A stretch of DNA of 64,000 nt from an uncultured Bacteroidales bacterium (lineage in GTDB: Bacteria > Bacteroidota > Bacteroidia > Bacteroidales > Paludibacteraceae), in assembly GCA_946059305.1 (NCBI GenBank), contig CAMGMU010000002.1, positions 1 through 64,000 of the forward strand. The letters run 5' to 3'. Position 1 is the stretch's first letter, and the number at the start of each line of letters is the position of its first letter. This document shows, in pieces, positions 1-64,000 of the stretch. A program made the position numbers and the translations under genes. The notes under the pieces were generated by a model. It saw nothing but the letters and a program-made list of their open reading frames with translations, made no database searches and had not been told where the DNA came from.

Positions 1-33
1 TCCTCGAAAATAAATCCAAAATCTAACAAAGCT

Positions 34-54
34 AATTTTTAGAACCCACCTTAA
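34..54. repeat. Right arm of a palindromic dispersed element, subfamily 1 (truncated by window edge)
   Basis: AATTTTTAGAACCCACCTTAA; matches 12569-12589 with one mismatch, and the upstream TAACAAAGCT is shared. Confidence 0.65.
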
Positions 55-113
55 ATGTTAAGTGTGCGTCGAAGCGATTTCACTTTGCACATGTACGTTT
101 TCGTATTCTAAAC

Positions 114-135
114 AGCGAATTTGCGAACCCACCTA
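114..135. repeat. Half-element, subfamily 2
   Basis: AGCGAATTTGCGAACCCACCTA, identical to 2404-2425. Confidence 0.6.
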
Positions 136-149
136 AATAAATAATTAAT

Positions 150-509
150 ATGGAAAAAGAATTATCTGCTCTTACTGTAGATTTGGCTGATGCTGCCAAA
201 GAAATCAAAGCAAACGTTATTATTGAAATTAACTCAATGAAGGCTACCCTCACGCAAGAAGATTTTGATATTCTTCGTGACATGGGATTTAAGACGGATG
301 TTAAAACATGCATTTGTTATGCATGTCTTAAAGCTGGCAAAACTCAGGACGAGGCAAAAGCGTTCTTGCAAGAGGCCATTAAGTCAAAAAAATTTAATTT
401 AAATTTTTTATTTGAGTTTCCTGAAGAATTGGGAATGCCTGTCATCTCTAAAGAGAATACGCCTTTGTTAGATGAATTAGTACAGTTAGTTGGGAGTATC
501 AAGAAGTAA
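150..509 (+). CDS. hypothetical protein (119 aa)
   Basis: Intact ATG-initiated ORF; no family recognised. Confidence 0.6.
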   Translation: MEKELSALTVDLADAAKEIKANVIIEINSMKATLTQEDFDILRDMGFKTDVKTCICYACLKAGKTQDEAKAFLQEAIKSKKFNLNFLFEFPEELGMPVISKENTPLLDELVQLVGSIKK

Positions 510-522
510 TGGCTATACAACT

Positions 523-765
523 ATGTTTACGATAACTATTACCAATAATGAGATACAGGCTATAGATGCAGACGAACTGGTCGGGAAGATTGAGTTCGAA
601 CGTGAAGGATCAGAACTGGTGATTTTGCATACGTATGCCTATCAGTCGGGCCGAGGTATCGGTTCGATTCTCATGGATGCAGCAGTTGCTTATGCTGCCG
701 AGCATAACCTGATCCTCCGGCCGGTCTGCTCCTTTGCCGTTAAATATATGGAGAGGAGAAAATAA
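523..765 (+). CDS. GNAT-like N-acetyltransferase (small YjdJ-type)
   Basis: Internal ATG at 523 is a better start than TTG at 490; contains YQSGRGIGSILMDAAVAYAAEHNLILRPVCSFAVKYMER, typical of small GNAT proteins. Confidence 0.75.
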   Translation: MFTITITNNEIQAIDADELVGKIEFEREGSELVILHTYAYQSGRGIGSILMDAAVAYAAEHNLILRPVCSFAVKYMERRK

Positions 766-859
766 CCTGCAAGCGTATAAGGTGGGTTTTCGGCCCAAAT
801 CGTAAGTAAAATCAGTCACGTAAAATAAATCTATCAACAAACTAAAAAACACAAAAATT

Positions 860-2257
860 ATGAAAAAAACAATTATGCTTTTGTTGGCGGCGCTATGCAC
901 CGCAGCAACGACTCTCGCCTATAATTTCCAATCCGGCGACTTGTACTACAAGATCACGAGCGACACCACCGTGGAAGTTGCCTATCTATCTAAGAATTCA
1001 GACAACTACCAAGGTCTAACTACCGCCACCATCCCCGCAACCGTTCCCTACGACGGCACCACCTACTCCGTAACGAGCATTGGATACAGGGCGTTCCGAG
1101 AGTGCTCCTCCCTCACCTCCGTAACCATCCCCAACTCCCTAACAAGCATTAGGGACTATGCGTTCTATGATTGCTCCTCCCTCGCCTCCATTAACCTCCC
1201 CAACTCCGTAACGAGCATTGGAGAATATGCGTTCGAAGGTTGCTCCTCCCTCACCTCCGTAACCATCCCTAACGCCGTAACGAGCATTGGAAATTGTACG
1301 TTCGCGTATTGCTCCTCCCTCACCTCCGTAACCATCCCTGACTCCGTAACAAGTATTGGAATATGTGCGTTCTGGGGTTGCTCCTCCCTCACCTCCCTCA
1401 TCCTCCCCAACTCCGTAACAAGTATTGGATACGGGGCGTTCCAGGATTGCTCCTCCCTCACCTCCATTACCATCCCCAACTCCGTAACCAGCATTGGAGA
1501 ATGTGTGTTCAGTTTATGCTCCTCCCTCACCTCTATAGTAGTGGAAAGTGGTAACACAATGTATGATTCACGCGAGAACTGCAATGCCATTATTGAGACG
1601 GCTTCCAATACTCTAATTGCAGGGTGCCAATCAACCACCATCCCCAATTCTGTAGCGAGCATTGGATACAGGGCGTTCCGAGATTGCTCCTCCCTCACCT
1701 CCCTCACCATCCCTAACTCCGTAACGAGCATTGGAAACGAGGCGTTCTATAAATGCTCCTCTCTCACCTCCGTAACTATCCCTAACTCCGTAACCAGCAT
1801 GGGAGAATATGCGTTCGCGTATTGCTCCTCCCTCCCCTCCGTAACCATCCCCAACTCCGTAACGAGTATTGAAGCCGGGGCGTTCTATTGTTGCTTCTCC
1901 CTCACCTCCATCATCCTCCCCAACTCCGTAATAAGCATTGGAGAAGATGCGTTCTATGATTGCTCCTCCCTTACAGACATCTACTGCTATGCCACCACTC
2001 CGCCCGTATGCGATGATTACGACACTTTTTATCGCGTCAGCAAGTACTGCTATATTCATGTGCCCGCAGGCACCATTTCAGTCTACCAGGTGGCTACTGG
2101 GTGGAGACATTTCTCCAATTTCTTAGAGATCTCCGAGGAAACAGCAATCTCCGAGACTGAGCAGCAGAACAAGTCCTCCCGCAAAATCATCCGCGACGGG
2201 CAAGTCCTCATCCTCCGCAACGGCGTTACCTACGACATGATGGGCAATACGCTGTAG
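860..2257 (+). CDS. BspA-type leucine-rich repeat surface protein
   Basis: Signal peptide followed by ~23-aa repeats SLTSVTIPNSVTSIGxxAFxxCS (LRR_5) and a C-terminal KIIRDGQVLILRNGVTYDMMGNTL tag. Confidence 0.9.
   Translation: MKKTIMLLLAALCTAATTLAYNFQSGDLYYKITSDTTVEVAYLSKNSDNYQGLTTATIPATVPYDGTTYSVTSIGYRAFRECSSLTSVTIPNSLTSIRDYAFYDCSSLASINLPNSVTSIGEYAFEGCSSLTSVTIPNAVTSIGNCTFAYCSSLTSVTIPDSVTSIGICAFWGCSSLTSLILPNSVTSIGYGAFQDCSSLTSITIPNSVTSIGECVFSLCSSLTSIVVESGNTMYDSRENCNAIIETASNTLIAGCQSTTIPNSVASIGYRAFRDCSSLTSLTIPNSVTSIGNEAFYKCSSLTSVTIPNSVTSMGEYAFAYCSSLPSVTIPNSVTSIEAGAFYCCFSLTSIILPNSVISIGEDAFYDCSSLTDIYCYATTPPVCDDYDTFYRVSKYCYIHVPAGTISVYQVATGWRHFSNFLEISEETAISETEQQNKSSRKIIRDGQVLILRNGVTYDMMGNTL
1081..1975 (+). 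repeat. ~69-bp tandem repeats encoding LRR_5 units
   Basis: Repeated TCCCTCACCTCCGTAACCATCCCCAACTCCGTAACGAGCATTGG. Confidence 0.9.
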
Positions 2258-2312
2258 TTTCAAGTTTCAGGTTTCAGGTTTCAAGTTTCAGGTTTCAAGT
2301 TTTAGGTTTCAA
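2257..2312 (+). repeat. Heptanucleotide tandem repeat GTTTCA(A/G) x8
   Basis: GTTTCAA GTTTCAG GTTTCAG GTTTCAA GTTTCAG GTTTCAA GTTTTAG GTTTCAA, starting at the G of the TAG stop. Confidence 0.9.
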
Positions 2313-2324
2313 TCCTATGCAGGA

Positions 2325-2359
2325 AGCCACCCTCGCAATACCATGCTGCGGGGGTGGCT
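2325..2359 (+). terminator. Putative intrinsic terminator after the LRR gene
   Basis: AGCCACCCTCGCA / TGCGGGGGTGGCT stem (one T-G wobble), followed by GTATTTT. Confidence 0.7.
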
Positions 2360-2365
2360 GTATTT

Positions 2366-2425
2366 TAGGTAGGTTCTAATAATTCCCATATTCGAAAAGA
2401 TATAGCGAATTTGCGAACCCACCTA
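2366..2425. repeat. Short palindromic dispersed element, subfamily 2
   Basis: TAGGTAGGTTCTAATAATTC...AGCGAATTTGCGAACCCACCTA; inverted ends; right arm identical (22 nt) to 114-135. Confidence 0.65.
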
Positions 2426-2524
2426 TAAATAGTCCCAATTTTTAACGGAACACCAGTGAGTAAGCTTTATTTTTTGCCCTTTAAGATATAATTTTGAGAA
2501 TTTTGAAAAATTTGGTTCTCAATA

Positions 2525-2556
2525 TTTGGTTATCTCAAAAAAAAAATGTACCTTTG
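2525..2556 (+). promoter_or_regulatory. Bacteroidetes-type promoter
   Basis: TTTG-N20-TACCTTTG. Confidence 0.7.
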
Positions 2557-2768
2557 CAGCCGTTTTTGAAAGTGTAGGGTTGATGAGTTGTCTTCTGCTC
2601 TAAGAATATAGTCGCTTTAGAAGCGCTTCAAGACTGATTGATTCGTAGATAGTCTTCCTATCTGCCATTTCTTTGCGGATTGAAGTGCCCTTTGTTTTTG
2701 CATTTTTTTGATATGTTCGCGCTTTAAAAAACACAATTTTATGTTTAATTGTTTGGAAAATCGTAATA

Positions 2769-4487
2769 ATGTTTAAGAAAATCAGTACGCTATTCTTGCT
2801 GTTTTTTGCTGTCATTTTGGGCATGCAGGCTCAGGAAATGTCGGTAAAATCGTTTGAATATCTTGTCAGTGACTTGACCGCTCGCACGAATCGTAGGAAT
2901 GACATCAACGACAACCCCGCAGCCGTAATCCGCGTAGGCATCGCCCTGCAAGGGGTGGTTTTTGAGGGCAATGTGTTGGGCGAACCGGTGTATAACACGG
3001 GCGAGTATTTGGTGTATATGAGCGCAGGTAGCCGTAAACTGACTGTTCGTCACCCGAATTTTCTGCCCTTGGTAGTGACGTTTGCTGATTATGAAATCAA
3101 CCAGCTCGAAGGCCTTTGTACGTATAAACTGACCATCCGCACGAGCGCTCCAAATCCTCCTACTCCGCAACCTGCGGGCAACTACTTTGTTCTCAACGTG
3201 AAGCCTACTTCAGCGCGTGTCACGATTGACGATCAAGAGCCGAGAATTGTGAATGCTGATGGTACTATCAAGTTTTTTTTGACCAATGGCTCGCACAACG
3301 TGAAAGTAGAGGCGGAGGGCTATCTGACCAGATCAGGCACGGTGAATATGAACGGCACGCGTCAGCAGATGGATATCACTCTCGTTTCTTCCAAGCCAAC
3401 GCTTATTGTAAAGACTGCCACTGCCGGTGCGCAGATTTATATCGATGAAGAACTGAAAGGCACTGACCAATGGCAGGGTCCATTGGCGCCTGGTACTTAC
3501 ATGGTAGAAGCCCGCAAGTTGGGCTACCGCTCGTCTTCACTTACGGTGAGAGTGAATAAGATGCAGACTGAAACGGTTATGGTGCCGCCTCTCGAGGAAG
3601 CCTATGGTGCGCTGCTTGTAGATATAGAACCGGTGGATGCTGAGATTTACTTCGATGGCAATCTGTTGGGAAAAGCGCCCAACCTCTTTACTGAAGTTCC
3701 TATCGGCAAGCATCGCGTGCGCATCAGCAAGCCTGGCTATGTGGATCGTCTGGATAGCGTGGTGATTGAAGAAAACAAGCAGACAAAAATCAGTGGCAGT
3801 CTCCTGCATGGAGATGGAACGCTGGTGCCTATCACCGTCAATGGTGTTACGTTCTGTATGGTTAAAGTGGATGGCGGACGATTAGGTATGGGCAAGGACA
3901 ATGCCATGTCTGCAAGACGCGATTCGGTGCTTTCTTTCTTAATCGGTGAAACGGAAGTGACGCAAGCGCTTTGGAAAGCCGTAATGGGTAGAAACCCATC
4001 TTATTTCAAGGGCAATAACCTGCCGGTGGAAAACGTGTCATGGTCGGATTGTCAGGCATTCATTAAAAAGCTGAATCGATTGACGGGCATGAATTTCCGT
4101 CTGCCTACCCAAGCAGAATGGGAGTTTGCAGCTCGTGGTGGTAGGCGCAGCACCAACACGGAATATAGCGGCAGTGATAACCTCGATGAGGTAGCATGGC
4201 ATAAAGGCAATAGCAATGCCAAATCGCACCCGGTGAAGTCCAAATTGCCAAACGAGCTTGGACTCTATGATATGACCGGTAATGTATGGGAATGGTGCGA
4301 GGATGAAGAGGTGATATACGAAGGTAGTTATTCAGGCAGTGCTTCGCAAACAGGTGAAACGAAGCGCGTCAATCGAGGCGGCAGCTGGGAGAATATCTCA
4401 CGCCATTGCCGGATCTCTTACCATAGCAGTGACTCTCCCAATGGACGCTTTTATAACCTTGGCTTCCGCTTAGCCCTCGATGAATAA
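2769..4487 (+). CDS. PEGA-repeat / SUMF1 (formylglycine-generating-enzyme-like) domain protein
   Basis: Signal peptide, three PEGA-like repeats (e.g. DAEIYFDGNLLGKAPN...GKHRVRISKPGY), C-terminal FGE fold motifs (ETEVTQALWKAVMG, LPTQAEWEFAARGG, DMTGNVWEWCED, RGGSW). Confidence 0.9.
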   Translation: MFKKISTLFLLFFAVILGMQAQEMSVKSFEYLVSDLTARTNRRNDINDNPAAVIRVGIALQGVVFEGNVLGEPVYNTGEYLVYMSAGSRKLTVRHPNFLPLVVTFADYEINQLEGLCTYKLTIRTSAPNPPTPQPAGNYFVLNVKPTSARVTIDDQEPRIVNADGTIKFFLTNGSHNVKVEAEGYLTRSGTVNMNGTRQQMDITLVSSKPTLIVKTATAGAQIYIDEELKGTDQWQGPLAPGTYMVEARKLGYRSSSLTVRVNKMQTETVMVPPLEEAYGALLVDIEPVDAEIYFDGNLLGKAPNLFTEVPIGKHRVRISKPGYVDRLDSVVIEENKQTKISGSLLHGDGTLVPITVNGVTFCMVKVDGGRLGMGKDNAMSARRDSVLSFLIGETEVTQALWKAVMGRNPSYFKGNNLPVENVSWSDCQAFIKKLNRLTGMNFRLPTQAEWEFAARGGRRSTNTEYSGSDNLDEVAWHKGNSNAKSHPVKSKLPNELGLYDMTGNVWEWCEDEEVIYEGSYSGSASQTGETKRVNRGGSWENISRHCRISYHSSDSPNGRFYNLGFRLALDE

Positions 4488-4529
4488 TATCAAAATCTGA
4501 AAATGCCTTTTTTGAATCCTCGATAAACG

Positions 4530-4555
4530 AACAATCCCACCTCGGTGGGATTGTT
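4530..4555 (+). terminator. Intrinsic terminator
   Basis: AACAATCCCAC-CTCG-GTGGGATTGTT then TTGTT. Confidence 0.85.
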
Positions 4556-4586
4556 TTGTTGAAGTTCATTTGTTATGAGTAGGGAA

Positions 4587-5294
4587 CTACAGATAAAAAT
4601 CGCGGCATAGGGCTTTGTATTGCTCGGAGCGCGGTTCTCCATTCTGATCCATGAGGCAGAGGGAGTCGATGAGGCAAGGTTCAGTAGTGGGAGCTTTTCT
4701 GAAAGCAATCATCACCCGTTTGGCGGGCTTGGTGTCCCGCGTGTGCACGCGTGTTATATGAATAGGAGTGAGTCCGCATTCGGCTGCCAAATGGAGCACG
4801 GGTTGCTCGGCTTCGATGGGCAAGACGTAGGACACTATCCCGCCCGCTTTGGCGAGACGGGAGCTGTGGTTGACGAGTGCGCTGAAGGAGAGTGTATCGG
4901 TATGGCGTGCTTTGAGGCGGGCGGCATCGGGGTTCTTTAGAGAATCTACGAAATAGGGTGGGTTGCTGGCTACAAGGTCGTACTCGCCCTCGTTTAATTG
5001 TTGCACAGGCATATGCAAGACATGCAGACGGTCTGCCCAAGGACTGGCTGCAAAATTCTCCGCGGCCTGCTCAGCTGCTCCTGCATCGATATCCACCCCT
5101 GTAATATCCGCTTCAGGGCATCGTTGCGCAAACATGAGCGCCATCAAGCCGCTACCCGTACCGATATCAAGGATGCGCGCATTGCCCTCTGGCACGGGTG
5201 CCCAAGCACCGTGGATAGTGCCATCTGTGCCTACTTTCATACCGCATTTCTCGTCGGCTACGCTGAATTGTTTGAAATGAAACATAGCATTCAA
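4587..5294 (-). CDS. trmN6: tRNA1(Val) (adenine(37)-N6)-methyltransferase family
   Basis: FKQFSV...GTDGTIHGAWAPV, DIGTGSGLMALMFAQR, NPPYF motif. Confidence 0.85.
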   Translation of the reverse strand: MNAMFHFKQFSVADEKCGMKVGTDGTIHGAWAPVPEGNARILDIGTGSGLMALMFAQRCPEADITGVDIDAGAAEQAAENFAASPWADRLHVLHMPVQQLNEGEYDLVASNPPYFVDSLKNPDAARLKARHTDTLSFSALVNHSSRLAKAGGIVSYVLPIEAEQPVLHLAAECGLTPIHITRVHTRDTKPAKRVMIAFRKAPTTEPCLIDSLCLMDQNGEPRSEQYKALCRDFYL

Positions 5295-5337
5295 AGGGCT
5301 TAACCTCCATAAACATGCAGGTTCTCTCGTTATGGCT

Positions 5338-6147
5338 TTAATGGTGGCTGCATTGCTCGGTATGCTGGTGGTCGTGTTCGCACTCGGGTCCGCAATGGTG
5401 GTGTCCGCCGAAGATGCCTACAGTCATGTAGATGCCTACTCCGATGAATAGGATGATGGAGATGCGACGAAGCCAATTTTCGATAGTATGCATCTTACCG
5501 GTCATCTTACCTATACTGGCCATCCCTTTGCTGAGTAATACCGCGAGAATCATCACGAGCAGGGCATCGCCCAAACCGAAGAGCACCGGCATCAGCCAAC
5601 TCCAACTCATGGGTTGCATCATCGTGAGCGGGATGAGTGTGCCGAAATAGAGCAGTCCGCTATACGGGCAGAACGCGAGGGCAAAGACAGCGCCTAAGAT
5701 AAAACACGCTACAGGTCCGTTAAGGGGCTTGAAGTTGACTTTGGAAATACTGCGGATGAGCCGATGGGGCGCATGTTCGTGTGTATGTGAATCGCTATCG
5801 TGGTTGTGGTGCGCTTCGCGGTATGAGAAAATGGCAATTGCCAGGCCCATGATGAGCAAAAACGGCCCGAGGGCAGGTTCTCCGTATGTTTCGAAAAACG
5901 TCCTCACTCCCTCCGTTTGCGCCCCAAGAATAAAAACGAGCGCGAGTAGGGTGTAAGAGAAACACTTACCGAGTACGTAGCAGAGGCTACCCATCACGAT
6001 GGCGCGCATGTTGCTCACGTTGCGACTCAGATAAGAGAGAGCCGTCATGTCAGAGCAAAACGGACAAGGAGAGAGCATCGTGAGTAAGCCTAAGAGGAAA
6101 GCTGTAAGCAGCGGAAAGGTGGAGTTATGCAGTACGAAATCGAGCAT
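5338..6147 (-). CDS. CcdA/ArsG-like membrane permease with His-rich segments
   Basis: Multiple TM helices, SPCPFC and FCPYSG motifs, HHNHDSDSHTHEHAPH loop, HHHCGPECEHDHQHTEQCSHH C-terminus. Confidence 0.75.
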   Translation of the reverse strand: MLDFVLHNSTFPLLTAFLLGLLTMLSPCPFCSDMTALSYLSRNVSNMRAIVMGSLCYVLGKCFSYTLLALVFILGAQTEGVRTFFETYGEPALGPFLLIMGLAIAIFSYREAHHNHDSDSHTHEHAPHRLIRSISKVNFKPLNGPVACFILGAVFALAFCPYSGLLYFGTLIPLTMMQPMSWSWLMPVLFGLGDALLVMILAVLLSKGMASIGKMTGKMHTIENWLRRISIILFIGVGIYMTVGIFGGHHHCGPECEHDHQHTEQCSHH

Positions 6148-6192
6148 AAAAAAGAGAAAAAATCAAAATATTGTTATTTTTTTTGGAAATTT

Positions 6193-6224
6193 TTTGCAAA
6201 GGTACGAAAAATGTATTAACTTTG
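6193..6224 (+). promoter_or_regulatory. Bacteroidetes-type promoter for the sensor kinase
   Basis: TTTG-N20-TAACTTTG. Confidence 0.75.
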
Positions 6225-6268
6225 CAAGCAAAATACGGTTTGACCGCATTTTTTTTTACTTTTTGCCA

Positions 6269-8449
6269 ATGAAAAATCGCATTTTTTCTATTCTATTGCC
6301 TCTTCTGCTGCTCTTACTGAGCGCTTGCAATAGTCCAGAGCGCTCTGTGTCGCATTTTCAGAATCAGCTGAATGCCCGTCAGGCTACCGCTCTCCGCTAT
6401 TGCGATGAGGTGGAGCGTGCACTCTGCAGTAATTCGTTTGACTCCGTGAGAATAGCCACGCAGAACACCGATGGTATCCTCTTCTATATTTTCAGCCGAG
6501 AAGGGATGGTGTATTGGTCTGACAACTGGCTCTCGGGGCAGGGCATTATGTATCCGAAATACGACCGTTGGTTTTATTACCGTTTCGAAAATGCGGAAAC
6601 GGTATGCCGTTGGCGAGAAAGTGGAGAGTATAAGATTCTTACGATTATCCCCATCAAATATGCATATGCATTGGAGAATCAGCAGTTGCATAACACGTTT
6701 ATCAAGCCGTTTCGCTTGCCTAAAAACTATCAGATACGTCAGTCAAAACCTAAGGGAAGCATTCCTGTTGTGGATAGGGAGAATAATTATCTGTTCTCTA
6801 TTATCGAAACCGATATAAAAGAGGAATCGGCTGCATCAGATCAACGCTTGGCGGACAGTTTTTCGTATCAGGAGGTGCTCGAAACGGGCAAGCAACGCAC
6901 ACACGTAAATTTTCATTTCTTTATCATCGCCAGCCTAATATTTCTGGTTTGCCTGCTCTGCGTAGGTGTGTATGGCCTTTGGCGCAGTCGTGGATTGAGC
7001 AATATGCGCTTGAGCGTGAAATATCAGTATCTGATTGTGACAATGCTGCTGGTACTCTTTGCCTGCGTGTTTTTGGTAGCCGTGAAATACGTTAGGGAGC
7101 GCTATATTGATCGGCAGCAGTCAGAATTGCAGCACAAGGCCAAATACCTTCAGAAATCGCTTCAGGACCTGTATTACTGGAACATGAATCTTACGGCTCG
7201 CAATACACCGGGTTTAAATGTGGACTTACGCGACCTCTGCTTCTCCTATGAGACCGATATCAACGTGTATGACATGGAGGGTAATCTGGTAGGCAGCAGT
7301 TCGCCCGCCGTATTTGAGAAAGGCATCAAATCTACGCATATTCACCCTGAACCCTTTTTTTCTAAAAACTGTACGATGGTGCGTGAGGAGCAGTTGGGGG
7401 AGATGAAATATATGGCGGCATACACGGAACTCTTCAATGGCAATTACGTGCAGATTGGCTATCTCGAAGTACCATATTACGTGGCGGCTGACGAGCGACA
7501 CATGGCAGTGGACGATTTCCTTCAGAAACTGCTGCCATCGTACCTCACGGTGATGATGTTGGCTATTATCTTGGCGCTCATCCTCTCTCGTGGCATCACG
7601 CGGCAACTGATGGAAGTGTCAGAAGCACTCAAGCAGGTGAGGTTGGGCAAACGCAATCGCCATCTGCAATATGACCACAAAGATGAGGTGGGAGATATCG
7701 TAGAAGAGTATAATAAGATGGTGGATCAGCTCGAGGAGTCCACAGAACGATTGGCCAAGAGCGAACGAGAAGACGCATGGCGCACCATGGCGCGCCAAGT
7801 GGCCCACGAGATTAATAATACGCTCACACCAATGAAGCTCAATATCCAAATGCTCCAAATGCTCAAAGCCAAGCATCAGGACGAGCGCTTCAATCAGAAA
7901 TTTGACTCCACTACCAATACCCTCCTCGACACACTCGATGGACTTTCGAATATTGCTACTTCGTTTTCTACCTTTGCCAAACTGCCCGAACAGCATCCCG
8001 AAAACGTGGATATTGCAGTTAAGTTGTTCTCTGTAATAGGCCTTTTTCGCGAAAATACCGAAGGAGTACCTGTGAGGTATGTAGGCGCTGAATACGGCGT
8101 GTTTGCCATAGCAGATAGTGCGCAGATTAATCAAGTGTTTACCAATCTCATCAAGAATGCGCTACAAGCAGTCAATGGCGCTCCCGGTGGGGATATCATC
8201 GTGATATTGAAAGACCTCTCTGACTCGGTGGAGATATGCGTGTCTGACAATGGCTGCGGCATCCCCGAAGAAGCCCAGTCGCGCATTTTTACACCGTACT
8301 TCACTACCAAAACCACTGGCACCGGACTCGGTTTGGGCATCTCGAAAAATATCGTAGAGGGTTGCGGTGGAACCATTCGATTTACGACGTCCAAAAAAGG
8401 TACGCAGTTTTTCGTTACCTTGCGCAAGGAAAGCGAGCAGACATACTGA
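6269..8449 (+). CDS. NtrY-like sensor histidine kinase with N-terminal lipobox
   Basis: ATG at 6269 (downstream of the promoter) gives MKNRIFSILLPLLLLLLSACNS; HAMP; MARQVAHEINNTLTPMKLNIQ H-box; GTGLGLGISKNIVE ATPase motif. Confidence 0.88.
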   Translation: MKNRIFSILLPLLLLLLSACNSPERSVSHFQNQLNARQATALRYCDEVERALCSNSFDSVRIATQNTDGILFYIFSREGMVYWSDNWLSGQGIMYPKYDRWFYYRFENAETVCRWRESGEYKILTIIPIKYAYALENQQLHNTFIKPFRLPKNYQIRQSKPKGSIPVVDRENNYLFSIIETDIKEESAASDQRLADSFSYQEVLETGKQRTHVNFHFFIIASLIFLVCLLCVGVYGLWRSRGLSNMRLSVKYQYLIVTMLLVLFACVFLVAVKYVRERYIDRQQSELQHKAKYLQKSLQDLYYWNMNLTARNTPGLNVDLRDLCFSYETDINVYDMEGNLVGSSSPAVFEKGIKSTHIHPEPFFSKNCTMVREEQLGEMKYMAAYTELFNGNYVQIGYLEVPYYVAADERHMAVDDFLQKLLPSYLTVMMLAIILALILSRGITRQLMEVSEALKQVRLGKRNRHLQYDHKDEVGDIVEEYNKMVDQLEESTERLAKSEREDAWRTMARQVAHEINNTLTPMKLNIQMLQMLKAKHQDERFNQKFDSTTNTLLDTLDGLSNIATSFSTFAKLPEQHPENVDIAVKLFSVIGLFRENTEGVPVRYVGAEYGVFAIADSAQINQVFTNLIKNALQAVNGAPGGDIIVILKDLSDSVEICVSDNGCGIPEEAQSRIFTPYFTTKTTGTGLGLGISKNIVEGCGGTIRFTTSKKGTQFFVTLRKESEQTY

Positions 8450-8603
8450 TTGGCTGCGCTCGAAACGGGTGTTGACGGAGAAAAAGCTGCTAATTGTATG
8501 AGCTAAAATGACAAATATCTACGAAAACCGCCTTCGCAAAGTGGTTGATACTACATATTTCTTACATTTTGTCAGAAAACATGTTTTAAAACATCATTTT
8601 TTA

Positions 8604-8635
8604 TTTGTCCAAATCAAAAAAAAGCTCTAACTTTG
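8604..8635 (+). promoter_or_regulatory. Bacteroidetes-type promoter for gdhA
   Basis: TTTG-N20-TAACTTTG. Confidence 0.75.
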
Positions 8636-8743
8636 CAGCCGATTCCAATAAATACGTTTTCGCACTTCTTGTTGTGCGGAAATTGACGCGTACTTTACTT
8701 AACCCAATACCAAGATTTACTGATTTTTTAAATTCATTTAGAA

Positions 8744-10087
8744 ATGAAAGTTGAAGACATCATGCAGCAACTTGCTGCAAAGCATCCCGGCGAGGCAGAG
8801 TTCTTGCAAGCCGTACAAGAGGTTCTCGAGTCTATCGAGGAAGTGTATAATCAACATCCTGAGTTTGAGCAGGCTAAGATTATCGAGCGCATGGTTGAGC
8901 CCGATCGTATCTTTACTTTCCGCGTAACTTGGGTAGATGATAATGGCGTTGTTCAAAACAACCTCGGCTATCGCGTACAGTTCAATTCAGCTATTGGCCC
9001 GTATAAGGGTGGTCTTCGTTTCCACAAGGCTGTGACTCCGTCAATGCTGAAGTTCCTCGGCTTTGAGCAGACGTTTAAGAACGCTTTGACAACGCTCCCG
9101 ATGGGTGGCGCTAAGGGTGGTTCTGATTTTGACCCGGTTGGCAAGTCTGATGCTGAAATTATGCGTTTCTGCCAAGCCTTTATGCTTGAGCTTTGGCGTT
9201 GCATCGGTCCGGATCAGGATATTCCGGCAGGTGACGTAGGTGTAGGCGGTCGCGAGATTGGATACCTCAATGGTATGTATCAAAAGCTTGCTCGCCAATA
9301 TCATACGGGTGTACTCACTGGTAAGGGTATGACCTTTGGCGGATCAATCCTCCGTCCTGAAGCTACCGGTTTTGGTGCACTCTATTTCACTCAGCACCTC
9401 CTCCATGCAGCAGGTAAGACCATCGAGGGCAAACGTTTGGCTCTCTCTGGTTTCGGTAACGTAGCTTGGGGCGCTGCTACCAAGGCTGTGGAATTAGGCG
9501 CTAAGGTGGTGGCTATCTCCGGTCCGGATGGCGTTTGCGAAATCAAGGATGGTATCACCAAGGAGATGATTGACTATATGCTCGTGATGCGTGCTTCTAA
9601 CCGCAATAAGGTGCAGGATATGGCGGATAAGTTCCCCGGTCAGGCTACCTTTACAGCAGGCAAGAAGGCATGGTCTGTAGCTTGCGATATCGCTCTTCCG
9701 TGCGCATTCCAGAATGAGCTTTCTGAAGACGACGCTAAGGAGCTGAAGGCTAATGGCTGCTGGTGCTGCTGCGAAGTCAGCAACATGGGTTGCCAACCCG
9801 GCGCGATTCATTTCTTCCAGCATAATGGCGTTCTCTTTGCTCCCGGTAAAGCTGTCAACGCTGGTGGCGTAGCTACCTCTGGTCTTGAGATGACTCAGAA
9901 TGCTGAGCATCTTAGCTGGACGGCTGCTGAGGTTGACGAGCGTCTGCACCATATCATGAAGTCTATCCATGAGCAGTGCGTGAAGTTCGGTACCCAGGCT
10001 GACGGCACCATCGATTATGTGAAGGGCGCTAATATCGCCGGCTTCATGAAGGTGGCTACTGCTATGCTCGAGCAAGGCGTAATCTAA
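8744..10087 (+). CDS. gdhA: NADP-type glutamate dehydrogenase
   Basis: 447 aa; GYRVQFNSAIGPYKGGLRFHKAVTPSMLKFLGFEQTFKNALTTLPMGGAKGGSDFDPVGKSDAEIMRFCQ. Confidence 0.97.
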   Translation: MKVEDIMQQLAAKHPGEAEFLQAVQEVLESIEEVYNQHPEFEQAKIIERMVEPDRIFTFRVTWVDDNGVVQNNLGYRVQFNSAIGPYKGGLRFHKAVTPSMLKFLGFEQTFKNALTTLPMGGAKGGSDFDPVGKSDAEIMRFCQAFMLELWRCIGPDQDIPAGDVGVGGREIGYLNGMYQKLARQYHTGVLTGKGMTFGGSILRPEATGFGALYFTQHLLHAAGKTIEGKRLALSGFGNVAWGAATKAVELGAKVVAISGPDGVCEIKDGITKEMIDYMLVMRASNRNKVQDMADKFPGQATFTAGKKAWSVACDIALPCAFQNELSEDDAKELKANGCWCCCEVSNMGCQPGAIHFFQHNGVLFAPGKAVNAGGVATSGLEMTQNAEHLSWTAAEVDERLHHIMKSIHEQCVKFGTQADGTIDYVKGANIAGFMKVATAMLEQGVI

Positions 10088-10096
10088 TGAATGATG

Positions 10097-10118
10097 AGCT
10101 CCTGCTGAAAGGCGGGGG
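10097..10118 (+). terminator. Putative intrinsic terminator after gdhA
   Basis: GCTCCTGC-tgaaag-GCGGGGGC (with wobbles) then TTTATATGTTTTT. Confidence 0.5.
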
Positions 10119-10243
10119 CTTTATATGTTTTTCCTACAGGAGTGGGCTTGAGTCCACTTACAGGCAGAAGATGGCATGTGCTGTCTTCTGCCGCTAACCT
10201 TTCTTTTTGTGCGCACGCGCACACGTATAAACAACACAACATT

Positions 10244-11434
10244 ATGTATCAGGATTTTCAGAAACATCTTCAGCAGACGCTGAAAGAAATTGAAGAAGCC
10301 GGTCTGTATAAGAACGAGCGCGTAATCATCACCCCGCAGTCTTCTGCAATCAAAGTAGAGGGCAATAAGGACGTTATTAACTTCTGCGCTAACAACTACC
10401 TCGGTTTGGCCGACAACAAAGAGTTGATTGAAGCGGCAAAGCAACGAATGGACGAGCGTGGGTATGGCATGGCATCCGTACGCTTCATTTGCGGCACGCA
10501 GGATACCCATAAGCAGCTTGAGCGTGCTATCTCTGACTTCTTCGGCACCGAAGATACTATCCTTTACGCCGCATGCTTCGATGCAAATGGTGGCCTGTTT
10601 GAACCGCTCCTAACGGATGAGGATGCTATTATTTCCGATGCTCTCAATCATGCATCTATCATCGATGGCGTTCGCCTATGCAAGGCTGTTCGTTACCGCT
10701 ATAAGAATGCCGATATGGCCGACCTCGAGGAGCAGCTCAAGAAAGCACAAGCTCAGCGCTTCCGCATCATCGCTACCGACGGCGTATTCTCCATGGACGG
10801 CAATGTGTGTCCGCTGGATAAGATTTGCGAGTTGGCTGAGAAATACAATGCCCTCGTGATGGTGGATGAGAGCCACTCTGCCGGCGTTGTGGGTAAGACC
10901 GGTCATGGCGTAACGGAGCGATTCAATCTCCGCGGAAAAGTGGAGATTATCACCGGCACCCTCGGCAAAGCCTTTGGCGGTTCAGTAGGCGGATTCACCA
11001 CAGGCAAGAAGGAGATCATCGATATCCTCCGTCAGCGCAGTCGTCCGTACCTTTTCTCTAACTCCATCCCGCCGATGATTGCCGCTGCCGGTATCAAGAC
11101 CTTCGAAATCCTCACTCGAGACAACACCCTTCAAGATCGTCTGCACGCAAATACTGACTATTTCATCAGTAAGATGAAAGCTGCAGGTTTCGATATCAAA
11201 CCTACTGAATCGGCTATTTGTGCTGTGATGCTCTACGATGCTCGTCTCTCGCAGGAGTTTGCAGCGGCTCTTCAGGAAGAAGGCATTTACGTAACCGGAT
11301 TCTATTACCCGGTTGTGCCGCAGGGGCAGGCTCGTATCCGCGTGCAGGTAAGTGCTGCTCATACTATCGAGCAACTCGACCGTGGCGTAGAAGCGTTTGT
11401 TAAAATTGGTAAGAAATTGGGCGTGTTGAAATAA
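10244..11434 (+). CDS. kbl: 2-amino-3-ketobutyrate CoA ligase (glycine C-acetyltransferase)
   Basis: Start at 10244; NNYLGLADNKELIEAAKQRMDERGYGMASVRFICGTQDTHKQLE; PLP motif TGTLGKAFGGSVGG; next to tdh. Confidence 0.95.
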   Translation: MYQDFQKHLQQTLKEIEEAGLYKNERVIITPQSSAIKVEGNKDVINFCANNYLGLADNKELIEAAKQRMDERGYGMASVRFICGTQDTHKQLERAISDFFGTEDTILYAACFDANGGLFEPLLTDEDAIISDALNHASIIDGVRLCKAVRYRYKNADMADLEEQLKKAQAQRFRIIATDGVFSMDGNVCPLDKICELAEKYNALVMVDESHSAGVVGKTGHGVTERFNLRGKVEIITGTLGKAFGGSVGGFTTGKKEIIDILRQRSRPYLFSNSIPPMIAAAGIKTFEILTRDNTLQDRLHANTDYFISKMKAAGFDIKPTESAICAVMLYDARLSQEFAAALQEEGIYVTGFYYPVVPQGQARIRVQVSAAHTIEQLDRGVEAFVKIGKKLGVLK

Positions 11435-11474
11435 GTTCACTTCATTCCTTTTTCATTTATTTAAAATCAGGAAT

Positions 11475-12503
11475 ATGAAAGCTCTGGTAAAGCGTAAAGC
11501 TGAATATGGCATCTGGATGGAAGATGTACCGATGCCGGAAGTGGGCGTTAATGACGTCCTTATCAAAGTGAAGAAAGCCGCGATCTGCGGTACGGACCTC
11601 CACATGTACAAATGGGACCTTTGGGCACAGCAGCATTGTACTCCGCCCTACACCATGGGACATGAGTTCGTAGGTACGGTCGTAGAAGTGGGCCCTGGCG
11701 TTAGAAACGTGAAGGTGGGCGAACGCGTAACGGCTGAAGGTCATATCGTTTGCGGTCATTGCCGTAACTGCCGTCGCGGTCTCGGCCATGTATGCGAGAA
11801 CAGCCTCTCAGTAGGTATCTTTGGCAAGGATGGCGCTTTTGCTGAATACGTGACCATCCCCGAGTCAAATATCGTGAAGCTCAAAGATAGCATCCCCGAC
11901 GATTTCGCAGCTATCATGGATCCGTTTGGCAATGCTACCCACACCGCTCTTGCTTTCCCTCTGCTTGGTGAAGACGTGCTCATTACAGGCGCTGGCCTTA
12001 TCGGCACCATGGCAGCAGGTATCTGCCGCTATGCTGGTGCTAAAAATATCGTGGTAACGGACATCAACCCCATGCGCTTGGAGATAGCAAAGAAGATGGG
12101 CGCTACCCTCACGGTAGATGGCTCGAAGGGTGAGACCGTACAAGGCGCAATGGAGCAACTCGGTATCCGAGGATTCGATGTTGGATTGGAGATGTCCGGC
12201 GCACCCGCTGCTTTCGCTGAGATGGTGTCGCATATGTACAAGGGCTCAAATATTGCCCAACTTGGTATTCTTCCATCTGACGCCAAAGTGGATTGGTCGA
12301 GTATCATCTTCAATGCCCTCACCATCAAAGGTATCACCGGACGGCGCATGTGGGAAACCTGGTATCAGATGGAGCAGATGCTCCTCGGTGGACTTGATCT
12401 CTCGCCCGTTATCACCCACCATTTCGCATTCGAGGATTTCCAGAAAGGATTCGACGTGATGTGTAGCGGGCAGTGCGGAAAGGTGATTTTGAATATTGAA
12501 TAA
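11475..12503 (+). CDS. tdh: L-threonine 3-dehydrogenase (Zn-dependent MDR family)
   Basis: CGTDLHMYKWDLWAQ, TMGHEFVGTVVEVG, C-x2-C-x2-C zinc site; kbl-tdh pairing. Confidence 0.95.
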   Translation: MKALVKRKAEYGIWMEDVPMPEVGVNDVLIKVKKAAICGTDLHMYKWDLWAQQHCTPPYTMGHEFVGTVVEVGPGVRNVKVGERVTAEGHIVCGHCRNCRRGLGHVCENSLSVGIFGKDGAFAEYVTIPESNIVKLKDSIPDDFAAIMDPFGNATHTALAFPLLGEDVLITGAGLIGTMAAGICRYAGAKNIVVTDINPMRLEIAKKMGATLTVDGSKGETVQGAMEQLGIRGFDVGLEMSGAPAAFAEMVSHMYKGSNIAQLGILPSDAKVDWSSIIFNALTIKGITGRRMWETWYQMEQMLLGGLDLSPVITHHFAFEDFQKGFDVMCSGQCGKVILNIE

Positions 12504-12505
12504 GC

Positions 12506-12589
12506 TTAAGGTGGGTTCTAAAAATTCCCACTTAAGAAAAACTATTCATTATTGTGGGTAACAAAGCTAATTTTTAGAACCCAACTTAA
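12506..12589. repeat. 84-bp palindromic MITE-like element, subfamily 1
   Basis: TTAAGGTGGGTTCTAAAAATT (12506-12526) and AATTTTTAGAACCCAACTTAA (12569-12589): 21-bp inverted ends with one mismatch; inner CCCAC/GTGGG. Confidence 0.75.
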
Positions 12590-12675
12590 TTGCAGGTTAT
12601 GGGTGGGGCGGCAATAGCCCCACCAATAATCATTTTTTTTACATATAAGGCAGTTTCTTGTTGTTTTAGAAAAGA

Positions 12676-12708
12676 TTTGTCTTTTTTTCGTAAAAAACTG
12701 TAGTTTTG
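12676..12708 (+). promoter_or_regulatory. Bacteroidetes-type promoter for the M16 peptidase
   Basis: TTTG-N21-TAGTTTTG. Confidence 0.65.
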
Positions 12709-12786
12709 GCAAAATTTTTGCGTCTAATTATTGAATCGTCAAACTTGAATTGGATTCTTAAGATATTAACCATTTATAAAACAAGT

Positions 12787-15690
12787 ATGAAGAAATTTTA
12801 TTTACTGATGCTCGCCCTCTTGAGCGTTTCGGTTTTTGCGAAAGCTGAAACAACCCTTCCTAAGGAACTGCAACAGTACAAATTGGATAACGGCCTGACC
12901 GTTATCTTGTGGGAAGATCATGATCAACCCGACGTAGAAGGCTATGTTGTAACGCGTGCAGGTGCTATTGATGAACCTCGCGAATACACGGGTCTTGCTC
13001 ACTATCTGGAGCATATGCTCTTTAAGGGCACCCAGAAGATTGGCGCTATTGATTGGGAGAAAGAGAAACCACTTTATGACTCTATCGTAATCCTCTATGA
13101 CCAGTATGCAGAGGCTACCGACCCCGCTGTACGCGAGCAGTTGGCTACGCGCATCAACGAGAAATCTATGGAAGCTTCGCAGTATAGTACTACCGAGGAC
13201 TTCTTTAACCTGCTCGATGGTATCGGTGCGGAGGGCGTAAACGCATACACCTCTTACGACGTGACCTGCTACCACAACACCTTCCCCGCTTATCAGATGG
13301 AGAAATGGCTCACCATCTTCTCTGAGCGTTTGATTAATCCTGTGTTCCGTACGTTCCAAGCTGAGCTTGAAAACGTGTTTGAGGAGTACAATATGTATTC
13401 TAACAACCCCAACACGCAGGTGCAAAACACGCTCTTCGAGCAGCTCTATAAGGGTCACCCTTACGAACTGTCTGTAATTGGTAAGCCCGAGCACCTAAAG
13501 AACCCCCGCTTGAGCAAGCTGATTGAGTTTTACAACACTTGGTATGTACCCTCTAACATGGCGCTTATCATCGTAGGTAACTTCGATGCAGAGGCTACCA
13601 AGCCCCTCATTCAGAAGACCTTCAGCCGTCTCGTGGATCATGCTATCCCGGAGCGCAAGACCTATGAGGAGGTGAGCTTTGCAGGCAATCCCACATACAA
13701 CTACAAGATGGGGTATTACCCAATGGTCGTTTGGGGGTATAAGGGTGTAAAGGTGACTGACGAAGATGCTACTCCGCTTCAGTTCGTTGTGTCGCTGCTC
13801 AACAACGGCATGCAGACCGGTTTGCTCGATAAACTCATGCTCGATGGTAAGATCTCAATGGCTGTGGCTGGTTTGGACGCTCGTCGTGACCAAGGTCGTA
13901 TCATCGTAGAGGCTATCCCCTATTATGATATCTCGCAACGTCAGTATGAGTCGAATGCCGCTACCAAGAAGATGGTGATGGCTGAGATTGATAAAATCAA
14001 ACGTGGTGAAATTCCTGACTGGCTCATTGCGTCGGTGAAGAAAGAGTATGAGCAGTCTTATAAGACCGCTTTCGAGTCGGGCAGCAACAAGATGGGCTTG
14101 CTCGTTAACTGCTTCACTTATGGGTTGCCCCTCACCGATATCTTTGAAGAGAACGATAAGATTCAGGCACTCACCAAGGAGCAGATTGCTGCTACTGCAA
14201 AGAAGTATTTCGATGCGGACTATATTACAATCGGTTTTGAGGAGGGTAAGGTTAAAGCCAACCCACTTCCTAAACCAAAGATTAAACCGCTTGACCCGAT
14301 TAAGGGTGCTGTAACCGAGTATTCTAAGTATTTCAAGCAACTCCCCGAAGGCGAGATTATTCCTACCTACAATAACTTTGCTGACGTAACCGTTTCTACC
14401 ATTCAGCCGAATGTGAAGCTCCACTATACGCCTAACACGAAGAACGATATCTTCTCGCTCGAACTCGTGTATGGTATTGGTACGGAGAAGATGCCGATGC
14501 TCGAATATGCAGTGCAGTTGATGAATACGGCCGGTACGATGGCTGGTAACCTCGACGCACAAGCGTTCCGCCGTCGTTTGGCCGAGCTCGGTGCACGCGT
14601 AGCGTATGGCGTTAGCGACAATTACTTTACTGTTAGCATCGTAGGTGAAGATGATAATTTGGCTGAAATCACCCGTTTGGTCAACACCCAGCTCCTGATG
14701 CCGAAGCTTGATCAAGAACAGCTCGACAATATTAAAGGTTCGGAGTTCAACTCTCGATATACCATGCCCAAGCGTGAATCAGCTCAAGCAAGCGCTCTCA
14801 TCCAATATGCTATCTATGGCAAGAAATCACCCTATATTGACGTAGTGCCGTTTGGAGATGTCTATTCAATCTCGCTCCCGAAGGTGCAGACTATTATCGG
14901 TGATGCACGTACGTATGCACTCGATGCTTATTATTGTGGAACAAAGACGGCTGAAGAGGTTGTAAACGCTCTTCCGCTAACAGAGGGTATGCAGGCTTCA
15001 GAATCGCCTATCGTGCGCGATCGCGAGGTTTATAAGGAGAACACCATTCTCTTCCTCCCAAATAGCAACGTACAGCAGGCTTCGCTCTATTTCTATATCA
15101 ATGGCAAGCCGTATTCGCTCGACGATGATGTACAGCGTGATGCATTTGATCAGTATTTCTCCGGCGGTTTCTCTGGTTTGGTTCTCAACGAGATTCGTAC
15201 GAAGCGCTCCATGGCTTATTCGGCTTACGGATACAATGCTACTCCCGCTCGCACCGGTAAAGATTGCTACTTCCTCGGTTATGTAGGTACGCAGTCAGAT
15301 AAGGTAGTGGATGCTGTGGGCGTATATCTCGACCTCCTCACCAACATGCCTAAGGATAGTGCAAACCTCGAAAGCATCAAGGCTGCACTCAAGGCTGCAT
15401 CGCAGAGCGCTAAGCCCACGATGCGTGGAAAGGGACGCGTGTTTAATAGTTGGCAACGTATCGGGTACACCGATGATCCTGCTCGCTTGCATGCACAGCA
15501 GCTCGAGAACCTCACATTCAACGATATCGAGAAGTTCTATGAGGCAAACATTAAGGGACAGCCTATTACCATCGTTTTGATGGGTGACCCCAAGAAGATT
15601 GACCTCAAGGCACTTCAAGCTAAGTTGGGTTGCAAGGTGACGAAAGTAAGCCCGCAGAAACTTTTTGCTCCGCTTGATCTCGATTTCTAA
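12787..15690 (+). CDS. M16 family zinc metallopeptidase (pitrilysin-like), secreted
   Basis: Start at 12787 gives signal peptide MKKFYLLMLALLSVSVFA; HYLEHMLFKGT (HxxEH); two M16 halves. Confidence 0.93.
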   Translation: MKKFYLLMLALLSVSVFAKAETTLPKELQQYKLDNGLTVILWEDHDQPDVEGYVVTRAGAIDEPREYTGLAHYLEHMLFKGTQKIGAIDWEKEKPLYDSIVILYDQYAEATDPAVREQLATRINEKSMEASQYSTTEDFFNLLDGIGAEGVNAYTSYDVTCYHNTFPAYQMEKWLTIFSERLINPVFRTFQAELENVFEEYNMYSNNPNTQVQNTLFEQLYKGHPYELSVIGKPEHLKNPRLSKLIEFYNTWYVPSNMALIIVGNFDAEATKPLIQKTFSRLVDHAIPERKTYEEVSFAGNPTYNYKMGYYPMVVWGYKGVKVTDEDATPLQFVVSLLNNGMQTGLLDKLMLDGKISMAVAGLDARRDQGRIIVEAIPYYDISQRQYESNAATKKMVMAEIDKIKRGEIPDWLIASVKKEYEQSYKTAFESGSNKMGLLVNCFTYGLPLTDIFEENDKIQALTKEQIAATAKKYFDADYITIGFEEGKVKANPLPKPKIKPLDPIKGAVTEYSKYFKQLPEGEIIPTYNNFADVTVSTIQPNVKLHYTPNTKNDIFSLELVYGIGTEKMPMLEYAVQLMNTAGTMAGNLDAQAFRRRLAELGARVAYGVSDNYFTVSIVGEDDNLAEITRLVNTQLLMPKLDQEQLDNIKGSEFNSRYTMPKRESAQASALIQYAIYGKKSPYIDVVPFGDVYSISLPKVQTIIGDARTYALDAYYCGTKTAEEVVNALPLTEGMQASESPIVRDREVYKENTILFLPNSNVQQASLYFYINGKPYSLDDDVQRDAFDQYFSGGFSGLVLNEIRTKRSMAYSAYGYNATPARTGKDCYFLGYVGTQSDKVVDAVGVYLDLLTNMPKDSANLESIKAALKAASQSAKPTMRGKGRVFNSWQRIGYTDDPARLHAQQLENLTFNDIEKFYEANIKGQPITIVLMGDPKKIDLKALQAKLGCKVTKVSPQKLFAPLDLDF

Positions 15691-15735
15691 TCGTTCGATG
15701 ATAGTATTTGAGTGGGAAATATAGCACCCACTATC

Positions 15736-15765
15736 AGACCACCTGGCTGCAGAGTCAGGTGGTCT
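15736..15765 (+). terminator. Intrinsic terminator
   Basis: AGACCACCTG-N10-CAGGTGGTCT then TTAG. Confidence 0.75.
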
Positions 15766-15806
15766 TTAGCCATTTTATCCAATAGGGATAATGATTAGTT
15801 ATAAAA

Positions 15807-16820
15807 ATGAATAAAAATCTTCTTATAATAGGGATTATTTGCGTGTTGGTAAGCTGCCGGCATGTAGAGAAGCAGCACGAGGTGGCGCCTATACCGGTGC
15901 AGGTGATGTCAATCTGCGAAGTGGCAGACTCTGTTGTGCGTCATTACACCGGTTCGCTTGAAGCTGTTCAAACTGTGGAACTTACTTTCCCGTTGGGCGG
16001 TACCCTTACGGGCGTGTACGTACAGAATGGACAACGCGTCAAGCGTGGACAATGCCTTGCCACTATTGATGACACGCAGGCTCGTGCAATGTACGATGCT
16101 GCATTGGCTACGCTCCGGCAGGCGCAAGATGCTGCTGACCGCATGCAGAAGGTATATGCAGAGGGTGGCATCTCGGAAGTCAGATGGATGCAGATGCAAA
16201 CAGACTTGGCTAAGGCCGAGCAAACGGTTGTTACTACCTCTAAGAACCTCGAGGATTGCCGCATGTGTGCGCCTTTGGACGGGGTGGTAGAACTGAAAAA
16301 ACGAGCTGCAGGAAGCGATATCCGTCCGGGCGAGGGGATGATTACGTTGCATGATATCTCCACGCTGATGGTGCGTTTCTCTGTTCCCGAACAGGCCGTA
16401 ACAAATATTGCTGTAGGATCTGAAATACAATTACTTATCCCAGCACTCGATACCATTATCACCGCTGTGATTCGAGAGAAAGCGATGGTAGCGAGCAGCA
16501 TCGGACATACCTATTCCGTTCGTGCTCAGATGCCTCCACTCCCCAATGCACTTCCCGGCATGGTGGTGAAGGTGCAGATGAGTGATATCCGAGAGCGAGG
16601 AGTCGTTATCCCCAGCAGGTGTGTGGTTACCCTGACTGATGGCAGTATTGTATGGATAGTACGCGATGGTGTTGCGGTCAGACAACCTGTGGAAGTGTTA
16701 GGGTTTGAGCGTAATGGCGTAATGATCAAGAGCGGTTTGGATGCAGGAGACCTACTCATTACTGAGGGCTATCAGAAACTCTTCCCAGGGGCTAAGGTAT
16801 GCATAAACGCGCTCCCATAA
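15807..16820 (+). CDS. Efflux RND-type periplasmic adaptor (membrane fusion) lipoprotein
   Basis: Lipobox ICVLVSC; GTLTGVYVQNGQRVKRGQCLATID; coiled-coil; C-terminal beta-barrel. Confidence 0.88.
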   Translation: MNKNLLIIGIICVLVSCRHVEKQHEVAPIPVQVMSICEVADSVVRHYTGSLEAVQTVELTFPLGGTLTGVYVQNGQRVKRGQCLATIDDTQARAMYDAALATLRQAQDAADRMQKVYAEGGISEVRWMQMQTDLAKAEQTVVTTSKNLEDCRMCAPLDGVVELKKRAAGSDIRPGEGMITLHDISTLMVRFSVPEQAVTNIAVGSEIQLLIPALDTIITAVIREKAMVASSIGHTYSVRAQMPPLPNALPGMVVKVQMSDIRERGVVIPSRCVVTLTDGSIVWIVRDGVAVRQPVEVLGFERNGVMIKSGLDAGDLLITEGYQKLFPGAKVCINALP

Positions 16821-16877
16821 TCACCTTGTCTGCAACCTATCTATGACCTTTCCGGGTTCTATTTGCGAATTATTGAA

Positions 16878-18239
16878 ATGAGATTGCATACGTTTTATAG
16901 TGTTATTTTGTGTTGTCTCGTCCTGCCTTGGATGGGGCAAGCGCTTTGTGCGCAAGAAATTCAGGTGCTCTCACTTGACAGCTGTTTGAAGGCGGCACAA
17001 GCGCATAACGCTACCATTCAGTCGTCGAAGTTGGATATTGAGGCGGCTGATTATGTAAGGCGTGAGGTGATGGCGAAGTTCTTCCCCCAGGTGAGCGCTT
17101 CCGGCTTTGCTTTCCATGGGGCTAATCCTCTCATTCGCATCAATATCTTCGATGCTGCCAATCAGATTATCACTAATGCCGAGGCAAAAAAATTGATTGA
17201 TCAGATTAAGCAGAATGTGAGCGATCCTAATGCAGAGATTCAACTCATGCCGCATGCTTGGAGCGTAGGTGCAACAGCTTTGCAGCCTATCTTTGCTGGC
17301 GGACGGATTGTGAATGGCTATCGCCTTTCCAAATTGGGTATTGAAGCGGCCGAAAAGCAAGCTGAGATTTCCGAACGCGATGTACTACAGCAGGTGGAAG
17401 AAACCTATTGGATGCTGGCGGGCTTGCAACGTAAGCGGCAGACGGTATTGGGAGCCACTCAACTGCTCGATACGGCTGAATATTTGGTCAGTGCTTCGCT
17501 GGATGCAGGGCTGGTCACGCGCAATGACTTGATGAAAGTGCAGCTCAAGCGAGATGAATTGGTTTTGCAGCGCTTGCAACTTGAGAATGGTATCCGTCTG
17601 ACTACCAATCTGTTGGCTATTCTTACGGACTTGTCGCTTGATGCCGAACCAACACTTCAACCCTTTCCCGATGAAGAGGAAATTCAAGTGCCCATACTCG
17701 TGGATACCTTTCGAGTGGATGGACGCCCCGAGGCAGAACTGCTTGCTATGCAAGTGCTTGCGGCTAAGTACCAGAAGGCCATCGCTGTGGGTGAGGTTTT
17801 GCCTTCGATTGCCTTAGGTGCAAATGCAGGAATGGCCAATCTGTTTGACAAATCTCGCTCTAACGTTATCGGTTTCCTCACTGTGCAGATTCCGCTTTCG
17901 GCTTGGGGGGAGCAAGCATATAAAATCAAAGAACATAATGTACGAATCCGACAGGCTGAGATGCAGCAGAAAGATCTCAAGCAGAAGATGGAACTGCAGA
18001 ACGAGCAGGTATATTGTCAACTCACCGAAGCGGTGCAGCTTCTGCTCCAATACGAAAAATCGCATCATTTAGCCCAAGATAATTACCGTTTGGCTCGTCT
18101 TAATTTTGAAGCGGGAGCTTCTACCGTAACTGAACTGCTGGAGAGTCAGATGCTTCTTTATCAATCCGAATCAGCTTATTGCGATGCCCTCACCACCTAT
18201 TTCTCGGCCCTTCGCAAGTTCCGTGATCTCAATAAATAA
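16878..18239 (+). CDS. TolC family outer membrane protein
   Basis: Start ATG 16878; signal peptide; paired coiled-coil OEP repeats; follows the MFP gene. Confidence 0.9.
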   Translation: MRLHTFYSVILCCLVLPWMGQALCAQEIQVLSLDSCLKAAQAHNATIQSSKLDIEAADYVRREVMAKFFPQVSASGFAFHGANPLIRINIFDAANQIITNAEAKKLIDQIKQNVSDPNAEIQLMPHAWSVGATALQPIFAGGRIVNGYRLSKLGIEAAEKQAEISERDVLQQVEETYWMLAGLQRKRQTVLGATQLLDTAEYLVSASLDAGLVTRNDLMKVQLKRDELVLQRLQLENGIRLTTNLLAILTDLSLDAEPTLQPFPDEEEIQVPILVDTFRVDGRPEAELLAMQVLAAKYQKAIAVGEVLPSIALGANAGMANLFDKSRSNVIGFLTVQIPLSAWGEQAYKIKEHNVRIRQAEMQQKDLKQKMELQNEQVYCQLTEAVQLLLQYEKSHHLAQDNYRLARLNFEAGASTVTELLESQMLLYQSESAYCDALTTYFSALRKFRDLNK

Positions 18240-18521
18240 TGGTGGGTTGGGGCACCTACAAAGCCTTGTGTTAGTAAATTGTAAAAATATAAGCATTGCT
18301 GACTCTATCGCATACCGTTTTATTCCGAGTCGTTGATTACGCACTTTCCAATCTGTTACCACAAGACCATTTTGTACGTCCGTCTTCGTAGATGGAAAGA
18401 TGCTACATGTAAGATTGTGGCAAAGCTACGGAGCAAAAAGAGCGATTTTCGACCATATGTTGTAATACAGAAAGTAGGAGGCCTGCTTTTGTGGACAGAC
18501 TGAAGTCTTTAAGCACACCCA

Positions 18522-21500
18522 TTAGCGCATGCTGACGGAGAAGCGTAGGATATTCTGATCACGCATGTTGCGTAGCCAATTGTAGAGGGCGGGGGTGATG
18601 TTGACCTGATACTGTTGGCTGGTGAAATGCACGATATTCTTTCCCATTGAGTCAAATAGTAAGAATTTCAGTCTCGCTTGTGGCCAACGGATTTTGCCTC
18701 GGTTGATTCCTTTACTGTCCTTCAAGATATGCTGGTATTCCGCTGCTTGATCATCGAGTATCTGCTTCAGCATTTCGTTGAATGCTCCATCAATATTGTT
18801 CACCGGCATTTGGATGACCAGGGCTTCCACCATCTGTTCCTGCACATCTGGCAAAGGCATTACAGCCTGTAAGTGGAGCTGATACGACGCATCCTTATAT
18901 GGACGAGGTTTGAAGTAAGGACGCCCCATTCCGCGCTGCTGAATCTCACCCGAGAGCATGACGTAGGCATCTTTAATCAAAAGCGGACTGAGGTTGACGT
19001 AATCGTCGTCAAACAGGCGGAACTCATACGCACCATAATAGTCTTCCAGCGTGTAGATACCAAAGGGTTTATCGCCCTTTCCCATGCGGATTTCTACTTT
19101 GGTGATGATTCCTCCCATACGCAGACGAACGCCCTCATGCGTGGCAATCCACTCTTCAGGATTGGGCTCATCTTCGGTAGGTACATACGTGCGAAGCTTG
19201 CTCTTGGTGGGATCGGTTTTGTTTTCGTAATTATCTTTCCATTTGTCGAAATAGCGCAATTCTTCGGTTGTGATATTCCCCAATTCACGAATTTCAAACT
19301 CGTAATCATCGAGCGGATGTGCGGAGAGATAAATGCCAATCATTTCCTTCTCTTTGTTCAGGCGCTCGATACTACTCATTCGCTGACAGCGAGGCAATTC
19401 CGGCTTCTGAATTTCTACCTCAATCCCCATATCTCCGAAGAGAGAGGTCTGCAGATTAGCCTTATCCGATTGGTATCGGTTTCCGTATTTTACGATGGTA
19501 TCCAGCACCTGTTCGCCTTGCAAATTGAAAGAGAGGAGTTGCTCGCGGTAGAATTCTGGGAAGCAATCAAACGCGCCGGAAGTAGCCATACACTCGATCA
19601 CTTTCTTATTGCACGAGGAGAGCGGAATGCGCTCTACGAAATCGAAGATGCTCTTATATGGGCCTCCCTTCTTTCGTTCGCTGAGAATGACTTCCACCGC
19701 CCCTTCTCCTACACCTTTTATACCGCCCAAACCAAAGCGTATAGCTCCATCGGAAGAAACGGTAAACGTGAGCTCTGACTCGTTGATAGACGGCTCCAGC
19801 ACCTTGATTCCCATTGCGCGGCACTCTTCCATGAGCTTGGTGACTTTGCCTATATCATCCTTGGCTATGGTGAGGTTGGCAGCCATGTACTCAGAAGGGT
19901 AGTGAGCCTTGAGGTAGCCCGTTTGATAAGCCACCCATGCATAGCAGGTAGCGTGCGATTTATTGAACGCATACGAAGCGAATTTCTCCCAATCGCACCA
20001 TATTTTCTCGAGAATCTCAGGATCATGGCCGTTCTTCCTTCCGCCTTCCATGAACTTTCCCTTGAGTTCTTGCAGGATAGCCATTTGCTTTTTACCCATG
20101 GCCTTTCTGAGTTTATCTGACTCGCCTCGGGTAAAGTCCGCCAAAAGGCGTGACAGAAGCATCACCTGTTCTTGATAGACCGTAATACCATACGTGTCCT
20201 TGAGGTATTTCTCCATCACGGGTAGGTCGTAAGTAATGGGCTCCTGACCATTCTTTCGGCGGATAAACGAGGGAATATAATCCATCGGTCCGGGGCGATA
20301 GAGTGCGTTCATGGCGATGAGGTCAGGTAGCACAGTAGGTTTGAGCTCGCGCAGGTACTTCTGCATGCCGGGCGACTCAAATTGGAAGGTGGCAATGGTT
20401 TTGCCTTCTGCAAACAATTTGTAGGTGAGCTCATCGTCGATGGGAATATGGTCAATGTCAACCTCTAGTCCATTGTGCGTCTTGCGGATGTTGGATAGTG
20501 TTTCTTTGATAATGGTGAGTGTGATAAGGCCGAGAAAGTCCATTTTGATAAGCCCCACGGATTCGATGACGTGTCCATCATACTCCGTAACCATGATGTC
20601 TTCGCCGCTTTCTCGATCCTTCACGGTGGCCAGTGGAGCGAAATTCGTGAGATCATCGGCGCCAATAATCACACCGCAGGCATGTACGCCCACTTGGCGG
20701 ATGGTGTTTTCCAATTCGCCAGCATACACGAGCATTGTGCGGAGCTTTTCGTCTGTTCCGTGGAGAATACTCTTAAGCTCTTCTACGTACTTATAGCAGT
20801 TGGGCAAATTAATCTTGGGCGTTTTGCCTTTCTCATCTTTGATGTTATCAGGGAAACGATCGGGAATAGCTTCCTTGATTTTATTTACGATTGGTAAGGG
20901 TACTTGCTGCACGCGTCCCACATCAGCGATAGCTGACTTGGCTTGCATAACGCCATATGTGATGATATGCGCCACGTGAGTATGCCCATATTTTTCTGAC
21001 ACCCATTTGAGAATGCGCTCTCGGCCGACATCGTCGAAGTCCACATCGATATCTGGGAGCGAGATACGATCAGGGTTGAGGAAACGTTCGAAAAGGAGGT
21101 CGTAGGGCAGAGGGTCCACATCTGTGATGCGCAGGCAGTATGCCACCACCGATCCGGCAGCCGAACCACGGCCAGGCCCTACAGAAATGCCCATCTCTTC
21201 TCGTGCTGCTCGGATATAGTCTTGCACAATGAGGAAATAGCCGGGGAATCCCATGGTCTTCATGATATGGAGCTCAAACGTAATGCGTTCAATCTGCTCA
21301 TCTGTGAGCGTCTCACCGTAGCGATAATGCGCACCCTCCCATGCCAACTTTGCCAAATAGTCGGCTTCAAGTTTGATGCGATAGAGCTTGTCGTAACCAC
21401 CTAAACGTTGGATTTTTGCCTTTGCATCTTCATCCGATAATACGACTTCCCCTTTTTCGTTGCGCGTAAATTCGTCAAAGAGTTGCTGATGCGTGATTTT

Positions 21501-22739
21501 TTCCCGATAGGATTCTTCCGTACCGAACTCTTGAGGAATAGGAAACTTCGGCATGATGGGATCTGAATCGATATTATACACCTCTACCTTATCAGCTATC
21601 TCCTGCGTGTTGACCAGCACTTCGGGTATATCTGCAAAGATTGCCGCCATCTCCTCGGGCGATTTCAGCCACTCTTGTTTAGTATAGTGCATGCGATTCG
21701 TATCTTGCACGTTTTTGCCGGTAGAAAGACAGATCAGCTGGTCGTGGGCTTCGGCATGCTCTTCTTCTACGAAATGCGCATCGTTGGTGCAAATCACCTT
21801 TACGCCATGCTTGTTTGCCAAGTCTATCAAAATTGGATTCACCTGCTGCTGACGAATATAGACGTTTACGTCGGCATCGGGTTTGTCGGTTTGATGGCGC
21901 TGAATTTCAATATAATAGTCTTCTCCAAAGATGGATTTAAACCATTCAATCGACTCCTCTGCCTGCTCGATTTTCCCCTGCATAATCAGTTGCGGCAACT
22001 CGCCACCTAGGCAAGCTGACGAGCAGATGACGCCCTCATGATACATTGCTAGGAGCTCCTTATCAATTCGCGGACGATGGTAGAAACCCTCAATATAGGA
22101 GAGAGATACCATTTTACAGAGGTTGAAATAACCCGTTTTGTTTTTCGCAAGGAGTATCAAGTGCCATCCGGATGAATCAACAACCTGCTCTTTCCCCTCG
22201 CCATTGGTGATTTTTAGATCTTTCTCTTTGAGCTTTCTATGGCGGCGCGCACAATACGCCTCCACGCCTACGATAGGCTTGAAGGGCACATATGCAGCCG
22301 CTTGGGCTTCGAGCTGCGGCAGTTGCTCCAGCAAGAGTGGCAACTCTTTTTGCGCACGTTTGGCATCTGCAATTTTAGATTGAAAATCCTTACGATCATG
22401 CGCAGTTAGCTCAATGTCTCGCTCCACCAGTTGTCCATCAACCAATACGGACATCTGCATGTGTCCGGCAGCGAGTAAGGCTTCCCATTTGGGCAAATCT
22501 TTAATCTTATCTTCTGCTTTTTTTATAGCCTCCTGGCAATCTTTGACTTTTCCTTTCGGTTTGCCATTGATTTTCTTAGCCGTATCCAAAAATTCTTTGA
22601 TACCATACATGCAGCCATGATCGGTGAGGGCCATAGCGGTCATCCCCGTTCGTTGGCATTTAGCGATGAGGTCGGGAATTTTTGACATTCCATCAAGGAC
22701 GGAATAGTGGGAGTGAACGTGAAGATGCGTGAAATTCAT
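18522..22739 (-). CDS. dnaE: DNA polymerase III subunit alpha
   Basis: PHP domain FTHLHVHSHYSVLDG; GPGRGSAAGSVVAYCLRITDVDPLPYDLLFERFLNPDRISLPDIDVDF. Confidence 0.98.
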   Translation of the reverse strand: MNFTHLHVHSHYSVLDGMSKIPDLIAKCQRTGMTAMALTDHGCMYGIKEFLDTAKKINGKPKGKVKDCQEAIKKAEDKIKDLPKWEALLAAGHMQMSVLVDGQLVERDIELTAHDRKDFQSKIADAKRAQKELPLLLEQLPQLEAQAAAYVPFKPIVGVEAYCARRHRKLKEKDLKITNGEGKEQVVDSSGWHLILLAKNKTGYFNLCKMVSLSYIEGFYHRPRIDKELLAMYHEGVICSSACLGGELPQLIMQGKIEQAEESIEWFKSIFGEDYYIEIQRHQTDKPDADVNVYIRQQQVNPILIDLANKHGVKVICTNDAHFVEEEHAEAHDQLICLSTGKNVQDTNRMHYTKQEWLKSPEEMAAIFADIPEVLVNTQEIADKVEVYNIDSDPIMPKFPIPQEFGTEESYREKITHQQLFDEFTRNEKGEVVLSDEDAKAKIQRLGGYDKLYRIKLEADYLAKLAWEGAHYRYGETLTDEQIERITFELHIMKTMGFPGYFLIVQDYIRAAREEMGISVGPGRGSAAGSVVAYCLRITDVDPLPYDLLFERFLNPDRISLPDIDVDFDDVGRERILKWVSEKYGHTHVAHIITYGVMQAKSAIADVGRVQQVPLPIVNKIKEAIPDRFPDNIKDEKGKTPKINLPNCYKYVEELKSILHGTDEKLRTMLVYAGELENTIRQVGVHACGVIIGADDLTNFAPLATVKDRESGEDIMVTEYDGHVIESVGLIKMDFLGLITLTIIKETLSNIRKTHNGLEVDIDHIPIDDELTYKLFAEGKTIATFQFESPGMQKYLRELKPTVLPDLIAMNALYRPGPMDYIPSFIRRKNGQEPITYDLPVMEKYLKDTYGITVYQEQVMLLSRLLADFTRGESDKLRKAMGKKQMAILQELKGKFMEGGRKNGHDPEILEKIWCDWEKFASYAFNKSHATCYAWVAYQTGYLKAHYPSEYMAANLTIAKDDIGKVTKLMEECRAMGIKVLEPSINESELTFTVSSDGAIRFGLGGIKGVGEGAVEVILSERKKGGPYKSIFDFVERIPLSSCNKKVIECMATSGAFDCFPEFYREQLLSFNLQGEQVLDTIVKYGNRYQSDKANLQTSLFGDMGIEVEIQKPELPRCQRMSSIERLNKEKEMIGIYLSAHPLDDYEFEIRELGNITTEELRYFDKWKDNYENKTDPTKSKLRTYVPTEDEPNPEEWIATHEGVRLRMGGIITKVEIRMGKGDKPFGIYTLEDYYGAYEFRLFDDDYVNLSPLLIKDAYVMLSGEIQQRGMGRPYFKPRPYKDASYQLHLQAVMPLPDVQEQMVEALVIQMPVNNIDGAFNEMLKQILDDQAAEYQHILKDSKGINRGKIRWPQARLKFLLFDSMGKNIVHFTSQQYQVNITPALYNWLRNMRDQNILRFSVSMR

Positions 22740-22740
22740 A

Positions 22741-23430
22741 TTACATTATTGGAAACCAAATGAATACAGCTGCGTCCCAGAGTGCGTGAGAGAGGATGAT
22801 GGCGGGCAATCTGTTAGGTAAAAGCCAATAGAGCCCTCCCCATACAGCTCCGCAAACAAGCGCAGCCATGATAAGCATGAAGTTGAATGAGAAGAAGTGC
22901 ACGAGCGTGTAAATCATTACACCTACAAGCATAGCCCAAAAGCGGTTGTCAAGATTTAATCCCATGCATTTGCGAGGTTTACAGGGTATCCAATCAGCCA
23001 GTTTCCGCTGCACGTATGCCCGCCAGAAAATCTCCTCGGCAGGGCCGATAATAAAGAGCAAAGCCAGCGATAAGAGGAAAGGACTGAAGCCGTTTTTCAT
23101 TCCATATATAGAATCCACTTGCGCGCGCGCGAAAGATGGAAACATCCATTGGCTGAGCTTGTCTCCTACCCAAAAGACTCCCCAAAGCGCGATGGCGATA
23201 CCAATGCCGAGGAGCACGTTTCCTACAAAAAAACGCCCTTTCTTTTTGATTTCAAGAGTTTTCCACCATGGCCCTCCCCAGAGGAATGAGGCAAGGGTGA
23301 GGATAAGGGCTGAGGCCGTCATACACGCCCAAAAATTGAGATGGGGTGCTGTCCATGGTGAGAACATGAGCGTCCAAAGCGCAAAGGCGATGAGTATGTT
23401 TCCAAGGAGGGGAATGGCCGTTTTATTCAT
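22741..23430 (-). CDS. CPBP family intramembrane metalloprotease
   Basis: Start MNKTAIPLL at 23430; GPAEEIFWRAYVQRKL (EExxxR), SHALWDAAVF. Confidence 0.85.
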   Translation of the reverse strand: MNKTAIPLLGNILIAFALWTLMFSPWTAPHLNFWACMTASALILTLASFLWGGPWWKTLEIKKKGRFFVGNVLLGIGIAIALWGVFWVGDKLSQWMFPSFARAQVDSIYGMKNGFSPFLLSLALLFIIGPAEEIFWRAYVQRKLADWIPCKPRKCMGLNLDNRFWAMLVGVMIYTLVHFFSFNFMLIMAALVCGAVWGGLYWLLPNRLPAIILSHALWDAAVFIWFPIM

Positions 23431-23434
23431 GCTG

Positions 23435-24334
23435 TCAGAAGATAAATCGTGATACGATGAGGGTGAACGTGAGGAGCAGTCCGTTGATGAGTTGCAGTTG
23501 TGCAGTGCGCTCATCTAAGTTGTTCATAGCCTGTTCGTCTTTCTCGAAGAGTATAGCCTGTTTGCAACGGTTAATTACGGCCGGATAGAGCGCAAGCACC
23601 AGTGCAGTAGGGTAGGGCATGATGCCTACGCAAGCAAGGACTGTAGTCCATATTATCGGCAGAATGAGTTCGAAGCAGTAGAGGGCGATGGCGTGTTCTT
23701 TACCAAGGAGCATAGCAAAGGTGCGGATACCGGCTCTACGGTCGGTGTGGCAATCACGCGTGTTGTTGGTATGCAAAACGGCGATGGTGATGGAGGCGAA
23801 TGCAGGAACAGCCCAAAGTGCATCGATATACAGTCCCCAATCAAAGGTGGAGCGGAAAACGTTGACTGTATAAGCCGTTCCGATGGCGGGGATAATACCA
23901 TATTCAAGAAGAATGCATAGGTCGCCCATAGCATGCGATTTCATGAACGGATAGCCGATAGTAAACAGTGCGCCCAGTCCGCCAATCAAGAGCAACCAAG
24001 GGCCGGCTATATAACTGATTGCTAAGCCGTTGATCGTTGCAATCACGAGCATAACAATACCAAATATAAGCACTTGTTTGCTGCTCAAAACCCCATCGGT
24101 CAGCGTCTTGCTGCCGAACGTATCAGCAGCATCGATGCCTTTCTTATAATCATACCAATCCGACAGCAAGTTGCCTGCTGCATGGAAAAGTATAATGCCG
24201 AATACGGCCCAGATGACCATTGCCCAATCGACTCCCCAACCGCGCCAAAACAGAAAGGATGCGGTTACCAAAACCGATATGGCCGATACGGGAAATGACC
24301 ATGGACGAGTAGCAAGAAGATATTTCTTGAACAT
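23435..24334 (-). CDS. menA: UbiA prenyltransferase, probable 1,4-dihydroxy-2-naphthoate polyprenyltransferase
   Basis: NLLSDWYDYKKGID and second Asp-rich motif NNTRDCHTDRRAGIRT; ~8 TM. Confidence 0.82.
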   Translation of the reverse strand: MFKKYLLATRPWSFPVSAISVLVTASFLFWRGWGVDWAMVIWAVFGIILFHAAGNLLSDWYDYKKGIDAADTFGSKTLTDGVLSSKQVLIFGIVMLVIATINGLAISYIAGPWLLLIGGLGALFTIGYPFMKSHAMGDLCILLEYGIIPAIGTAYTVNVFRSTFDWGLYIDALWAVPAFASITIAVLHTNNTRDCHTDRRAGIRTFAMLLGKEHAIALYCFELILPIIWTTVLACVGIMPYPTALVLALYPAVINRCKQAILFEKDEQAMNNLDERTAQLQLINGLLLTFTLIVSRFIF

Positions 24335-24379
24335 AATTACCGTTAGCCTAAAAGATGGATTACTTGTGATTAGTAATGC

Positions 24380-25579
24380 TTATTTGATACCGAGTTTCTT
24401 AAGAATATCCTTCGGTACGGCCGACTTATGAACGGTGATATCGTTGGTCTTATACGCCATATAGGAGCGACTAACGTACCAAATGCCCTTGTAATTGGAC
24501 TTTTGCGTTCCCCAAGAATTCTTTACCATATAGTATCGTTTGCCGTTTTGGTCTTTGGCTATGCCGAAAATCTGCATTCCATGATCGTCTTGCGTTTCCC
24601 AATTATCATATGCTTTCTGACGCATCTCTTGGGTTATTTCCATTTCAGGAAGGGGCTTCTTGGTAAGCTCTTCTCGTCGGTCAGTTTCGCTCATTCCTAG
24701 CCATTTGGCCATATCACTCCCCGTAAGGTCTGCCCCTTGATCGGCATCGGGCATTACACCAATTCCCTTGCGGGTGAATCCCACTTCGCTCACGTCAGCT
24801 CCCCATGCCATCGTATAGCCGCCATCAATGGCAGCATCCATCACGCGCATGAGCTCATCAAGCGGCAGGTTGTATGCTTGATGCATGCGCCAGTTGTCGG
24901 GCACTTCTACCGCAAACGATTTATAAAAAGGATGATGGGTGTAAGACGTGAAAGTGATATAATCATCTTCTTTCAAGCCCAGATACTCCACGAAACTGCG
25001 CGGAGTATATTCTTTGCCTTCATATACAAACGACTCCGGACGCTGACCAATATATGCATCCCAAATGGACTGAAACGCATTTTTCCACACGGGCGATAGT
25101 TTCTTTAATCCACTACTTGTCAATGCGTTAAGGAAAGCGCGAGTCACTTTGTCTACCTCGTTGTGATTAGGCAACGTATCGCCATAGAGAATACCGGGCA
25201 TGGCTTCTTGCGGGCAGAGACCGTAGTTCTCCATACAATAAATCACATCGTAGATATTTCCGCCGGGAGCATAGCTGGTGCCCTCTCCATATTGGCGAAC
25301 GAAATAAGTAGCGCGATCCATCATCGTGTGACTGACTACAAACATCTCGCTCAAGTCAAGTTCGATTCCTTTCATGCGGAGCACTTCGCTCTCCAAAAAG
25401 GCGAGTCCCGAGAAGCACCAGCATGTGCTGCTTCTGTTTTGATTCTTCACGCTTGTTATGGGGTTCGACTTTACGACTTCAAACTTGAAGCCCTCGGTAG
25501 TGTCGGCTTTTTCTGTTTCTTGTGCTTGCGCATGTAATGCGAGAGTGCATGCGGCTGCTAGGAAAAATAGTTTTTTCAT
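24380..25579 (-). CDS. C1 family peptidase (aminopeptidase C / bleomycin-hydrolase-like), secreted
   Basis: Signal peptide; NQNRSSTCWCFSGLAFLESE (Cys), DDHGMQIFG (His), MVKNSWG (Asn). Confidence 0.92.
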   Translation of the reverse strand: MKKLFFLAAACTLALHAQAQETEKADTTEGFKFEVVKSNPITSVKNQNRSSTCWCFSGLAFLESEVLRMKGIELDLSEMFVVSHTMMDRATYFVRQYGEGTSYAPGGNIYDVIYCMENYGLCPQEAMPGILYGDTLPNHNEVDKVTRAFLNALTSSGLKKLSPVWKNAFQSIWDAYIGQRPESFVYEGKEYTPRSFVEYLGLKEDDYITFTSYTHHPFYKSFAVEVPDNWRMHQAYNLPLDELMRVMDAAIDGGYTMAWGADVSEVGFTRKGIGVMPDADQGADLTGSDMAKWLGMSETDRREELTKKPLPEMEITQEMRQKAYDNWETQDDHGMQIFGIAKDQNGKRYYMVKNSWGTQKSNYKGIWYVSRSYMAYKTNDITVHKSAVPKDILKKLGIK

Positions 25580-25602
25580 AATAGTGAATCTTGTATGAGT
25601 TA

Positions 25603-26709
25603 TTAATCTGGGAATTCCATAAGATAAGCTTTAATAAACGCGTCAATGTCGCCATCCATTACTGCATCCACATTGCTGGTTTGGTAATTGGTGCGATGAT
25701 CTTTTACTCTACGATCATCAAATACATACGAGCGAATCTGACTTCCCCATTCGATTTTTTTCTTCCCTGCTTCGATTTTTGCAGAAGCTTGCCGGCGTTT
25801 TTCTAACTCCAATTCATAGAGTTGCGAACGAAGGTGGCGAAGCGCATTCTCGCGGTTCTTAGGTTGGTCACGCGTTTCCGTATTTTCAATAACGATTTCA
25901 TCGTCTAAACCCGTAAGCGGATTCTTGAATTTATAGTGCAATCTTACACCAGACTCCACTTTGTTGACGTTCTGTCCGCCAGCACCAGAGCTTCGGAACG
26001 TATCCCAAGAAAGGCCTGCAGGATTGACTTCAATCTCAATGGTATCATCGATAAGAGGCACTACAAAAACGGAAGAGAAACTGGTCATTCGTTTGCCTTG
26101 CGCGTTATAGGGACTTACTCGTACCAAGCGGTGAACGCCATTCTCCGATTTGAGATAACCATATGCCATCTCGCCCTCTACGTTGAAGGTGACGGTCTTG
26201 ATGCCGGCAGCATCACCTTCCTGAAGATTGGTGATGGTCGTCTTATAACCATGTTTTTCGCAGTAGCGCTGATACATGCGCATGAGTTGCTCTGCCCAAT
26301 CTTGGGCTTCCGTACCACCTGCTCCTGCTACAATCTTAAGCACGGCCGGCATCTGATCTTCTTCATGAGAGAGCATATTTTTCATTTCAAGCGCTTCTAC
26401 TTCACTGAGAGCATGCGAATATGCAGCATCTACTTCGGTTTCCTCTACGATTTCTTCACGGAAATATTCGAGGGCCAATTCGAGTTCTTCTGTGGCTTTT
26501 CTTACGCCTTCGTAACCTTCAATCCACGACTTGATTTGCTTCACTTTGCGCATTTGTTTTTCGGCTTCTTTGGGGTCATCCCAAAAGCCTGGAGCTTGTG
26601 TATGTAGTTCCTCTTCTTCCAGTTGAATGCGCTTTTCGTCGATTTGAAGATATTGCTTTAGTTTGTCTGCACGATCTTGTACGTCTTTAAGTTGTTCGGT
26701 TGTTATCAT
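25603..26709 (-). CDS. prfB: Peptide chain release factor 2
   Basis: GGQ motif RSSGAGGQNVNKVESGVRLHY; EEEELHTQAPGFWDDPKEAE; 368 aa continuous. Confidence 0.97.
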   Translation of the reverse strand: MITTEQLKDVQDRADKLKQYLQIDEKRIQLEEEELHTQAPGFWDDPKEAEKQMRKVKQIKSWIEGYEGVRKATEELELALEYFREEIVEETEVDAAYSHALSEVEALEMKNMLSHEEDQMPAVLKIVAGAGGTEAQDWAEQLMRMYQRYCEKHGYKTTITNLQEGDAAGIKTVTFNVEGEMAYGYLKSENGVHRLVRVSPYNAQGKRMTSFSSVFVVPLIDDTIEIEVNPAGLSWDTFRSSGAGGQNVNKVESGVRLHYKFKNPLTGLDDEIVIENTETRDQPKNRENALRHLRSQLYELELEKRRQASAKIEAGKKKIEWGSQIRSYVFDDRRVKDHRTNYQTSNVDAVMDGDIDAFIKAYLMEFPD

Positions 26710-26741
26710 ATCGTTGTGATGTCAAATATTTTGGATGAGAA

Positions 26742-28931
26742 TTATTCGATAATTTGTCCTAAAACGCTGTATTTTCTGCCATCCGCACCGATGATAATCA
26801 ATCGTCCGTTATGGAAGATTTTGGTAGCACGTTGGATGGAATTGTTGGTTACATTGGTGGATGGTTCCTCCTCTTCCGGTTGCCGAGGCTGCATGTTGAG
26901 TAGGTAGTATATCCCGTTGAGTATCAGTTGTTTACCATCATCCGTAAGGTTGGCGGTACTGTATTCCGAAACGCCAATCATCAGCATGGGTTCGGTCAGC
27001 GTAAGACCGTTCATATTGGCTCCTATAGGCATCTCTGCAACCGTAGATGCGGAGGTTTTTGAAACTGGTGAAGCCAATGTGGTGATTCCCGTGCAGTTGC
27101 TCCACGGATCCATGGCCGTTACGGCATAGGAGGTGCAGCTGGAGAAGAGCTGCAGCTGGTTGTTGGATAGGGTCAATCCGCTGAAGATGGGGTGCGTTGC
27201 ATCGGCAACGCTGATGCTCAAGTCGGTGGTATTGATAGCTGTTCCCCAATTCCATACGGAGGGTTTGAAAAGCCAAGGTTTGAGTACCAATATGGGTTTG
27301 TTGTAACCCTTGAGCGGCGAGAATCCGGCAGCATCGGACTTCGGTGCAGGACCTATTACGAGCAGGTCGTAACTCGAATAATCAACCTGTGCATCACGTG
27401 CATCGCGCACTTGGATGCCAATAGAGTCAGCGCGGAGGAGATAATGGAGCAAAGCTACATCTTCTTGGCTGCCAGGGATGGTAATGAATGCCACTTTGCG
27501 GAATCCATCGGGAATGGTATCCAATCCGGTAATAGGACCTTCGGTAGTGTCTGGCTCTTCGGGGTCGGGGATTACGAGGTTGCCATCGCTCTCATAACAT
27601 CCTAAATCAGGCGCAGTATTGCAGAAGGGGAGACTGACGTTGACGCCCGCATCGATGAGCGAACTATTTGTTTGCAGGCGCATAAGCGGAGTGATAGCGA
27701 GTTCGCCATCTGCCTGACGGGGATACAACGTGAGGCTGGTATCCATGGATTGGAAGTCGGCTGCCGTGCATGAGAAGCCTGCTGACCAACTGTTATGATC
27801 GTTAGCCACCACCCTCTGTACGGTCAGCTGATTCTCGCTCAACGAACTAATGCTCACGCAATTACGAATATACAGCGTACCACATTCGGTATTGTAGAAA
27901 CCATAGTTTTGGCCATTGAGCAGAGCGGTATTGTTGTACACTTTCATTACACCTCCATCCGAGTTCTGGTCAAATCCCTTCACGGTATTACCGATGGAAA
28001 GGCAATGGTGAATCAAAACGTTATGAGCCGTTTTGGCGCCACCCAATTTAAAACCATTGCCGTTGCCGAGATTCGGATATTGTGCCATAGTGATGGTGAT
28101 GGTATTGCCATATCGGTCTGTAATGGTGGTGCCATTTCGGTTGTCAAACCAGCTGCGATCAGTGTTATAGCGCGGGTGATTGGTCATGTTATATGAAGTA
28201 GGACCATTTTGAAAGCAGATACAGTCTTCGATGATGGTCTCATTACCATCCGTGACGCGCTGGTAGAAGTCCCAACCATCATCGGAATTATTCCATGCGC
28301 GGCAGCCTACATAATGGTTTCCGGGACCGGTGAACTGCTTATCTGCAAACCCATCGGCATTGCCGCCAAAATCAGCCAGTTCTTCGCCATTTTCACCCGT
28401 TCGCATCTGTTTATAATCAAAATTATCGTGCGAATCTACGTTCTTGATGAGATTATTTCCGCCCTTTTTCATTTGGCAGCCGGTATCAGAAGAACCATAG
28501 ATATCGAGCCGTTCAAAAGTGCAATAACTGCCCTCGTTGTAGAGGTTATTTTTTCCCGAATAGCGAAGCGTGAGGTCTTTGATATGGATATACCGATTAT
28601 TTGTTGTTAGCTGTAATCCTCGCGTTCCGTAAGAGGTGGTGCGGAAATCCAGAATAGCCAATTCTCCGGGGTAACCGGAAATAACGATATTGGCTGTAGC
28701 ATTACCCGACATAGAGGGCAGTTTGGTGTTCCCGAGGTCGTATTGTCCGCCAAGGAGATAGAGGGTGTCACCGGGCAAAGACAATTTTTTCAAACCTTCA
28801 GAAAAAGAACATGGGGTGGCGTACGAATTACCATTGCCGTTGCCATTGGGAGAGGCGTAATAAGTAGATGCATAAGCTAAGGGAGAGAGAGCTAATGCGA
28901 GTGCGAAAAAGATTGTTTTTATATGTTTCAT
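26742..28931 (-). CDS. Secreted PL9-like pectate lyase / right-handed beta-helix protein with C-terminal Rossmann-like domain and sorting-like tag
   Basis: Signal peptide; GNADGFADKQFTGPGNHYVGCRAWNNSDDGWDFYQ (PL9-type signature); C-terminal KIFHNGRLIIIGADGRKYSVLGQIIE. Confidence 0.8.
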   Translation of the reverse strand: MKHIKTIFFALALALSPLAYASTYYASPNGNGNGNSYATPCSFSEGLKKLSLPGDTLYLLGGQYDLGNTKLPSMSGNATANIVISGYPGELAILDFRTTSYGTRGLQLTTNNRYIHIKDLTLRYSGKNNLYNEGSYCTFERLDIYGSSDTGCQMKKGGNNLIKNVDSHDNFDYKQMRTGENGEELADFGGNADGFADKQFTGPGNHYVGCRAWNNSDDGWDFYQRVTDGNETIIEDCICFQNGPTSYNMTNHPRYNTDRSWFDNRNGTTITDRYGNTITITMAQYPNLGNGNGFKLGGAKTAHNVLIHHCLSIGNTVKGFDQNSDGGVMKVYNNTALLNGQNYGFYNTECGTLYIRNCVSISSLSENQLTVQRVVANDHNSWSAGFSCTAADFQSMDTSLTLYPRQADGELAITPLMRLQTNSSLIDAGVNVSLPFCNTAPDLGCYESDGNLVIPDPEEPDTTEGPITGLDTIPDGFRKVAFITIPGSQEDVALLHYLLRADSIGIQVRDARDAQVDYSSYDLLVIGPAPKSDAAGFSPLKGYNKPILVLKPWLFKPSVWNWGTAINTTDLSISVADATHPIFSGLTLSNNQLQLFSSCTSYAVTAMDPWSNCTGITTLASPVSKTSASTVAEMPIGANMNGLTLTEPMLMIGVSEYSTANLTDDGKQLILNGIYYLLNMQPRQPEEEEPSTNVTNNSIQRATKIFHNGRLIIIGADGRKYSVLGQIIE

Positions 28932-29650
28932 AGTTGTAACAATTTTTCTTTTATGAAATGTGCACGGAGGCGAATCCTCAGAGCGTTGAATTGAAATGGG
29001 TGGATTCCGAGCTTCTTCAGTTCATGAAAAATGCGTGTGGTATCATGCGGCTCAGATGTGGTGGAATGCGGGTTGATGAGATATAAATAACCGGTGTATT
29101 GATGCACTCGAATCGTAGGCTTTTCTTTCCATATTCGAGCAGAAAAGAGCACGTCTTCGTATATCATTCCTTCCTCAAACAAGATGCCTTTTTCTCGCAG
29201 CCAAGTTGTGCGATACAAGCGCATGCAGGGGGAAGTCAATACGTAGCGACGATGCCATGAAGGGCATTTTTCTTCGGTGATGGTACCATCAAGACTAACT
29301 CTCTTATAGCCGGTTTGGAGCAAGTCAGCATCGTCAATATGGCTAAGCATTTGTTCAATATAATCGGGCGAGAGCCTGTCGTCGGAATCCAGAAAGAGTA
29401 GGTATTCTCCTTTGGCATGCTGCATACCGAGATTACGCGCTGCAGATTGCCCCATGTTGTGCGGTTGTTGGAGCAGACAAAAGCGATGATCCTGCTTGCA
29501 ATAGGATGCTGCTATTTGCGCGCTCTCATCCGTGCTGGCATCATCTATCAAAATAGCTTCCCAATCGCCTATCGTCTGCTTGCTCACAGATGCAAGGCAA
29601 CCGCTCAGATAAGGAGCCGAATTAAATATGGGTATGACGATGCTTACCAT
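28928..29650 (-). CDS. Glycosyltransferase family 2
   Basis: VSIVIPIFNSAPYLSGCLASVSKQTIGDWEAILIDDASTDES; LFLDSDDRL. Confidence 0.93.
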   Translation of the reverse strand: MVSIVIPIFNSAPYLSGCLASVSKQTIGDWEAILIDDASTDESAQIAASYCKQDHRFCLLQQPHNMGQSAARNLGMQHAKGEYLLFLDSDDRLSPDYIEQMLSHIDDADLLQTGYKRVSLDGTITEEKCPSWHRRYVLTSPCMRLYRTTWLREKGILFEEGMIYEDVLFSARIWKEKPTIRVHQYTGYLYLINPHSTTSEPHDTTRIFHELKKLGIHPFQFNALRIRLRAHFIKEKLLQL

Positions 29651-29690
29651 TTCCGAATGAATTTTGTTTGTTTTTACAATGTGTGTAGCT

Positions 29691-30893
29691 TTACGAAAGC
29701 AGCAATTGCTCGAATTGTGCGGATTCTACTTCTCTGTTAAAAAGCGATACCGCGTCTTTGTTGATGGGTTGATGCGTAAAACCATGCTGCTTCCATTCGC
29801 TATATTTTTCGCGGATAAATCGGATGATTTGCTCTTTATTTTCCGCTGCCAATCCGGCATTTGTTTTACGAATGGCTTCTGCCAAATGCGCTTCATCGGA
29901 GCGTACGAGCAAAAGCGGTTTCTCTGAGCCTACAATCTCAAAGAACTTGGTGGTCATCATGCCTTTTGGTCCATCTCCTGCTGCTTTATTGGAGAATACC
30001 AAGCAAATGCTGCTTTTGCGGTAAAGTTCCGGTACCGCATCAATCGATATGTAGCCATGAATATCAGCTTTTACGCCATACTTTATTGCCATGTCTCGCA
30101 ATCGCTCTTGTCCGTTGGCATCGGTATGAATAAGCAGCTGCAATTCCGGCATCTCATGAGCGATTTCTCCAAGCGCCTGCATCAAGAGCGTTGGGTCTTG
30201 AGAAGTAGGCTCGTAGAGGCGTCCCAAATAACTGATGATAAAACGCTCCGTCGGTATTGGCTTAAAATAGTGAATCGAAGGGTCGAAACCATTGTAAATC
30301 AAGTGCACCGATGGATGAAACTGTTTCAGAAAATCCACATGCCAGGGCGATACTGTGGTTATTCGTTTTGCCTTCCGGATGGCGTTGTTTCGTCGGCTAA
30401 TTTGCACGTTACTATACCATTTTCTGAAAGGCATAGTCCACCAATTACGATGTTGCTGATATTGCGTTCCGCCCACTTGTTCATCGATATCGCGGAGGTC
30501 GCAAAATAGCGGCAGCTGCATTTCTGAAGCCAATGCTTGAGCAGCAGGAAGGGGGAAGGTGGAAAACGTTGTGCACAAGATGGCATCGAACGTTTTACCT
30601 TGCGTCAACTTCCTTACTCTGCGGTAGAAATAGCGGTTTTTCCAATCCGTGAGCAGGCTCCAAATCGATTTCAGCGTCCAATCGATTTTATAGAGCAAGC
30701 TTCCTCTTTGACCGCGATAGATGGCTATCTCGGTAATGGGGTAGGCGTGCTCGAAGCAGAGTTCATCCCATCGCTCAGTATATAAATCAATCTCCCAACC
30801 TTTCCGATTGAGATAATCCGAAAGGTATCGAATACGGGGGCCAAAACTCGGCTTTCCGTAAGGGTCACATACTATGAGTAATCTTCGTTTCAA
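29691..30893 (-). CDS. Glycosyltransferase (GT-B, family 1/4-like)
   Basis: IISYLGRLYEPTSQDPTLLMQAL; KMMTTKFFE-type C-terminal region; neighbouring GT2. Confidence 0.82.
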   Translation of the reverse strand: MKRRLLIVCDPYGKPSFGPRIRYLSDYLNRKGWEIDLYTERWDELCFEHAYPITEIAIYRGQRGSLLYKIDWTLKSIWSLLTDWKNRYFYRRVRKLTQGKTFDAILCTTFSTFPLPAAQALASEMQLPLFCDLRDIDEQVGGTQYQQHRNWWTMPFRKWYSNVQISRRNNAIRKAKRITTVSPWHVDFLKQFHPSVHLIYNGFDPSIHYFKPIPTERFIISYLGRLYEPTSQDPTLLMQALGEIAHEMPELQLLIHTDANGQERLRDMAIKYGVKADIHGYISIDAVPELYRKSSICLVFSNKAAGDGPKGMMTTKFFEIVGSEKPLLLVRSDEAHLAEAIRKTNAGLAAENKEQIIRFIREKYSEWKQHGFTHQPINKDAVSLFNREVESAQFEQLLLS

Positions 30894-32215
30894 AGCGTTG
30901 TTTGATTCAGATAATCGATGATGTCAGCATATAGTGTTTTGAGATAGGAATCTTCGGTTATATTGCTGTTGTGCCAGAGGAGCACCAATTCGCCGCCATG
31001 TTTGCGCACTTTATCCATGACTTGCTGGCACATATAAAATGCTTCTTCCTCATTTTGGATATGCATGTAGCAATCGTTGGTTAGCGTGCAATCCATAATC
31101 GAGAGCGGATGTAGTGTCAGATTTGTAAGCCGCATCCGGATGGGGTCAATCCATCGAACCGGACGAGTGGTGCCCAATCGGAAACCAATACTGTCAGCCC
31201 AACCCACCGTGTAGTCATCCGTTATGCCTGCGTCTTCGAGCGCGCGTAAACTGCTGAGGGATAGCAGACGCAGATAATGCCAACGATTGGGGAGGTGGTC
31301 TGCAGGAATATCCAATGCTTGAAGGTGGCGAGCCAATCGCTCTTTTTCTTGGAAAATGATGGCCGCTGCTCCTTCTTCGCTGGATTCCTCCTCTATCAGT
31401 CCTGCCGCTTCGTATGAGCTGTGTAAGCCAAATCGAGCGCCAGACTTGCTCAGATACGTAACCAAGTGGCAGAAATCCTTGCCTCCGAGTTCGTATTGCG
31501 GGTAATCATATCCTTTCCCGCGGCCGGCTTTGAAGAAGTATAAACTGTCAGCTTGAGGCAGTTTCTTATCTTGATCAATCAGCCAGGGGAACGTATAAGC
31601 CGAATCGTGTTCAGGACTGGATAAGGCTGCAAGAGCATCTTTGAGATGGCCTCTGCGGATGCCTCCTAAGAATCCCCTCAGATGACGATAGTGGCAGATG
31701 GTATCTACATCGTGCGTGAGCACTATCCTCGAAAACTGCTTCTCCGGAAGGGGGGCTGAAAGCAGTTTGCAAAGCATTCGAGCATACTCATCGATTACTG
31801 GAATCAATGCCATTCCTTGCTTGCCGAGAGGCGAATGTAGAGAGGAGACTCTACCATGAGCGTCTGTCCATTCTTCCGGATTTTTGCCCTCACGCAAGTC
31901 TTTTTGATGCGTTTCTCCGGCCAGCGAGATGAGGTAAAACGTATTATAGATGATATCTTCCTGAATAACCCACGTACCACCCATTTTGTCGCCGAACTCA
32001 TCTACGTATTCTCCCTGCTTTTCTGCAGTAGGGGAAATTTGAAAGTCAGGCTCGGTCCATTCTTTTCGTGTCCCCGTGAGGATATTCTTACCGGGCACTA
32101 CTACCACTTTGTAGTGCTGCCAAGCGAGCTCATCAGATGTATATCCGATTTGCTGTGCTACTGTCTCCTGGCCGTAGGTTAGGAAATACTTGATATAATC
32201 TATAATTTCATCCAT
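30890..32215 (-). CDS. Polysaccharide deacetylase family protein
   Basis: FSRIVLTHDVDTICHYRHLRGFLGG; RFGLHSSYEAA; LLWHNSNITE. Confidence 0.8.
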   Translation of the reverse strand: MDEIIDYIKYFLTYGQETVAQQIGYTSDELAWQHYKVVVVPGKNILTGTRKEWTEPDFQISPTAEKQGEYVDEFGDKMGGTWVIQEDIIYNTFYLISLAGETHQKDLREGKNPEEWTDAHGRVSSLHSPLGKQGMALIPVIDEYARMLCKLLSAPLPEKQFSRIVLTHDVDTICHYRHLRGFLGGIRRGHLKDALAALSSPEHDSAYTFPWLIDQDKKLPQADSLYFFKAGRGKGYDYPQYELGGKDFCHLVTYLSKSGARFGLHSSYEAAGLIEEESSEEGAAAIIFQEKERLARHLQALDIPADHLPNRWHYLRLLSLSSLRALEDAGITDDYTVGWADSIGFRLGTTRPVRWIDPIRMRLTNLTLHPLSIMDCTLTNDCYMHIQNEEEAFYMCQQVMDKVRKHGGELVLLWHNSNITEDSYLKTLYADIIDYLNQTTL

Positions 32216-32224
32216 AGGATGCGG

Positions 32225-34048
32225 TTATGTGTATAATGAATCGAGTTGCTCTGATAGCAATTCCCATTCGTACATTCGTTGTTCTAATCGATGTTTGAGT
32301 TGCTCATATTGGGTAAAACGCTCTTGCGTTTGGTTGGCGGGTTCTGCCAACAAACCTTCCATTTCGGCAATCTCGTTTTCTATTTTTGCGATATCCGCCT
32401 CAGCTTCATCCACAGCTTTTTTTGCTTTCCGAAGTTCTGCTGCTTTGGCTTTTTGTGCGGCATAATCCAATTTTCCGGCAGTAGGTACGTTTTCTTGCAA
32501 AACGGTTTGTTTGGATGCTTGTCCGCTCCGGAGCACCATATCGATAGAGCGGTCGGCATCCTCTATTTGCGCCTTTTTATATCGTAACCAATCGTAGATT
32601 CCGCCTAAATGTTCGCGCACTTTTCCATCGCCAAACTCATATACTTTGCTTGCTAATCCGGCAAGAAAATCGCGGTCGTGGCTAACGCAAATGACCGTTC
32701 CGTCAAACTCCATCAGCGCCTCTTTCAGTACGTCTTTCGATCGCATATCGAGGTGGTTGGTGGGCTCGTCGAGAATCAGCAAATTGACAGGCTCAAGAAG
32801 CAAACGAATCATTGCCAAACGGCTTCTTTCGCCACCCGAAAGAAAACGCACTTTCTTTTCGCTGGCTTCGCCTCCAAACATAAAAGCACCTAATATATCT
32901 TTGATTTTCGTGCGGATATCGCCTACTGCAACACGGTCAATCGTATCAAATACCGATAGTTCGCCATCTAATAAAGAGGCTTGATTCTGGGCGAAATAGC
33001 CAATCTTCACATTATGCCCGATTTTCAGCGTGCCGGTGTAATCTTGAATCTCCTGCATGATACACTTCACGAGCGTAGATTTGCCTTCTCCGTTTTTGCC
33101 AACGAATGCCACTTTCTCGCCTCGGCGAATGGTGAAGGTAGCATGATTAAACACCTGATGGTCGCCATACGCTTTGCCCAAATCCTCTACGATAATGGGG
33201 TAATCGCCACTCCGAGGTGCGGGCGGAAATTTCAGCCGCAGACGACTGTTATCTTCCAAGTCCACTTCTAATCGCTCCAGTTTCTCGAGTTGCTTGATGC
33301 GGCTTTGTACCTGAACCGATTTGGTAGCCTTGTAGCGAAAACGTTCGATAAACTCCTCCGTTTCCTGAATCATCTTTTGCTGATTCTCATACGCTCTTAC
33401 CTGTTGCTCATGGCGCTCTTTGCGGAGCTCCATAAACTGCGTGTAGCTTACTTGATAATCGTAGATGCGTCCAAGACTGATTTCAATCGTTCGGTTCGTT
33501 ACATTATCCAAAAATGCTCGGTCGTGGCTGACCAATAGCACAGCACTACCGCTCTGCAGCAACCATTGCTCTAACCATTGAATGGACTCGATATCCAGAT
33601 GGTTGGTGGGCTCGTCAAGAAGCAGTAAGTCGGGTTTGATTAGCAGTATTTTTGCCAATTCAATACGCATGCGCCATCCTCCGGAAAACTCCGAACAAGG
33701 CCGGTCGAAATCTGTCCGCTGAAAACCTAATCCGATGAGCACTTTCTCCATTTGCCCAATGGATTTAGGGTCGTCTTGATCGCGCACAGTATCTACTTCC
33801 TGCCGTAGAGTCGTACCTTCGTTATGAATCATGTGCTGCGGGAGGTAGCCAATGCGGAGATCCTTATCTTTGGATATGTGGCCGCTTGTTGGCTCTTCTT
33901 CCCCGGCAATCAGCCGCAAAAGGGTAGTCTTACCGGCACCATTTTTGCCGATAAGCGCCACTCTGTCACGTTTGTTGATCAAGAATGTTATGTCGTTGAG
34001 TATCGGCCGAGCCGAAAACTCCATACTGATATTTTCAATAGATACCAT
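32225..34048 (-). CDS. ABC-F family ATP-binding protein
   Basis: Two Walker A motifs (GKNGAGKTT, GKNGEGKST), FSGGWRMRIELAK, linker, LSGGERSRLAMIRLLLEPVNLLILDEPTNHLD. Confidence 0.95.
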   Translation of the reverse strand: MVSIENISMEFSARPILNDITFLINKRDRVALIGKNGAGKTTLLRLIAGEEEPTSGHISKDKDLRIGYLPQHMIHNEGTTLRQEVDTVRDQDDPKSIGQMEKVLIGLGFQRTDFDRPCSEFSGGWRMRIELAKILLIKPDLLLLDEPTNHLDIESIQWLEQWLLQSGSAVLLVSHDRAFLDNVTNRTIEISLGRIYDYQVSYTQFMELRKERHEQQVRAYENQQKMIQETEEFIERFRYKATKSVQVQSRIKQLEKLERLEVDLEDNSRLRLKFPPAPRSGDYPIIVEDLGKAYGDHQVFNHATFTIRRGEKVAFVGKNGEGKSTLVKCIMQEIQDYTGTLKIGHNVKIGYFAQNQASLLDGELSVFDTIDRVAVGDIRTKIKDILGAFMFGGEASEKKVRFLSGGERSRLAMIRLLLEPVNLLILDEPTNHLDMRSKDVLKEALMEFDGTVICVSHDRDFLAGLASKVYEFGDGKVREHLGGIYDWLRYKKAQIEDADRSIDMVLRSGQASKQTVLQENVPTAGKLDYAAQKAKAAELRKAKKAVDEAEADIAKIENEIAEMEGLLAEPANQTQERFTQYEQLKHRLEQRMYEWELLSEQLDSLYT

Positions 34049-36939
34049 TACTGCGATTTGCTTTTTGATTTTTTTGTAGCAATCGTTCCATTCTCAAGCC
34101 CTGCTTTGAGGAAACGCCCTGTGTAGCTGGCTTCGCACTTCATGAGTGCTTCCGGGGTGCCTTCAAACACGATTCTACCACCTTGTTCGCCACCTTCCGG
34201 CCCGAGGTCAATCACGTGATCTGCTGCCATAATAATCGCCGGATTATGCTCGATGATGATGACGGTATGCCCTTTTTCAATCAAGCTGTTGAGTGCTTTT
34301 AAGAGAATGGCAATATCGTGATAATGCAAGCCTGTTGTGGGCTCATCAAACACGAAAATCGTGGGATTCTGCCCTTCGCTTGCGAGGAAAGACGCGAGTT
34401 TTACGCGTTGACTTTCGCCACCCGACAACGTGCTTGACGATTGCCCTAATTTGATATAACCGATGCCTACATCTTGCAGCGGCTTCATCCGTTTAACAAT
34501 CTTTTTACAGAGCAGTTGCTCGTCTTTTGTGAGCGTGCGTCCTGCCTCTTTACCTTCCTTTTCCGCATAAGCGTTAGGATCAGAAAAGAACTCAATCGCT
34601 TGATTTACAGTCATCTCCAATACATCGAAGATGTTTTTCTCGAAAAACGTCACTTCCAATACATCCGCAGAGAATCGCTGCCCATGACAATGCTCGCATT
34701 GGAGCACCAAATCAGCCATAAACTGCATCTCAACGGTGATTGTTCCTTCTCCTTGGCATTCTTCACATCGTCCTCCCGGGGTGTTGAAACTGAAGTGTGC
34801 AGCCGTATAGCCCATCTGCTTGGAAAGCTGCTGCTCAGCATACAGTTTACGAATCTCATCATACGCTTTTAGGTAGGTGACAGGATTGCTTCGGCTGGAG
34901 CGCGAGAGTGGATTTTGGTCAACAAACTCAATATCCGTCATTCTGCTCATTGAGCCATGTAAACTGCCGAAATCCCCCGTACGCTCAGCCGTTCCACCAT
35001 AATATTTCTTCAGCGCAGGGTAGAGCACTTTCGTAACGAGCGATGACTTGCCGCTACCGCTCACTCCGGTTACAACCGTCATTACATTGAGCGGAAAACG
35101 AACAGTCAGATTCTTCAAATTGTTCTCGCATGCGCCTTGCACTTCAATATAATTATTCCACGGCCGACGAAACTCCGGCACCGGAATTCGCTCTACACCT
35201 GACAGAAAATCTTCCGTATAGGAGTGGTGAAAATGCTGCTTCACTTGCAGTTGACCATCGGCTTGCTCCATGATAGAAGCCACCTGACCGCCTCTGCGAC
35301 CAGCTTCCGGACCAATGTCAATAATATAATCGGCTGCACGCATGATTTCCTCGTCATGCTCCACAACTACGACCGTATTGCCCAAATCGCGAAGCTCTTT
35401 CAATACGTGAATGAGTTGGTTGGTGTCCCTCACGTGCAATCCGATAGAGGGTTCGTCTAAGATATACAGACTGCCCACCAAACTGCTGCCAAGCGATTTG
35501 GCCAAGGTGATGCGTTGACTCTCGCCTCCGGAGAGCGAAGCCGCCAATCGGTTGAGCGTAAGATAACTCAACCCCACTTCGCGCAAGAAACGCAGACGAT
35601 TTTGAATCTCTATCAGCAATTGCTTGGATGCTTCTCGGTCAAACGCGCTCAACTGATTGGGCAATTGCTCAAACCAAGGCTCCAACTCGCTCACGGGCAG
35701 CTTCAGCAAATCAACGATGGACTTGCCCGCAATCTTTACGTATTGCGCTTCTTTTCGGAGTCGGTATCCTTCGCATGTAGGGCAGGTTGTCTTTCCTTTG
35801 TAACGAGCCAACATCACTCGATACTGAATCTTTGCGTATTGATCTTTCTCGAGCATCTTGAAGAAATCGTTCAGCCCGCGGAAGTATTCGTTGCCAGTCC
35901 AGAGCAGTTGCTTCTGCTCGGGAGTGAGTTCGTAAAAGGGCTTGTGAATGGGGAACCCAAACTTCTGCGCATTCATGATGAGCTCCTTATTCCAACGGCT
36001 CATCTTCTCGCCTCGCCAACATGCAATCGCTTCTTCGTAAATGCTCTTGGTCTTATCCGGCACCACCAAATCAGGGTCGATACCCATGATATTGCCAAAC
36101 CCGCCACACTCAGGACAAGCCCCTAACGGACTATTGAAATCAAACAGGTGTTCGGTGGGTTCGATAAATTGAATGCCATCTGCCTCGAAGCGCTCGGAGA
36201 AAAATTCTCTATGGTTGTCTCCACCCTGTACGAGCGTTTCTACTACACATTCTCCTCCGCCTTCGAAGAAAGCGGTTTGTACGGAGTCGGCAAAACGGTT
36301 GGCTGTAGATTGCTCGCCATCTGCAATCAGTCGATCTATGAGCAAAAACAAACCCTCTTCAGAAAGGGCATCGGTTATGCCAATTGTTTTTCCATGCTGA
36401 AGCAAGCGAGAAAACCCTTGTCCTTGCCAAATCTGCAACTGTTGCTGAAGCGTTGTTCCTTCGCTCAATCGCACGGGAGAGAGAAGCATCAACTTCGTTC
36501 CGGGCACTAACCCCATCATATAGTTCACGACATCGCGAACGGTATGCCGTTTGACTTCTGCTCCGCTCACGGGCGAGTACGTGTGACCCACGCGCGCGTA
36601 CAATAATTTTAGGTACTCCGCAATCTCCGTGCTTGTGCCTACTGTGGATCGCGGATTTCTGCTTGTAACTTTCTGCTGAATAGCAATAGCAGGAGGGATG
36701 CCTTCAATAAAATCCACCTCCGGCTTCTGCATTCGCCCCAAAAATTGCCGAGCATAACTCGACAAACTCTCCACATAGCGCCTCTGCCCCTCTGCATAGA
36801 GTGTATCAAATGCGAGCGAGGACTTGCCGCTACCCGACAAGCCCGTTATCACCACCAATTTATTTCGAGGAATGTCAATCGTAACATCCTTCAAATTGTG
36901 GGTTTTTGCTCCTTGTATATGTATAGACTCTGTATCCAA
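34048..36939 (-). CDS. uvrA: Excinuclease ABC subunit A
   Basis: GLSGSGKSSLAFDTLYAEGQRRYVESLSSYARQFLG; CPECGGFG and CEECQGEG zinc motifs; 963 aa. Confidence 0.98.
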   Translation of the reverse strand: MDTESIHIQGAKTHNLKDVTIDIPRNKLVVITGLSGSGKSSLAFDTLYAEGQRRYVESLSSYARQFLGRMQKPEVDFIEGIPPAIAIQQKVTSRNPRSTVGTSTEIAEYLKLLYARVGHTYSPVSGAEVKRHTVRDVVNYMMGLVPGTKLMLLSPVRLSEGTTLQQQLQIWQGQGFSRLLQHGKTIGITDALSEEGLFLLIDRLIADGEQSTANRFADSVQTAFFEGGGECVVETLVQGGDNHREFFSERFEADGIQFIEPTEHLFDFNSPLGACPECGGFGNIMGIDPDLVVPDKTKSIYEEAIACWRGEKMSRWNKELIMNAQKFGFPIHKPFYELTPEQKQLLWTGNEYFRGLNDFFKMLEKDQYAKIQYRVMLARYKGKTTCPTCEGYRLRKEAQYVKIAGKSIVDLLKLPVSELEPWFEQLPNQLSAFDREASKQLLIEIQNRLRFLREVGLSYLTLNRLAASLSGGESQRITLAKSLGSSLVGSLYILDEPSIGLHVRDTNQLIHVLKELRDLGNTVVVVEHDEEIMRAADYIIDIGPEAGRRGGQVASIMEQADGQLQVKQHFHHSYTEDFLSGVERIPVPEFRRPWNNYIEVQGACENNLKNLTVRFPLNVMTVVTGVSGSGKSSLVTKVLYPALKKYYGGTAERTGDFGSLHGSMSRMTDIEFVDQNPLSRSSRSNPVTYLKAYDEIRKLYAEQQLSKQMGYTAAHFSFNTPGGRCEECQGEGTITVEMQFMADLVLQCEHCHGQRFSADVLEVTFFEKNIFDVLEMTVNQAIEFFSDPNAYAEKEGKEAGRTLTKDEQLLCKKIVKRMKPLQDVGIGYIKLGQSSSTLSGGESQRVKLASFLASEGQNPTIFVFDEPTTGLHYHDIAILLKALNSLIEKGHTVIIIEHNPAIIMAADHVIDLGPEGGEQGGRIVFEGTPEALMKCEASYTGRFLKAGLENGTIATKKSKSKSQ

Positions 36940-36940
36940 C

Positions 36941-38362
36941 TTATTGGTTCAAATATTGTTCTTGAAGTTTCTTAATCAGGTGTTGCGCCTTCATGTTATT
37001 GGGGTCGAAAATCTCGTCTGGCAAAGCGGGGATCTTCAATTGCGTACCTACTGTGACCGTACTCGGATTCTTTATTTTATCTTTGTTGGCTTCGTAGATG
37101 AACACCCATAATTCTTTGTTGTCGTAAAACTTTTTGGCAATCCACGTCAAGCGACTACCTTCTCTTACGGTCTCAAAACCGATGAATTCGGTGTATATGC
37201 GCTCTTTGTAGAAATCCGTTTGGGGCAATGCTTTTGGCGTTTCTGCCAATGCCGAAGAATCACCATTCCGAACGGCTTCATCCGCTGTATTCGCCACTGA
37301 ATCCGACGACTCATCGGCAAAAACAGATGCATTTGCGGTGGCTGAGAGCGCTTCATCTTGAGGAGTGGCTTCGTTGTCAACCATTGCTTGTTCTGCATTC
37401 ATTTGGCCATTCAGCATGTCTGCCCATTCTTCAATCTTATTCTGAAGGAAAAGACCGCAAATAAACAGTAGTATTATCAACGATAATACGGTAATACATG
37501 CTACCAACCATCCTCTGAATGGTTTCTCTTTCTTTTCTTCTTTCTCTTTCGTTTCTCCGTTGACTTCAGATACTTTTTGGGTATCAACCGGAGTCTCTTT
37601 CTTTTCAACTATCGGTTTCTCAACTATCGGTTCCTCTTTGCTTTCAGCATCCGGTTCCTCAACTATTGGTTCCTCTTTGCTTTCAGCATCCGATACCTCA
37701 ACTATCGGTTCCTCTTTGCTTTCAGCATCCGATACTTCAACTATCGGTTCCTCTTTGCTTTCAGCATCCGGTTCCTCAACTATCGGTTCTTCTTTGCTTT
37801 CAGCATCCGATACCTCAACTATAGGTTCCTCTTTGCTTTCAGCATCCGACTCTTCAATGGCTGATTCCTCTTTGCTTTCAACTATCGGTTCATCAACTTT
37901 TGTTTCGGTTTCAGCAGGCTCTTCGTTGGTGAGATCAGCCCCCAAATCGGCCAATAAATCTTTGATTTCCAGCGCTTGCTCATCGAATTTCTGCATGGGA
38001 TCGGACTTCGGCATTTGTCCTTCGATGACATTACCGTTATCGTCAAGAATAACAGGCTCTAAATCCGCATACGGCTCATTGATGCGCTCTTTCACATTCT
38101 GCTCCGGCGTGAACGATAACTTCTGATAACCTTCGATTACGATAGGTTCGCCTGTAGAGATGTTGACGCTTTTTCGGGGTTCTACCCATTGCAGTTTGAA
38201 CGTTCCCAAACCGCTGATTCGTACTATTTTATCTTTCTGAAGTCCTTCTTTAATCGTGGCAATGAGTAGGTTGAGGAAAGCGCTCACTTGCGCCTCCTCT
38301 ATTTGGGTTTGCTTAGCTATTGCCTTGCGTAGATCGACTATGGTAATTTTTTCTTCTGCCAT
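36941..38362 (-). CDS. HU-domain / acidic repeat / transmembrane / LysM chimeric protein
   Basis: N-terminal HU (GLGTFKLQWVEPRKSVNISTGEPIVIEGYQKLSFTP), 13-aa DAESKEEPIVEVS repeats, TM helix GWLVACITVLSLIILLFICGLFL after KKEKPFR, C-terminal LysM-like EGSRLTWIAKKFYDNKELWVFIYEANKDKIKNPSTVTVGTQLKIP. Confidence 0.88.
   Translation of the reverse strand: MAEEKITIVDLRKAIAKQTQIEEAQVSAFLNLLIATIKEGLQKDKIVRISGLGTFKLQWVEPRKSVNISTGEPIVIEGYQKLSFTPEQNVKERINEPYADLEPVILDDNGNVIEGQMPKSDPMQKFDEQALEIKDLLADLGADLTNEEPAETETKVDEPIVESKEESAIEESDAESKEEPIVEVSDAESKEEPIVEEPDAESKEEPIVEVSDAESKEEPIVEVSDAESKEEPIVEEPDAESKEEPIVEKPIVEKKETPVDTQKVSEVNGETKEKEEKKEKPFRGWLVACITVLSLIILLFICGLFLQNKIEEWADMLNGQMNAEQAMVDNEATPQDEALSATANASVFADESSDSVANTADEAVRNGDSSALAETPKALPQTDFYKERIYTEFIGFETVREGSRLTWIAKKFYDNKELWVFIYEANKDKIKNPSTVTVGTQLKIPALPDEIFDPNNMKAQHLIKKLQEQYLNQ
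37622..37858 (-). repeat. 39-bp tandem repeat (~6 copies) encoding DAESKEEPIVE(VS/EP)
   Basis: ACTATCGGTTCCTCTTTGCTTTCAGCATCCGGTTCCTCA-type units on the + strand. Confidence 0.9.
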
Positions 38363-38365
38363 CGT

Positions 38366-38656
38366 TTATGCGTTCTTCAGTTCCTCTTTCAAATTTGGAT
38401 TGGCTTTGAAATTAACTTGCAATTTCGGGGGTGTAAGCGTTCGAACGCCCGTCTTGGGGTGTACGGATACACGCTCGTTTTTTTGCTTCACTTCCAATGT
38501 TCCAAAGTTCTGAATCATAACGCTTTTGCCATCCAGAAGCGATTGCACAATCGTATCGCTGGTGGCATTTAATAGCTGTTCGGTTTGCACCTTGGTCATG
38601 TTCAAACGATTCGCTATTTCATTTATGAGTTCTTTTTGTGTCATGTATTCAGTCAA
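38366..38656 (-). CDS. HU family DNA-binding protein
   Basis: MTQKELINEIANRLNMTKVQTEQLLNATSDTIVQSLLDGKSVMIQNFGTLEVKQK. Confidence 0.93.
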   Translation of the reverse strand: MTEYMTQKELINEIANRLNMTKVQTEQLLNATSDTIVQSLLDGKSVMIQNFGTLEVKQKNERVSVHPKTGVRTLTPPKLQVNFKANPNLKEELKNA

Positions 38657-38662
38657 TAATTG

Positions 38663-40027
38663 TTATTGTATCAGTTCGCCATACAGGTCGAAATTCTCGC
38701 TTCCTGTTATCTTGATATCGTAGAATGCGCCCACTTGCAGAGGTGTCAGCTTGCTGATGAGTACCTCGCAATCCACTTCCGGACTGTCCCACTCTGTACG
38801 GCCTACATAATAATCGTCTTCTTCGCGGTCGATGATGGTTCGGAGCGTCTTTCCTATACGGCTTTCGCTAATCTCGCTGGCAATCTTCTCTTGCAAACGC
38901 ATCAACGTATCCAATCGATTCTGCTTCACATCCTCCGGTATATCGTCGGCATAATGTTCGGCTGCATAGGTGCCTTCTTCGTTGGAAAAAGCAAACGCTC
39001 CCATTCGCTCAAACCGCATCGTCTCTGCAAACTGCAGAAGTGCGCTAAAGTCCTCCTCCGTTTCGCCCGGATGCCCCACCATCAGAGTCGTTCGGAGGCA
39101 GATCCCCGGTACTTCTTGTCGGATGGTGCGAATCAAGTCGGTTTGTTCTTGAGCAGAAATGTGCCGCCTCATTTTCGTGAGCATATTGTCCGTACAATGC
39201 TGAAGCGCTATATCGAGGTACTTGCACACATTCTTTCTTTCGCGCATGACGCGCAAGAGGTCCATAGGAAAATCGGTAGGGTAGGCGTAATGCAAACGAA
39301 TCCATTCCACGCCCTCAATATCGCTCATGCGTTCTACCAATTGCGGCAACAGATGCACCCCTTTCCGGCCATCAACCTCCAAATCCGTTCCATAGGCGGA
39401 TAAGTCTTGAGCAATCACCTGAAACTCCTTGACGCCTTGCTTGGTCAACCATCGTACCTCTTCGAGAATCTCCTCCATCGGCCTACTCGTATGCCGCCCC
39501 GTGATGAGCGGAATGGCGCAATACGAGCAGAAGCGGTTGCATCCTTCAGAAATCTTGAGGTATGCGAAATGCCCTGGGGTGGTGAGGGTTCGCTCTTGCA
39601 GACAACCCGTTTCTACGGCATGGCCGAGGTCGGCAATCAAGTCCATGAAAGAGAACTTGCCGTAATACTTGTCCACTTCCGGCAACTCTTCCTCCAGTTC
39701 TGCCATGTATCGCTCGCTGAGGCAACCCATCACGAAGAGTTTCTTCAGTTTTTTCCGTTTCTTACGCTCTGCAAATTGCAGAATCGTGTTGATGGATTCT
39801 TCTTTGGCATCACCTATAAATCCACAGGTATTGATTACGGCAATCTCGCCTTGCGGCTGCTCGGAGTCGTGAACACAACGATAGCCTGCTGCCTCCAATT
39901 GGCGCATCAACCGCTCTGCATCCACTAAGTTTTTGGAGCATCCTAATGTGATAATATCAATTTCGTTTTTGTGCAAAATGGTCGTATTACGTTGATTATT
40001 GTAGGATGAAAATGGGATACCCACCAT
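38663..40027 (-). CDS. rimO: Ribosomal protein S12 methylthiotransferase
   Basis: ITLGCSKNLVDAERLM; radical SAM CNRFCSYCAIP; C-terminal TRAM-like region; exact start uncertain. Confidence 0.95.
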   Translation of the reverse strand: MVGIPFSSYNNQRNTTILHKNEIDIITLGCSKNLVDAERLMRQLEAAGYRCVHDSEQPQGEIAVINTCGFIGDAKEESINTILQFAERKKRKKLKKLFVMGCLSERYMAELEEELPEVDKYYGKFSFMDLIADLGHAVETGCLQERTLTTPGHFAYLKISEGCNRFCSYCAIPLITGRHTSRPMEEILEEVRWLTKQGVKEFQVIAQDLSAYGTDLEVDGRKGVHLLPQLVERMSDIEGVEWIRLHYAYPTDFPMDLLRVMRERKNVCKYLDIALQHCTDNMLTKMRRHISAQEQTDLIRTIRQEVPGICLRTTLMVGHPGETEEDFSALLQFAETMRFERMGAFAFSNEEGTYAAEHYADDIPEDVKQNRLDTLMRLQEKIASEISESRIGKTLRTIIDREEDDYYVGRTEWDSPEVDCEVLISKLTPLQVGAFYDIKITGSENFDLYGELIQ

Positions 40028-40067
40028 CCATTTTTTGCTTGTTTGCGATGTTTGTTGGCTGCTTCGG

Positions 40068-42272
40068 TTAGTTGCCTAATTCGCTTTGGAATTTCACTCT
40101 TACCAACCGAATATCAATCTCGCTGATGTCGTCTTCATCGAGTTCTTTCATCGCCACCTTCACGCTATCGGTGTTAGCCGTACGGAAGTAATCGTAGATT
40201 TCGTCGCGTTTGTCTTCCTCCATGATTTCGTCGATGAAGTAATTGATATTCAACTTTGTACCGCTGTAAACGATAGCCTCAATCTCGTCCAGCAGTTCTT
40301 CCATCGACATGCCTTTTGACTCAGCCAAATCGTCTAAATCCACGCGTCTGTCAATGGCTTGAATGATGCTGATCTTCTGCTGCGAATTTTTGGCTACCGA
40401 GCGAATACGCATATCTTCCGGACGGATGATCTCGTTTTCTTCAACGTATTCTTTGATAATGCGGATGAATTCCTCACCGTATCGTTTCGCTTTGCCAGCA
40501 CCTACTCCCGGGATATTCTGAAGCTCCTCATACGTGATGGGGTAGGTAGTAGCCATAGCCTCCAAACTCGGGTCTTGGAAAATCACGAATGGCGGCACGT
40601 TCATCTTCTTCGATAATTTCTTGCGCGTGTCTTTGAGAATGCTGTAGAGCACGTCATCGGCAGCTGCGCAACCGGCCATATTCTCTATATCGCCTGCATC
40701 GCTATCGCCATCGCCCTCTACTGGCACCTTGAATTCCGTAGGTTTCTTGAGGAATTTCTTGCCTGCAGAAGTGATTTTCAGAATGCCGTAACTCTCAATC
40801 TCCTGCTTCAGATAACCCGAGAGCATAGCCTGACGGATAACGGCATTCAGCAAGTCTTCATCTTCATCTACCGCACAACCAAATGAATCTGACTCATCGT
40901 GTTTGTACGACTTGATGGCGGCCGTCTCATGTCCTTTCAAGAAATTAATAATATGGTCCGCCTTAAACTGCTCTTTGAGCTCGATAATCGTTTCCAAAAC
41001 GAGCTGAAGCAACTCGGTTGCGTCCTTCATATTGTAGGATTTCTTGCAGTTGTCGCAACATCCGCAATTGTCCTGCGTGTATTCTTCTCCGAAATAATGG
41101 AGGAGGAATTTTCGGCGACAGATATTGGTGGTGCAGTAGTTTTTGGTTTCTTGAAGCAACTGCTGACCAATCTCTTTCTCGCTGCCCTGTTTGTCTTGCA
41201 TGAGTTTGTTGAGCCGGTCGATATCCTTGTCGCAATAGTAGCAGATGCAATGGCCTTCACCGCCATCGCGACCCGCACGACCCGTTTCCTGATAATAGCC
41301 TTCAAGCGATTTGGGAACATCATAATGGATAACAAATCGCACGTCCGGTTTGTCAATGCCCATACCAAACGCAATGGTAGCAACGATTACCTGACAACGT
41401 TCCATCAAGAAAGCGTCTTGCGTCTCGGTTCGCATGGCAGCATCCATACCGGCATGATACGGCATCGCTGCGATATTATTTACCTTCAGGCGGGCTGCCA
41501 ATTCCTCCACCGTCTTGCGGCTCAGGCAATAGATGATGCCCGATTTGCCTTCCATCTGACGGATAAATTTAATGATGTCTTTATCTACGTCCTCCGTCTT
41601 CTGACGCACTTCATACATCAGATTGGAGCGGTTGAAACTCGATTTGAACACAGTGGCACGTTGCATGCCTAAGTTCTTCTGGATGTCTTTCTGAACCTTC
41701 GGTGTGGCGGTTGCAGTCAAGGCGATGATTGGCGCTTTGCCTATATTCTCCGTGGTAGGCTTGATCTCACGGTATTCCGGACGGAAATCATGTCCCCACT
41801 CCGATATACAATGCGCTTCATCCACTGCATAAAACGATATCTTTACCTGTCGCAAAAAGTCGATATTCTCCGTTTTTTTGAGCGACTCAGGAGCTACATA
41901 CAGCATTTTCGTTTTGCCTGCCAATATGTCTTCCTTTACCGCCTGAATCTCCGGGCGGGAAAGCGATGAATTGATGAAATGGGCTATTCCATCCTCATCT
42001 GAATAATTGCGCATGGCATCCACTTGATTCTTCATTAACGCGATCAGGGGAGAAATTACAATCGCAGTACCTTCCATCAGCAGCGAAGGAAGTTGATAAC
42101 ACAAACTCTTGCCACCACCAGTTGGCATCAACACAAACGTGTCATTGCCATCCATCAGGTTACTGATAATCTCTTCTTGTTTGCCCTTGAACTTGTCATA
42201 ACCGAAGTTCTTTTTTAATGCTTCGATTAGTTCCTCGTGTCTGTTCATCTTTTTTGCCTGTTTTTGTGTCAA
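40068..42272 (-). CDS. recQ: RecQ-family ATP-dependent DNA helicase
   Basis: VLMPTGGGKSLCYQLPSLL, VDEAHCISEWGHDFRPEYR, zinc-binding Cys cluster, HRDC domain. Confidence 0.97.
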   Translation of the reverse strand: MTQKQAKKMNRHEELIEALKKNFGYDKFKGKQEEIISNLMDGNDTFVLMPTGGGKSLCYQLPSLLMEGTAIVISPLIALMKNQVDAMRNYSDEDGIAHFINSSLSRPEIQAVKEDILAGKTKMLYVAPESLKKTENIDFLRQVKISFYAVDEAHCISEWGHDFRPEYREIKPTTENIGKAPIIALTATATPKVQKDIQKNLGMQRATVFKSSFNRSNLMYEVRQKTEDVDKDIIKFIRQMEGKSGIIYCLSRKTVEELAARLKVNNIAAMPYHAGMDAAMRTETQDAFLMERCQVIVATIAFGMGIDKPDVRFVIHYDVPKSLEGYYQETGRAGRDGGEGHCICYYCDKDIDRLNKLMQDKQGSEKEIGQQLLQETKNYCTTNICRRKFLLHYFGEEYTQDNCGCCDNCKKSYNMKDATELLQLVLETIIELKEQFKADHIINFLKGHETAAIKSYKHDESDSFGCAVDEDEDLLNAVIRQAMLSGYLKQEIESYGILKITSAGKKFLKKPTEFKVPVEGDGDSDAGDIENMAGCAAADDVLYSILKDTRKKLSKKMNVPPFVIFQDPSLEAMATTYPITYEELQNIPGVGAGKAKRYGEEFIRIIKEYVEENEIIRPEDMRIRSVAKNSQQKISIIQAIDRRVDLDDLAESKGMSMEELLDEIEAIVYSGTKLNINYFIDEIMEEDKRDEIYDYFRTANTDSVKVAMKELDEDDISEIDIRLVRVKFQSELGN

Positions 42273-42652
42273 TTTGTAGTTGACTATGCTTGATTTTATT
42301 ACTATTAATAACGTGTGTTTTCCTCGCAGAAAGTGCTCCTTCCTGCGAAAACGAAGACAAAGGTAGCGCTTTTTTTTGAATTATGCAAATATTTGTTTAA
42401 AAAAAATGAATTTTTTTCGCGAAGCCACTTTTTTTAGAACCCACCTTTGCATTTTGTTTGGCCGGGAATGAGTGTTTGCTGCCTATTGTGTTTTAGTTGG
42501 CATTTTCACAAAGAATCTTCCTCGATTTCTCCACAATGCCTCCTCAATGCCTCCTCAATGAGTCCTCATCGTCTCCGAATGCCCTCTTCTCCCCTTTTAA
42601 AAACTTTCTTCTTCCTTCATTATGGCTCCGTCTGCCTCCCTCCATCCATAAC

Positions 42653-42724
42653 GCATCTAGCTTACATCTAGCTTACAGCGCACGACAACGTAAGCTAGAT
42701 GTAAGCTAGATGTAAGCTAGATGC
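42653..42724. repeat. Inverted/tandem repeat of the 11-bp unit GTAAGCTAGAT
   Basis: Left arm GCATCTAGCTTACATCTAGCTTAC (42653-42676), 13-nt loop, right arm GTAAGCTAGATGTAAGCTAGATGTAAGCTAGATGC (42690-42724). Confidence 0.9.
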
Positions 42725-42830
42725 ACGAGTGATGCGTGAAGAAACGTAGGGTTAATCGACTCTTTTGTGGATTTGCGAAGATTTCATTCTGTTAAATTGG
42801 AGTATTCTCGCAAATTATCATATAATATTC

Positions 42831-42868
42831 TGCAATGCATTGCAAAAATACTTTCAAAATGCATTTTG
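42831..42868. promoter_or_regulatory. Paired 14-bp palindromes, candidate operator/activator sites
   Basis: TGCAATGCATTGCA (42831-42844) and CAAAATGCATTTTG (42855-42868), centres 24 bp apart. Confidence 0.5.
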
Positions 42869-42912
42869 GGAACGTTTGCGTGAAAATTTTGGGATATAAA
42901 AGTATAAGTTCG

Positions 42913-42944
42913 TTTGGTGGATTAAAATTTTTTTTGTACTTTTG
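42913..42944 (+). promoter_or_regulatory. Bacteroidetes-type promoter for the MFS gene
   Basis: TTTG-N20-TACTTTTG. Confidence 0.75.
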
Positions 42945-43000
42945 CAAAAATTTTGGTGTCCGTAAAATTTTCGTGCATTTAATCTTTAATTTTATTCATC

Positions 43001-44350
43001 ATGAATAAACTCAATACAAATCGTTCGTTATTTCAGCTCTTTAATTTGAGTGCCGGCTTCTTCGGCGTTCAGATTGCTTATGCGCTTCAGAGTGCTAACA
43101 TCTCGCGCATTTTTGCAACCCTCGGTGCTGACCCGCACACCCTATCATTCTTCTGGATTCTTCCGCCGCTTATGGGTATGATTGTGCAGCCGATTATCGG
43201 TAAGTATTCAGATCGTACGTGGTGCCGCCTCGGCCGTCGTAAGCCCTATCTGCTGGTGGGCGCTATCATCGCGGTGGCTGTGATGCTGCTGCTGCCCAAT
43301 GCCGGCAATTTCACGTTCTCGCAGGGACTGTTCCTCGGACTGAATGCCGCTATGTGGTTCGGACTTTTCTCGCTGATGTTCCTCGATACCTCCATCAATA
43401 TCGCGATGCAGCCGTTTAAGATGATGGTGGGCGATATGGTTAATGAGGAGCAGAAAGGTACGGCTTACAGTATCCAATCATTCCTCTGCAACGCAGGCTC
43501 GCTCGTGGGTTACCTCTTCCCGATTTTCTTTACCTGGATTGGTATTGCCAACACGGCTCCCGAAGGTGTGATTCCTGATTCGGTGAAGTGGTCGTTCTAT
43601 ATCGGTGCGGCTATTCTGATTCTCTGTGTGCTCTATACCTTCTTTGCGGTCAAAGAGCTTGATCCGCAGGAATACAAGGCGTTCCATGGGCTCTCAGAAG
43701 CGCCTGAGGAGGGTAAGAAAGAGGATGTGAACTTCGTTAAGTTGCTCCTTCATGCTCCTTCTACCTTCTGGACAGTGGGACTTGTACAGTTTTTCTGCTG
43801 GGCTGCGTTCATGTACATGTGGACCTACACCAACGGTTCGGTAGCTACCCAATGTTTTGGTTGGGATGGCGTGACTACAGCTGCTGAAGCATATCAGAAT
43901 GCAGGCAACTGGGTGGGCGTGGTGTTTGCGGTACAAGCGGTTGGTTCGCTTTTCTGGGCCGCTTTCCTGCCCAAACTCGAACATTGGGTTGGCAATAAGG
44001 GCGCGTATATTATCTCGCTCATCGTAGGTGGGTTGGGCTTCATGTCTCTTATCTTCGTTACCAACCAATACGTGCTCTTCCTTTCGTTTGCGTTGGTTGG
44101 TGCTGCTTGGGCGGCTATGCTCGCGTTGCCCTTCACCATCCTGACCAACTCACTCAAGGGTGACAACATGGGCTACTATCTCGGACTCTTCAACTGCACC
44201 ATCTGCCTCCCGCAAATTGTAGCTGCTCTCTGCGGTGGTGTACTCCTTAAATATATATGCGCGGGCACGCAAGTATGGATGCTCTTCATCGCGGGCGTCT
44301 TGCTCCTCGCTGGTGCTGCTTCCGTGCTACTCATCCGAGAGAAAAAATAA
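43001..44350 (+). CDS. MFS sugar transporter (SLC45-like)
   Basis: 12-TM; PPLMGMIVQPIIGKYSDRTWCRLGRRKPYLLVGAI. Confidence 0.88.
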   Translation: MNKLNTNRSLFQLFNLSAGFFGVQIAYALQSANISRIFATLGADPHTLSFFWILPPLMGMIVQPIIGKYSDRTWCRLGRRKPYLLVGAIIAVAVMLLLPNAGNFTFSQGLFLGLNAAMWFGLFSLMFLDTSINIAMQPFKMMVGDMVNEEQKGTAYSIQSFLCNAGSLVGYLFPIFFTWIGIANTAPEGVIPDSVKWSFYIGAAILILCVLYTFFAVKELDPQEYKAFHGLSEAPEEGKKEDVNFVKLLLHAPSTFWTVGLVQFFCWAAFMYMWTYTNGSVATQCFGWDGVTTAAEAYQNAGNWVGVVFAVQAVGSLFWAAFLPKLEHWVGNKGAYIISLIVGGLGFMSLIFVTNQYVLFLSFALVGAAWAAMLALPFTILTNSLKGDNMGYYLGLFNCTICLPQIVAALCGGVLLKYICAGTQVWMLFIAGVLLLAGAASVLLIREKK

Positions 44351-44363
44351 ATAGATGTCTTCG

Positions 44364-44462
44364 TGAAAAACTGTTTCCGAAAAACACGTTTCCGAAAAAC
44401 TGTTTCCAAAAAACTGTTTCCGAAAAACACGTTTCCAAAAAACTGTTTCCGAAAAACACGTT
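44364..44462 (+). repeat. 14/15-bp tandem repeat GTTTCC(G/A)AAAAAC(T/AC), ~6.5 copies
   Basis: GTTTCCGAAAAACAC / GTTTCCGAAAAACT / GTTTCCAAAAAACT units between the MFS and lipoprotein genes. Confidence 0.9.
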
Positions 44463-44502
44463 AAAATACCAAATATCATAACTTTATTAACTACATTCCA
44501 AG

Positions 44503-45453
44503 ATGAAAACCAAAGTTTTTTTGACTGCCATTCTTTCGGTATCGCTCGCATGTCTTGTTGGTTGCTCCCAGCAGGAGGATGTGAATGTGAACGAGCTTGC
44601 CGGACAAATGGCATCTACATCGTTTGAGAAGACGGTTACCCGCTCCAAGACGGTGACGGATGGTCTGTCCATACAGGTTGTGGAATGGACTATCGTTGAT
44701 GCCGAAAAGCATCAGATTGCGCCGTTTGGCTATAAGTTCGGTGATGGTATCGCTGAAGAATGGCCTTCGGTTGTGTACAACTATGAGCAAGGCAACATCA
44801 ATGAGGATGGCCTTGGTGTGCACTACACCTTTACGCCACTGGGGCAAGGTGAAACGCTCAATGTGCTCTATTGGGGTAACTCGCTCATTATCAAGGGAGA
44901 CACGATTTCAAATGCCTCTGCTCCTATCGCTAATCTGAAGAAGATTGTAGCAGACTTGTCGAACACCAAGTGGCATTTTGAGAGTCGTGATTACTACATT
45001 CTTTACGACACTATCGTGAGAAACGACACCGTTATCAAGCCTGTTAAGCGTCCGGATCCCGTTACTGGTAAGCCTACCGTAGTGATGGATACTACCATCA
45101 AGGTAGTAAAGGAGTATCTGCAAGATACCCTTGGTGCTACCTCGCTTATCATGTCAGATTATGCTATCTTGCGTGATCCAAGCTCCAAGGCTAACACGCT
45201 CACCTTCACCAAGTACGAGGAGAAGAAGAAAGTCAACGAAGCTGGTGATGCACTCGTTGCTGATGGCGAACCGACTACTGTTACGACCACATACCACTGG
45301 GGTATTGCGTCTATGACGTCGGCTAAGCGTTTTGTTCTTAACATCAAAGACGACAAGACCGGCGAAATGTCGCAACTTCGTTTGAGTGGCTTTGACAAGG
45401 CTAAAGGCGTGCTTACGATTGGTAACGATGAACACAAAATCGTAAACGAATAA
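44503..45453 (+). CDS. Hypothetical lipoprotein
   Basis: Lipobox SLACLVGC; intact ORF upstream of susC-like gene. Confidence 0.8.
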   Translation: MKTKVFLTAILSVSLACLVGCSQQEDVNVNELAGQMASTSFEKTVTRSKTVTDGLSIQVVEWTIVDAEKHQIAPFGYKFGDGIAEEWPSVVYNYEQGNINEDGLGVHYTFTPLGQGETLNVLYWGNSLIIKGDTISNASAPIANLKKIVADLSNTKWHFESRDYYILYDTIVRNDTVIKPVKRPDPVTGKPTVVMDTTIKVVKEYLQDTLGATSLIMSDYAILRDPSSKANTLTFTKYEEKKKVNEAGDALVADGEPTTVTTTYHWGIASMTSAKRFVLNIKDDKTGEMSQLRLSGFDKAKGVLTIGNDEHKIVNE

Positions 45454-45497
45454 TTGCCTAATCGATTGTAATAGAATTATTTAAGCTTATATTACAG

Positions 45498-48400
45498 ATG
45501 AAAAACAATATCTCTCTGCGTGCAGCATTGATGTCTTTGCTCCTCTGCTTCGGCTTGGTGGCTATGGCTCAAATGACTGTTACTGGTACCGTTACGGATG
45601 CTACCACCGGCGAACCGGTTATTGGTGCAAGTATCCTTGAAGTAGGTACTACCAACGGTACGATTACCGATTGGGACGGCAATTTTACCCTCAACGTGAA
45701 CTCGGGGGCGCAATTGCAAATTTCTTACATGGGTTATAAGACCCTCACGATTGCCGCTACGGCTGATATGGCTGTTCGCCTGGCTGAAGACAATGAGCTC
45801 CTCGAAGAAGTTGTTGTCGTTGGTTATGGTGTTGTGAAAAAAGGCGATGCTACCGGTGCTGTTACCGCTATCAAGCCCGATGATATGAACAAGGGTCTCG
45901 TGACCAATGCACAAGACATGCTGCAAGGTAAGATTGCGGGTGTTACGGTTGTTGCTGCTGATGGTACTCCTGGTGGTGCTGGTAATATCACCATCCGTGG
46001 TGGTGCTTCGCTCAACGCTTCTAACGCTCCGCTCGTTGTTATCGATGGTTTGGCTATGGATAACAATGGTATCCAAGGTGTGGCTAACCCGCTCTCTATG
46101 GTGAACCCCGCTGATATCGAGTCGTTTACCGTTTTGAAATCCGCTTCTGCTACCGCTATCTATGGTAGCCGTGCTTCCAATGGTGTGATCATCATCACCA
46201 CGAAGAAAGGTGCTAAGGGAAGTAAGCCCGCTATCACGTACAATGGTAACGTTAGCTTCGGTACACTCACCAATCGTTTGGAGACGCTCACGGGCGATGA
46301 GATTCGTGCTTATGCGTCTGGTCTCGGTCATAGTGCTGACGCTATGTCCTCACTCGGCACCTACAACACCGATTGGCAAGACCAAATCTATCGTACTGCC
46401 GTTTCTACTGACCACAACATCTCTATCTCTGGTGGCGCAAAGAACATGCCGTATCGTTTCTCTATCGGTTATACCGACCAGAATGGTACCATCAAAACCT
46501 CTAACATGCAGCGTGTGACCGCCAGCTTCAACCTCGCTCCATCGCTCCTCGATAACCACCTCAACCTCAATATCAACGGTAAGGGTATGTATATCTACAA
46601 CCGTTATGCCGATGGTGGTGTTGTAGGGGCTGCTCTCTCGATGGACCCCACCATGCCCGTGAAGGGTGGCGCTAAGAATGCCGCTGGTGAATGGCTCGCC
46701 AGCGATGATGATATCAACAAATTCTTCGGCGGATATTATCAGCGTACCAAAACGGCTACCTATGGCGACCCCGTTTGGACCGTTACAAAGAATGCACAAA
46801 CGACCGCTAACCCCGTAGCTACCCTCTATCAGAAGAACGACCGTGCACATGCAGGTTCTTTCGTTGGTAACTTCGAGGCTGACTATAAGATTCATGGTTT
46901 TGAAGACCTCCGAATCCATGCGAACTTCGGTGCTGACTACTCGTATGGTAAGCAGACTACCGACATCTCTGATCAGTCGTATTCGAATCACTACTATGGT
47001 TGGAATGGCTTTACCAACAAGTCGAAATATAACCTTCAGTTCTCTGCGTACGCGCAATATTATAAGGACTTCACCGAGGAGCAGCATTTTGACATCATGG
47101 TAGGTTATGAAAACCAGTATTTCCACTGGAAATCCTACTCCGATGGTTGCGGTCGTTATCAGACTACCAACTCCGATCCTTCTCTTGCCGGTCAGGAATA
47201 CGAGCGCAAGGCTGAAAACACCCGTCGTGGTGAGTCTGACAACGCGCTCCAGTCTGTGTATGGTCGTTTGAATTGGAACGGTTGGAACCAAATCCTTCTT
47301 ACTGCTACCTTCCGTGCCGACGGTTCGTCTCGTTTCGCTCGTAAGAACAGTAAGGGCAAAAACGCGCGTTGGGGACTCTTCCCATCGGCTGCTATCGCTT
47401 GGAAATTCAACGAGACATTCTTCTCTGATGTTCGTCAGATCGATGACCTCAAGCTCCGCTTTGACTATGGTATCACCGGTCAGCAGGACCTCGGACTCGA
47501 TTACTACTACCTCGCTACCTATGAGAATGCGCAAACGCATGCGTATTATCCGGTTGGTGACAGCAATGAAATCGTTGGTACCGATGCCAATGGCAACAAC
47601 GTGTTTGCCAATGCTCGTCCGGGCGTTTACAACCCTGACCTCACCTGGGAGAAGACCACTACCTACAACGTGGGTCTTGACTACTCTTTCCTGAACAACC
47701 GTATTAGTGGTAACCTCGATTACTACTATCGTTCTACCCGCGACCTCCTTTCGCAAGTGAACGTTTCTGCGGGCTCCAACTTCCGCAACCAGATGATGGG
47801 CAATATCGGTTCACTCTACAATCAGGGTGTTGAGTTTGCTATCAATGGCGTGTTGATCGACAAGAAGAACTTCAAGTGGGATTTGAGCTACAACGTGGCT
47901 TGGAACGAGAATAAGATCACCCAACTCCTCTCTGACGAAGAAGGCTACTATGTAGCTACCGGTGGTATCTCTTCCGGTACGGGTAATAACATCCAAGCAC
48001 ACATGGTAGGATATGCTGCAAGTTCGTTCTTCGTATATGAGACGCAGAAAGTGGCAATGGAAGATGGCACGCAGGTATATGCACTCGTTGACCGCAACAA
48101 AGATGGTCAGATCTCTTCTGACGACCGCTACATACACTCTTCGCCCGCAGCTAAGGTGACCATGGGCTTGCAGACTAAGTTCCAATTCTATGGCGTTGAC
48201 CTCGGTATCACTCTCCGTGCTGCACTCGGTAACTATGTGTATAACGACGTCCTCGCTGCCAATCTCCAGTGGATTGAATCGTCTAAGATTTACCAAAGTC
48301 AGAATGGTGGTTATCATGGCGTACTTCGCTCTGCTTTCAATACCTATTATGGCGATGGATTCAAGGGCGATGCTACCAAGGAACTTATCTGGGATGAGAC

Positions 48401-48683
48401 CGCTGGTGACTACATCATCAATCCTGCTGTAAAAGGCAATGCTAACTACTTCCAGAGCGATTTCTTCGTTGAGAATGCTTCGTTCCTCCGTATTGACAAC
48501 ATCACCCTTGGTTACACCATTCCTTCAAAGAAGAAACTGAACGCTCGCGTTTACGCTACCATCTCTAACCCATGCGTATTCTCGCGTTATAAAGGTCTCG
48601 ACCCCGAGGTTAGTGGCGGTATCGACAACAATATCTACCCGCGTTCTATGACTACCGTTATCGGCTGCAGCCTGCAGTTCTGA
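45498..48683 (+). CDS. SusC/RagA family TonB-linked outer membrane protein
   Basis: Signal peptide, carboxypeptidase-like TVTGTVTDATTGEPVIGASI, plug GYGVVKKGDATGAVTAI, C-terminal barrel. Confidence 0.97.
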   Translation: MKNNISLRAALMSLLLCFGLVAMAQMTVTGTVTDATTGEPVIGASILEVGTTNGTITDWDGNFTLNVNSGAQLQISYMGYKTLTIAATADMAVRLAEDNELLEEVVVVGYGVVKKGDATGAVTAIKPDDMNKGLVTNAQDMLQGKIAGVTVVAADGTPGGAGNITIRGGASLNASNAPLVVIDGLAMDNNGIQGVANPLSMVNPADIESFTVLKSASATAIYGSRASNGVIIITTKKGAKGSKPAITYNGNVSFGTLTNRLETLTGDEIRAYASGLGHSADAMSSLGTYNTDWQDQIYRTAVSTDHNISISGGAKNMPYRFSIGYTDQNGTIKTSNMQRVTASFNLAPSLLDNHLNLNINGKGMYIYNRYADGGVVGAALSMDPTMPVKGGAKNAAGEWLASDDDINKFFGGYYQRTKTATYGDPVWTVTKNAQTTANPVATLYQKNDRAHAGSFVGNFEADYKIHGFEDLRIHANFGADYSYGKQTTDISDQSYSNHYYGWNGFTNKSKYNLQFSAYAQYYKDFTEEQHFDIMVGYENQYFHWKSYSDGCGRYQTTNSDPSLAGQEYERKAENTRRGESDNALQSVYGRLNWNGWNQILLTATFRADGSSRFARKNSKGKNARWGLFPSAAIAWKFNETFFSDVRQIDDLKLRFDYGITGQQDLGLDYYYLATYENAQTHAYYPVGDSNEIVGTDANGNNVFANARPGVYNPDLTWEKTTTYNVGLDYSFLNNRISGNLDYYYRSTRDLLSQVNVSAGSNFRNQMMGNIGSLYNQGVEFAINGVLIDKKNFKWDLSYNVAWNENKITQLLSDEEGYYVATGGISSGTGNNIQAHMVGYAASSFFVYETQKVAMEDGTQVYALVDRNKDGQISSDDRYIHSSPAAKVTMGLQTKFQFYGVDLGITLRAALGNYVYNDVLAANLQWIESSKIYQSQNGGYHGVLRSAFNTYYGDGFKGDATKELIWDETAGDYIINPAVKGNANYFQSDFFVENASFLRIDNITLGYTIPSKKKLNARVYATISNPCVFSRYKGLDPEVSGGIDNNIYPRSMTTVIGCSLQF

Positions 48684-48719
48684 TTTCTGAATAATTAATT
48701 ATTGATCATTTAAAATATA

Positions 48720-50396
48720 ATGATTCGTATGAAATTCAATAAAATCTTTATGGGTCTTGGTATTGCAGCTGCTCTCGGTCTTTCCGCTTGCTCGCTCGAT
48801 CGTACGCCTCTTGACCCGAATACCAATACTACCTTCAATCAAGACGAGGTGTACTCTAAGGTGTATGCCACCTTTGGTACCACCGGTCAGAAGGGCCCCG
48901 ATGGTAGTGGCGACGTAGATGGTATCGATGAAGGTACCTCCGGTTTCTACCGTATGTTCTGGAGCTTGAATGAGTTCCCTACTGATGAGGTGTGGTGGAT
49001 CTGGTCAACCGATGCCGGTGTGGCTGATATCCTCCCCATGACTTGGTCGAAATCCAACACGTTCGTTGCTGGTATCTACTATCGTTTCTATTTCGATATC
49101 ACCCTCTGCAACCACTTCCTCGACAGAACAGAAGGGCTCACCGATGAGAAGACGCTTCGTCAGCGTGCTGAGGTGCGTATGATTCGTGCTATCAACTATT
49201 ATTTCGTGCTCGATATGTTCAATGGTGGCCCGATGCCTATGCACGTTTCGCCGGATAAACCCGCCTATGCTACTCGTGCCGAGATGTTTGCATGGCTCGA
49301 AGAAGAGTGTAAAGAGCTCGAAGGACTCCTCCCAGAGCAACGTGCTTCCAAGTATCGTGTTGACCGTGGTGCAGCTCAGTTTATCCTGATGCGTATGTAT
49401 CTTAATGCCGCTGTTTATCTCGGCACACCGGGTACACCGAACTACGATCTCGCTCGCTGGAACGATGCCGCTATCTATGCTGATAAGCTCATCCAGAACC
49501 CGGCTTACGAGCTCTATGACGTGCCTGCTGCTGTGCGTAATGATGATCATGTGTATTATTCAGCATACCAGCAGCTCTTCATGGGCGACAACGATCAAAC
49601 GGCTGCTAAGGAAGCGATCCTCCTCATTTATCAGGATGCACAATATTGCAAATCGTGGGCTGGTGCGCGTTTCGTAGTAAATGCACCACGTGATGCCGAC
49701 TTCGTTCCGTCTGGCTCCTCTGACTCCTGGACGTGCATTCGCTCTTGCCCTGAGTTCATCACCAATGTGTGGGTGTCGAAGGAAGTGGCTCAGGATATCA
49801 AACTCAACGAGTATCAAATGCCGGTTCGACTCCAAGACGACCGTGCAATCTTCTGCTCTGTCAGCACCCAAGGAAAGGCGTTCGCTCTCTCGGGTGGTAC
49901 CGCTTCTGACCTGTATGCAAGCTGGGGCATGCCGAAATTTACCGGTATCTACTCCACTTCTACCGATCCTTGGAACTGGACTTCGCCCGTGGGTATTGCC
50001 GATTGGGTGGACACCGATATTCCGCTCTTCCGTATTGCTGAAGCTTACATGACGTATGCTGAGTGCATGCAACGTGGTGCTGCTGTTCCTGCGGGAGCAA
50101 AATACAACAACATGCTTGACCCCATCAACGCTCTCCGTCGTCGTGCACATGCTGCTGAACTTACCTCTTGCTCCTATACGCAACTCTTGTCTGAATGGGC
50201 TAAGGAATTCTGGGGTGAAGGTCGTCGTCGTACCGACCTTATCCGATTCGAGCAGTTCGCTGGCGATAAGGCTTCGATGTCTTGGGAAGGACATAACGGC
50301 AAATACGATGGACGTTTCTGCGTGTTCCCAATCCCAGAGTCGGACGAGACCGCTAACCCCAATCTTGCTAACGTAAATGCAATGATTGGTTACTAA
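48720..50396 (+). CDS. SusD/RagB family nutrient-binding lipoprotein
   Basis: Lipobox LGLSAC; RAEVRMIRAINYYFVLDMFNGGPMP; ELxxEWAKEFWGEGRRRTDLIRF; alternative start at 48729. Confidence 0.96.
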   Translation: MIRMKFNKIFMGLGIAAALGLSACSLDRTPLDPNTNTTFNQDEVYSKVYATFGTTGQKGPDGSGDVDGIDEGTSGFYRMFWSLNEFPTDEVWWIWSTDAGVADILPMTWSKSNTFVAGIYYRFYFDITLCNHFLDRTEGLTDEKTLRQRAEVRMIRAINYYFVLDMFNGGPMPMHVSPDKPAYATRAEMFAWLEEECKELEGLLPEQRASKYRVDRGAAQFILMRMYLNAAVYLGTPGTPNYDLARWNDAAIYADKLIQNPAYELYDVPAAVRNDDHVYYSAYQQLFMGDNDQTAAKEAILLIYQDAQYCKSWAGARFVVNAPRDADFVPSGSSDSWTCIRSCPEFITNVWVSKEVAQDIKLNEYQMPVRLQDDRAIFCSVSTQGKAFALSGGTASDLYASWGMPKFTGIYSTSTDPWNWTSPVGIADWVDTDIPLFRIAEAYMTYAECMQRGAAVPAGAKYNNMLDPINALRRRAHAAELTSCSYTQLLSEWAKEFWGEGRRRTDLIRFEQFAGDKASMSWEGHNGKYDGRFCVFPIPESDETANPNLANVNAMIGY

Positions 50397-50469
50397 GCAG
50401 TTGTGATATTCTATAGATTTTTTCCAATTTCTTGTGAATTGTTCTATAAATATTCGTTTATGTAACTAT

Positions 50470-50500
50470 ATTCACCCGAATCAGTCGGGTTCGGGTGAAT
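50470..50500 (+). terminator. Hairpin after susD (weak terminator; two alternative pairings)
   Basis: ATTCACCCGAA-N9-TTCGGGTGAAT; ACCCGA can also pair with an inner TCGGGT. Confidence 0.55.
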
Positions 50501-50514
50501 ATTTACGCTATTTT

Positions 50515-50546
50515 CTTGCATAATTCAAAAAAATGTACTACCTTTG
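50515..50546 (+). promoter_or_regulatory. Bacteroidetes-type promoter
   Basis: CTTG-N20-TACCTTTG. Confidence 0.6.
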
Positions 50547-50615
50547 TGCGTTTTTTCGATTGATAATCAAATTTTTTAAATAAACTTTATTATTCATTTT
50601 TTAAAATTTATTCTT

Positions 50616-51563
50616 ATGAAGAAATTTTTCTCTTTTGCATGCGCTTTGTTCGCATGTGTAGCTGCTTTTGCTACCGTTGAGGTACCCGTACCCGATGACG
50701 CTACCCTCAATGCTTACAAGGCTGAAGGTGCTAACGTAGTAGTTGCTTTTTACACCACCGCTCCGATTTGCAACCCAATTGTTTTCACCGGTTCGTATTG
50801 CGGCTGGTCAACGGATCCTACTGCACTTGTTAAGTTTGAGTCGGTTGAGGGCTTCGAAAATTGGTATGTTACCTCTTTTACCGATGCTTCTGACTCTATC
50901 CAAGGTAAGCCCGTTCAACTCAAGTCGGATGGTTCTTTCTCTTGGGACTATCAGCTTGGTGATGATGCAGAAGTTGTTCGCGGTACCCTTACTATCGAGA
51001 AGGGTTATGCTGGTGAGGTTAACTTAAAGGGTTATGGCACCGACGCTCCGGTTGTATTCGCTTTCGGTAAGTGGAAGAACGACAACAATCCTTGCGTTGC
51101 TGCTGAGAGACATAACTATACCGTTATCCTCGATGCACCTTATTGCGCTGACGAGGCTGGTACCTACTTCGACCCAGCTATCATTGGTACCTTCAATAAC
51201 TGGAGCGAGGGTGTTGCTATGGATCTTATCGTAGGAGGTGATTATGATGGTAAGTATAAATATGAGTTCGAAGATGAGGTTGGTCACGAATTCAAGTTCA
51301 AAGCTGCTACCGATACCGATTGGTCGAACCAGATTCAGCTTCTTGACTCTGCAGGTAATTATTACGATAACCCGAACATCAAGCTTGGTGCTGATACTGT
51401 TATCATTCTTGACTACTCTGCTGGTAAATATACCAAGTGCGTTGAGGAGCAGACCGCTGTTGAGAACGTAGAGGCTAAAAACATTCGCAAAGTGATTGAG
51501 AACGGCCGTCTCGTAATCTACGTTGGCGAAGAGCGTTACAATGCCCTTGGCATCAAGGAGTAA
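50616..51563 (+). CDS. Secreted protein with CBM48/SusE-F-like glycan-binding domains and a C-terminal sorting-like tag
   Basis: Signal peptide; FTGSYCGWSTDP and IIGTFNNWSEGVAMDL motifs; C-terminal KVIENGRLVIYVGEERYNALGIKE. Confidence 0.7.
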   Translation: MKKFFSFACALFACVAAFATVEVPVPDDATLNAYKAEGANVVVAFYTTAPICNPIVFTGSYCGWSTDPTALVKFESVEGFENWYVTSFTDASDSIQGKPVQLKSDGSFSWDYQLGDDAEVVRGTLTIEKGYAGEVNLKGYGTDAPVVFAFGKWKNDNNPCVAAERHNYTVILDAPYCADEAGTYFDPAIIGTFNNWSEGVAMDLIVGGDYDGKYKYEFEDEVGHEFKFKAATDTDWSNQIQLLDSAGNYYDNPNIKLGADTVIILDYSAGKYTKCVEEQTAVENVEAKNIRKVIENGRLVIYVGEERYNALGIKE

Positions 51564-51666
51564 TCGCCCCTATAGCGTTTGATGGCTCCCATCCGATGCT
51601 GCCTTTGGCTTCATCATCAGATTCCGCCTTTGGCTTTATCTCAGATTCCGCCATCATCGCTCTCCC

Positions 51667-51696
51667 ATGAGCGTCCCGCCCCCGCGGGGCGCTCAT
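51667..51696 (+). terminator. GC-rich hairpin, likely terminator
   Basis: ATGAGCG...CCCCGCGGGG...CGCTCAT followed by TCTTCCTTTTATTCCCCTTTTTT. Confidence 0.65.
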
Positions 51697-51819
51697 TCTT
51701 CCTTTTATTCCCCTTTTTTCACAGCCCTATAGAGCTCGCTCTTTCTCATCTTTGGCTCCCTATAGCGCTCCGCTCTCCCCTTCCTCTTACTCCCGAAAAT
51801 CTTTGATTTTTGGGAAAAG

Positions 51820-51849
51820 TATTGTTCATTGGCAGCAGATATTATCTGC
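51820..51849 (+). other. Hairpin element alpha, copy 1
   Basis: TATTGTTCATTGGCA-GCAGATA-T-TATCTGC; homologous to 63383-63414 and 63484-63513. Confidence 0.65.
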
Positions 51850-51916
51850 GTCTTTCTCCCATCTCCTCTCTCTCGCATAGGAAGGGTAGGTGAGAGACTT
51901 CAATTTTTCTCTATTT

Positions 51917-52477
51917 ATGACTATCCTGCTTCATTGCTGTTGTGCCCCCTGCTCGTCAGCTATCATCGAATGGATGATGCAAAACGACTATCGTCCGGTC
52001 CTCTTCTTCTCCAATCCCAATATCTACCCTCAGGAGGAATATCTCATTCGTAAGAATGAGCTCACTCGCTATGCCACCGAATTAGGGCTGCAAGTAATCG
52101 ACGATGACTATGATCATCAGCTCTGGCTTCAGCAAGTAGCCTCCGGAAGAGAAAACGAACCAGAACGCGGTTCGCGTTGTTTGGAATGCTTCCGTATGCG
52201 TATGCTTCGTTCTGCCCACAAATGCAAGGAATTGGGCATTACTACCTTTACTACTACCCTTGCTTCCTCTCGATGGAAATCACTCGAGCAAATAGCCATT
52301 GCCGGTCATTGGGCGGCCGAACAAGTGGGTGGGGTGGAGTTTTGGGACCGCAACTGGCGAAAAGGCGGACTTCAGCAACGCCGATCAGAACTCCTCCGCG
52401 AACATCAGTTCTACAACCAACGCTACTGTGGTTGCGAATATTCAATGGCCATTCTCGATAAGCATCCCGCCCAATGA
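51917..52477 (+). CDS. queH: Epoxyqueuosine reductase QueH (DUF208 family)
   Basis: MTILLHCCCAPCSSAIIEWM; FFSNPNIYPQEEYLIRKNEL; QQRYCGCEYS-type C-terminus. Confidence 0.93.
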   Translation: MTILLHCCCAPCSSAIIEWMMQNDYRPVLFFSNPNIYPQEEYLIRKNELTRYATELGLQVIDDDYDHQLWLQQVASGRENEPERGSRCLECFRMRMLRSAHKCKELGITTFTTTLASSRWKSLEQIAIAGHWAAEQVGGVEFWDRNWRKGGLQQRRSELLREHQFYNQRYCGCEYSMAILDKHPAQ

Positions 52478-52626
52478 GGCGAGTGGTCTTCAATAATTCA
52501 CTCGATAAGCATCCCGCCCAATGAGGCGAGTGGTCTTCAATAATTCATCTCGATAATCATCCCGCCCAATGAGGCGAGTGGTCTTCAATAATTCATCTAG
52601 ATAAGCATCCCGCCCAATGAGGCGAG
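52454..52626 (+). repeat. 47-48-bp tandem repeat (3 full + 1 partial copies) overlapping the queH 3' end
   Basis: CTCGATAAGCATCCCGCCCAATGAGGCGAGTGGTCTTCAATAATTCA(T); starts 52454, 52501, 52549, 52597. Confidence 0.93.
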
Positions 52627-52783
52627 TTCCCCATGGCGTTATGCCCCCTTTTTTTGACCCATTCTTTCTTCCTTGAAACAATTAGAATATTTGTTAATAA
52701 TTGCCAAAAACACCCTATTTTGTAATCCGTATATGACAAAACAACGAAAAATGCGATGTTTTAGCGATTTTTTTAGCAAAATA

Positions 52784-52815
52784 TTTGGTAGTATTGCAGA
52801 AAAGCAGTAATTTTG
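52784..52815 (+). promoter_or_regulatory. Bacteroidetes-type promoter
   Basis: TTTG-N20-TAATTTTG. Confidence 0.7.
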
Positions 52816-52860
52816 CATCGTGTTTTTCATGGTATTAGATTTAAGGTTAAGTAAAGATTG

Positions 52861-52890
52861 GGATGTCGAGATGACATCCTTTCTTTTTTT
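52861..52890 (+). terminator. Intrinsic terminator/attenuator ~45 nt downstream of a promoter
   Basis: GGATGTC-GAGAT-GACATCC-TTTCTTTTTTT. Confidence 0.7.
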
Positions 52891-52998
52891 AGCACGAAAT
52901 CCTCTCCTGAAAGATGCCCTTTTAGCGAAATGCCAGCTCCTGATTTAGGATTCAAATGGTTGGATTTTTGTCCACCTATTTTCATCATTGCAGCTCTT

Positions 52999-54156
52999 AT
53001 GACTACTTTTTCCAAATGGGTCAGTTGTTGGGGGAATGCCACTTCTATTACTGACCGTAAAGAATCTACTTACGCCCGTGATCTTACCCTCCGCTATCCC
53101 ATTCGTATGTGCTTTAGCGGAAGCAAGATTCGCATGCGTTTCAGTAACCTCACCGGTACCGAACCCGTTACGTTGACCTCTGTAGCAGTTTCCCTCCTTC
53201 GTAAAAACGAATGTGCGCCCACCAATAGTCGCCATCTTACGTTTATCGGAAATGCAGAAGGAGTGATTCCTCCGGGAAAAGAAATCGTATCAGATGAACT
53301 CCCTCTTTCTATCGAGGCAGGCGACACCTTGGTCGTTTCCATCTACTTAGGTGAGTTTACCCAAATGAATGCAGGCACCCTCATTACGGGCCCGCTTTCC
53401 AAAGGCCAATATGCCTATGGCAATTTTGCTGATGAAGCCGTTCTTCCGCGCGATCTGACCCGCAATACGAATTGGTTTTATTTCTTAAACACCATCGATA
53501 TCTTTACAGAAGCCGATAATTTTGCGCTTATCTGTTTTGGCGATAGCATCACGGCTCAATCTTGGCCTGATTACCTCAGCATTCGTGCAGTGGAAGAAGA
53601 TTGCAAGCATGTAGCAGTCATTCGTAGGGCTGTAAGCGGCACCCGTATCCTCCGCCAGTATGATTGCATCACCTATCAGGCGTATGGACTCAAAGGAGCC
53701 ACCCGTTTCCCCATAGAGATTGATTCTGTATCAGGAGCCAGAGCGGTGATTATCCAGCATGGTATCAATGATATCATCCATCCGGTAGGTGAAGCAGATA
53801 ATTGTTTCCGACCATGGTCGGATTTGCCTACAGTCAGAGACTTATGCGATGGGGTGGAGCAACTGTATATCAATCATGCTCGAGCTCGTGGACTCTCTGT
53901 TTGGAGCGCTACTTTATTGCCCATCTTAGGATGGCGTACTTATCTTCCCATGCGCGAAACCATGCGGCAGCAGTTCAATGATTGGTTGCGCTCGTCATCG
54001 CTCTTCGATGACTGTGTGGATTTTGACCAAGCTGTTCGCGATGCTGCTGACCCTCGTGCTTTTGCTCCCGGATTCGATTCGGGCGATCATCTCCATCCCT
54101 CAGAACAGGCTTATGCAGCTATGGCTGCTGCCGTTCCGCTTGCTCTTCTTCAATAA
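52999..54156 (+). CDS. SGNH/GDSL hydrolase family protein
   Basis: ICFGDSITAQSWPDYL; IQHGINDI; DHLHPSEQAY; start at 52999 preferred over 52858. Confidence 0.85.
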   Translation: MTTFSKWVSCWGNATSITDRKESTYARDLTLRYPIRMCFSGSKIRMRFSNLTGTEPVTLTSVAVSLLRKNECAPTNSRHLTFIGNAEGVIPPGKEIVSDELPLSIEAGDTLVVSIYLGEFTQMNAGTLITGPLSKGQYAYGNFADEAVLPRDLTRNTNWFYFLNTIDIFTEADNFALICFGDSITAQSWPDYLSIRAVEEDCKHVAVIRRAVSGTRILRQYDCITYQAYGLKGATRFPIEIDSVSGARAVIIQHGINDIIHPVGEADNCFRPWSDLPTVRDLCDGVEQLYINHARARGLSVWSATLLPILGWRTYLPMRETMRQQFNDWLRSSSLFDDCVDFDQAVRDAADPRAFAPGFDSGDHLHPSEQAYAAMAAAVPLALLQ

Positions 54157-54170
54157 ATCGCACCCACAAA

Positions 54171-54204
54171 AATCCTCCCCACCGATAGCTCGATAGGGAG
54201 GATT
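54171..54204. terminator. Bidirectional terminator between convergent genes
   Basis: AATCCTCCC...GGGAGGATT. Confidence 0.75.
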
Positions 54205-54223
54205 ACTATTTCTGATAGAGGCC

Positions 54224-56764
54224 TTATTTTCGTTGCAATACTTGCGTGAGCTGACGGATGCCGCCATAGCCCTTCACCAATGTAGAGGCATCTACCCAAT
54301 CCACCATCACATCATGCTTCCTCAGCTGATTGCCCAGTTCAATGGACTGCCCTTGAATGGCCACGATATGTCTTGGGGCGATAGTGAGGTAGGTGTTAGC
54401 ATAATGAGCAGCATCTTCGTTAGAGATACGGATAATCTCCACTCCTCGGTTCTCCAGCCATTCTCTATAGCCTAAGCCGCTTGCAGCCAACGCGTAATTG
54501 CCCGTCTGCTCGTTTTGTTCACCGGCTTGCTTCACGTAGATATCGCAACTCAGGTAAGCTTCGTCACCTTCCTTGGCATCATAGCGGTTCGCACAGAGCG
54601 TTACCAAGTCCTTATCTATAATATTAAAATAGGTGTCAAGGGCCATCTGCTTCTGAATGCGCATCTTATCGTGCACCACCACTACTGTATCGTGTCCAAT
54701 ACAGTTAGCAGCCATCAACTGCTGAATGGCGGCCATGTTCGTGCGCAAACCATCGCCTATTACCGATACCGTACCAAAGGCCAGATAATCATCGCCCTCC
54801 ATATACGCATCTTCGCCCGTTACACAATATATCGGGTGAATGCCCAAATGCGAGAGACAATAGCGCACGAGTTCCACTTCATCAGCTCGTTGCTGAGAGT
54901 TCATCCTGCCCATCACTATGCCAGCGGGCGTTACGATTGCTTGCCCACGCATGAAATACAGGTTGCTCAAAGGAGTCTGACTATAGGTGGCTTCTACACC
55001 TGTGTTCTTGTCCGTTGGGCTGAGACTTACAGTCGGACGAAGAAGGATGGTGCGAATCAAGTCTTCCTTGCTCATCTGCAGGAGCGTCTGACGTTCGTAT
55101 GCATCATCGGCTGGTTCATAACGCAGAGATTTCTCAGCAAGCGACTCAAGTGAATCCCGTTGCATCGAATACAACACCTCCTCTATCGTATATACTTCGC
55201 AACCCTGTTTCTTGAGTTGAGCCTTAATGGCATCATGCTGCTCTGCCGCCTTCTCAATACTGAAATAGCTCTCAAACAGTCCCGCTGCAGGATGAATAAC
55301 GCCATCATACAACTCGCGACCGGGAGTATGCATCAGCACCATCTTCGACTGCTCATATTCAGCCTTCGGATACGATACTACCACCTGTTCGGCTACTGGG
55401 GCACTCGGACGCTCTATCGAATTGACGCCATTAATAAACATGTAGAAAATAATAATCGGACAAACGTAACGAGCCAACCAGTAAAAACCTTTTACCATCT
55501 TTGACTTGTATCTGCCGTCAGATGTCAATTCGTTGAATACCAATTCTTTATCTACTAACTGACCTACCAATATACAAGCAGCTATTCCGCCTAATGGGAG
55601 GATGAAATTGGAGGTCAAGAGATCCGTGAAATCAAATACCGTGAACCCTAAAATCTTGAGACTGGAACCCTCAATCTGACTCAGTGCGCACACTACTGAA
55701 AGCGCACCTACCAAAACAAAGAGTATCGCCAATGCGGCTACTCGGTTTACCGGTTTTCCGCGGAATTTCCACTCCTCAGATATATAAGCTGCTCCTGCTT
55801 CCAGCAGCGAGAACGATGACGTGATGGCTGCAAAGAACAGCAATACAAAAAACAGCACACTGACAATCCGTCCGCCCGGGAGTTGCGCAAATAGCGGAGG
55901 CAAGGTCTTAAACACCAGTGCAGGACCGCTCGTTACCTCTACACCATACGTAAATACGCTCGGGAAAATGGCTAATCCGGCCAATATCGCCATCAATACC
56001 GTGGCGGCCGTTACCGTTAGCGACACGCTTACCAAACTCTGATCTTTCTGTATATAGGAACCATACGTCACCATGGCCGCCATACCCAAACTCAGTGAGA
56101 AAAACGACTGACCAAGCGCCATGATGATCGTCTGACCCGTTACTGCACTCCAGTCAGGCTTCAGCAAGAATGCAGCTCCCTTGGCCCAACCATCCTGCCA
56201 AATGGATACGATGGCTAGCATCAGGAGAATAAGGAACAAAGCGGGAATCATAAACTTCGAGCAACGCTCGATACCTTTACTTACGCCAAACGCCAGAATA
56301 ATGCAGTTCATCCCCAAAAACAGTACTGTCCAAAGCACCGGTCGCCAACTATTGATGAAGCCATCAAACAGATCCGACATCTCAGCGTACGTCATCCCCT
56401 CAAAGCCATAACATATGCTATGGAATATATATTGGAGCGACCAACCTGCCACTACACAATAGAAAGCCAAAATAGTGAGGCCCGCAAAAATCTCAATGCC
56501 GCCTACTGCACCCCAACCTTTGCTGCCGCCTACACGCACAAAACTCCGATACGTGTTGCTCTGACCTTTCCTGCCAATCACAAACTCTGACAGCATCACT
56601 GGTACCGAAATCAACAACGAAATAACGATGTAAATAATTAAAAAGGCCGCGCCACCATTCTGACCGGCAACGTAGGGGAATTTCCAAATGTTTCCCAGGC
56701 CAACGGCGGAACCTGCTATGGCCGCCATCGTACCAAACTTACTTGCAAATTGGTTTCTTGCCAT
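54224..56764 (-). CDS. Na+-dependent (NSS/SNF family) transporter fused to a C-terminal arginine-deiminase-like domain
   Basis: N-terminal NSS signature (GSAVGLGNIWKFPYVAGQNGGAAFL), ~11 TM to aa ~450; C-terminal ~375 aa with ADI landmarks (VLMHTPGREL, NLYFMRG, MEGDDYLAFG, MALDTYFNIID, NTYLTIAPRHIV, LRKHDVMV, GYGGIRQLTQVL). Confidence 0.88.
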   Translation of the reverse strand: MARNQFASKFGTMAAIAGSAVGLGNIWKFPYVAGQNGGAAFLIIYIVISLLISVPVMLSEFVIGRKGQSNTYRSFVRVGGSKGWGAVGGIEIFAGLTILAFYCVVAGWSLQYIFHSICYGFEGMTYAEMSDLFDGFINSWRPVLWTVLFLGMNCIILAFGVSKGIERCSKFMIPALFLILLMLAIVSIWQDGWAKGAAFLLKPDWSAVTGQTIIMALGQSFFSLSLGMAAMVTYGSYIQKDQSLVSVSLTVTAATVLMAILAGLAIFPSVFTYGVEVTSGPALVFKTLPPLFAQLPGGRIVSVLFFVLLFFAAITSSFSLLEAGAAYISEEWKFRGKPVNRVAALAILFVLVGALSVVCALSQIEGSSLKILGFTVFDFTDLLTSNFILPLGGIAACILVGQLVDKELVFNELTSDGRYKSKMVKGFYWLARYVCPIIIFYMFINGVNSIERPSAPVAEQVVVSYPKAEYEQSKMVLMHTPGRELYDGVIHPAAGLFESYFSIEKAAEQHDAIKAQLKKQGCEVYTIEEVLYSMQRDSLESLAEKSLRYEPADDAYERQTLLQMSKEDLIRTILLRPTVSLSPTDKNTGVEATYSQTPLSNLYFMRGQAIVTPAGIVMGRMNSQQRADEVELVRYCLSHLGIHPIYCVTGEDAYMEGDDYLAFGTVSVIGDGLRTNMAAIQQLMAANCIGHDTVVVVHDKMRIQKQMALDTYFNIIDKDLVTLCANRYDAKEGDEAYLSCDIYVKQAGEQNEQTGNYALAASGLGYREWLENRGVEIIRISNEDAAHYANTYLTIAPRHIVAIQGQSIELGNQLRKHDVMVDWVDASTLVKGYGGIRQLTQVLQRK

Positions 56765-56923
56765 ACTATTGGATTTTAGATTAAGTTTCTCTTTTACCTC
56801 TTCATTAGAGGTTTTCGTGTGCTTTTATGGTAAAATTTAGTAAAAAATCGCGCAAAGATACTACTTTATTTGGAATTATGCAAATTTTCTCGAAAATAAT
56901 TTTTTTATTTCAAAAAAAAGCAC

Positions 56924-56931
56924 TAACTTTG
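56924..56931 (+). promoter_or_regulatory. -7 element TAACTTTG
   Basis: TAnnTTTG match upstream of the OMP gene. Confidence 0.5.
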
Positions 56932-56989
56932 CACCCGACTTATATCTTTGGATAACTATAGGTCCTTAAGAAAGTCTAACCATTATATC

Positions 56990-57952
56990 ATGAATATGCA
57001 CACTTACCGAAAATTTCCGATGCTTATCATCGGACTTGTGTTGTCGTTATCGCTCTTTGCTGCAGAGGAGAATGTGCAACCCAAAAAATCTTTGCTGCCT
57101 GATTATTCTCAGAAAATCGGTTTTACCTATGGAGTGGGTGCCGATATCGTCAGTAACTATATCTGGCGAGGATTGTATGTAGGTGGATTGGGCGTTCAAG
57201 CCGATGCCAATATAGGCTATGGAGGACTCTTCCTCGATATGTGGTGGAACTTCTCGGCTTGCGATTGGACCTTCAGCAAAAATGGATTCAACGTCCCTTC
57301 CCATACCCTCGCTCCTGGATTCAATGCCGAGCTCGATATGACTATCGGATTCTCCAGATGGGGACTCACGGTCATGTTCATGCACATGTATTATTTTGAC
57401 CGAGAGAAAAATGCCGATGGATCACTCGCCAACCCCAGCCGATATTTCGACTTTGGCAATAAACTGGCCGGAGGTATCACCCAAGAATGGCGAATCAAGT
57501 ATCGCGTGAGCGACCAGTTGCCCCTCTCCATTCTCTGGTGCACACGTACCTTTGGTCGAGATGGATACATGCAGGATGCCAGCGGCACCCAAATCTCAGC
57601 TGCTGAATACTATAATTTAGATAAACAGGCGCAAAGCGCGTGCACGCTCAAGCGCGCGTATTCCTCTTATCTTGAATTAGGCTACGATATCTATATGCCT
57701 AAAAACCTCTGCCTTGAAGCCAGGGTCGGACTCACCCCATGGAAGAGCCTCTACACGGGCATGCAAGGGGACTTCGCTTTTTGTAACGTAAGTGCCAAAC
57801 TCAATTGGCATAAATCCATCTCTGAGCATTGCCTCATGACCGCTTTCGCCAACCTCATGATCAATCCTTACGATATGGCTACCGATTTTTCAATCAATTC
57901 TTCTCGAAATCCTTTCCTCTGGAATATCGGTTGTGGGTTCTATCTCAGGTAA
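56990..57952 (+). CDS. Putative outer membrane beta-barrel protein
   Basis: Signal peptide MRKFPMLIIGLVLSLSLFAA-like; alternating hydrophobic strands; C-terminal GCGFYLR; alternative ATG at 56996. Confidence 0.65.
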   Translation: MNMHTYRKFPMLIIGLVLSLSLFAAEENVQPKKSLLPDYSQKIGFTYGVGADIVSNYIWRGLYVGGLGVQADANIGYGGLFLDMWWNFSACDWTFSKNGFNVPSHTLAPGFNAELDMTIGFSRWGLTVMFMHMYYFDREKNADGSLANPSRYFDFGNKLAGGITQEWRIKYRVSDQLPLSILWCTRTFGRDGYMQDASGTQISAAEYYNLDKQAQSACTLKRAYSSYLELGYDIYMPKNLCLEARVGLTPWKSLYTGMQGDFAFCNVSAKLNWHKSISEHCLMTAFANLMINPYDMATDFSINSSRNPFLWNIGCGFYLR

Positions 57953-57984
57953 TACAATCCAATTGAATTGAAAATCAGTTTTTT

Positions 57985-58028
57985 AACGACCGAATCGGTA
58001 GCTCTCGTCAGGTATCGATTCGGTCGTT
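57985..58028 (+). terminator. Long-stem terminator-like hairpin
   Basis: AACGACCGAATCG-N18-CGATTCGGTCGTT perfect 13-bp stem. Confidence 0.7.
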
Positions 58029-58118
58029 TATGTAAACCCAAAAATTACCCCCCCCCCATTTGGCTTTTATACCAATTTAAAGATATTTTAAAAAAAAGTG
58101 CACTTTTTTGTAAAAAAT

Positions 58119-58150
58119 TTTGCTTAATTCAAAAATTTTTTGTAACTTTG
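58119..58150 (+). promoter_or_regulatory. Bacteroidetes-type promoter of the capsule/LPS locus
   Basis: TTTG-N20-TAACTTTG. Confidence 0.75.
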
Positions 58151-58172
58151 CGCGCTCTTATAGTAAAAGCGT

Positions 58173-60113
58173 ATGAAATCTTTAATAACAAAATTCACAT
58201 CTTGGTACTTTAGCAAGAGTGCGCTTCCTTATTGGTGCGTGCTGATTATTGATTGGCTGATTGTAATGTTTGTCGGAATTGCGGCTCATTATTTTGCAGT
58301 TGGCGGAACATGCTTCATATGTACGTTTTGGAGCTACCTTTTGGGACTGTTTGTTTTGTCCCTCGTATATGTTTTGTTCTTCCGTATTCGAAAAACCTAT
58401 ACGGGAATACTTCGTTACTCCGGTTTCGTTGATCTCAGCCGAATAGCATCTGCTGTATTGATGGCGGCCATCCTGGGATTGGCGCTCATCCGCTTTGATA
58501 TCCATTACGTTTCGCTCACCCCTTCTTTCCACTTTGTTTTCCCCTCGCTTAAGGAGCAAATGATGATTGCGGTGGGAGCAACGGTGCTGATGTGGCTCGA
58601 ACGAATCATCGTGAAGACGCTTTATGATGAGATGCGTTTCTCATCCACCAGCCAACGTACGTTTATCTATGGTATTAAAGATGGAGGCGTCAGTCTCGCA
58701 AAGTCGATTCGCAGCCAAAACCCCATGGTGTATAACCTCCGAGGATTTGTGGCACCTGATGATGAATTGCATTTTAAGGGAACGCCTGAGATGCTCCTCG
58801 GATTGCGTGTCTTTAGAGATGACGAACAACTGCTTAAGACTATCGCAGATATGCATATCACTGTGCTGATTGTCAGCCCGCTCCAGAGCGAACATTTCCG
58901 CGAGCAAACAAAACTCGTGAATGGGCTCATCGAGAAAGGTGTGAAAATCAAAATGCTGCCCGCGGAAATAGAGTGGGATGGCAAGTCCGACCTCCTCCAT
59001 CAGAACCTCAAAAACGTGGATATCGAAGACCTGCTGCCGAGAGATAAGATCGAAGTGGATATGAATGCCATCGGGCAAATGCTTCACGATAAGGTCGTTA
59101 TGGTTACCGGAGCTGCCGGTTCTATCGGATCGGAAATGGCTCGTCAGGTGGCTAAGTTCGAACCACGAAGACTCATACTCATCGATCAGGCTGAAACGCC
59201 TATGCACGATGTACGGCTATATATGACCAAATATCATACCGACCTCAACTGCGAGACCATCGTCAGTTCTATCACCAACGCTTCACGTATGGAGGAAATT
59301 TTCCGCCAGTTCAAGCCCGATTATGTCTTCCATGCAGCTGCATACAAACATGTGCCTATGATGGAAGATAATCCTGCTGAAGCCGTACAAAACAACGTGT
59401 ATGGCACACGTGTGATTGCCGATTTGGCCGTTAAATATGGCACCAAAAAGTTCGTGATGATCTCCACCGATAAGGCCGTCAACCCTACCAATGTCATGGG
59501 GTGCTCCAAGCGCATATGTGAGATATACTGCCAAGCGCTGAATAAGGCTATAGAAGATGGTACTGTTAAGGGTGTGACGCAATTTGTCACCACGCGTTTT
59601 GGCAACGTCTTAGGCTCCAATGGTTCCGTCATACCGCTCTTTAAATCGCAGTTGGCACATGGTGGACCGCTTACCGTTACGCATCCTGATATCATCCGTT
59701 TCTTCATGCTCATTCCTGAAGCATGTAGATTGGTGCTCCAAGCGGGTACCATGGGAAATGGAGGCGAGATTTATGTCTTCGATATGGGCAAACCTGTGCG
59801 TATCGCTGATCTGGCGCAACGAATGATTGACCTATCTGGAGCTAAAGACGTAAAAATACAATTTACCGGACTCCGAGATGGCGAGAAACTTTACGAAGAG
59901 GTGCTCTCTGATGCTGAGCAAACCAAACCCACTTCGCACCCCAAAATCATGGTGGCAGCCGTTCGTGAGTATCCCTATGATCTCGCTTTGAAAAACGAAA
60001 AAGAACTGCATCAAATATCTTTCACCTACGATGATATGGCTATCGTCAGAAAGATGAAGGAAATCGTTCCAGAGTTCAAGTCCCGCCATTCCAAGTATTG
60101 CGCGCTCGACTAA
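58173..60113 (+). CDS. Membrane-anchored nucleoside-diphosphate-sugar epimerase/dehydratase (CapD/PglF-like)
   Basis: N-terminal TM helices; VMVTGAAGSIGSEMARQV; DYVFHAAAYKHVPMME; STDKAVNPTNVMGCSKR. Confidence 0.94.
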   Translation: MKSLITKFTSWYFSKSALPYWCVLIIDWLIVMFVGIAAHYFAVGGTCFICTFWSYLLGLFVLSLVYVLFFRIRKTYTGILRYSGFVDLSRIASAVLMAAILGLALIRFDIHYVSLTPSFHFVFPSLKEQMMIAVGATVLMWLERIIVKTLYDEMRFSSTSQRTFIYGIKDGGVSLAKSIRSQNPMVYNLRGFVAPDDELHFKGTPEMLLGLRVFRDDEQLLKTIADMHITVLIVSPLQSEHFREQTKLVNGLIEKGVKIKMLPAEIEWDGKSDLLHQNLKNVDIEDLLPRDKIEVDMNAIGQMLHDKVVMVTGAAGSIGSEMARQVAKFEPRRLILIDQAETPMHDVRLYMTKYHTDLNCETIVSSITNASRMEEIFRQFKPDYVFHAAAYKHVPMMEDNPAEAVQNNVYGTRVIADLAVKYGTKKFVMISTDKAVNPTNVMGCSKRICEIYCQALNKAIEDGTVKGVTQFVTTRFGNVLGSNGSVIPLFKSQLAHGGPLTVTHPDIIRFFMLIPEACRLVLQAGTMGNGGEIYVFDMGKPVRIADLAQRMIDLSGAKDVKIQFTGLRDGEKLYEEVLSDAEQTKPTSHPKIMVAAVREYPYDLALKNEKELHQISFTYDDMAIVRKMKEIVPEFKSRHSKYCALD

Positions 60114-60137
60114 GACTGACAATTTTTGAATATCCTA

Positions 60138-61256
60138 ATGAAAAAGGCTCTCATAACCGGTGTCACCGGTCAAGATGGTTCCTATCTATCTGAGTTCCTC
60201 CTCGCTAAAGGCTACGAAGTCCATGGCATCATCCGCCGGTCTTCTGTGGATTATCGCGAAAGAATAGCTCATCTGGAAGGAACCCCACATTTCCACCTTC
60301 ACTATGCCGACATGGGCGACTCCATGTCGCTCGTCAAACTCGTAGGCAAAGTGCAGCCCACCGAGATCTATAACCTTGCCGCACAATCGCATGTGCAGGT
60401 CAGCTTCGATGCGCCTGAGTTCACGGCCGATGTAGATGCAGTGGGCGTGCTTCGTATCCTTGAGGCAGTGCGCACCAACCATCTGGAGAAGACCTGCCGT
60501 ATCTATCAGGCATCTACCTCCGAGCTCTATGGCAAGGTAGAAGAAGTGCCGCAAAACGAGAACACCCCCTTCCACCCATACTCTCCCTATGCTGTGGCAA
60601 AGCTCTATGGCTATTGGATAGTCAAGGAATACCGTGAGGCCTATAATATGTTTTGCTGCTCCGGCATCCTCTTCAACCACGAGTCCGAACGCAGAGGCGA
60701 GACCTTCGTTACCCGCAAGATCACCCTTGCCGCTGCACGTATTGCCCAAGGCAAACAGGACTGCCTCTATCTCGGCAACCTCGATTCGCTTCGTGACTGG
60801 GGCTATGCCAAGGATTATGTAGAATGCATGTGGCTCATCCTCCAGCACGACACCCCTGAAGACTTCGTCATAGCCACAGGCGTGCAACATACCGTACGTG
60901 AGTTCGCTACCCTCGCTTTCCACCATGCCGGCATCGAACTCCGTTGGGAAGGGGAAGGCATTCAAGAAAGAGGCATCGTTGCTGCTGTCTGCGAGACCGC
61001 TTGTGCCAACGTGAAAGTAGGCGATACCGTTGTAGCAGTATCCGAAGACTTCTACCGCCCAACCGATGTGGTTAACCTACTCGGGGATCCTGCTAAAGCC
61101 AAAGCCAAACTCGGATGGAATCCGCAATCTACTACCTTTGAGCAACTCGTTGAACTCATGGTCAACCATGATATGGCTAAGGTGGCAGCAGATGATGCTG
61201 CGGCTAAGGTGCATGTCAACCTTGCTGAATACCTCGAAAAGGGAATCGTCAAATAA
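60138..61256 (+). CDS. gmd: GDP-mannose 4,6-dehydratase
   Basis: [52 protein letters not shown]. Confidence 0.96.
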
Positions 61257-61267
61257 TCTTATGTAGT

Positions 61268-62143
61268 ATGAAAGGTATCGTTTTGGCCGGAGGATCCGGC
61301 ACTCGATTATATCCCATCACCAAGGGCATCAGCAAGCAACTCATGCCTATCTATGATAAGCCCATGGTCTATTATCCCATCTCTGTGCTCATGCTCGCGG
61401 GGATTCGGGAGATTCTCATTATCTCTACGCCCTTTGACCTCCCCGGATTCAAACGACTCCTCGGGGATGGTTCGGACTATGGCGTACATTTTGAGTATGC
61501 CGAACAGCCCTCGCCCGATGGACTCGCGCAGGCGTTTACCATAGGTAAAGAATTCATCGGAAACGATTGTGCTTGTCTGGTTCTCGGAGACAATATCTTT
61601 CATGGTGCAGGTTTCACAAAGATGCTTCGTGAGGCCGTTCGTACGGCCGAAGAAGAACATAAAGCCACTGTCTTTGGCTATTGGGTTTCCGATCCCGAAC
61701 GCTATGGTGTGGCTGAGTTCGATGAGGATGGCAACTGTCTCTCCATCGAAGAGAAACCCGCCCATCCCAAGTCTAATTATGCAGTGGTCGGCCTCTATTT
61801 CTATCCCAATAAAGTAGTGGATATTGCTGCTTCTATCCAGCCCTCCGCACGTGGAGAATACGAGATCACTACCGTCAATCAGCAATTTCTTGCCCAAGGT
61901 GAACTCAAAGTGCAAACGCTCGGCCGTGGTTTCGCTTGGCTCGACACCGGCACACACGACTCACTCTCTGAGGCTTCTACTTATGTAGAAGTGCTCGAGA
62001 AAAGGCAAGGACTCAAAATCGCTTGTCTCGAGGGCATTGCTTATCGCCAGGGTTGGATCACCAAAGAGCGCATGCGCGAGCTCGCACAGCCCATGCTCAA
62101 AAATCAATATGGGCAATATCTCCTCAAACTCATTGCAGACTGA
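61268..62143 (+). CDS. rfbA: Glucose-1-phosphate thymidylyltransferase
   Basis: [46 protein letters not shown]. Confidence 0.97.
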
Positions 62144-62151
62144 TAGCTCAT

Positions 62152-62181
62152 CGCTCACCGCTCACCGCTCACCGCTCATAG
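62152..62181 (+). repeat. Heptanucleotide tandem repeat CGCTCAC (~4 copies)
   Basis: CGCTCACCGCTCACCGCTCACCGCTCAT after the rfbA stop. Confidence 0.85.
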
Positions 62182-62207
62182 CTCAGGACCATCCATAATG
62201 AAGAATC

Positions 62208-63071
62208 ATGACGCAGGATTGCTCAACTTCCTCTTCTCTCAAGCGCCTACCTAAAGGTATCCGTATCATTTCTCATTCCCCCTCTCGCCCTAAAGAGCCC
62301 GAGAGGGTATCTTCCCCGAATGTTCCGGTATCTGTTCAATCTGAGGGCTCATTGTGCCCTCATTCCCCCTCTCGCCCTAAAGAGCCCGAGAGGGTATCTT
62401 CCCCGAAGATTCCGGTATCTGTTCAATCTGAGGGCTCATTGTGCCCTCATTCCCCTTCTCTGCCTAAGGAGCCAGATCAGCAATCTTGGGGCTATGTCTA
62501 TATCACTCATGGTAGGGTAGAGCGCTTCCTTGAACTCATCGAATATATAGCTGCTCAAGGTGAATTTACCCCTCCCACTTTTGTACATCGTTCCCCTCGG
62601 AGAGATAAGAAATCGTCACCTAAATCCCCCAAAAAAACATCCAAAACCGTTCAAAAAACGGATACCTCTTCAGATAATCCCGAACAGTTGGACCCTCTCA
62701 CTGTCAGTGGATTAGTCTTTCTTCAAGGCGAAACTCGAGAACTAGAACGGTTCCTCATGGATAATTTCCCGATGATCTACCTGGTTAAAGACTGTGCCAC
62801 CAATCGTCCTGCCTCCATCCCCCATGCTCAGATGAAGCCTTTCATGGAACTGATGAAGTCCAATCCCTATGAGATTACGCTCCTGCGCGATGCGTTTGAG
62901 AAGTTCGCAGAGAATCGCGTGAAGTTGCGTCTGCTCACAGGTCCTTTCGCGGGTCATGAGGGTTATATCGTCCGCATTCATCGTGACCGTCAGTTGGTGA
63001 TGCAGCTCGGAGGCATCACCGTGGCGCTTCGAGGCATCCACCGCGAGACCTTCGAAATCGTCTCCCCTTAG
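62208..63071 (+). CDS. UpxY/NusG-like transcription antiterminator with a repeat-derived N-terminal extension
   Basis: WGYVYITHGRVERFLELIEYI N-terminal NusG-like part; KOW region LLTGPFAGHEGYIVRIHRDRQLVMQLGGITVALRG; two 29-aa repeats before it. Confidence 0.82.
   Translation: MTQDCSTSSSLKRLPKGIRIISHSPSRPKEPERVSSPNVPVSVQSEGSLCPHSPSRPKEPERVSSPKIPVSVQSEGSLCPHSPSLPKEPDQQSWGYVYITHGRVERFLELIEYIAAQGEFTPPTFVHRSPRRDKKSSPKSPKKTSKTVQKTDTSSDNPEQLDPLTVSGLVFLQGETRELERFLMDNFPMIYLVKDCATNRPASIPHAQMKPFMELMKSNPYEITLLRDAFEKFAENRVKLRLLTGPFAGHEGYIVRIHRDRQLVMQLGGITVALRGIHRETFEIVSP
62274..62460 (+). repeat. 87-bp tandem repeat (2 full + partial third) with embedded hairpins
   Basis: CATTCCCCCTCTCGCCCTAAAGAGCCCGAGAGGGTATCTTCCCCG...GAGGGCTCATTGTGCCCT; unit starts 62274, 62361, 62448. 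Confidence 0.92.
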
Positions 63072-63193
63072 CTTCTCCCTCCCCTTCTTTCCTCCTCTCC
63101 CTTCTTTCCTCCTCTCCCTTAGTCCGCCTCCCTAGCCCCCTCCCTTAGCTCCCTCTCTTTGCCCGCCTCCCCCTTCTTTCCTCCTGCCTCCTT

Positions 63194-63368
63194 TTCCCGT
63201 TTATATAGGGTGCGTTTCACGCACCCATAGGTCCCTGTCCTGCCGAGGGGGCTCATTGTGCCCCCTTTTCCAAATCCCCCTCTCTCCCTTTGCCCGCCTC
63301 CCCTTCTTTCCTCCTGCCTCCCTTTCCCGTTTATATCGGGTGCGTTTTACGCACCCATAGGTCCCTCT
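63194..63368 (+). repeat. Duplicated hairpin cassette in a pyrimidine-rich intergenic region
   Basis: TTTCCCGTTTATATAGGGTGCGTTTCACGCACCCATAGGTCCCT and TTTCCCGTTTATATCGGGTGCGTTTTACGCACCCATAGGTCCCT. Confidence 0.85.
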
Positions 63369-63382
63369 TCCCCTTTGGGGCG

Positions 63383-63414
63383 TATCGTTCACTTAGCCGC
63401 GGATACTATCCGCG
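63383..63414 (+). other. Hairpin element alpha, copy 2
   Basis: TATCGTTCACTTAGC-CGCGGATA-C-TATCCGCG. Confidence 0.65.
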
Positions 63415-63483
63415 TCCCTCTCCCTCCTCCTCCCTCTCTCCCTCGCCTTTCTCTCTTTCCCCTCCCTCCTCTCTTTCCCTTCG

Positions 63484-63513
63484 TATTGTTCGTTGGTAGG
63501 AGATAGTATCTCC
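63484..63513 (+). other. Hairpin element alpha, copy 3
   Basis: TATTGTTCGTTGGTA-GGAGATA-G-TATCTCC. Confidence 0.65.
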
Positions 63514-63599
63514 GTCTTCTCCCTTCGTCCTCCAAGCTTCCCTCTCAGGGAGATTTAGAGGGTCTTCTCCCTCTTTTTTCGCAGAAAAAGCATTTTTTA

Positions 63600-63631
63600 T
63601 TTGCGTAATCCAGAAAAAAGTTGTATCTTTG
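63600..63631 (+). promoter_or_regulatory. Bacteroidetes-type promoter
   Basis: TTTG-N20-TATCTTTG. Confidence 0.7.
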
Positions 63632-63703
63632 CACCCGTGTATATGTCTCGCTTTGCGCGCACGCTATCGCGCGACTGCGTAAGGTGCTGTAAACGTTGCA
63701 GTT

Positions 63704-64000
63704 ATGAGAAATTTTGATGATCTTAAAATCGCTGTAGCCGGTACCGGCTACGTTGGCCTCAGTATTGCCACCCTCCTCGCTCAGCATCACCAGGTTACGG
63801 CTGTGGATGTCATCCCTGAGAAAGTAGAAAAAATCAACCAACGTATCTCGCCTATCCAGGATGAGTATATCGAGAAGTATTTTGCTGAAAAGCAGTTGAA
63901 CCTCACTGCCACTTTAGATGGCGCATCGGCCTATCGTGATGCCGATTATGTGGTCATCGCTGCCCCCACCAATTATGATCCTGTGAAGAATTTCTTCGAT
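63704..64000 (+). CDS. UDP-glucose/GDP-mannose dehydrogenase family protein (5' part, runs off the window)
   Basis: MRNFDDLKIAVAGTGYVGLSIATLLAQHHQVTAVDVIPEKVEKINQRISPIQDEYIEKYF. Confidence 0.92.
   Translation, partial: MRNFDDLKIAVAGTGYVGLSIATLLAQHHQVTAVDVIPEKVEKINQRISPIQDEYIEKYFAEKQLNLTATLDGASAYRDADYVVIAAPTNYDPVKNFFD

Follow-up and report, generated by a model that had tools for sequence, protein, structure and literature searches.

A membrane protein with HU and LysM domains and its small HU partner: a possible two-gene link between nucleoid and cell wall in Bacteroidota

In the DNA of an uncultured bacterium of the Paludibacteraceae (Bacteroidales), one gene appeared to join a DNA-binding domain of the HU type to a LysM domain, with a single transmembrane (TM) helix between them. 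The sequence-only reading of this gene suggested a chimera that might link chromosome and cell wall, which raises the question of whether such a protein exists as predicted, whether it forms a unit by itself, and what its two ends could hold. The window, that is the whole 64,000-nucleotide stretch of DNA analyzed, does contain the proposed coding region as one minus-strand open reading frame of 473 residues. This gene is here called HUL, and the small HU gene upstream of it sHU (Table 1). A one-off chimera or an assembly artefact is ruled out by the conservation of the architecture throughout the family and by its presence in a second class.

Table 1. Features of the sHU-HUL locus, with related barrel proteins of other genomes in the last row
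Feature	Position	Strand	Basis
HUL (HU-TM-LysM gene), 473 aa	36941..38362	-	Open reading frame, Pfam, family-wide matches, AlphaFold2 model
HU domain of HUL, residues 1-96, predicted cytoplasmic	38075..38362	-	Pfam PF00216, 68.7 bits; AlphaFold2 and Foldseek to HU/IHF
Beta-arm of the HUL HU domain, residues 57-80 (EPRKSVNISTGEPIVIEGYQKLS)	38123..38194	-	AlphaFold2, conservation; I replaces the intercalating proline
Conserved cytoplasmic helix of HUL, residues 121-141 (PMQKFDEQALEIKDLLADLGA)	37940..38002	-	AlphaFold2 helix 122-141; mean pairwise column identity 0.55
Acidic linker of HUL, 39-bp tandem repeats (unit approximately SKEEPIVEVSDAE)	37613..37898	-	Tandem Repeats Finder
Transmembrane helix of HUL, residues 284-306, KKEKPFR just before	37445..37513	-	Hydropathy 2.99; AlphaFold2 helix 284-319
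LysM domain of HUL, residues 393-446, predicted periplasmic	37025..37186	-	Profile, AlphaFold2, Foldseek
C-terminal helix after the LysM domain of HUL, residues 457-470	36953..36994	-	AlphaFold2; extension common to relatives' OmpA-LysM proteins
sHU (small HU gene), probable partner, 92 aa from ATG	38366..38644	-	Pfam PF00216, adjacency, co-occurrence, fusions
rimO, upstream neighbour, probable operon	38663..40027	-	TIGR01125, 432 bits (cut-off 357)
uvrA, downstream neighbour, 1 bp after HUL	34048..36939	-	TIGR00630, 1025 bits (cut-off 730)
Barrel-OmpA-LysM proteins of relatives	L165:2079-3752, L166:1285-3168, L167:1183-2877, L168:2015-3997, L169:1924-3522		

The N-terminal HU-like domain was confirmed by sequence and by model. 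It scored 68.7 bits against the Pfam family Bac_DNA_binding (cut-off 22.4), which was also matched by 52 of 52 relatives, and a PDB search with this domain returned IHF and HU. In the AlphaFold2 model, a monomer built from 52 sequences, the HU domain has its helices and both arm strands, with block-mean pLDDT values mostly of 94-97, and a Foldseek search with the model led to HU and IHF structures, several of them bound to DNA. The HU domain is followed in order by a helix, the acidic linker, the KKEKPFR stretch, the TM helix, an unconserved linker, a beta-alpha-alpha-beta domain and a final helix, so the long acidic linker and the basic stretch before one TM helix are all present as first described. 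The acidic linker consists of a 39-bp (13-aa) unit in 7.3 copies with 87% matches (Tandem Repeats Finder). The linkers before and after the TM helix are about 150 and 75 residues long, respectively. The mean pairwise identity within the family was 0.55 in the arm, 0.31 in the HU helices and 0.10 in both linkers; the arm, the LysM domain and the cytoplasmic helix all fall at 0.53-0.57, which indicates that the linkers are spacers between working parts. The helix (PLxKLxEQAxEIKxLL) is as conserved as the arm and has no family match, and it could serve another protein as a docking site. On the plus strand, a 188-residue open reading frame at 37560-38126 with SSTIGSSLLSASDTS repeats reads the 39-bp repeat in antisense and is most likely no gene. 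In two other genomes (L092:4001-5323 and L096:4001-5221) the HU-LysM frame is broken into two open reading frames by frameshift, assembly error or decay.

The proposed topology, with HU in the cytoplasm and LysM in the periplasm, also held. A hydropathy scan of 104 relatives showed no strongly hydrophobic segment besides the TM helix in any of them, so nothing points to a signal peptide. The flanks of the TM helix carry charges of +2 inside and -2 outside in the window protein, and in Bacteroidales HUL the median charge is +3 over the 12 residues before the helix and 0 over the 12 after it. By this crude, unrefined count 90 of the 104 proteins carry more positive charge on the HU side, and 14 break the positive-inside rule. 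The positive HU side and the missing signal peptide together predict HU inside and LysM outside, an orientation that is well supported by these sequence features.

The same topology is found in CadC and ToxR, one-component membrane regulators with a winged helix, in which a DNA-binding N-terminus is joined by one TM helix to a periplasmic sensor. HUL might accordingly be a membrane-bound regulator, in which LysM would sense wall fragments or the state of the wall and the tethered HU pair would alter transcription nearby or of envelope genes; its standing as a conserved core gene in its own family would fit such a role. However, HU shows little selectivity for the DNA sequences it binds, unconserved linkers of these lengths would transmit a signal poorly, and there is no conserved set of nearby target genes except rimO. 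We consider a regulator very improbable, and the reading that we prefer, a DNA clamp anchored to the wall, is followed below.

HUL does not stand alone. Here the sequence-only reading, which took a single chimeric protein as the unit, was right that the protein is real, but adjacency, co-occurrence and fusions make the unit one of two genes. The sHU product scored 89.2 bits against PF00216 (cut-off 22.4), and a longer version from a TTG start at 38656 is possible. Among the fetched loci, a small HU gene lies immediately upstream of HUL in 100 of 103 cases; of the other three HUL genes, one starts at the edge of its contig. In most pairs the two genes overlap, sharing 4 or 8 bp with the stop codon included. 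rimO adjoins the pair in most relatives and the order with uvrA is the same in near relatives, and the pair persists where rimO or uvrA does not adjoin. Strong matches to the sHU profile occurred in 15 of the 119 Bacteroidales genomes sampled (about one per family), and 14 of these 15 genomes also have HUL; the fifteenth match (G130, L135) is an ordinary HU that groups with ordinary HUs in the tree. Chance adjacency of two HU genes is ruled out by the adjacency counts and the co-occurrence. The partner is not strictly needed, since three genomes (G050, G375 and G376) keep HUL without any sHU.

In two other families the two genes are joined into one sHU-HU-TM-LysM polypeptide. The halves of both fusions prefer their own profiles, with 88 versus 20% and 94 versus 57% in G146 (L171), and 98 versus 53% and 97 versus 42% in G090 (L178), while shuffled halves reached at most 10%. 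In both genomes rimO precedes the fusion and a MoxR-type gene follows it, so the fusion may represent one event. The architecture and the pairing of sHU and HUL are well supported by these observations.

The two HU domains differ in the residues that contact DNA. Given in reference HU numbering (the reference sequence was used to number positions and for nothing else), sHU of Bacteroidales has the arm-tip proline in 98% of cases and K/R at positions 53, 55, 58, 68, 74, 80 and 86. In Bacteroidales HUL the proline is replaced by V/I in 96%, with Q at 53, N/V at 55 and T/V at 80; R58 is kept in 96% and K/R mostly at 59 and 86. The net charge is about 0 in the membrane HU versus +5 in sHU. HUL of the other class has P as its arm proline in 100% of cases. 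The DNA-contacting arm itself is present in the window protein and strongly conserved. The fold and the arm fit the earlier claim that the HU domain may bind DNA, but the arm proline and several basic contacts are lost in Bacteroidales HUL and kept in sHU. By sequence the membrane HU, taken by itself, seems weakened as a DNA binder, and sHU and HUL together resemble an IHF-style heterodimer in which the labour is divided, a reading suggested by their adjacency, co-occurrence and natural fusions.

As in IHF alpha/beta, the two probable subunits have diverged and share the HU fold and the arm. IHF has a proline in both arms, its two genes are not known to be adjacent, and it is soluble, whereas HUL is a membrane protein with V/I for the arm proline. 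Single-chain versions work, as in the engineered single-chain IHF (scIHF) of PDB entry 2iie, which the natural sHU-HUL fusions parallel. Among distant relatives, membrane HUs that have lost the arm occur in G137, G146 and G090 and at loci L133, L171 and L178. Armless membrane HUs were seen in three Bacteroidales families (L170:2280-3767, L171:2989-4362 and L178:2063-4327), with sHU fused in front in two of them. In addition, a second HU of ordinary size (L151, G000:C1:26114-26380; L163; L164) has RNI rather than RNP at the arm tip; in the HU tree this RNI-type HU branches separately, as a further HU type with a hydrophobic residue for the proline.

The strongest rival to the tether is a role in protein contacts. 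The HU-fold pair could be a scaffold that links a cytoplasmic partner, such as a cytoskeletal, division or replication protein, to the wall. The membrane HU lacks several DNA-contacting residues and has almost no net charge, some relatives have deleted the arm, and the conserved extra helix plays no part in how HU binds DNA. A protein-contact role has been predicted for eukaryotic CCDC81, and in RodZ, which connects the wall machinery with a structure in the cytoplasm, the cytoplasmic helix-turn-helix domain binds MreB. HUL resembles RodZ in having a cytoplasmic fold of DNA-binding type, one TM helix and a periplasmic domain, but the domains of the two proteins are unrelated, and RodZ is known to bind MreB, not DNA. 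Against a scaffold, few parts of the protein are as well conserved in most copies as the arm, including R58, and the established role of the arm in HU/IHF is DNA contact; sHU, moreover, retains the proline and the basic residues that DNA binders usually have. A protein-binding pair is on balance unlikely, and the anchored DNA clamp remains the preferred reading.

The C-terminal LysM-like domain was borne out by profile and fold, though it stays below the Pfam cut-off. The window protein scored 15.1 bits against Pfam LysM as a whole and 19.2 bits as the domain alone, missing the cut-off of 20.9. None of 52 full-length relatives matched Pfam LysM at E 0.001, so ordinary annotation may miss the domain. 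A profile of 26 relatives matched the LysM part of Escherichia coli Kbp at 7e-9, and the LysM part of PRK11198 was matched by 26 of 26 family members. In the AlphaFold2 model the domain has the beta-alpha-alpha-beta order of LysM, and the LysM match in Foldseek was Kbp at 33% identity. Judged from profile and model, the domain is a LysM by descent, and a divergent one. The likeness to Kbp/YgaU (PRK11198) lies in LysM sequence and fold; Kbp, a known potassium-binding protein, has a BON domain and neither a TM helix nor an HU domain, unlike HUL.

What this LysM holds is less readily deduced. In most HUL copies the GDTL motif is changed to G[S/T]RL (S in 77%, R in 92%), so that glycan binding should not be assumed and the ligand is not given by homology. 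In five relatives the same module forms the C-terminus of proteins that combine an outer-membrane barrel with an OmpA domain, which places this type of LysM outside the inner membrane, beside a peptidoglycan-binding domain; the window's own genome yielded no such protein. The occurrence in OmpA-LysM proteins speaks for peptidoglycan binding by the LysM of HUL, which would agree with the earlier claim that it binds peptidoglycan glycan, but the replacement of GDTL weakens that claim. The LysM of the relatives' secreted barrel proteins was the closest match to the module of HUL. The pair might instead link the nucleoid to a periplasmic partner at the inner membrane, with LysM binding a different glycan, an envelope protein or an ion, in the way that Kbp binds potassium. 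The altered motif and Kbp as the closest solved relative would fit this, but the same module ends OmpA-type proteins whose OmpA domain binds peptidoglycan, and we regard a ligand other than peptidoglycan as quite improbable. The tether to the wall is therefore kept here as the preferred reading.

The distribution of the pair bears on whether it is a local peculiarity. In the Paludibacteraceae, matches were found in 59 of 61 genomes, a few of them, some in incomplete genomes, covering the HU or LysM parts only, and in all 44 high-quality genomes. HU-LysM proteins also occurred in 17 of 118 other Bacteroidales families sampled. In a sample of 198 genomes across the phylum, other matches at 1e-19 were restricted to 22 genomes of one family of another class (f140), in which sHU and an HU-acidic-TM-LysM protein were paired at 9 of 9 loci examined. 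In the tree of HU domains, the membrane HUs of both classes form one clade (99/98), separate from ordinary HUs (95/92). The pair is thus either of old origin or was transferred from one class to another, and is not a local chimera. Our search of the open literature, with the 2017 HU/IHF survey lying outside its scope, found no description of the HU-LysM architecture.

The nearest known kind of protein has the architecture HU-CCDC81_bac_1/2-TM-SPOR (PF18174, PF18175, PF05036). Burroughs, Kaur, Zhang and Aravind are said to have described these proteins in 2017 and to have predicted a role in chromosome partitioning. The architecture was seen in three examples checked by Pfam, and such proteins occur in 104 of 119 Bacteroidales genomes; the initial suggestion was that HUL may be a LysM variant of such a broader theme. 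Like HUL, they combine an N-terminal part of the HU superfamily, one TM helix and a C-terminal domain of peptidoglycan-binding type. They differ in carrying two CCDC81-type HU domains per chain and SPOR, whereas HUL has LysM and an HU of the ordinary Bac_DNA_binding type, with its partner in a separate gene. In Pfam searches HUL did not match HU-CCDC81_bac_1, reached 19.8 bits for bac_2 (cut-off 35) and did not match SPOR, with LysM in its place. No HU-CCDC81-SPOR protein was found in the window's genome (95% complete). Of the 17 other Bacteroidales families with HUL, 14 have both kinds, so that HU-LysM and HU-CCDC81-SPOR are parallel systems, and replacement of one by the other is ruled out.

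The mechanism that we propose starts from an IHF-like heterodimer. The small HU and the HU domain of HUL would bind and bend DNA together in the cytoplasm, with sHU giving a strong, proline-tipped basic arm and HUL a weaker arm and the anchor. The long, flexible acidic linker would connect this clamp to the single helix in the inner membrane, and beyond the membrane the shorter linker would bear the LysM domain, which may hold peptidoglycan or a wall-associated glycan. The pair would in this way tether the nucleoid to the envelope, in parallel to the HU-CCDC81-TM-SPOR proteins. From the domains, fold, pairing, co-occurrence, fusions and common origin established by computation, we infer that the pair may bind DNA and wall and have a role in nucleoid organization. 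Counted against it are the loss of the proline and basic contacts, the arm deletions, the HUL genes without sHU, the absence of GDTL, the likeness to Kbp and the 14 of 104 charge exceptions. The nucleoid-to-wall tether suggested by the sequence-only reading is still the best reading, as its domains and orientation hold, but it has changed into one with two genes, a weakened arm and a LysM without GDTL. The reading of an HU heterodimer as a clamp that is anchored to the wall across the inner membrane is, in our estimate, just as apt to be right as wrong.

Few studies have dealt with the holding and positioning of the nucleoid in Bacteroidota, and apart from HU-SPOR proteins and the division machinery, proteins that connect DNA directly with the wall across the inner membrane have seldom been proposed. 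More tentatively, the pair may be a conserved, vertically kept two-gene linker dedicated to joining DNA, membrane and wall, whose IHF-like heterodimer would physically fix the nucleoid to peptidoglycan, and a core function of several Bacteroidota families. With a small two-gene core system whose partners are readable, the holding of the nucleoid becomes a testable question. If the proposed role is true, HU/IHF proteins would be used here as an anchored clamp and not as a diffusible packaging protein.

Follow-up and report, generated by a model that had tools for sequence, protein, structure and literature searches.

In Stenotrophomonas maltophilia, group 3 REPs consist of a perfect 16-nt palindrome with a 3-nt loop and a tag placed directly 5' of it (PMC8266576). 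CGTC REPs are short palindromes, reported also from Bacteroidetes, that occur without a dedicated transposase; they carry a CGTC tag and an AT-starting stem at one end, with a stem of 8 to 9 bp and a loop of 4 to 5 nt (PMC3733652). The hairpin family analyzed here was found in a 64,000-nt stretch of DNA, referred to below as the window, from the 2.18-Mb MAG GCA_946059305.1 (97 contigs, 95% complete). The explanation we favor, to which we give about an even chance of being right, is that its units are REP-like and probably non-autonomous tagged DNA hairpin repeats with a separate mobilizer. The family is apparently undescribed, as full-text searches on Bacteroidales turned up no description that goes further than the REP survey of 2013.

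Hairpin units in the window

Three units lie on the plus strand of the window. The first (51819-51853; 59 bits, E 4e-15, and E 1e-7 with the relatives' model) belongs to subfamily a1 and reads GTATTGTTCATTGGCAGCAGATATTATCTGCGTCT (35 bp), in which the lead GTATTGTTCATTGGCA is followed by the stem GCAGATA-T-TATCTGC and then by GTCT; its orthologue in the sister MAG is equal in all 35 letters. The second (63382-63417; 54.2 bits), a 36-bp unit of subfamily a2, GTATCGTTCACTTAGCCGCGGATACTATCCGCGTCC, is composed of the lead GTATCGTTCACTTAGCC, the stem GCGGATA-C-TATCCGC, and GTCC, and the third (63483-63517; 57.7 bits), again a 35-bp a1 unit, GTATTGTTCGTTGGTAGGAGATAGTATCTCCGTCT, of the lead GTATTGTTCGTTGGTA, the stem GGAGATA-G-TATCTCC, and GTCT; both were also matched by the relatives' model. 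When folded as DNA, each copy gave a single hairpin of 6 to 7 bp with a 3-nt loop (z of -3.2 to -4.5). The element pattern had 0 matches in 100 shuffled windows, and its chance expectation is zero. These results confirmed that the three related segments noticed in a first-pass annotation are real, each beginning one base earlier than was given there, and that the compensated stems GCAGATA/TATCTGC, GCGGATA/TATCCGC, and GGAGATA/TATCTCC are exactly as it described them. Of the 3' motif that it regarded as shared, (C)GTC is conserved, mainly in the source genome and its sister, whereas CTCCC is local CT-rich context outside the family.

Across the family, a unit of about 35 bp comprises a lead, [T/C]GTYYRTT, a stem of 6 to 8 bp ending in AT, and a 3-nt loop. 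The tag, GTATYGTTCRYT in the source species, is unpaired and present on one strand only, and the units are polar. The inner AT...AT is nearly invariant around a constant 3-bp center, while nearly every Watson-Crick pair is accepted at the four outer positions. The loop favors pyrimidines on the tag strand, at position 2 in 83 and at position 3 in 91 of 106 units. Subfamily a1 consists of GTATTGTTCRTTGGYA plus stem, a2 of the lead of the second window unit plus stem, and a3 of GTATTGTTTGTTGG followed by CTGCTGATA and the remainder of the unit; a further subfamily is a 48-nt variant whose hairpin is longer. Tandem 41-bp repeats, GTATCGTTCACTTAGCCGCGAAATTGCCCAATCGGCATCGC, at two loci of the source genome (contigs 74 and 92) have an a2-like start and have lost the hairpin center.

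Units are often preceded by a separate hairpin. Directly 5' of the first unit, a terminator-like hairpin, CCCGAAAATC...GATTTTTGGG (51792-51814, plus strand), was read by eye, as was a mini-hairpin, CCCC-TTT-GGGG (63370-63380, plus strand), directly 5' of the second; the third has none. With a minimum arm of 5, a cutoff that the 4-nt arm of the mini-hairpin does not reach, a hairpin ending 8 nt or less upstream was present at 36 of 61 copies in the source genome (3.7 in shuffles) and at 18 of the sister's 44 copies, where 2.2 would be expected.

Several other repeats and RNAs were also observed. A second repeat (63170-63236 and 63300-63366, 96% alike) adjoins the units and has a hairpin, GGGTGCGTTTYACGCACCC, after which ATAGGTCCCT follows. 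Related copies occur at other sites of contig 2 and also in the sister MAG. At and past the end of queH (52454-52643), a 47- to 48-bp repeat, CTCGATAAGCATCCCGCCCAATGAGGCGAGTGGTCTTCAATAATTCA, stands in four tandem copies, and a short array at 44351-44480 alternates AAAAACTGTTTCCG with AAAAACACGTTTCCG. In the stretch separating the queH region from the gene that follows, 52820-52891 matches Rfam FopS, a paralogous Bacteroidetes sRNA family (78.9 bits; gathering score, 56); a second FopS lies at 275-347 of a relative's locus (L259). Four intergenic loci (L016, L033, L187, and L209) hold long arrays in which TGGAAC (or GTTCCA) spacers alternate with different mini-hairpins of 9 to 13 bp, for example TGGAACGCCCGCAGGGCTACTGGAACGGCCTTTGGCC, and these arrays may represent another family of tagged hairpins in the same genome.

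Copy number, distribution, and pairing

A search for further copies, which the first-pass annotation had suggested as a check, returned 33 in the source genome with a loose pattern and 0 with the reversed pattern. The first covariance model, R1, raised this to about 55 to 60 convincing copies, and the sister MAG, SUG1147, carries about as many; two entries of our genome set, G120 and G168 (the latter listed in the same genus), are apparently this one assembly, as they share contig coordinates. Weak matches in relatives proved to be clear family members with other stems, among them GGGGAT/ATCCCC, TGCGGAT/ATCCGCA, CGAGAT/ATCTCG, and GGCGAT/ATCGCC. Models R2 and R3, rebuilt on the relatives' stems, yielded 106 distinct units from 50 loci of the genus.

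R3 matched 150 of the 178 genomes sampled from the genus, one per species, and 57 of the 68 good genomes among them; copy counts per genome are lower bounds, with about 39 candidates scored in each. Of 247 genomes drawn from the order, R3 matched just two, both of them members of the genus, and none of the remaining 245, among which two genera of the same family are represented. R3 was trained inside the genus, and the absence elsewhere applies to the tag-plus-stem family as modeled. The family is thus genus-restricted, with a burst to roughly 55 to 60 copies in two sister species. An apparent restriction to the two sister genomes, seen with the exact pattern and the first model, was an artifact of narrow stems, as the broader models revealed. 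Isolated exact-pattern matches in other phyla were attributed to chance, as they came one per genome, near the chance number and without the family's extended stem, and phage carriage was discarded after one chance match in one search and no match in another.

The covariation noted in the first three copies held in 32 distinct own and sister sequences, 15 mixed sequences, and 106 distinct sequences from relatives. In the own and sister set, 98.2% of cells were paired, with 27 double-side changes, 0 one-side changes, and no G-U, and sliding the 3' arm lowered pairing to 21 to 65%. In the relatives, 99.7% of the 636 cells were paired, compared with 25 to 50% in slid structures; double changes numbered 144, and a single cell was G-U. 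Because a trained model could favor perfect pairs, a less biased recount was made with only the lead or tag and the inner AT-NNN-AT as fixed elements. It returned 113 sites versus 7 in the reversed control, and all four outer pairs were Watson-Crick in 88 of the 113; its ratio of G-U to mismatch, 11:37, was close to the background of 375:1807.

The first-pass annotation had argued for a selected RNA or DNA hairpin rather than chance. The additional copies and the strong compensated variation uphold the hairpin, but selection is not strictly proven, because template-switch mutation could also yield perfect pairing. This large set of compensated stems nearly free of G-U offers a clean natural test of DNA- versus RNA-level hairpin constraint, as well as of template switching as a source of compensated changes.

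Orientation, arrays, and turnover

In the source genome, units stand on the sense strand behind the upstream gene at 33 of 39 scorable sites, with 6 opposite (p about 1e-5), whereas in the relatives the split was 31 of 52 versus 21 (p 0.21, not significant); both counts are rough, as the gene calls were simple ORFs. The positions before queH and a sugar dehydrogenase gene singled out in the first-pass annotation are not special, because the units are interspersed repeats that in the source genome lie mostly behind the preceding gene. A gene at 62208-63071 encodes a UpxY/NusG-like protein, named by eye from its sequence, and adjoins polysaccharide genes; an internal 87-bp direct repeat within it gives a repeated Pro/Ser-rich N-terminal segment. 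Copies crowding contig 2 at 63 to 72 kb, near this gene, suggested a UpxY-specific antitermination signal, which was rejected because most copies sit elsewhere.

A functional RNA hairpin at transcript 3' ends, serving as a terminator accessory, in mRNA end protection, or as a protein-binding site, is an unlikely explanation of the family. The orientation in the source genome fits such a role, as do the terminator-like hairpins that often precede units and the stable folds predicted for them as RNA, but the orientation preference is weak in relatives and the copies occur in arrays and in species-specific numbers. Rfam 15 gave no match at the units, either in the window at the gathering score or in 8 loci at E up to 0.5. 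RNA helices tolerate G-U pairs, which are almost absent here and whose absence therefore argues for a DNA rather than an RNA hairpin. Together with the lack of a fixed gene-relative direction in relatives, this favors a DNA hairpin.

Units in the relatives often stand head-to-tail, at a spacing of exactly 35 bp in 9 of 18 neighbor pairs, and all 32 of their multi-unit loci are one-directional; both directions are present in 4 of 13 multi-unit loci of the source genome. Tandem neighbors had a stem-arm identity of 0.71 (18 pairs, of which some came from duplicated or overlapping loci), compared with 0.69 for units of different loci. Neighboring stems are thus unlike each other, and therefore recent tandem duplication does not seem to be the origin of the arrays. 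It is conceivable, if rather improbable, that one-directional arrays are written by a hairpin-recognizing enzyme that adds unlike hairpins beside those already there, in constant steps of about 35 bp. If so, its products would be ordered repeat arrays of a new class, with a conserved tag and a variable, self-complementary stem.

Binding of a duplex DNA palindrome by a dimeric protein, either nucleoid-associated or a regulator, with the tag making an additional contact, seems very unlikely. Such a site could explain the constant 3-bp center, the nearly invariant inner AT...AT, and the rarity of G-U, but the freedom of the four outer pairs means that no sequence is read at those positions, the tag is one-sided, the loop is strand-asymmetric, and stems vary both between species and between adjacent units. 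A one-sided tag, an asymmetric loop, and free stem letters with fixed pairing therefore point to a folded strand and not to a symmetric duplex site.

Whole units are present or absent between otherwise alignable loci. Behind dnaK (named from C-terminal sequence), unit sets differ between several species, and a comparison of G223 with G182 at this locus showed a clean 35-bp gap of one unit with the rest alignable, which may be a gain or a loss. The queH locus and contigs 1, 4, 5, and 71 carry copies at corresponding positions in the source genome and its sister, and recent movement is therefore limited. At the contig 71 site, GCGAATA/TATTCGC in one genome corresponds to GCGGATA/TATCCGC in the other, with both sides changed, and the center differs by a G-to-T change that is not complementary; at the C1 locus, the two centers are T and A. 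In the relatives, orthologous units of G183 and G176 carry GCCGAAT/ATTCGGC and GCCGGAT/ATCCGGC, and their loops, ACT and AGT, are reverse-complemented, a hint of template switching. The idea that orthologous copies are better conserved than their flanks was dropped, as two loci are identical at 35 of 35 positions and two others differ. No target-site duplication was found at the units. A reading of the units as MITE ends with inverted terminal copies (a3...a1 pairs) was also rejected, because the pairs differ in spacing and orientation and units as a rule stand singly.

A neutral by-product of replication is as improbable as duplex binding; under this reading, template switching would perfect quasi-palindromes and slippage would multiply them, without dedicated mobility or function. 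One-step template switching makes or repairs perfect stems and yields double changes without G-U intermediates (PMC8794818), and the ACT/AGT loops and T/A centers are the complements expected after arm copying. However, the noncomplementary center on contig 71 does not fit, and neither the conserved tag and inner AT-NNN-AT, nor the genus restriction and near-constant 35-bp spacing of unlike units, nor the scatter over dozens of loci in two species is explained.

Under the favored explanation of tagged, REP-like DNA hairpin repeats, what is recognized would be the folded single strand of a unit (tag plus hairpin), much as transposases recognize their REPs, and the units would be non-autonomous elements that enter intergenic DNA by copying or are lost from it. 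Spread may have proceeded as single-strand or replication-slip units, through an enzyme that either acts in trans or has since disappeared, and template switching during replication probably helps the stems stay perfect (PMC8794818). Any service to the host, as a spacer or as a 3'-end structure behind terminators, would be secondary. No mobilizing enzyme could be tied to the units. The source genome, at 95% completeness, contains no Y1 transposase, and the gene may have been lost or left unassembled.

Comparison with known repeat systems

The units most resemble GTAG REPs and their TnpA-REP/RAYT system, with which they share a tag left unpaired 5' of a perfect hairpin that is comparable in size and loop, compensated stem variation, an intergenic position mostly behind genes, and species-specific bursts (PMC3733652, PMC8266576). 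The short perfect stem of 6 to 8 bp with a 3-nt loop agrees with the GTAG REP stem. The tag, however, is different: GTAG occurs in 12 of 32 own and sister sequences and 13 of 106 from relatives, and GYRG, although present in 30 of the 32, is found in 32 of the 106, so that the tag is not that of GTAG REPs. Further differences are the lack of a cognate transposase (Y1_Tnp, PF01797) in the source genome and its sister, the one-directional arrays, and the scarcity of G-U where GTAG REPs often show GT pairs.

CGTC REPs, including Neisseria dRS3 and Rickettsia RPE-4/RPE-6, are alike in being short palindromes without a transposase (PMC3733652). In the units, however, CGTC stands after the stem (20 of 32 own and sister sequences, and just 8 of 106 from relatives), CGTC followed directly by AT occurs in 1 of 138 aligned sequences, and the loop is 3 nt, which separates them from this class.

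With REPINs and BIMEs the units have in common that they are small, non-autonomous, clustered intergenic hairpin repeats (PMC3116915). REPINs are inverted pairs, whereas units are direct at all 32 multi-unit loci in relatives, which sets the family apart from REPINs. TIRYTs, or TIRtrons, couple a Y1 transposase with GGGGWSAS inverted repeats. One TIRYT-like element is present in the sister MAG (locus L124), with ACACAATGGGGACAGTCCCCTTTGTGT-type palindromes at 961-1001 and 2046-2076 flanking that genome's single Y1 gene. This transposase was considered and rejected as the mobilizer, as the palindrome on both its sides, GGGGACAG, is unrelated to the units, and the source genome lacks the gene.

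Overall, the family supplements the GTAG and CGTC kinds, which have been known since 2013, with genus-restricted palindromic repeats of Bacteroidales that carry a new tag, and its many species with natural gains and losses of units allow a direct test of how palindromic repeats without a transposase spread.
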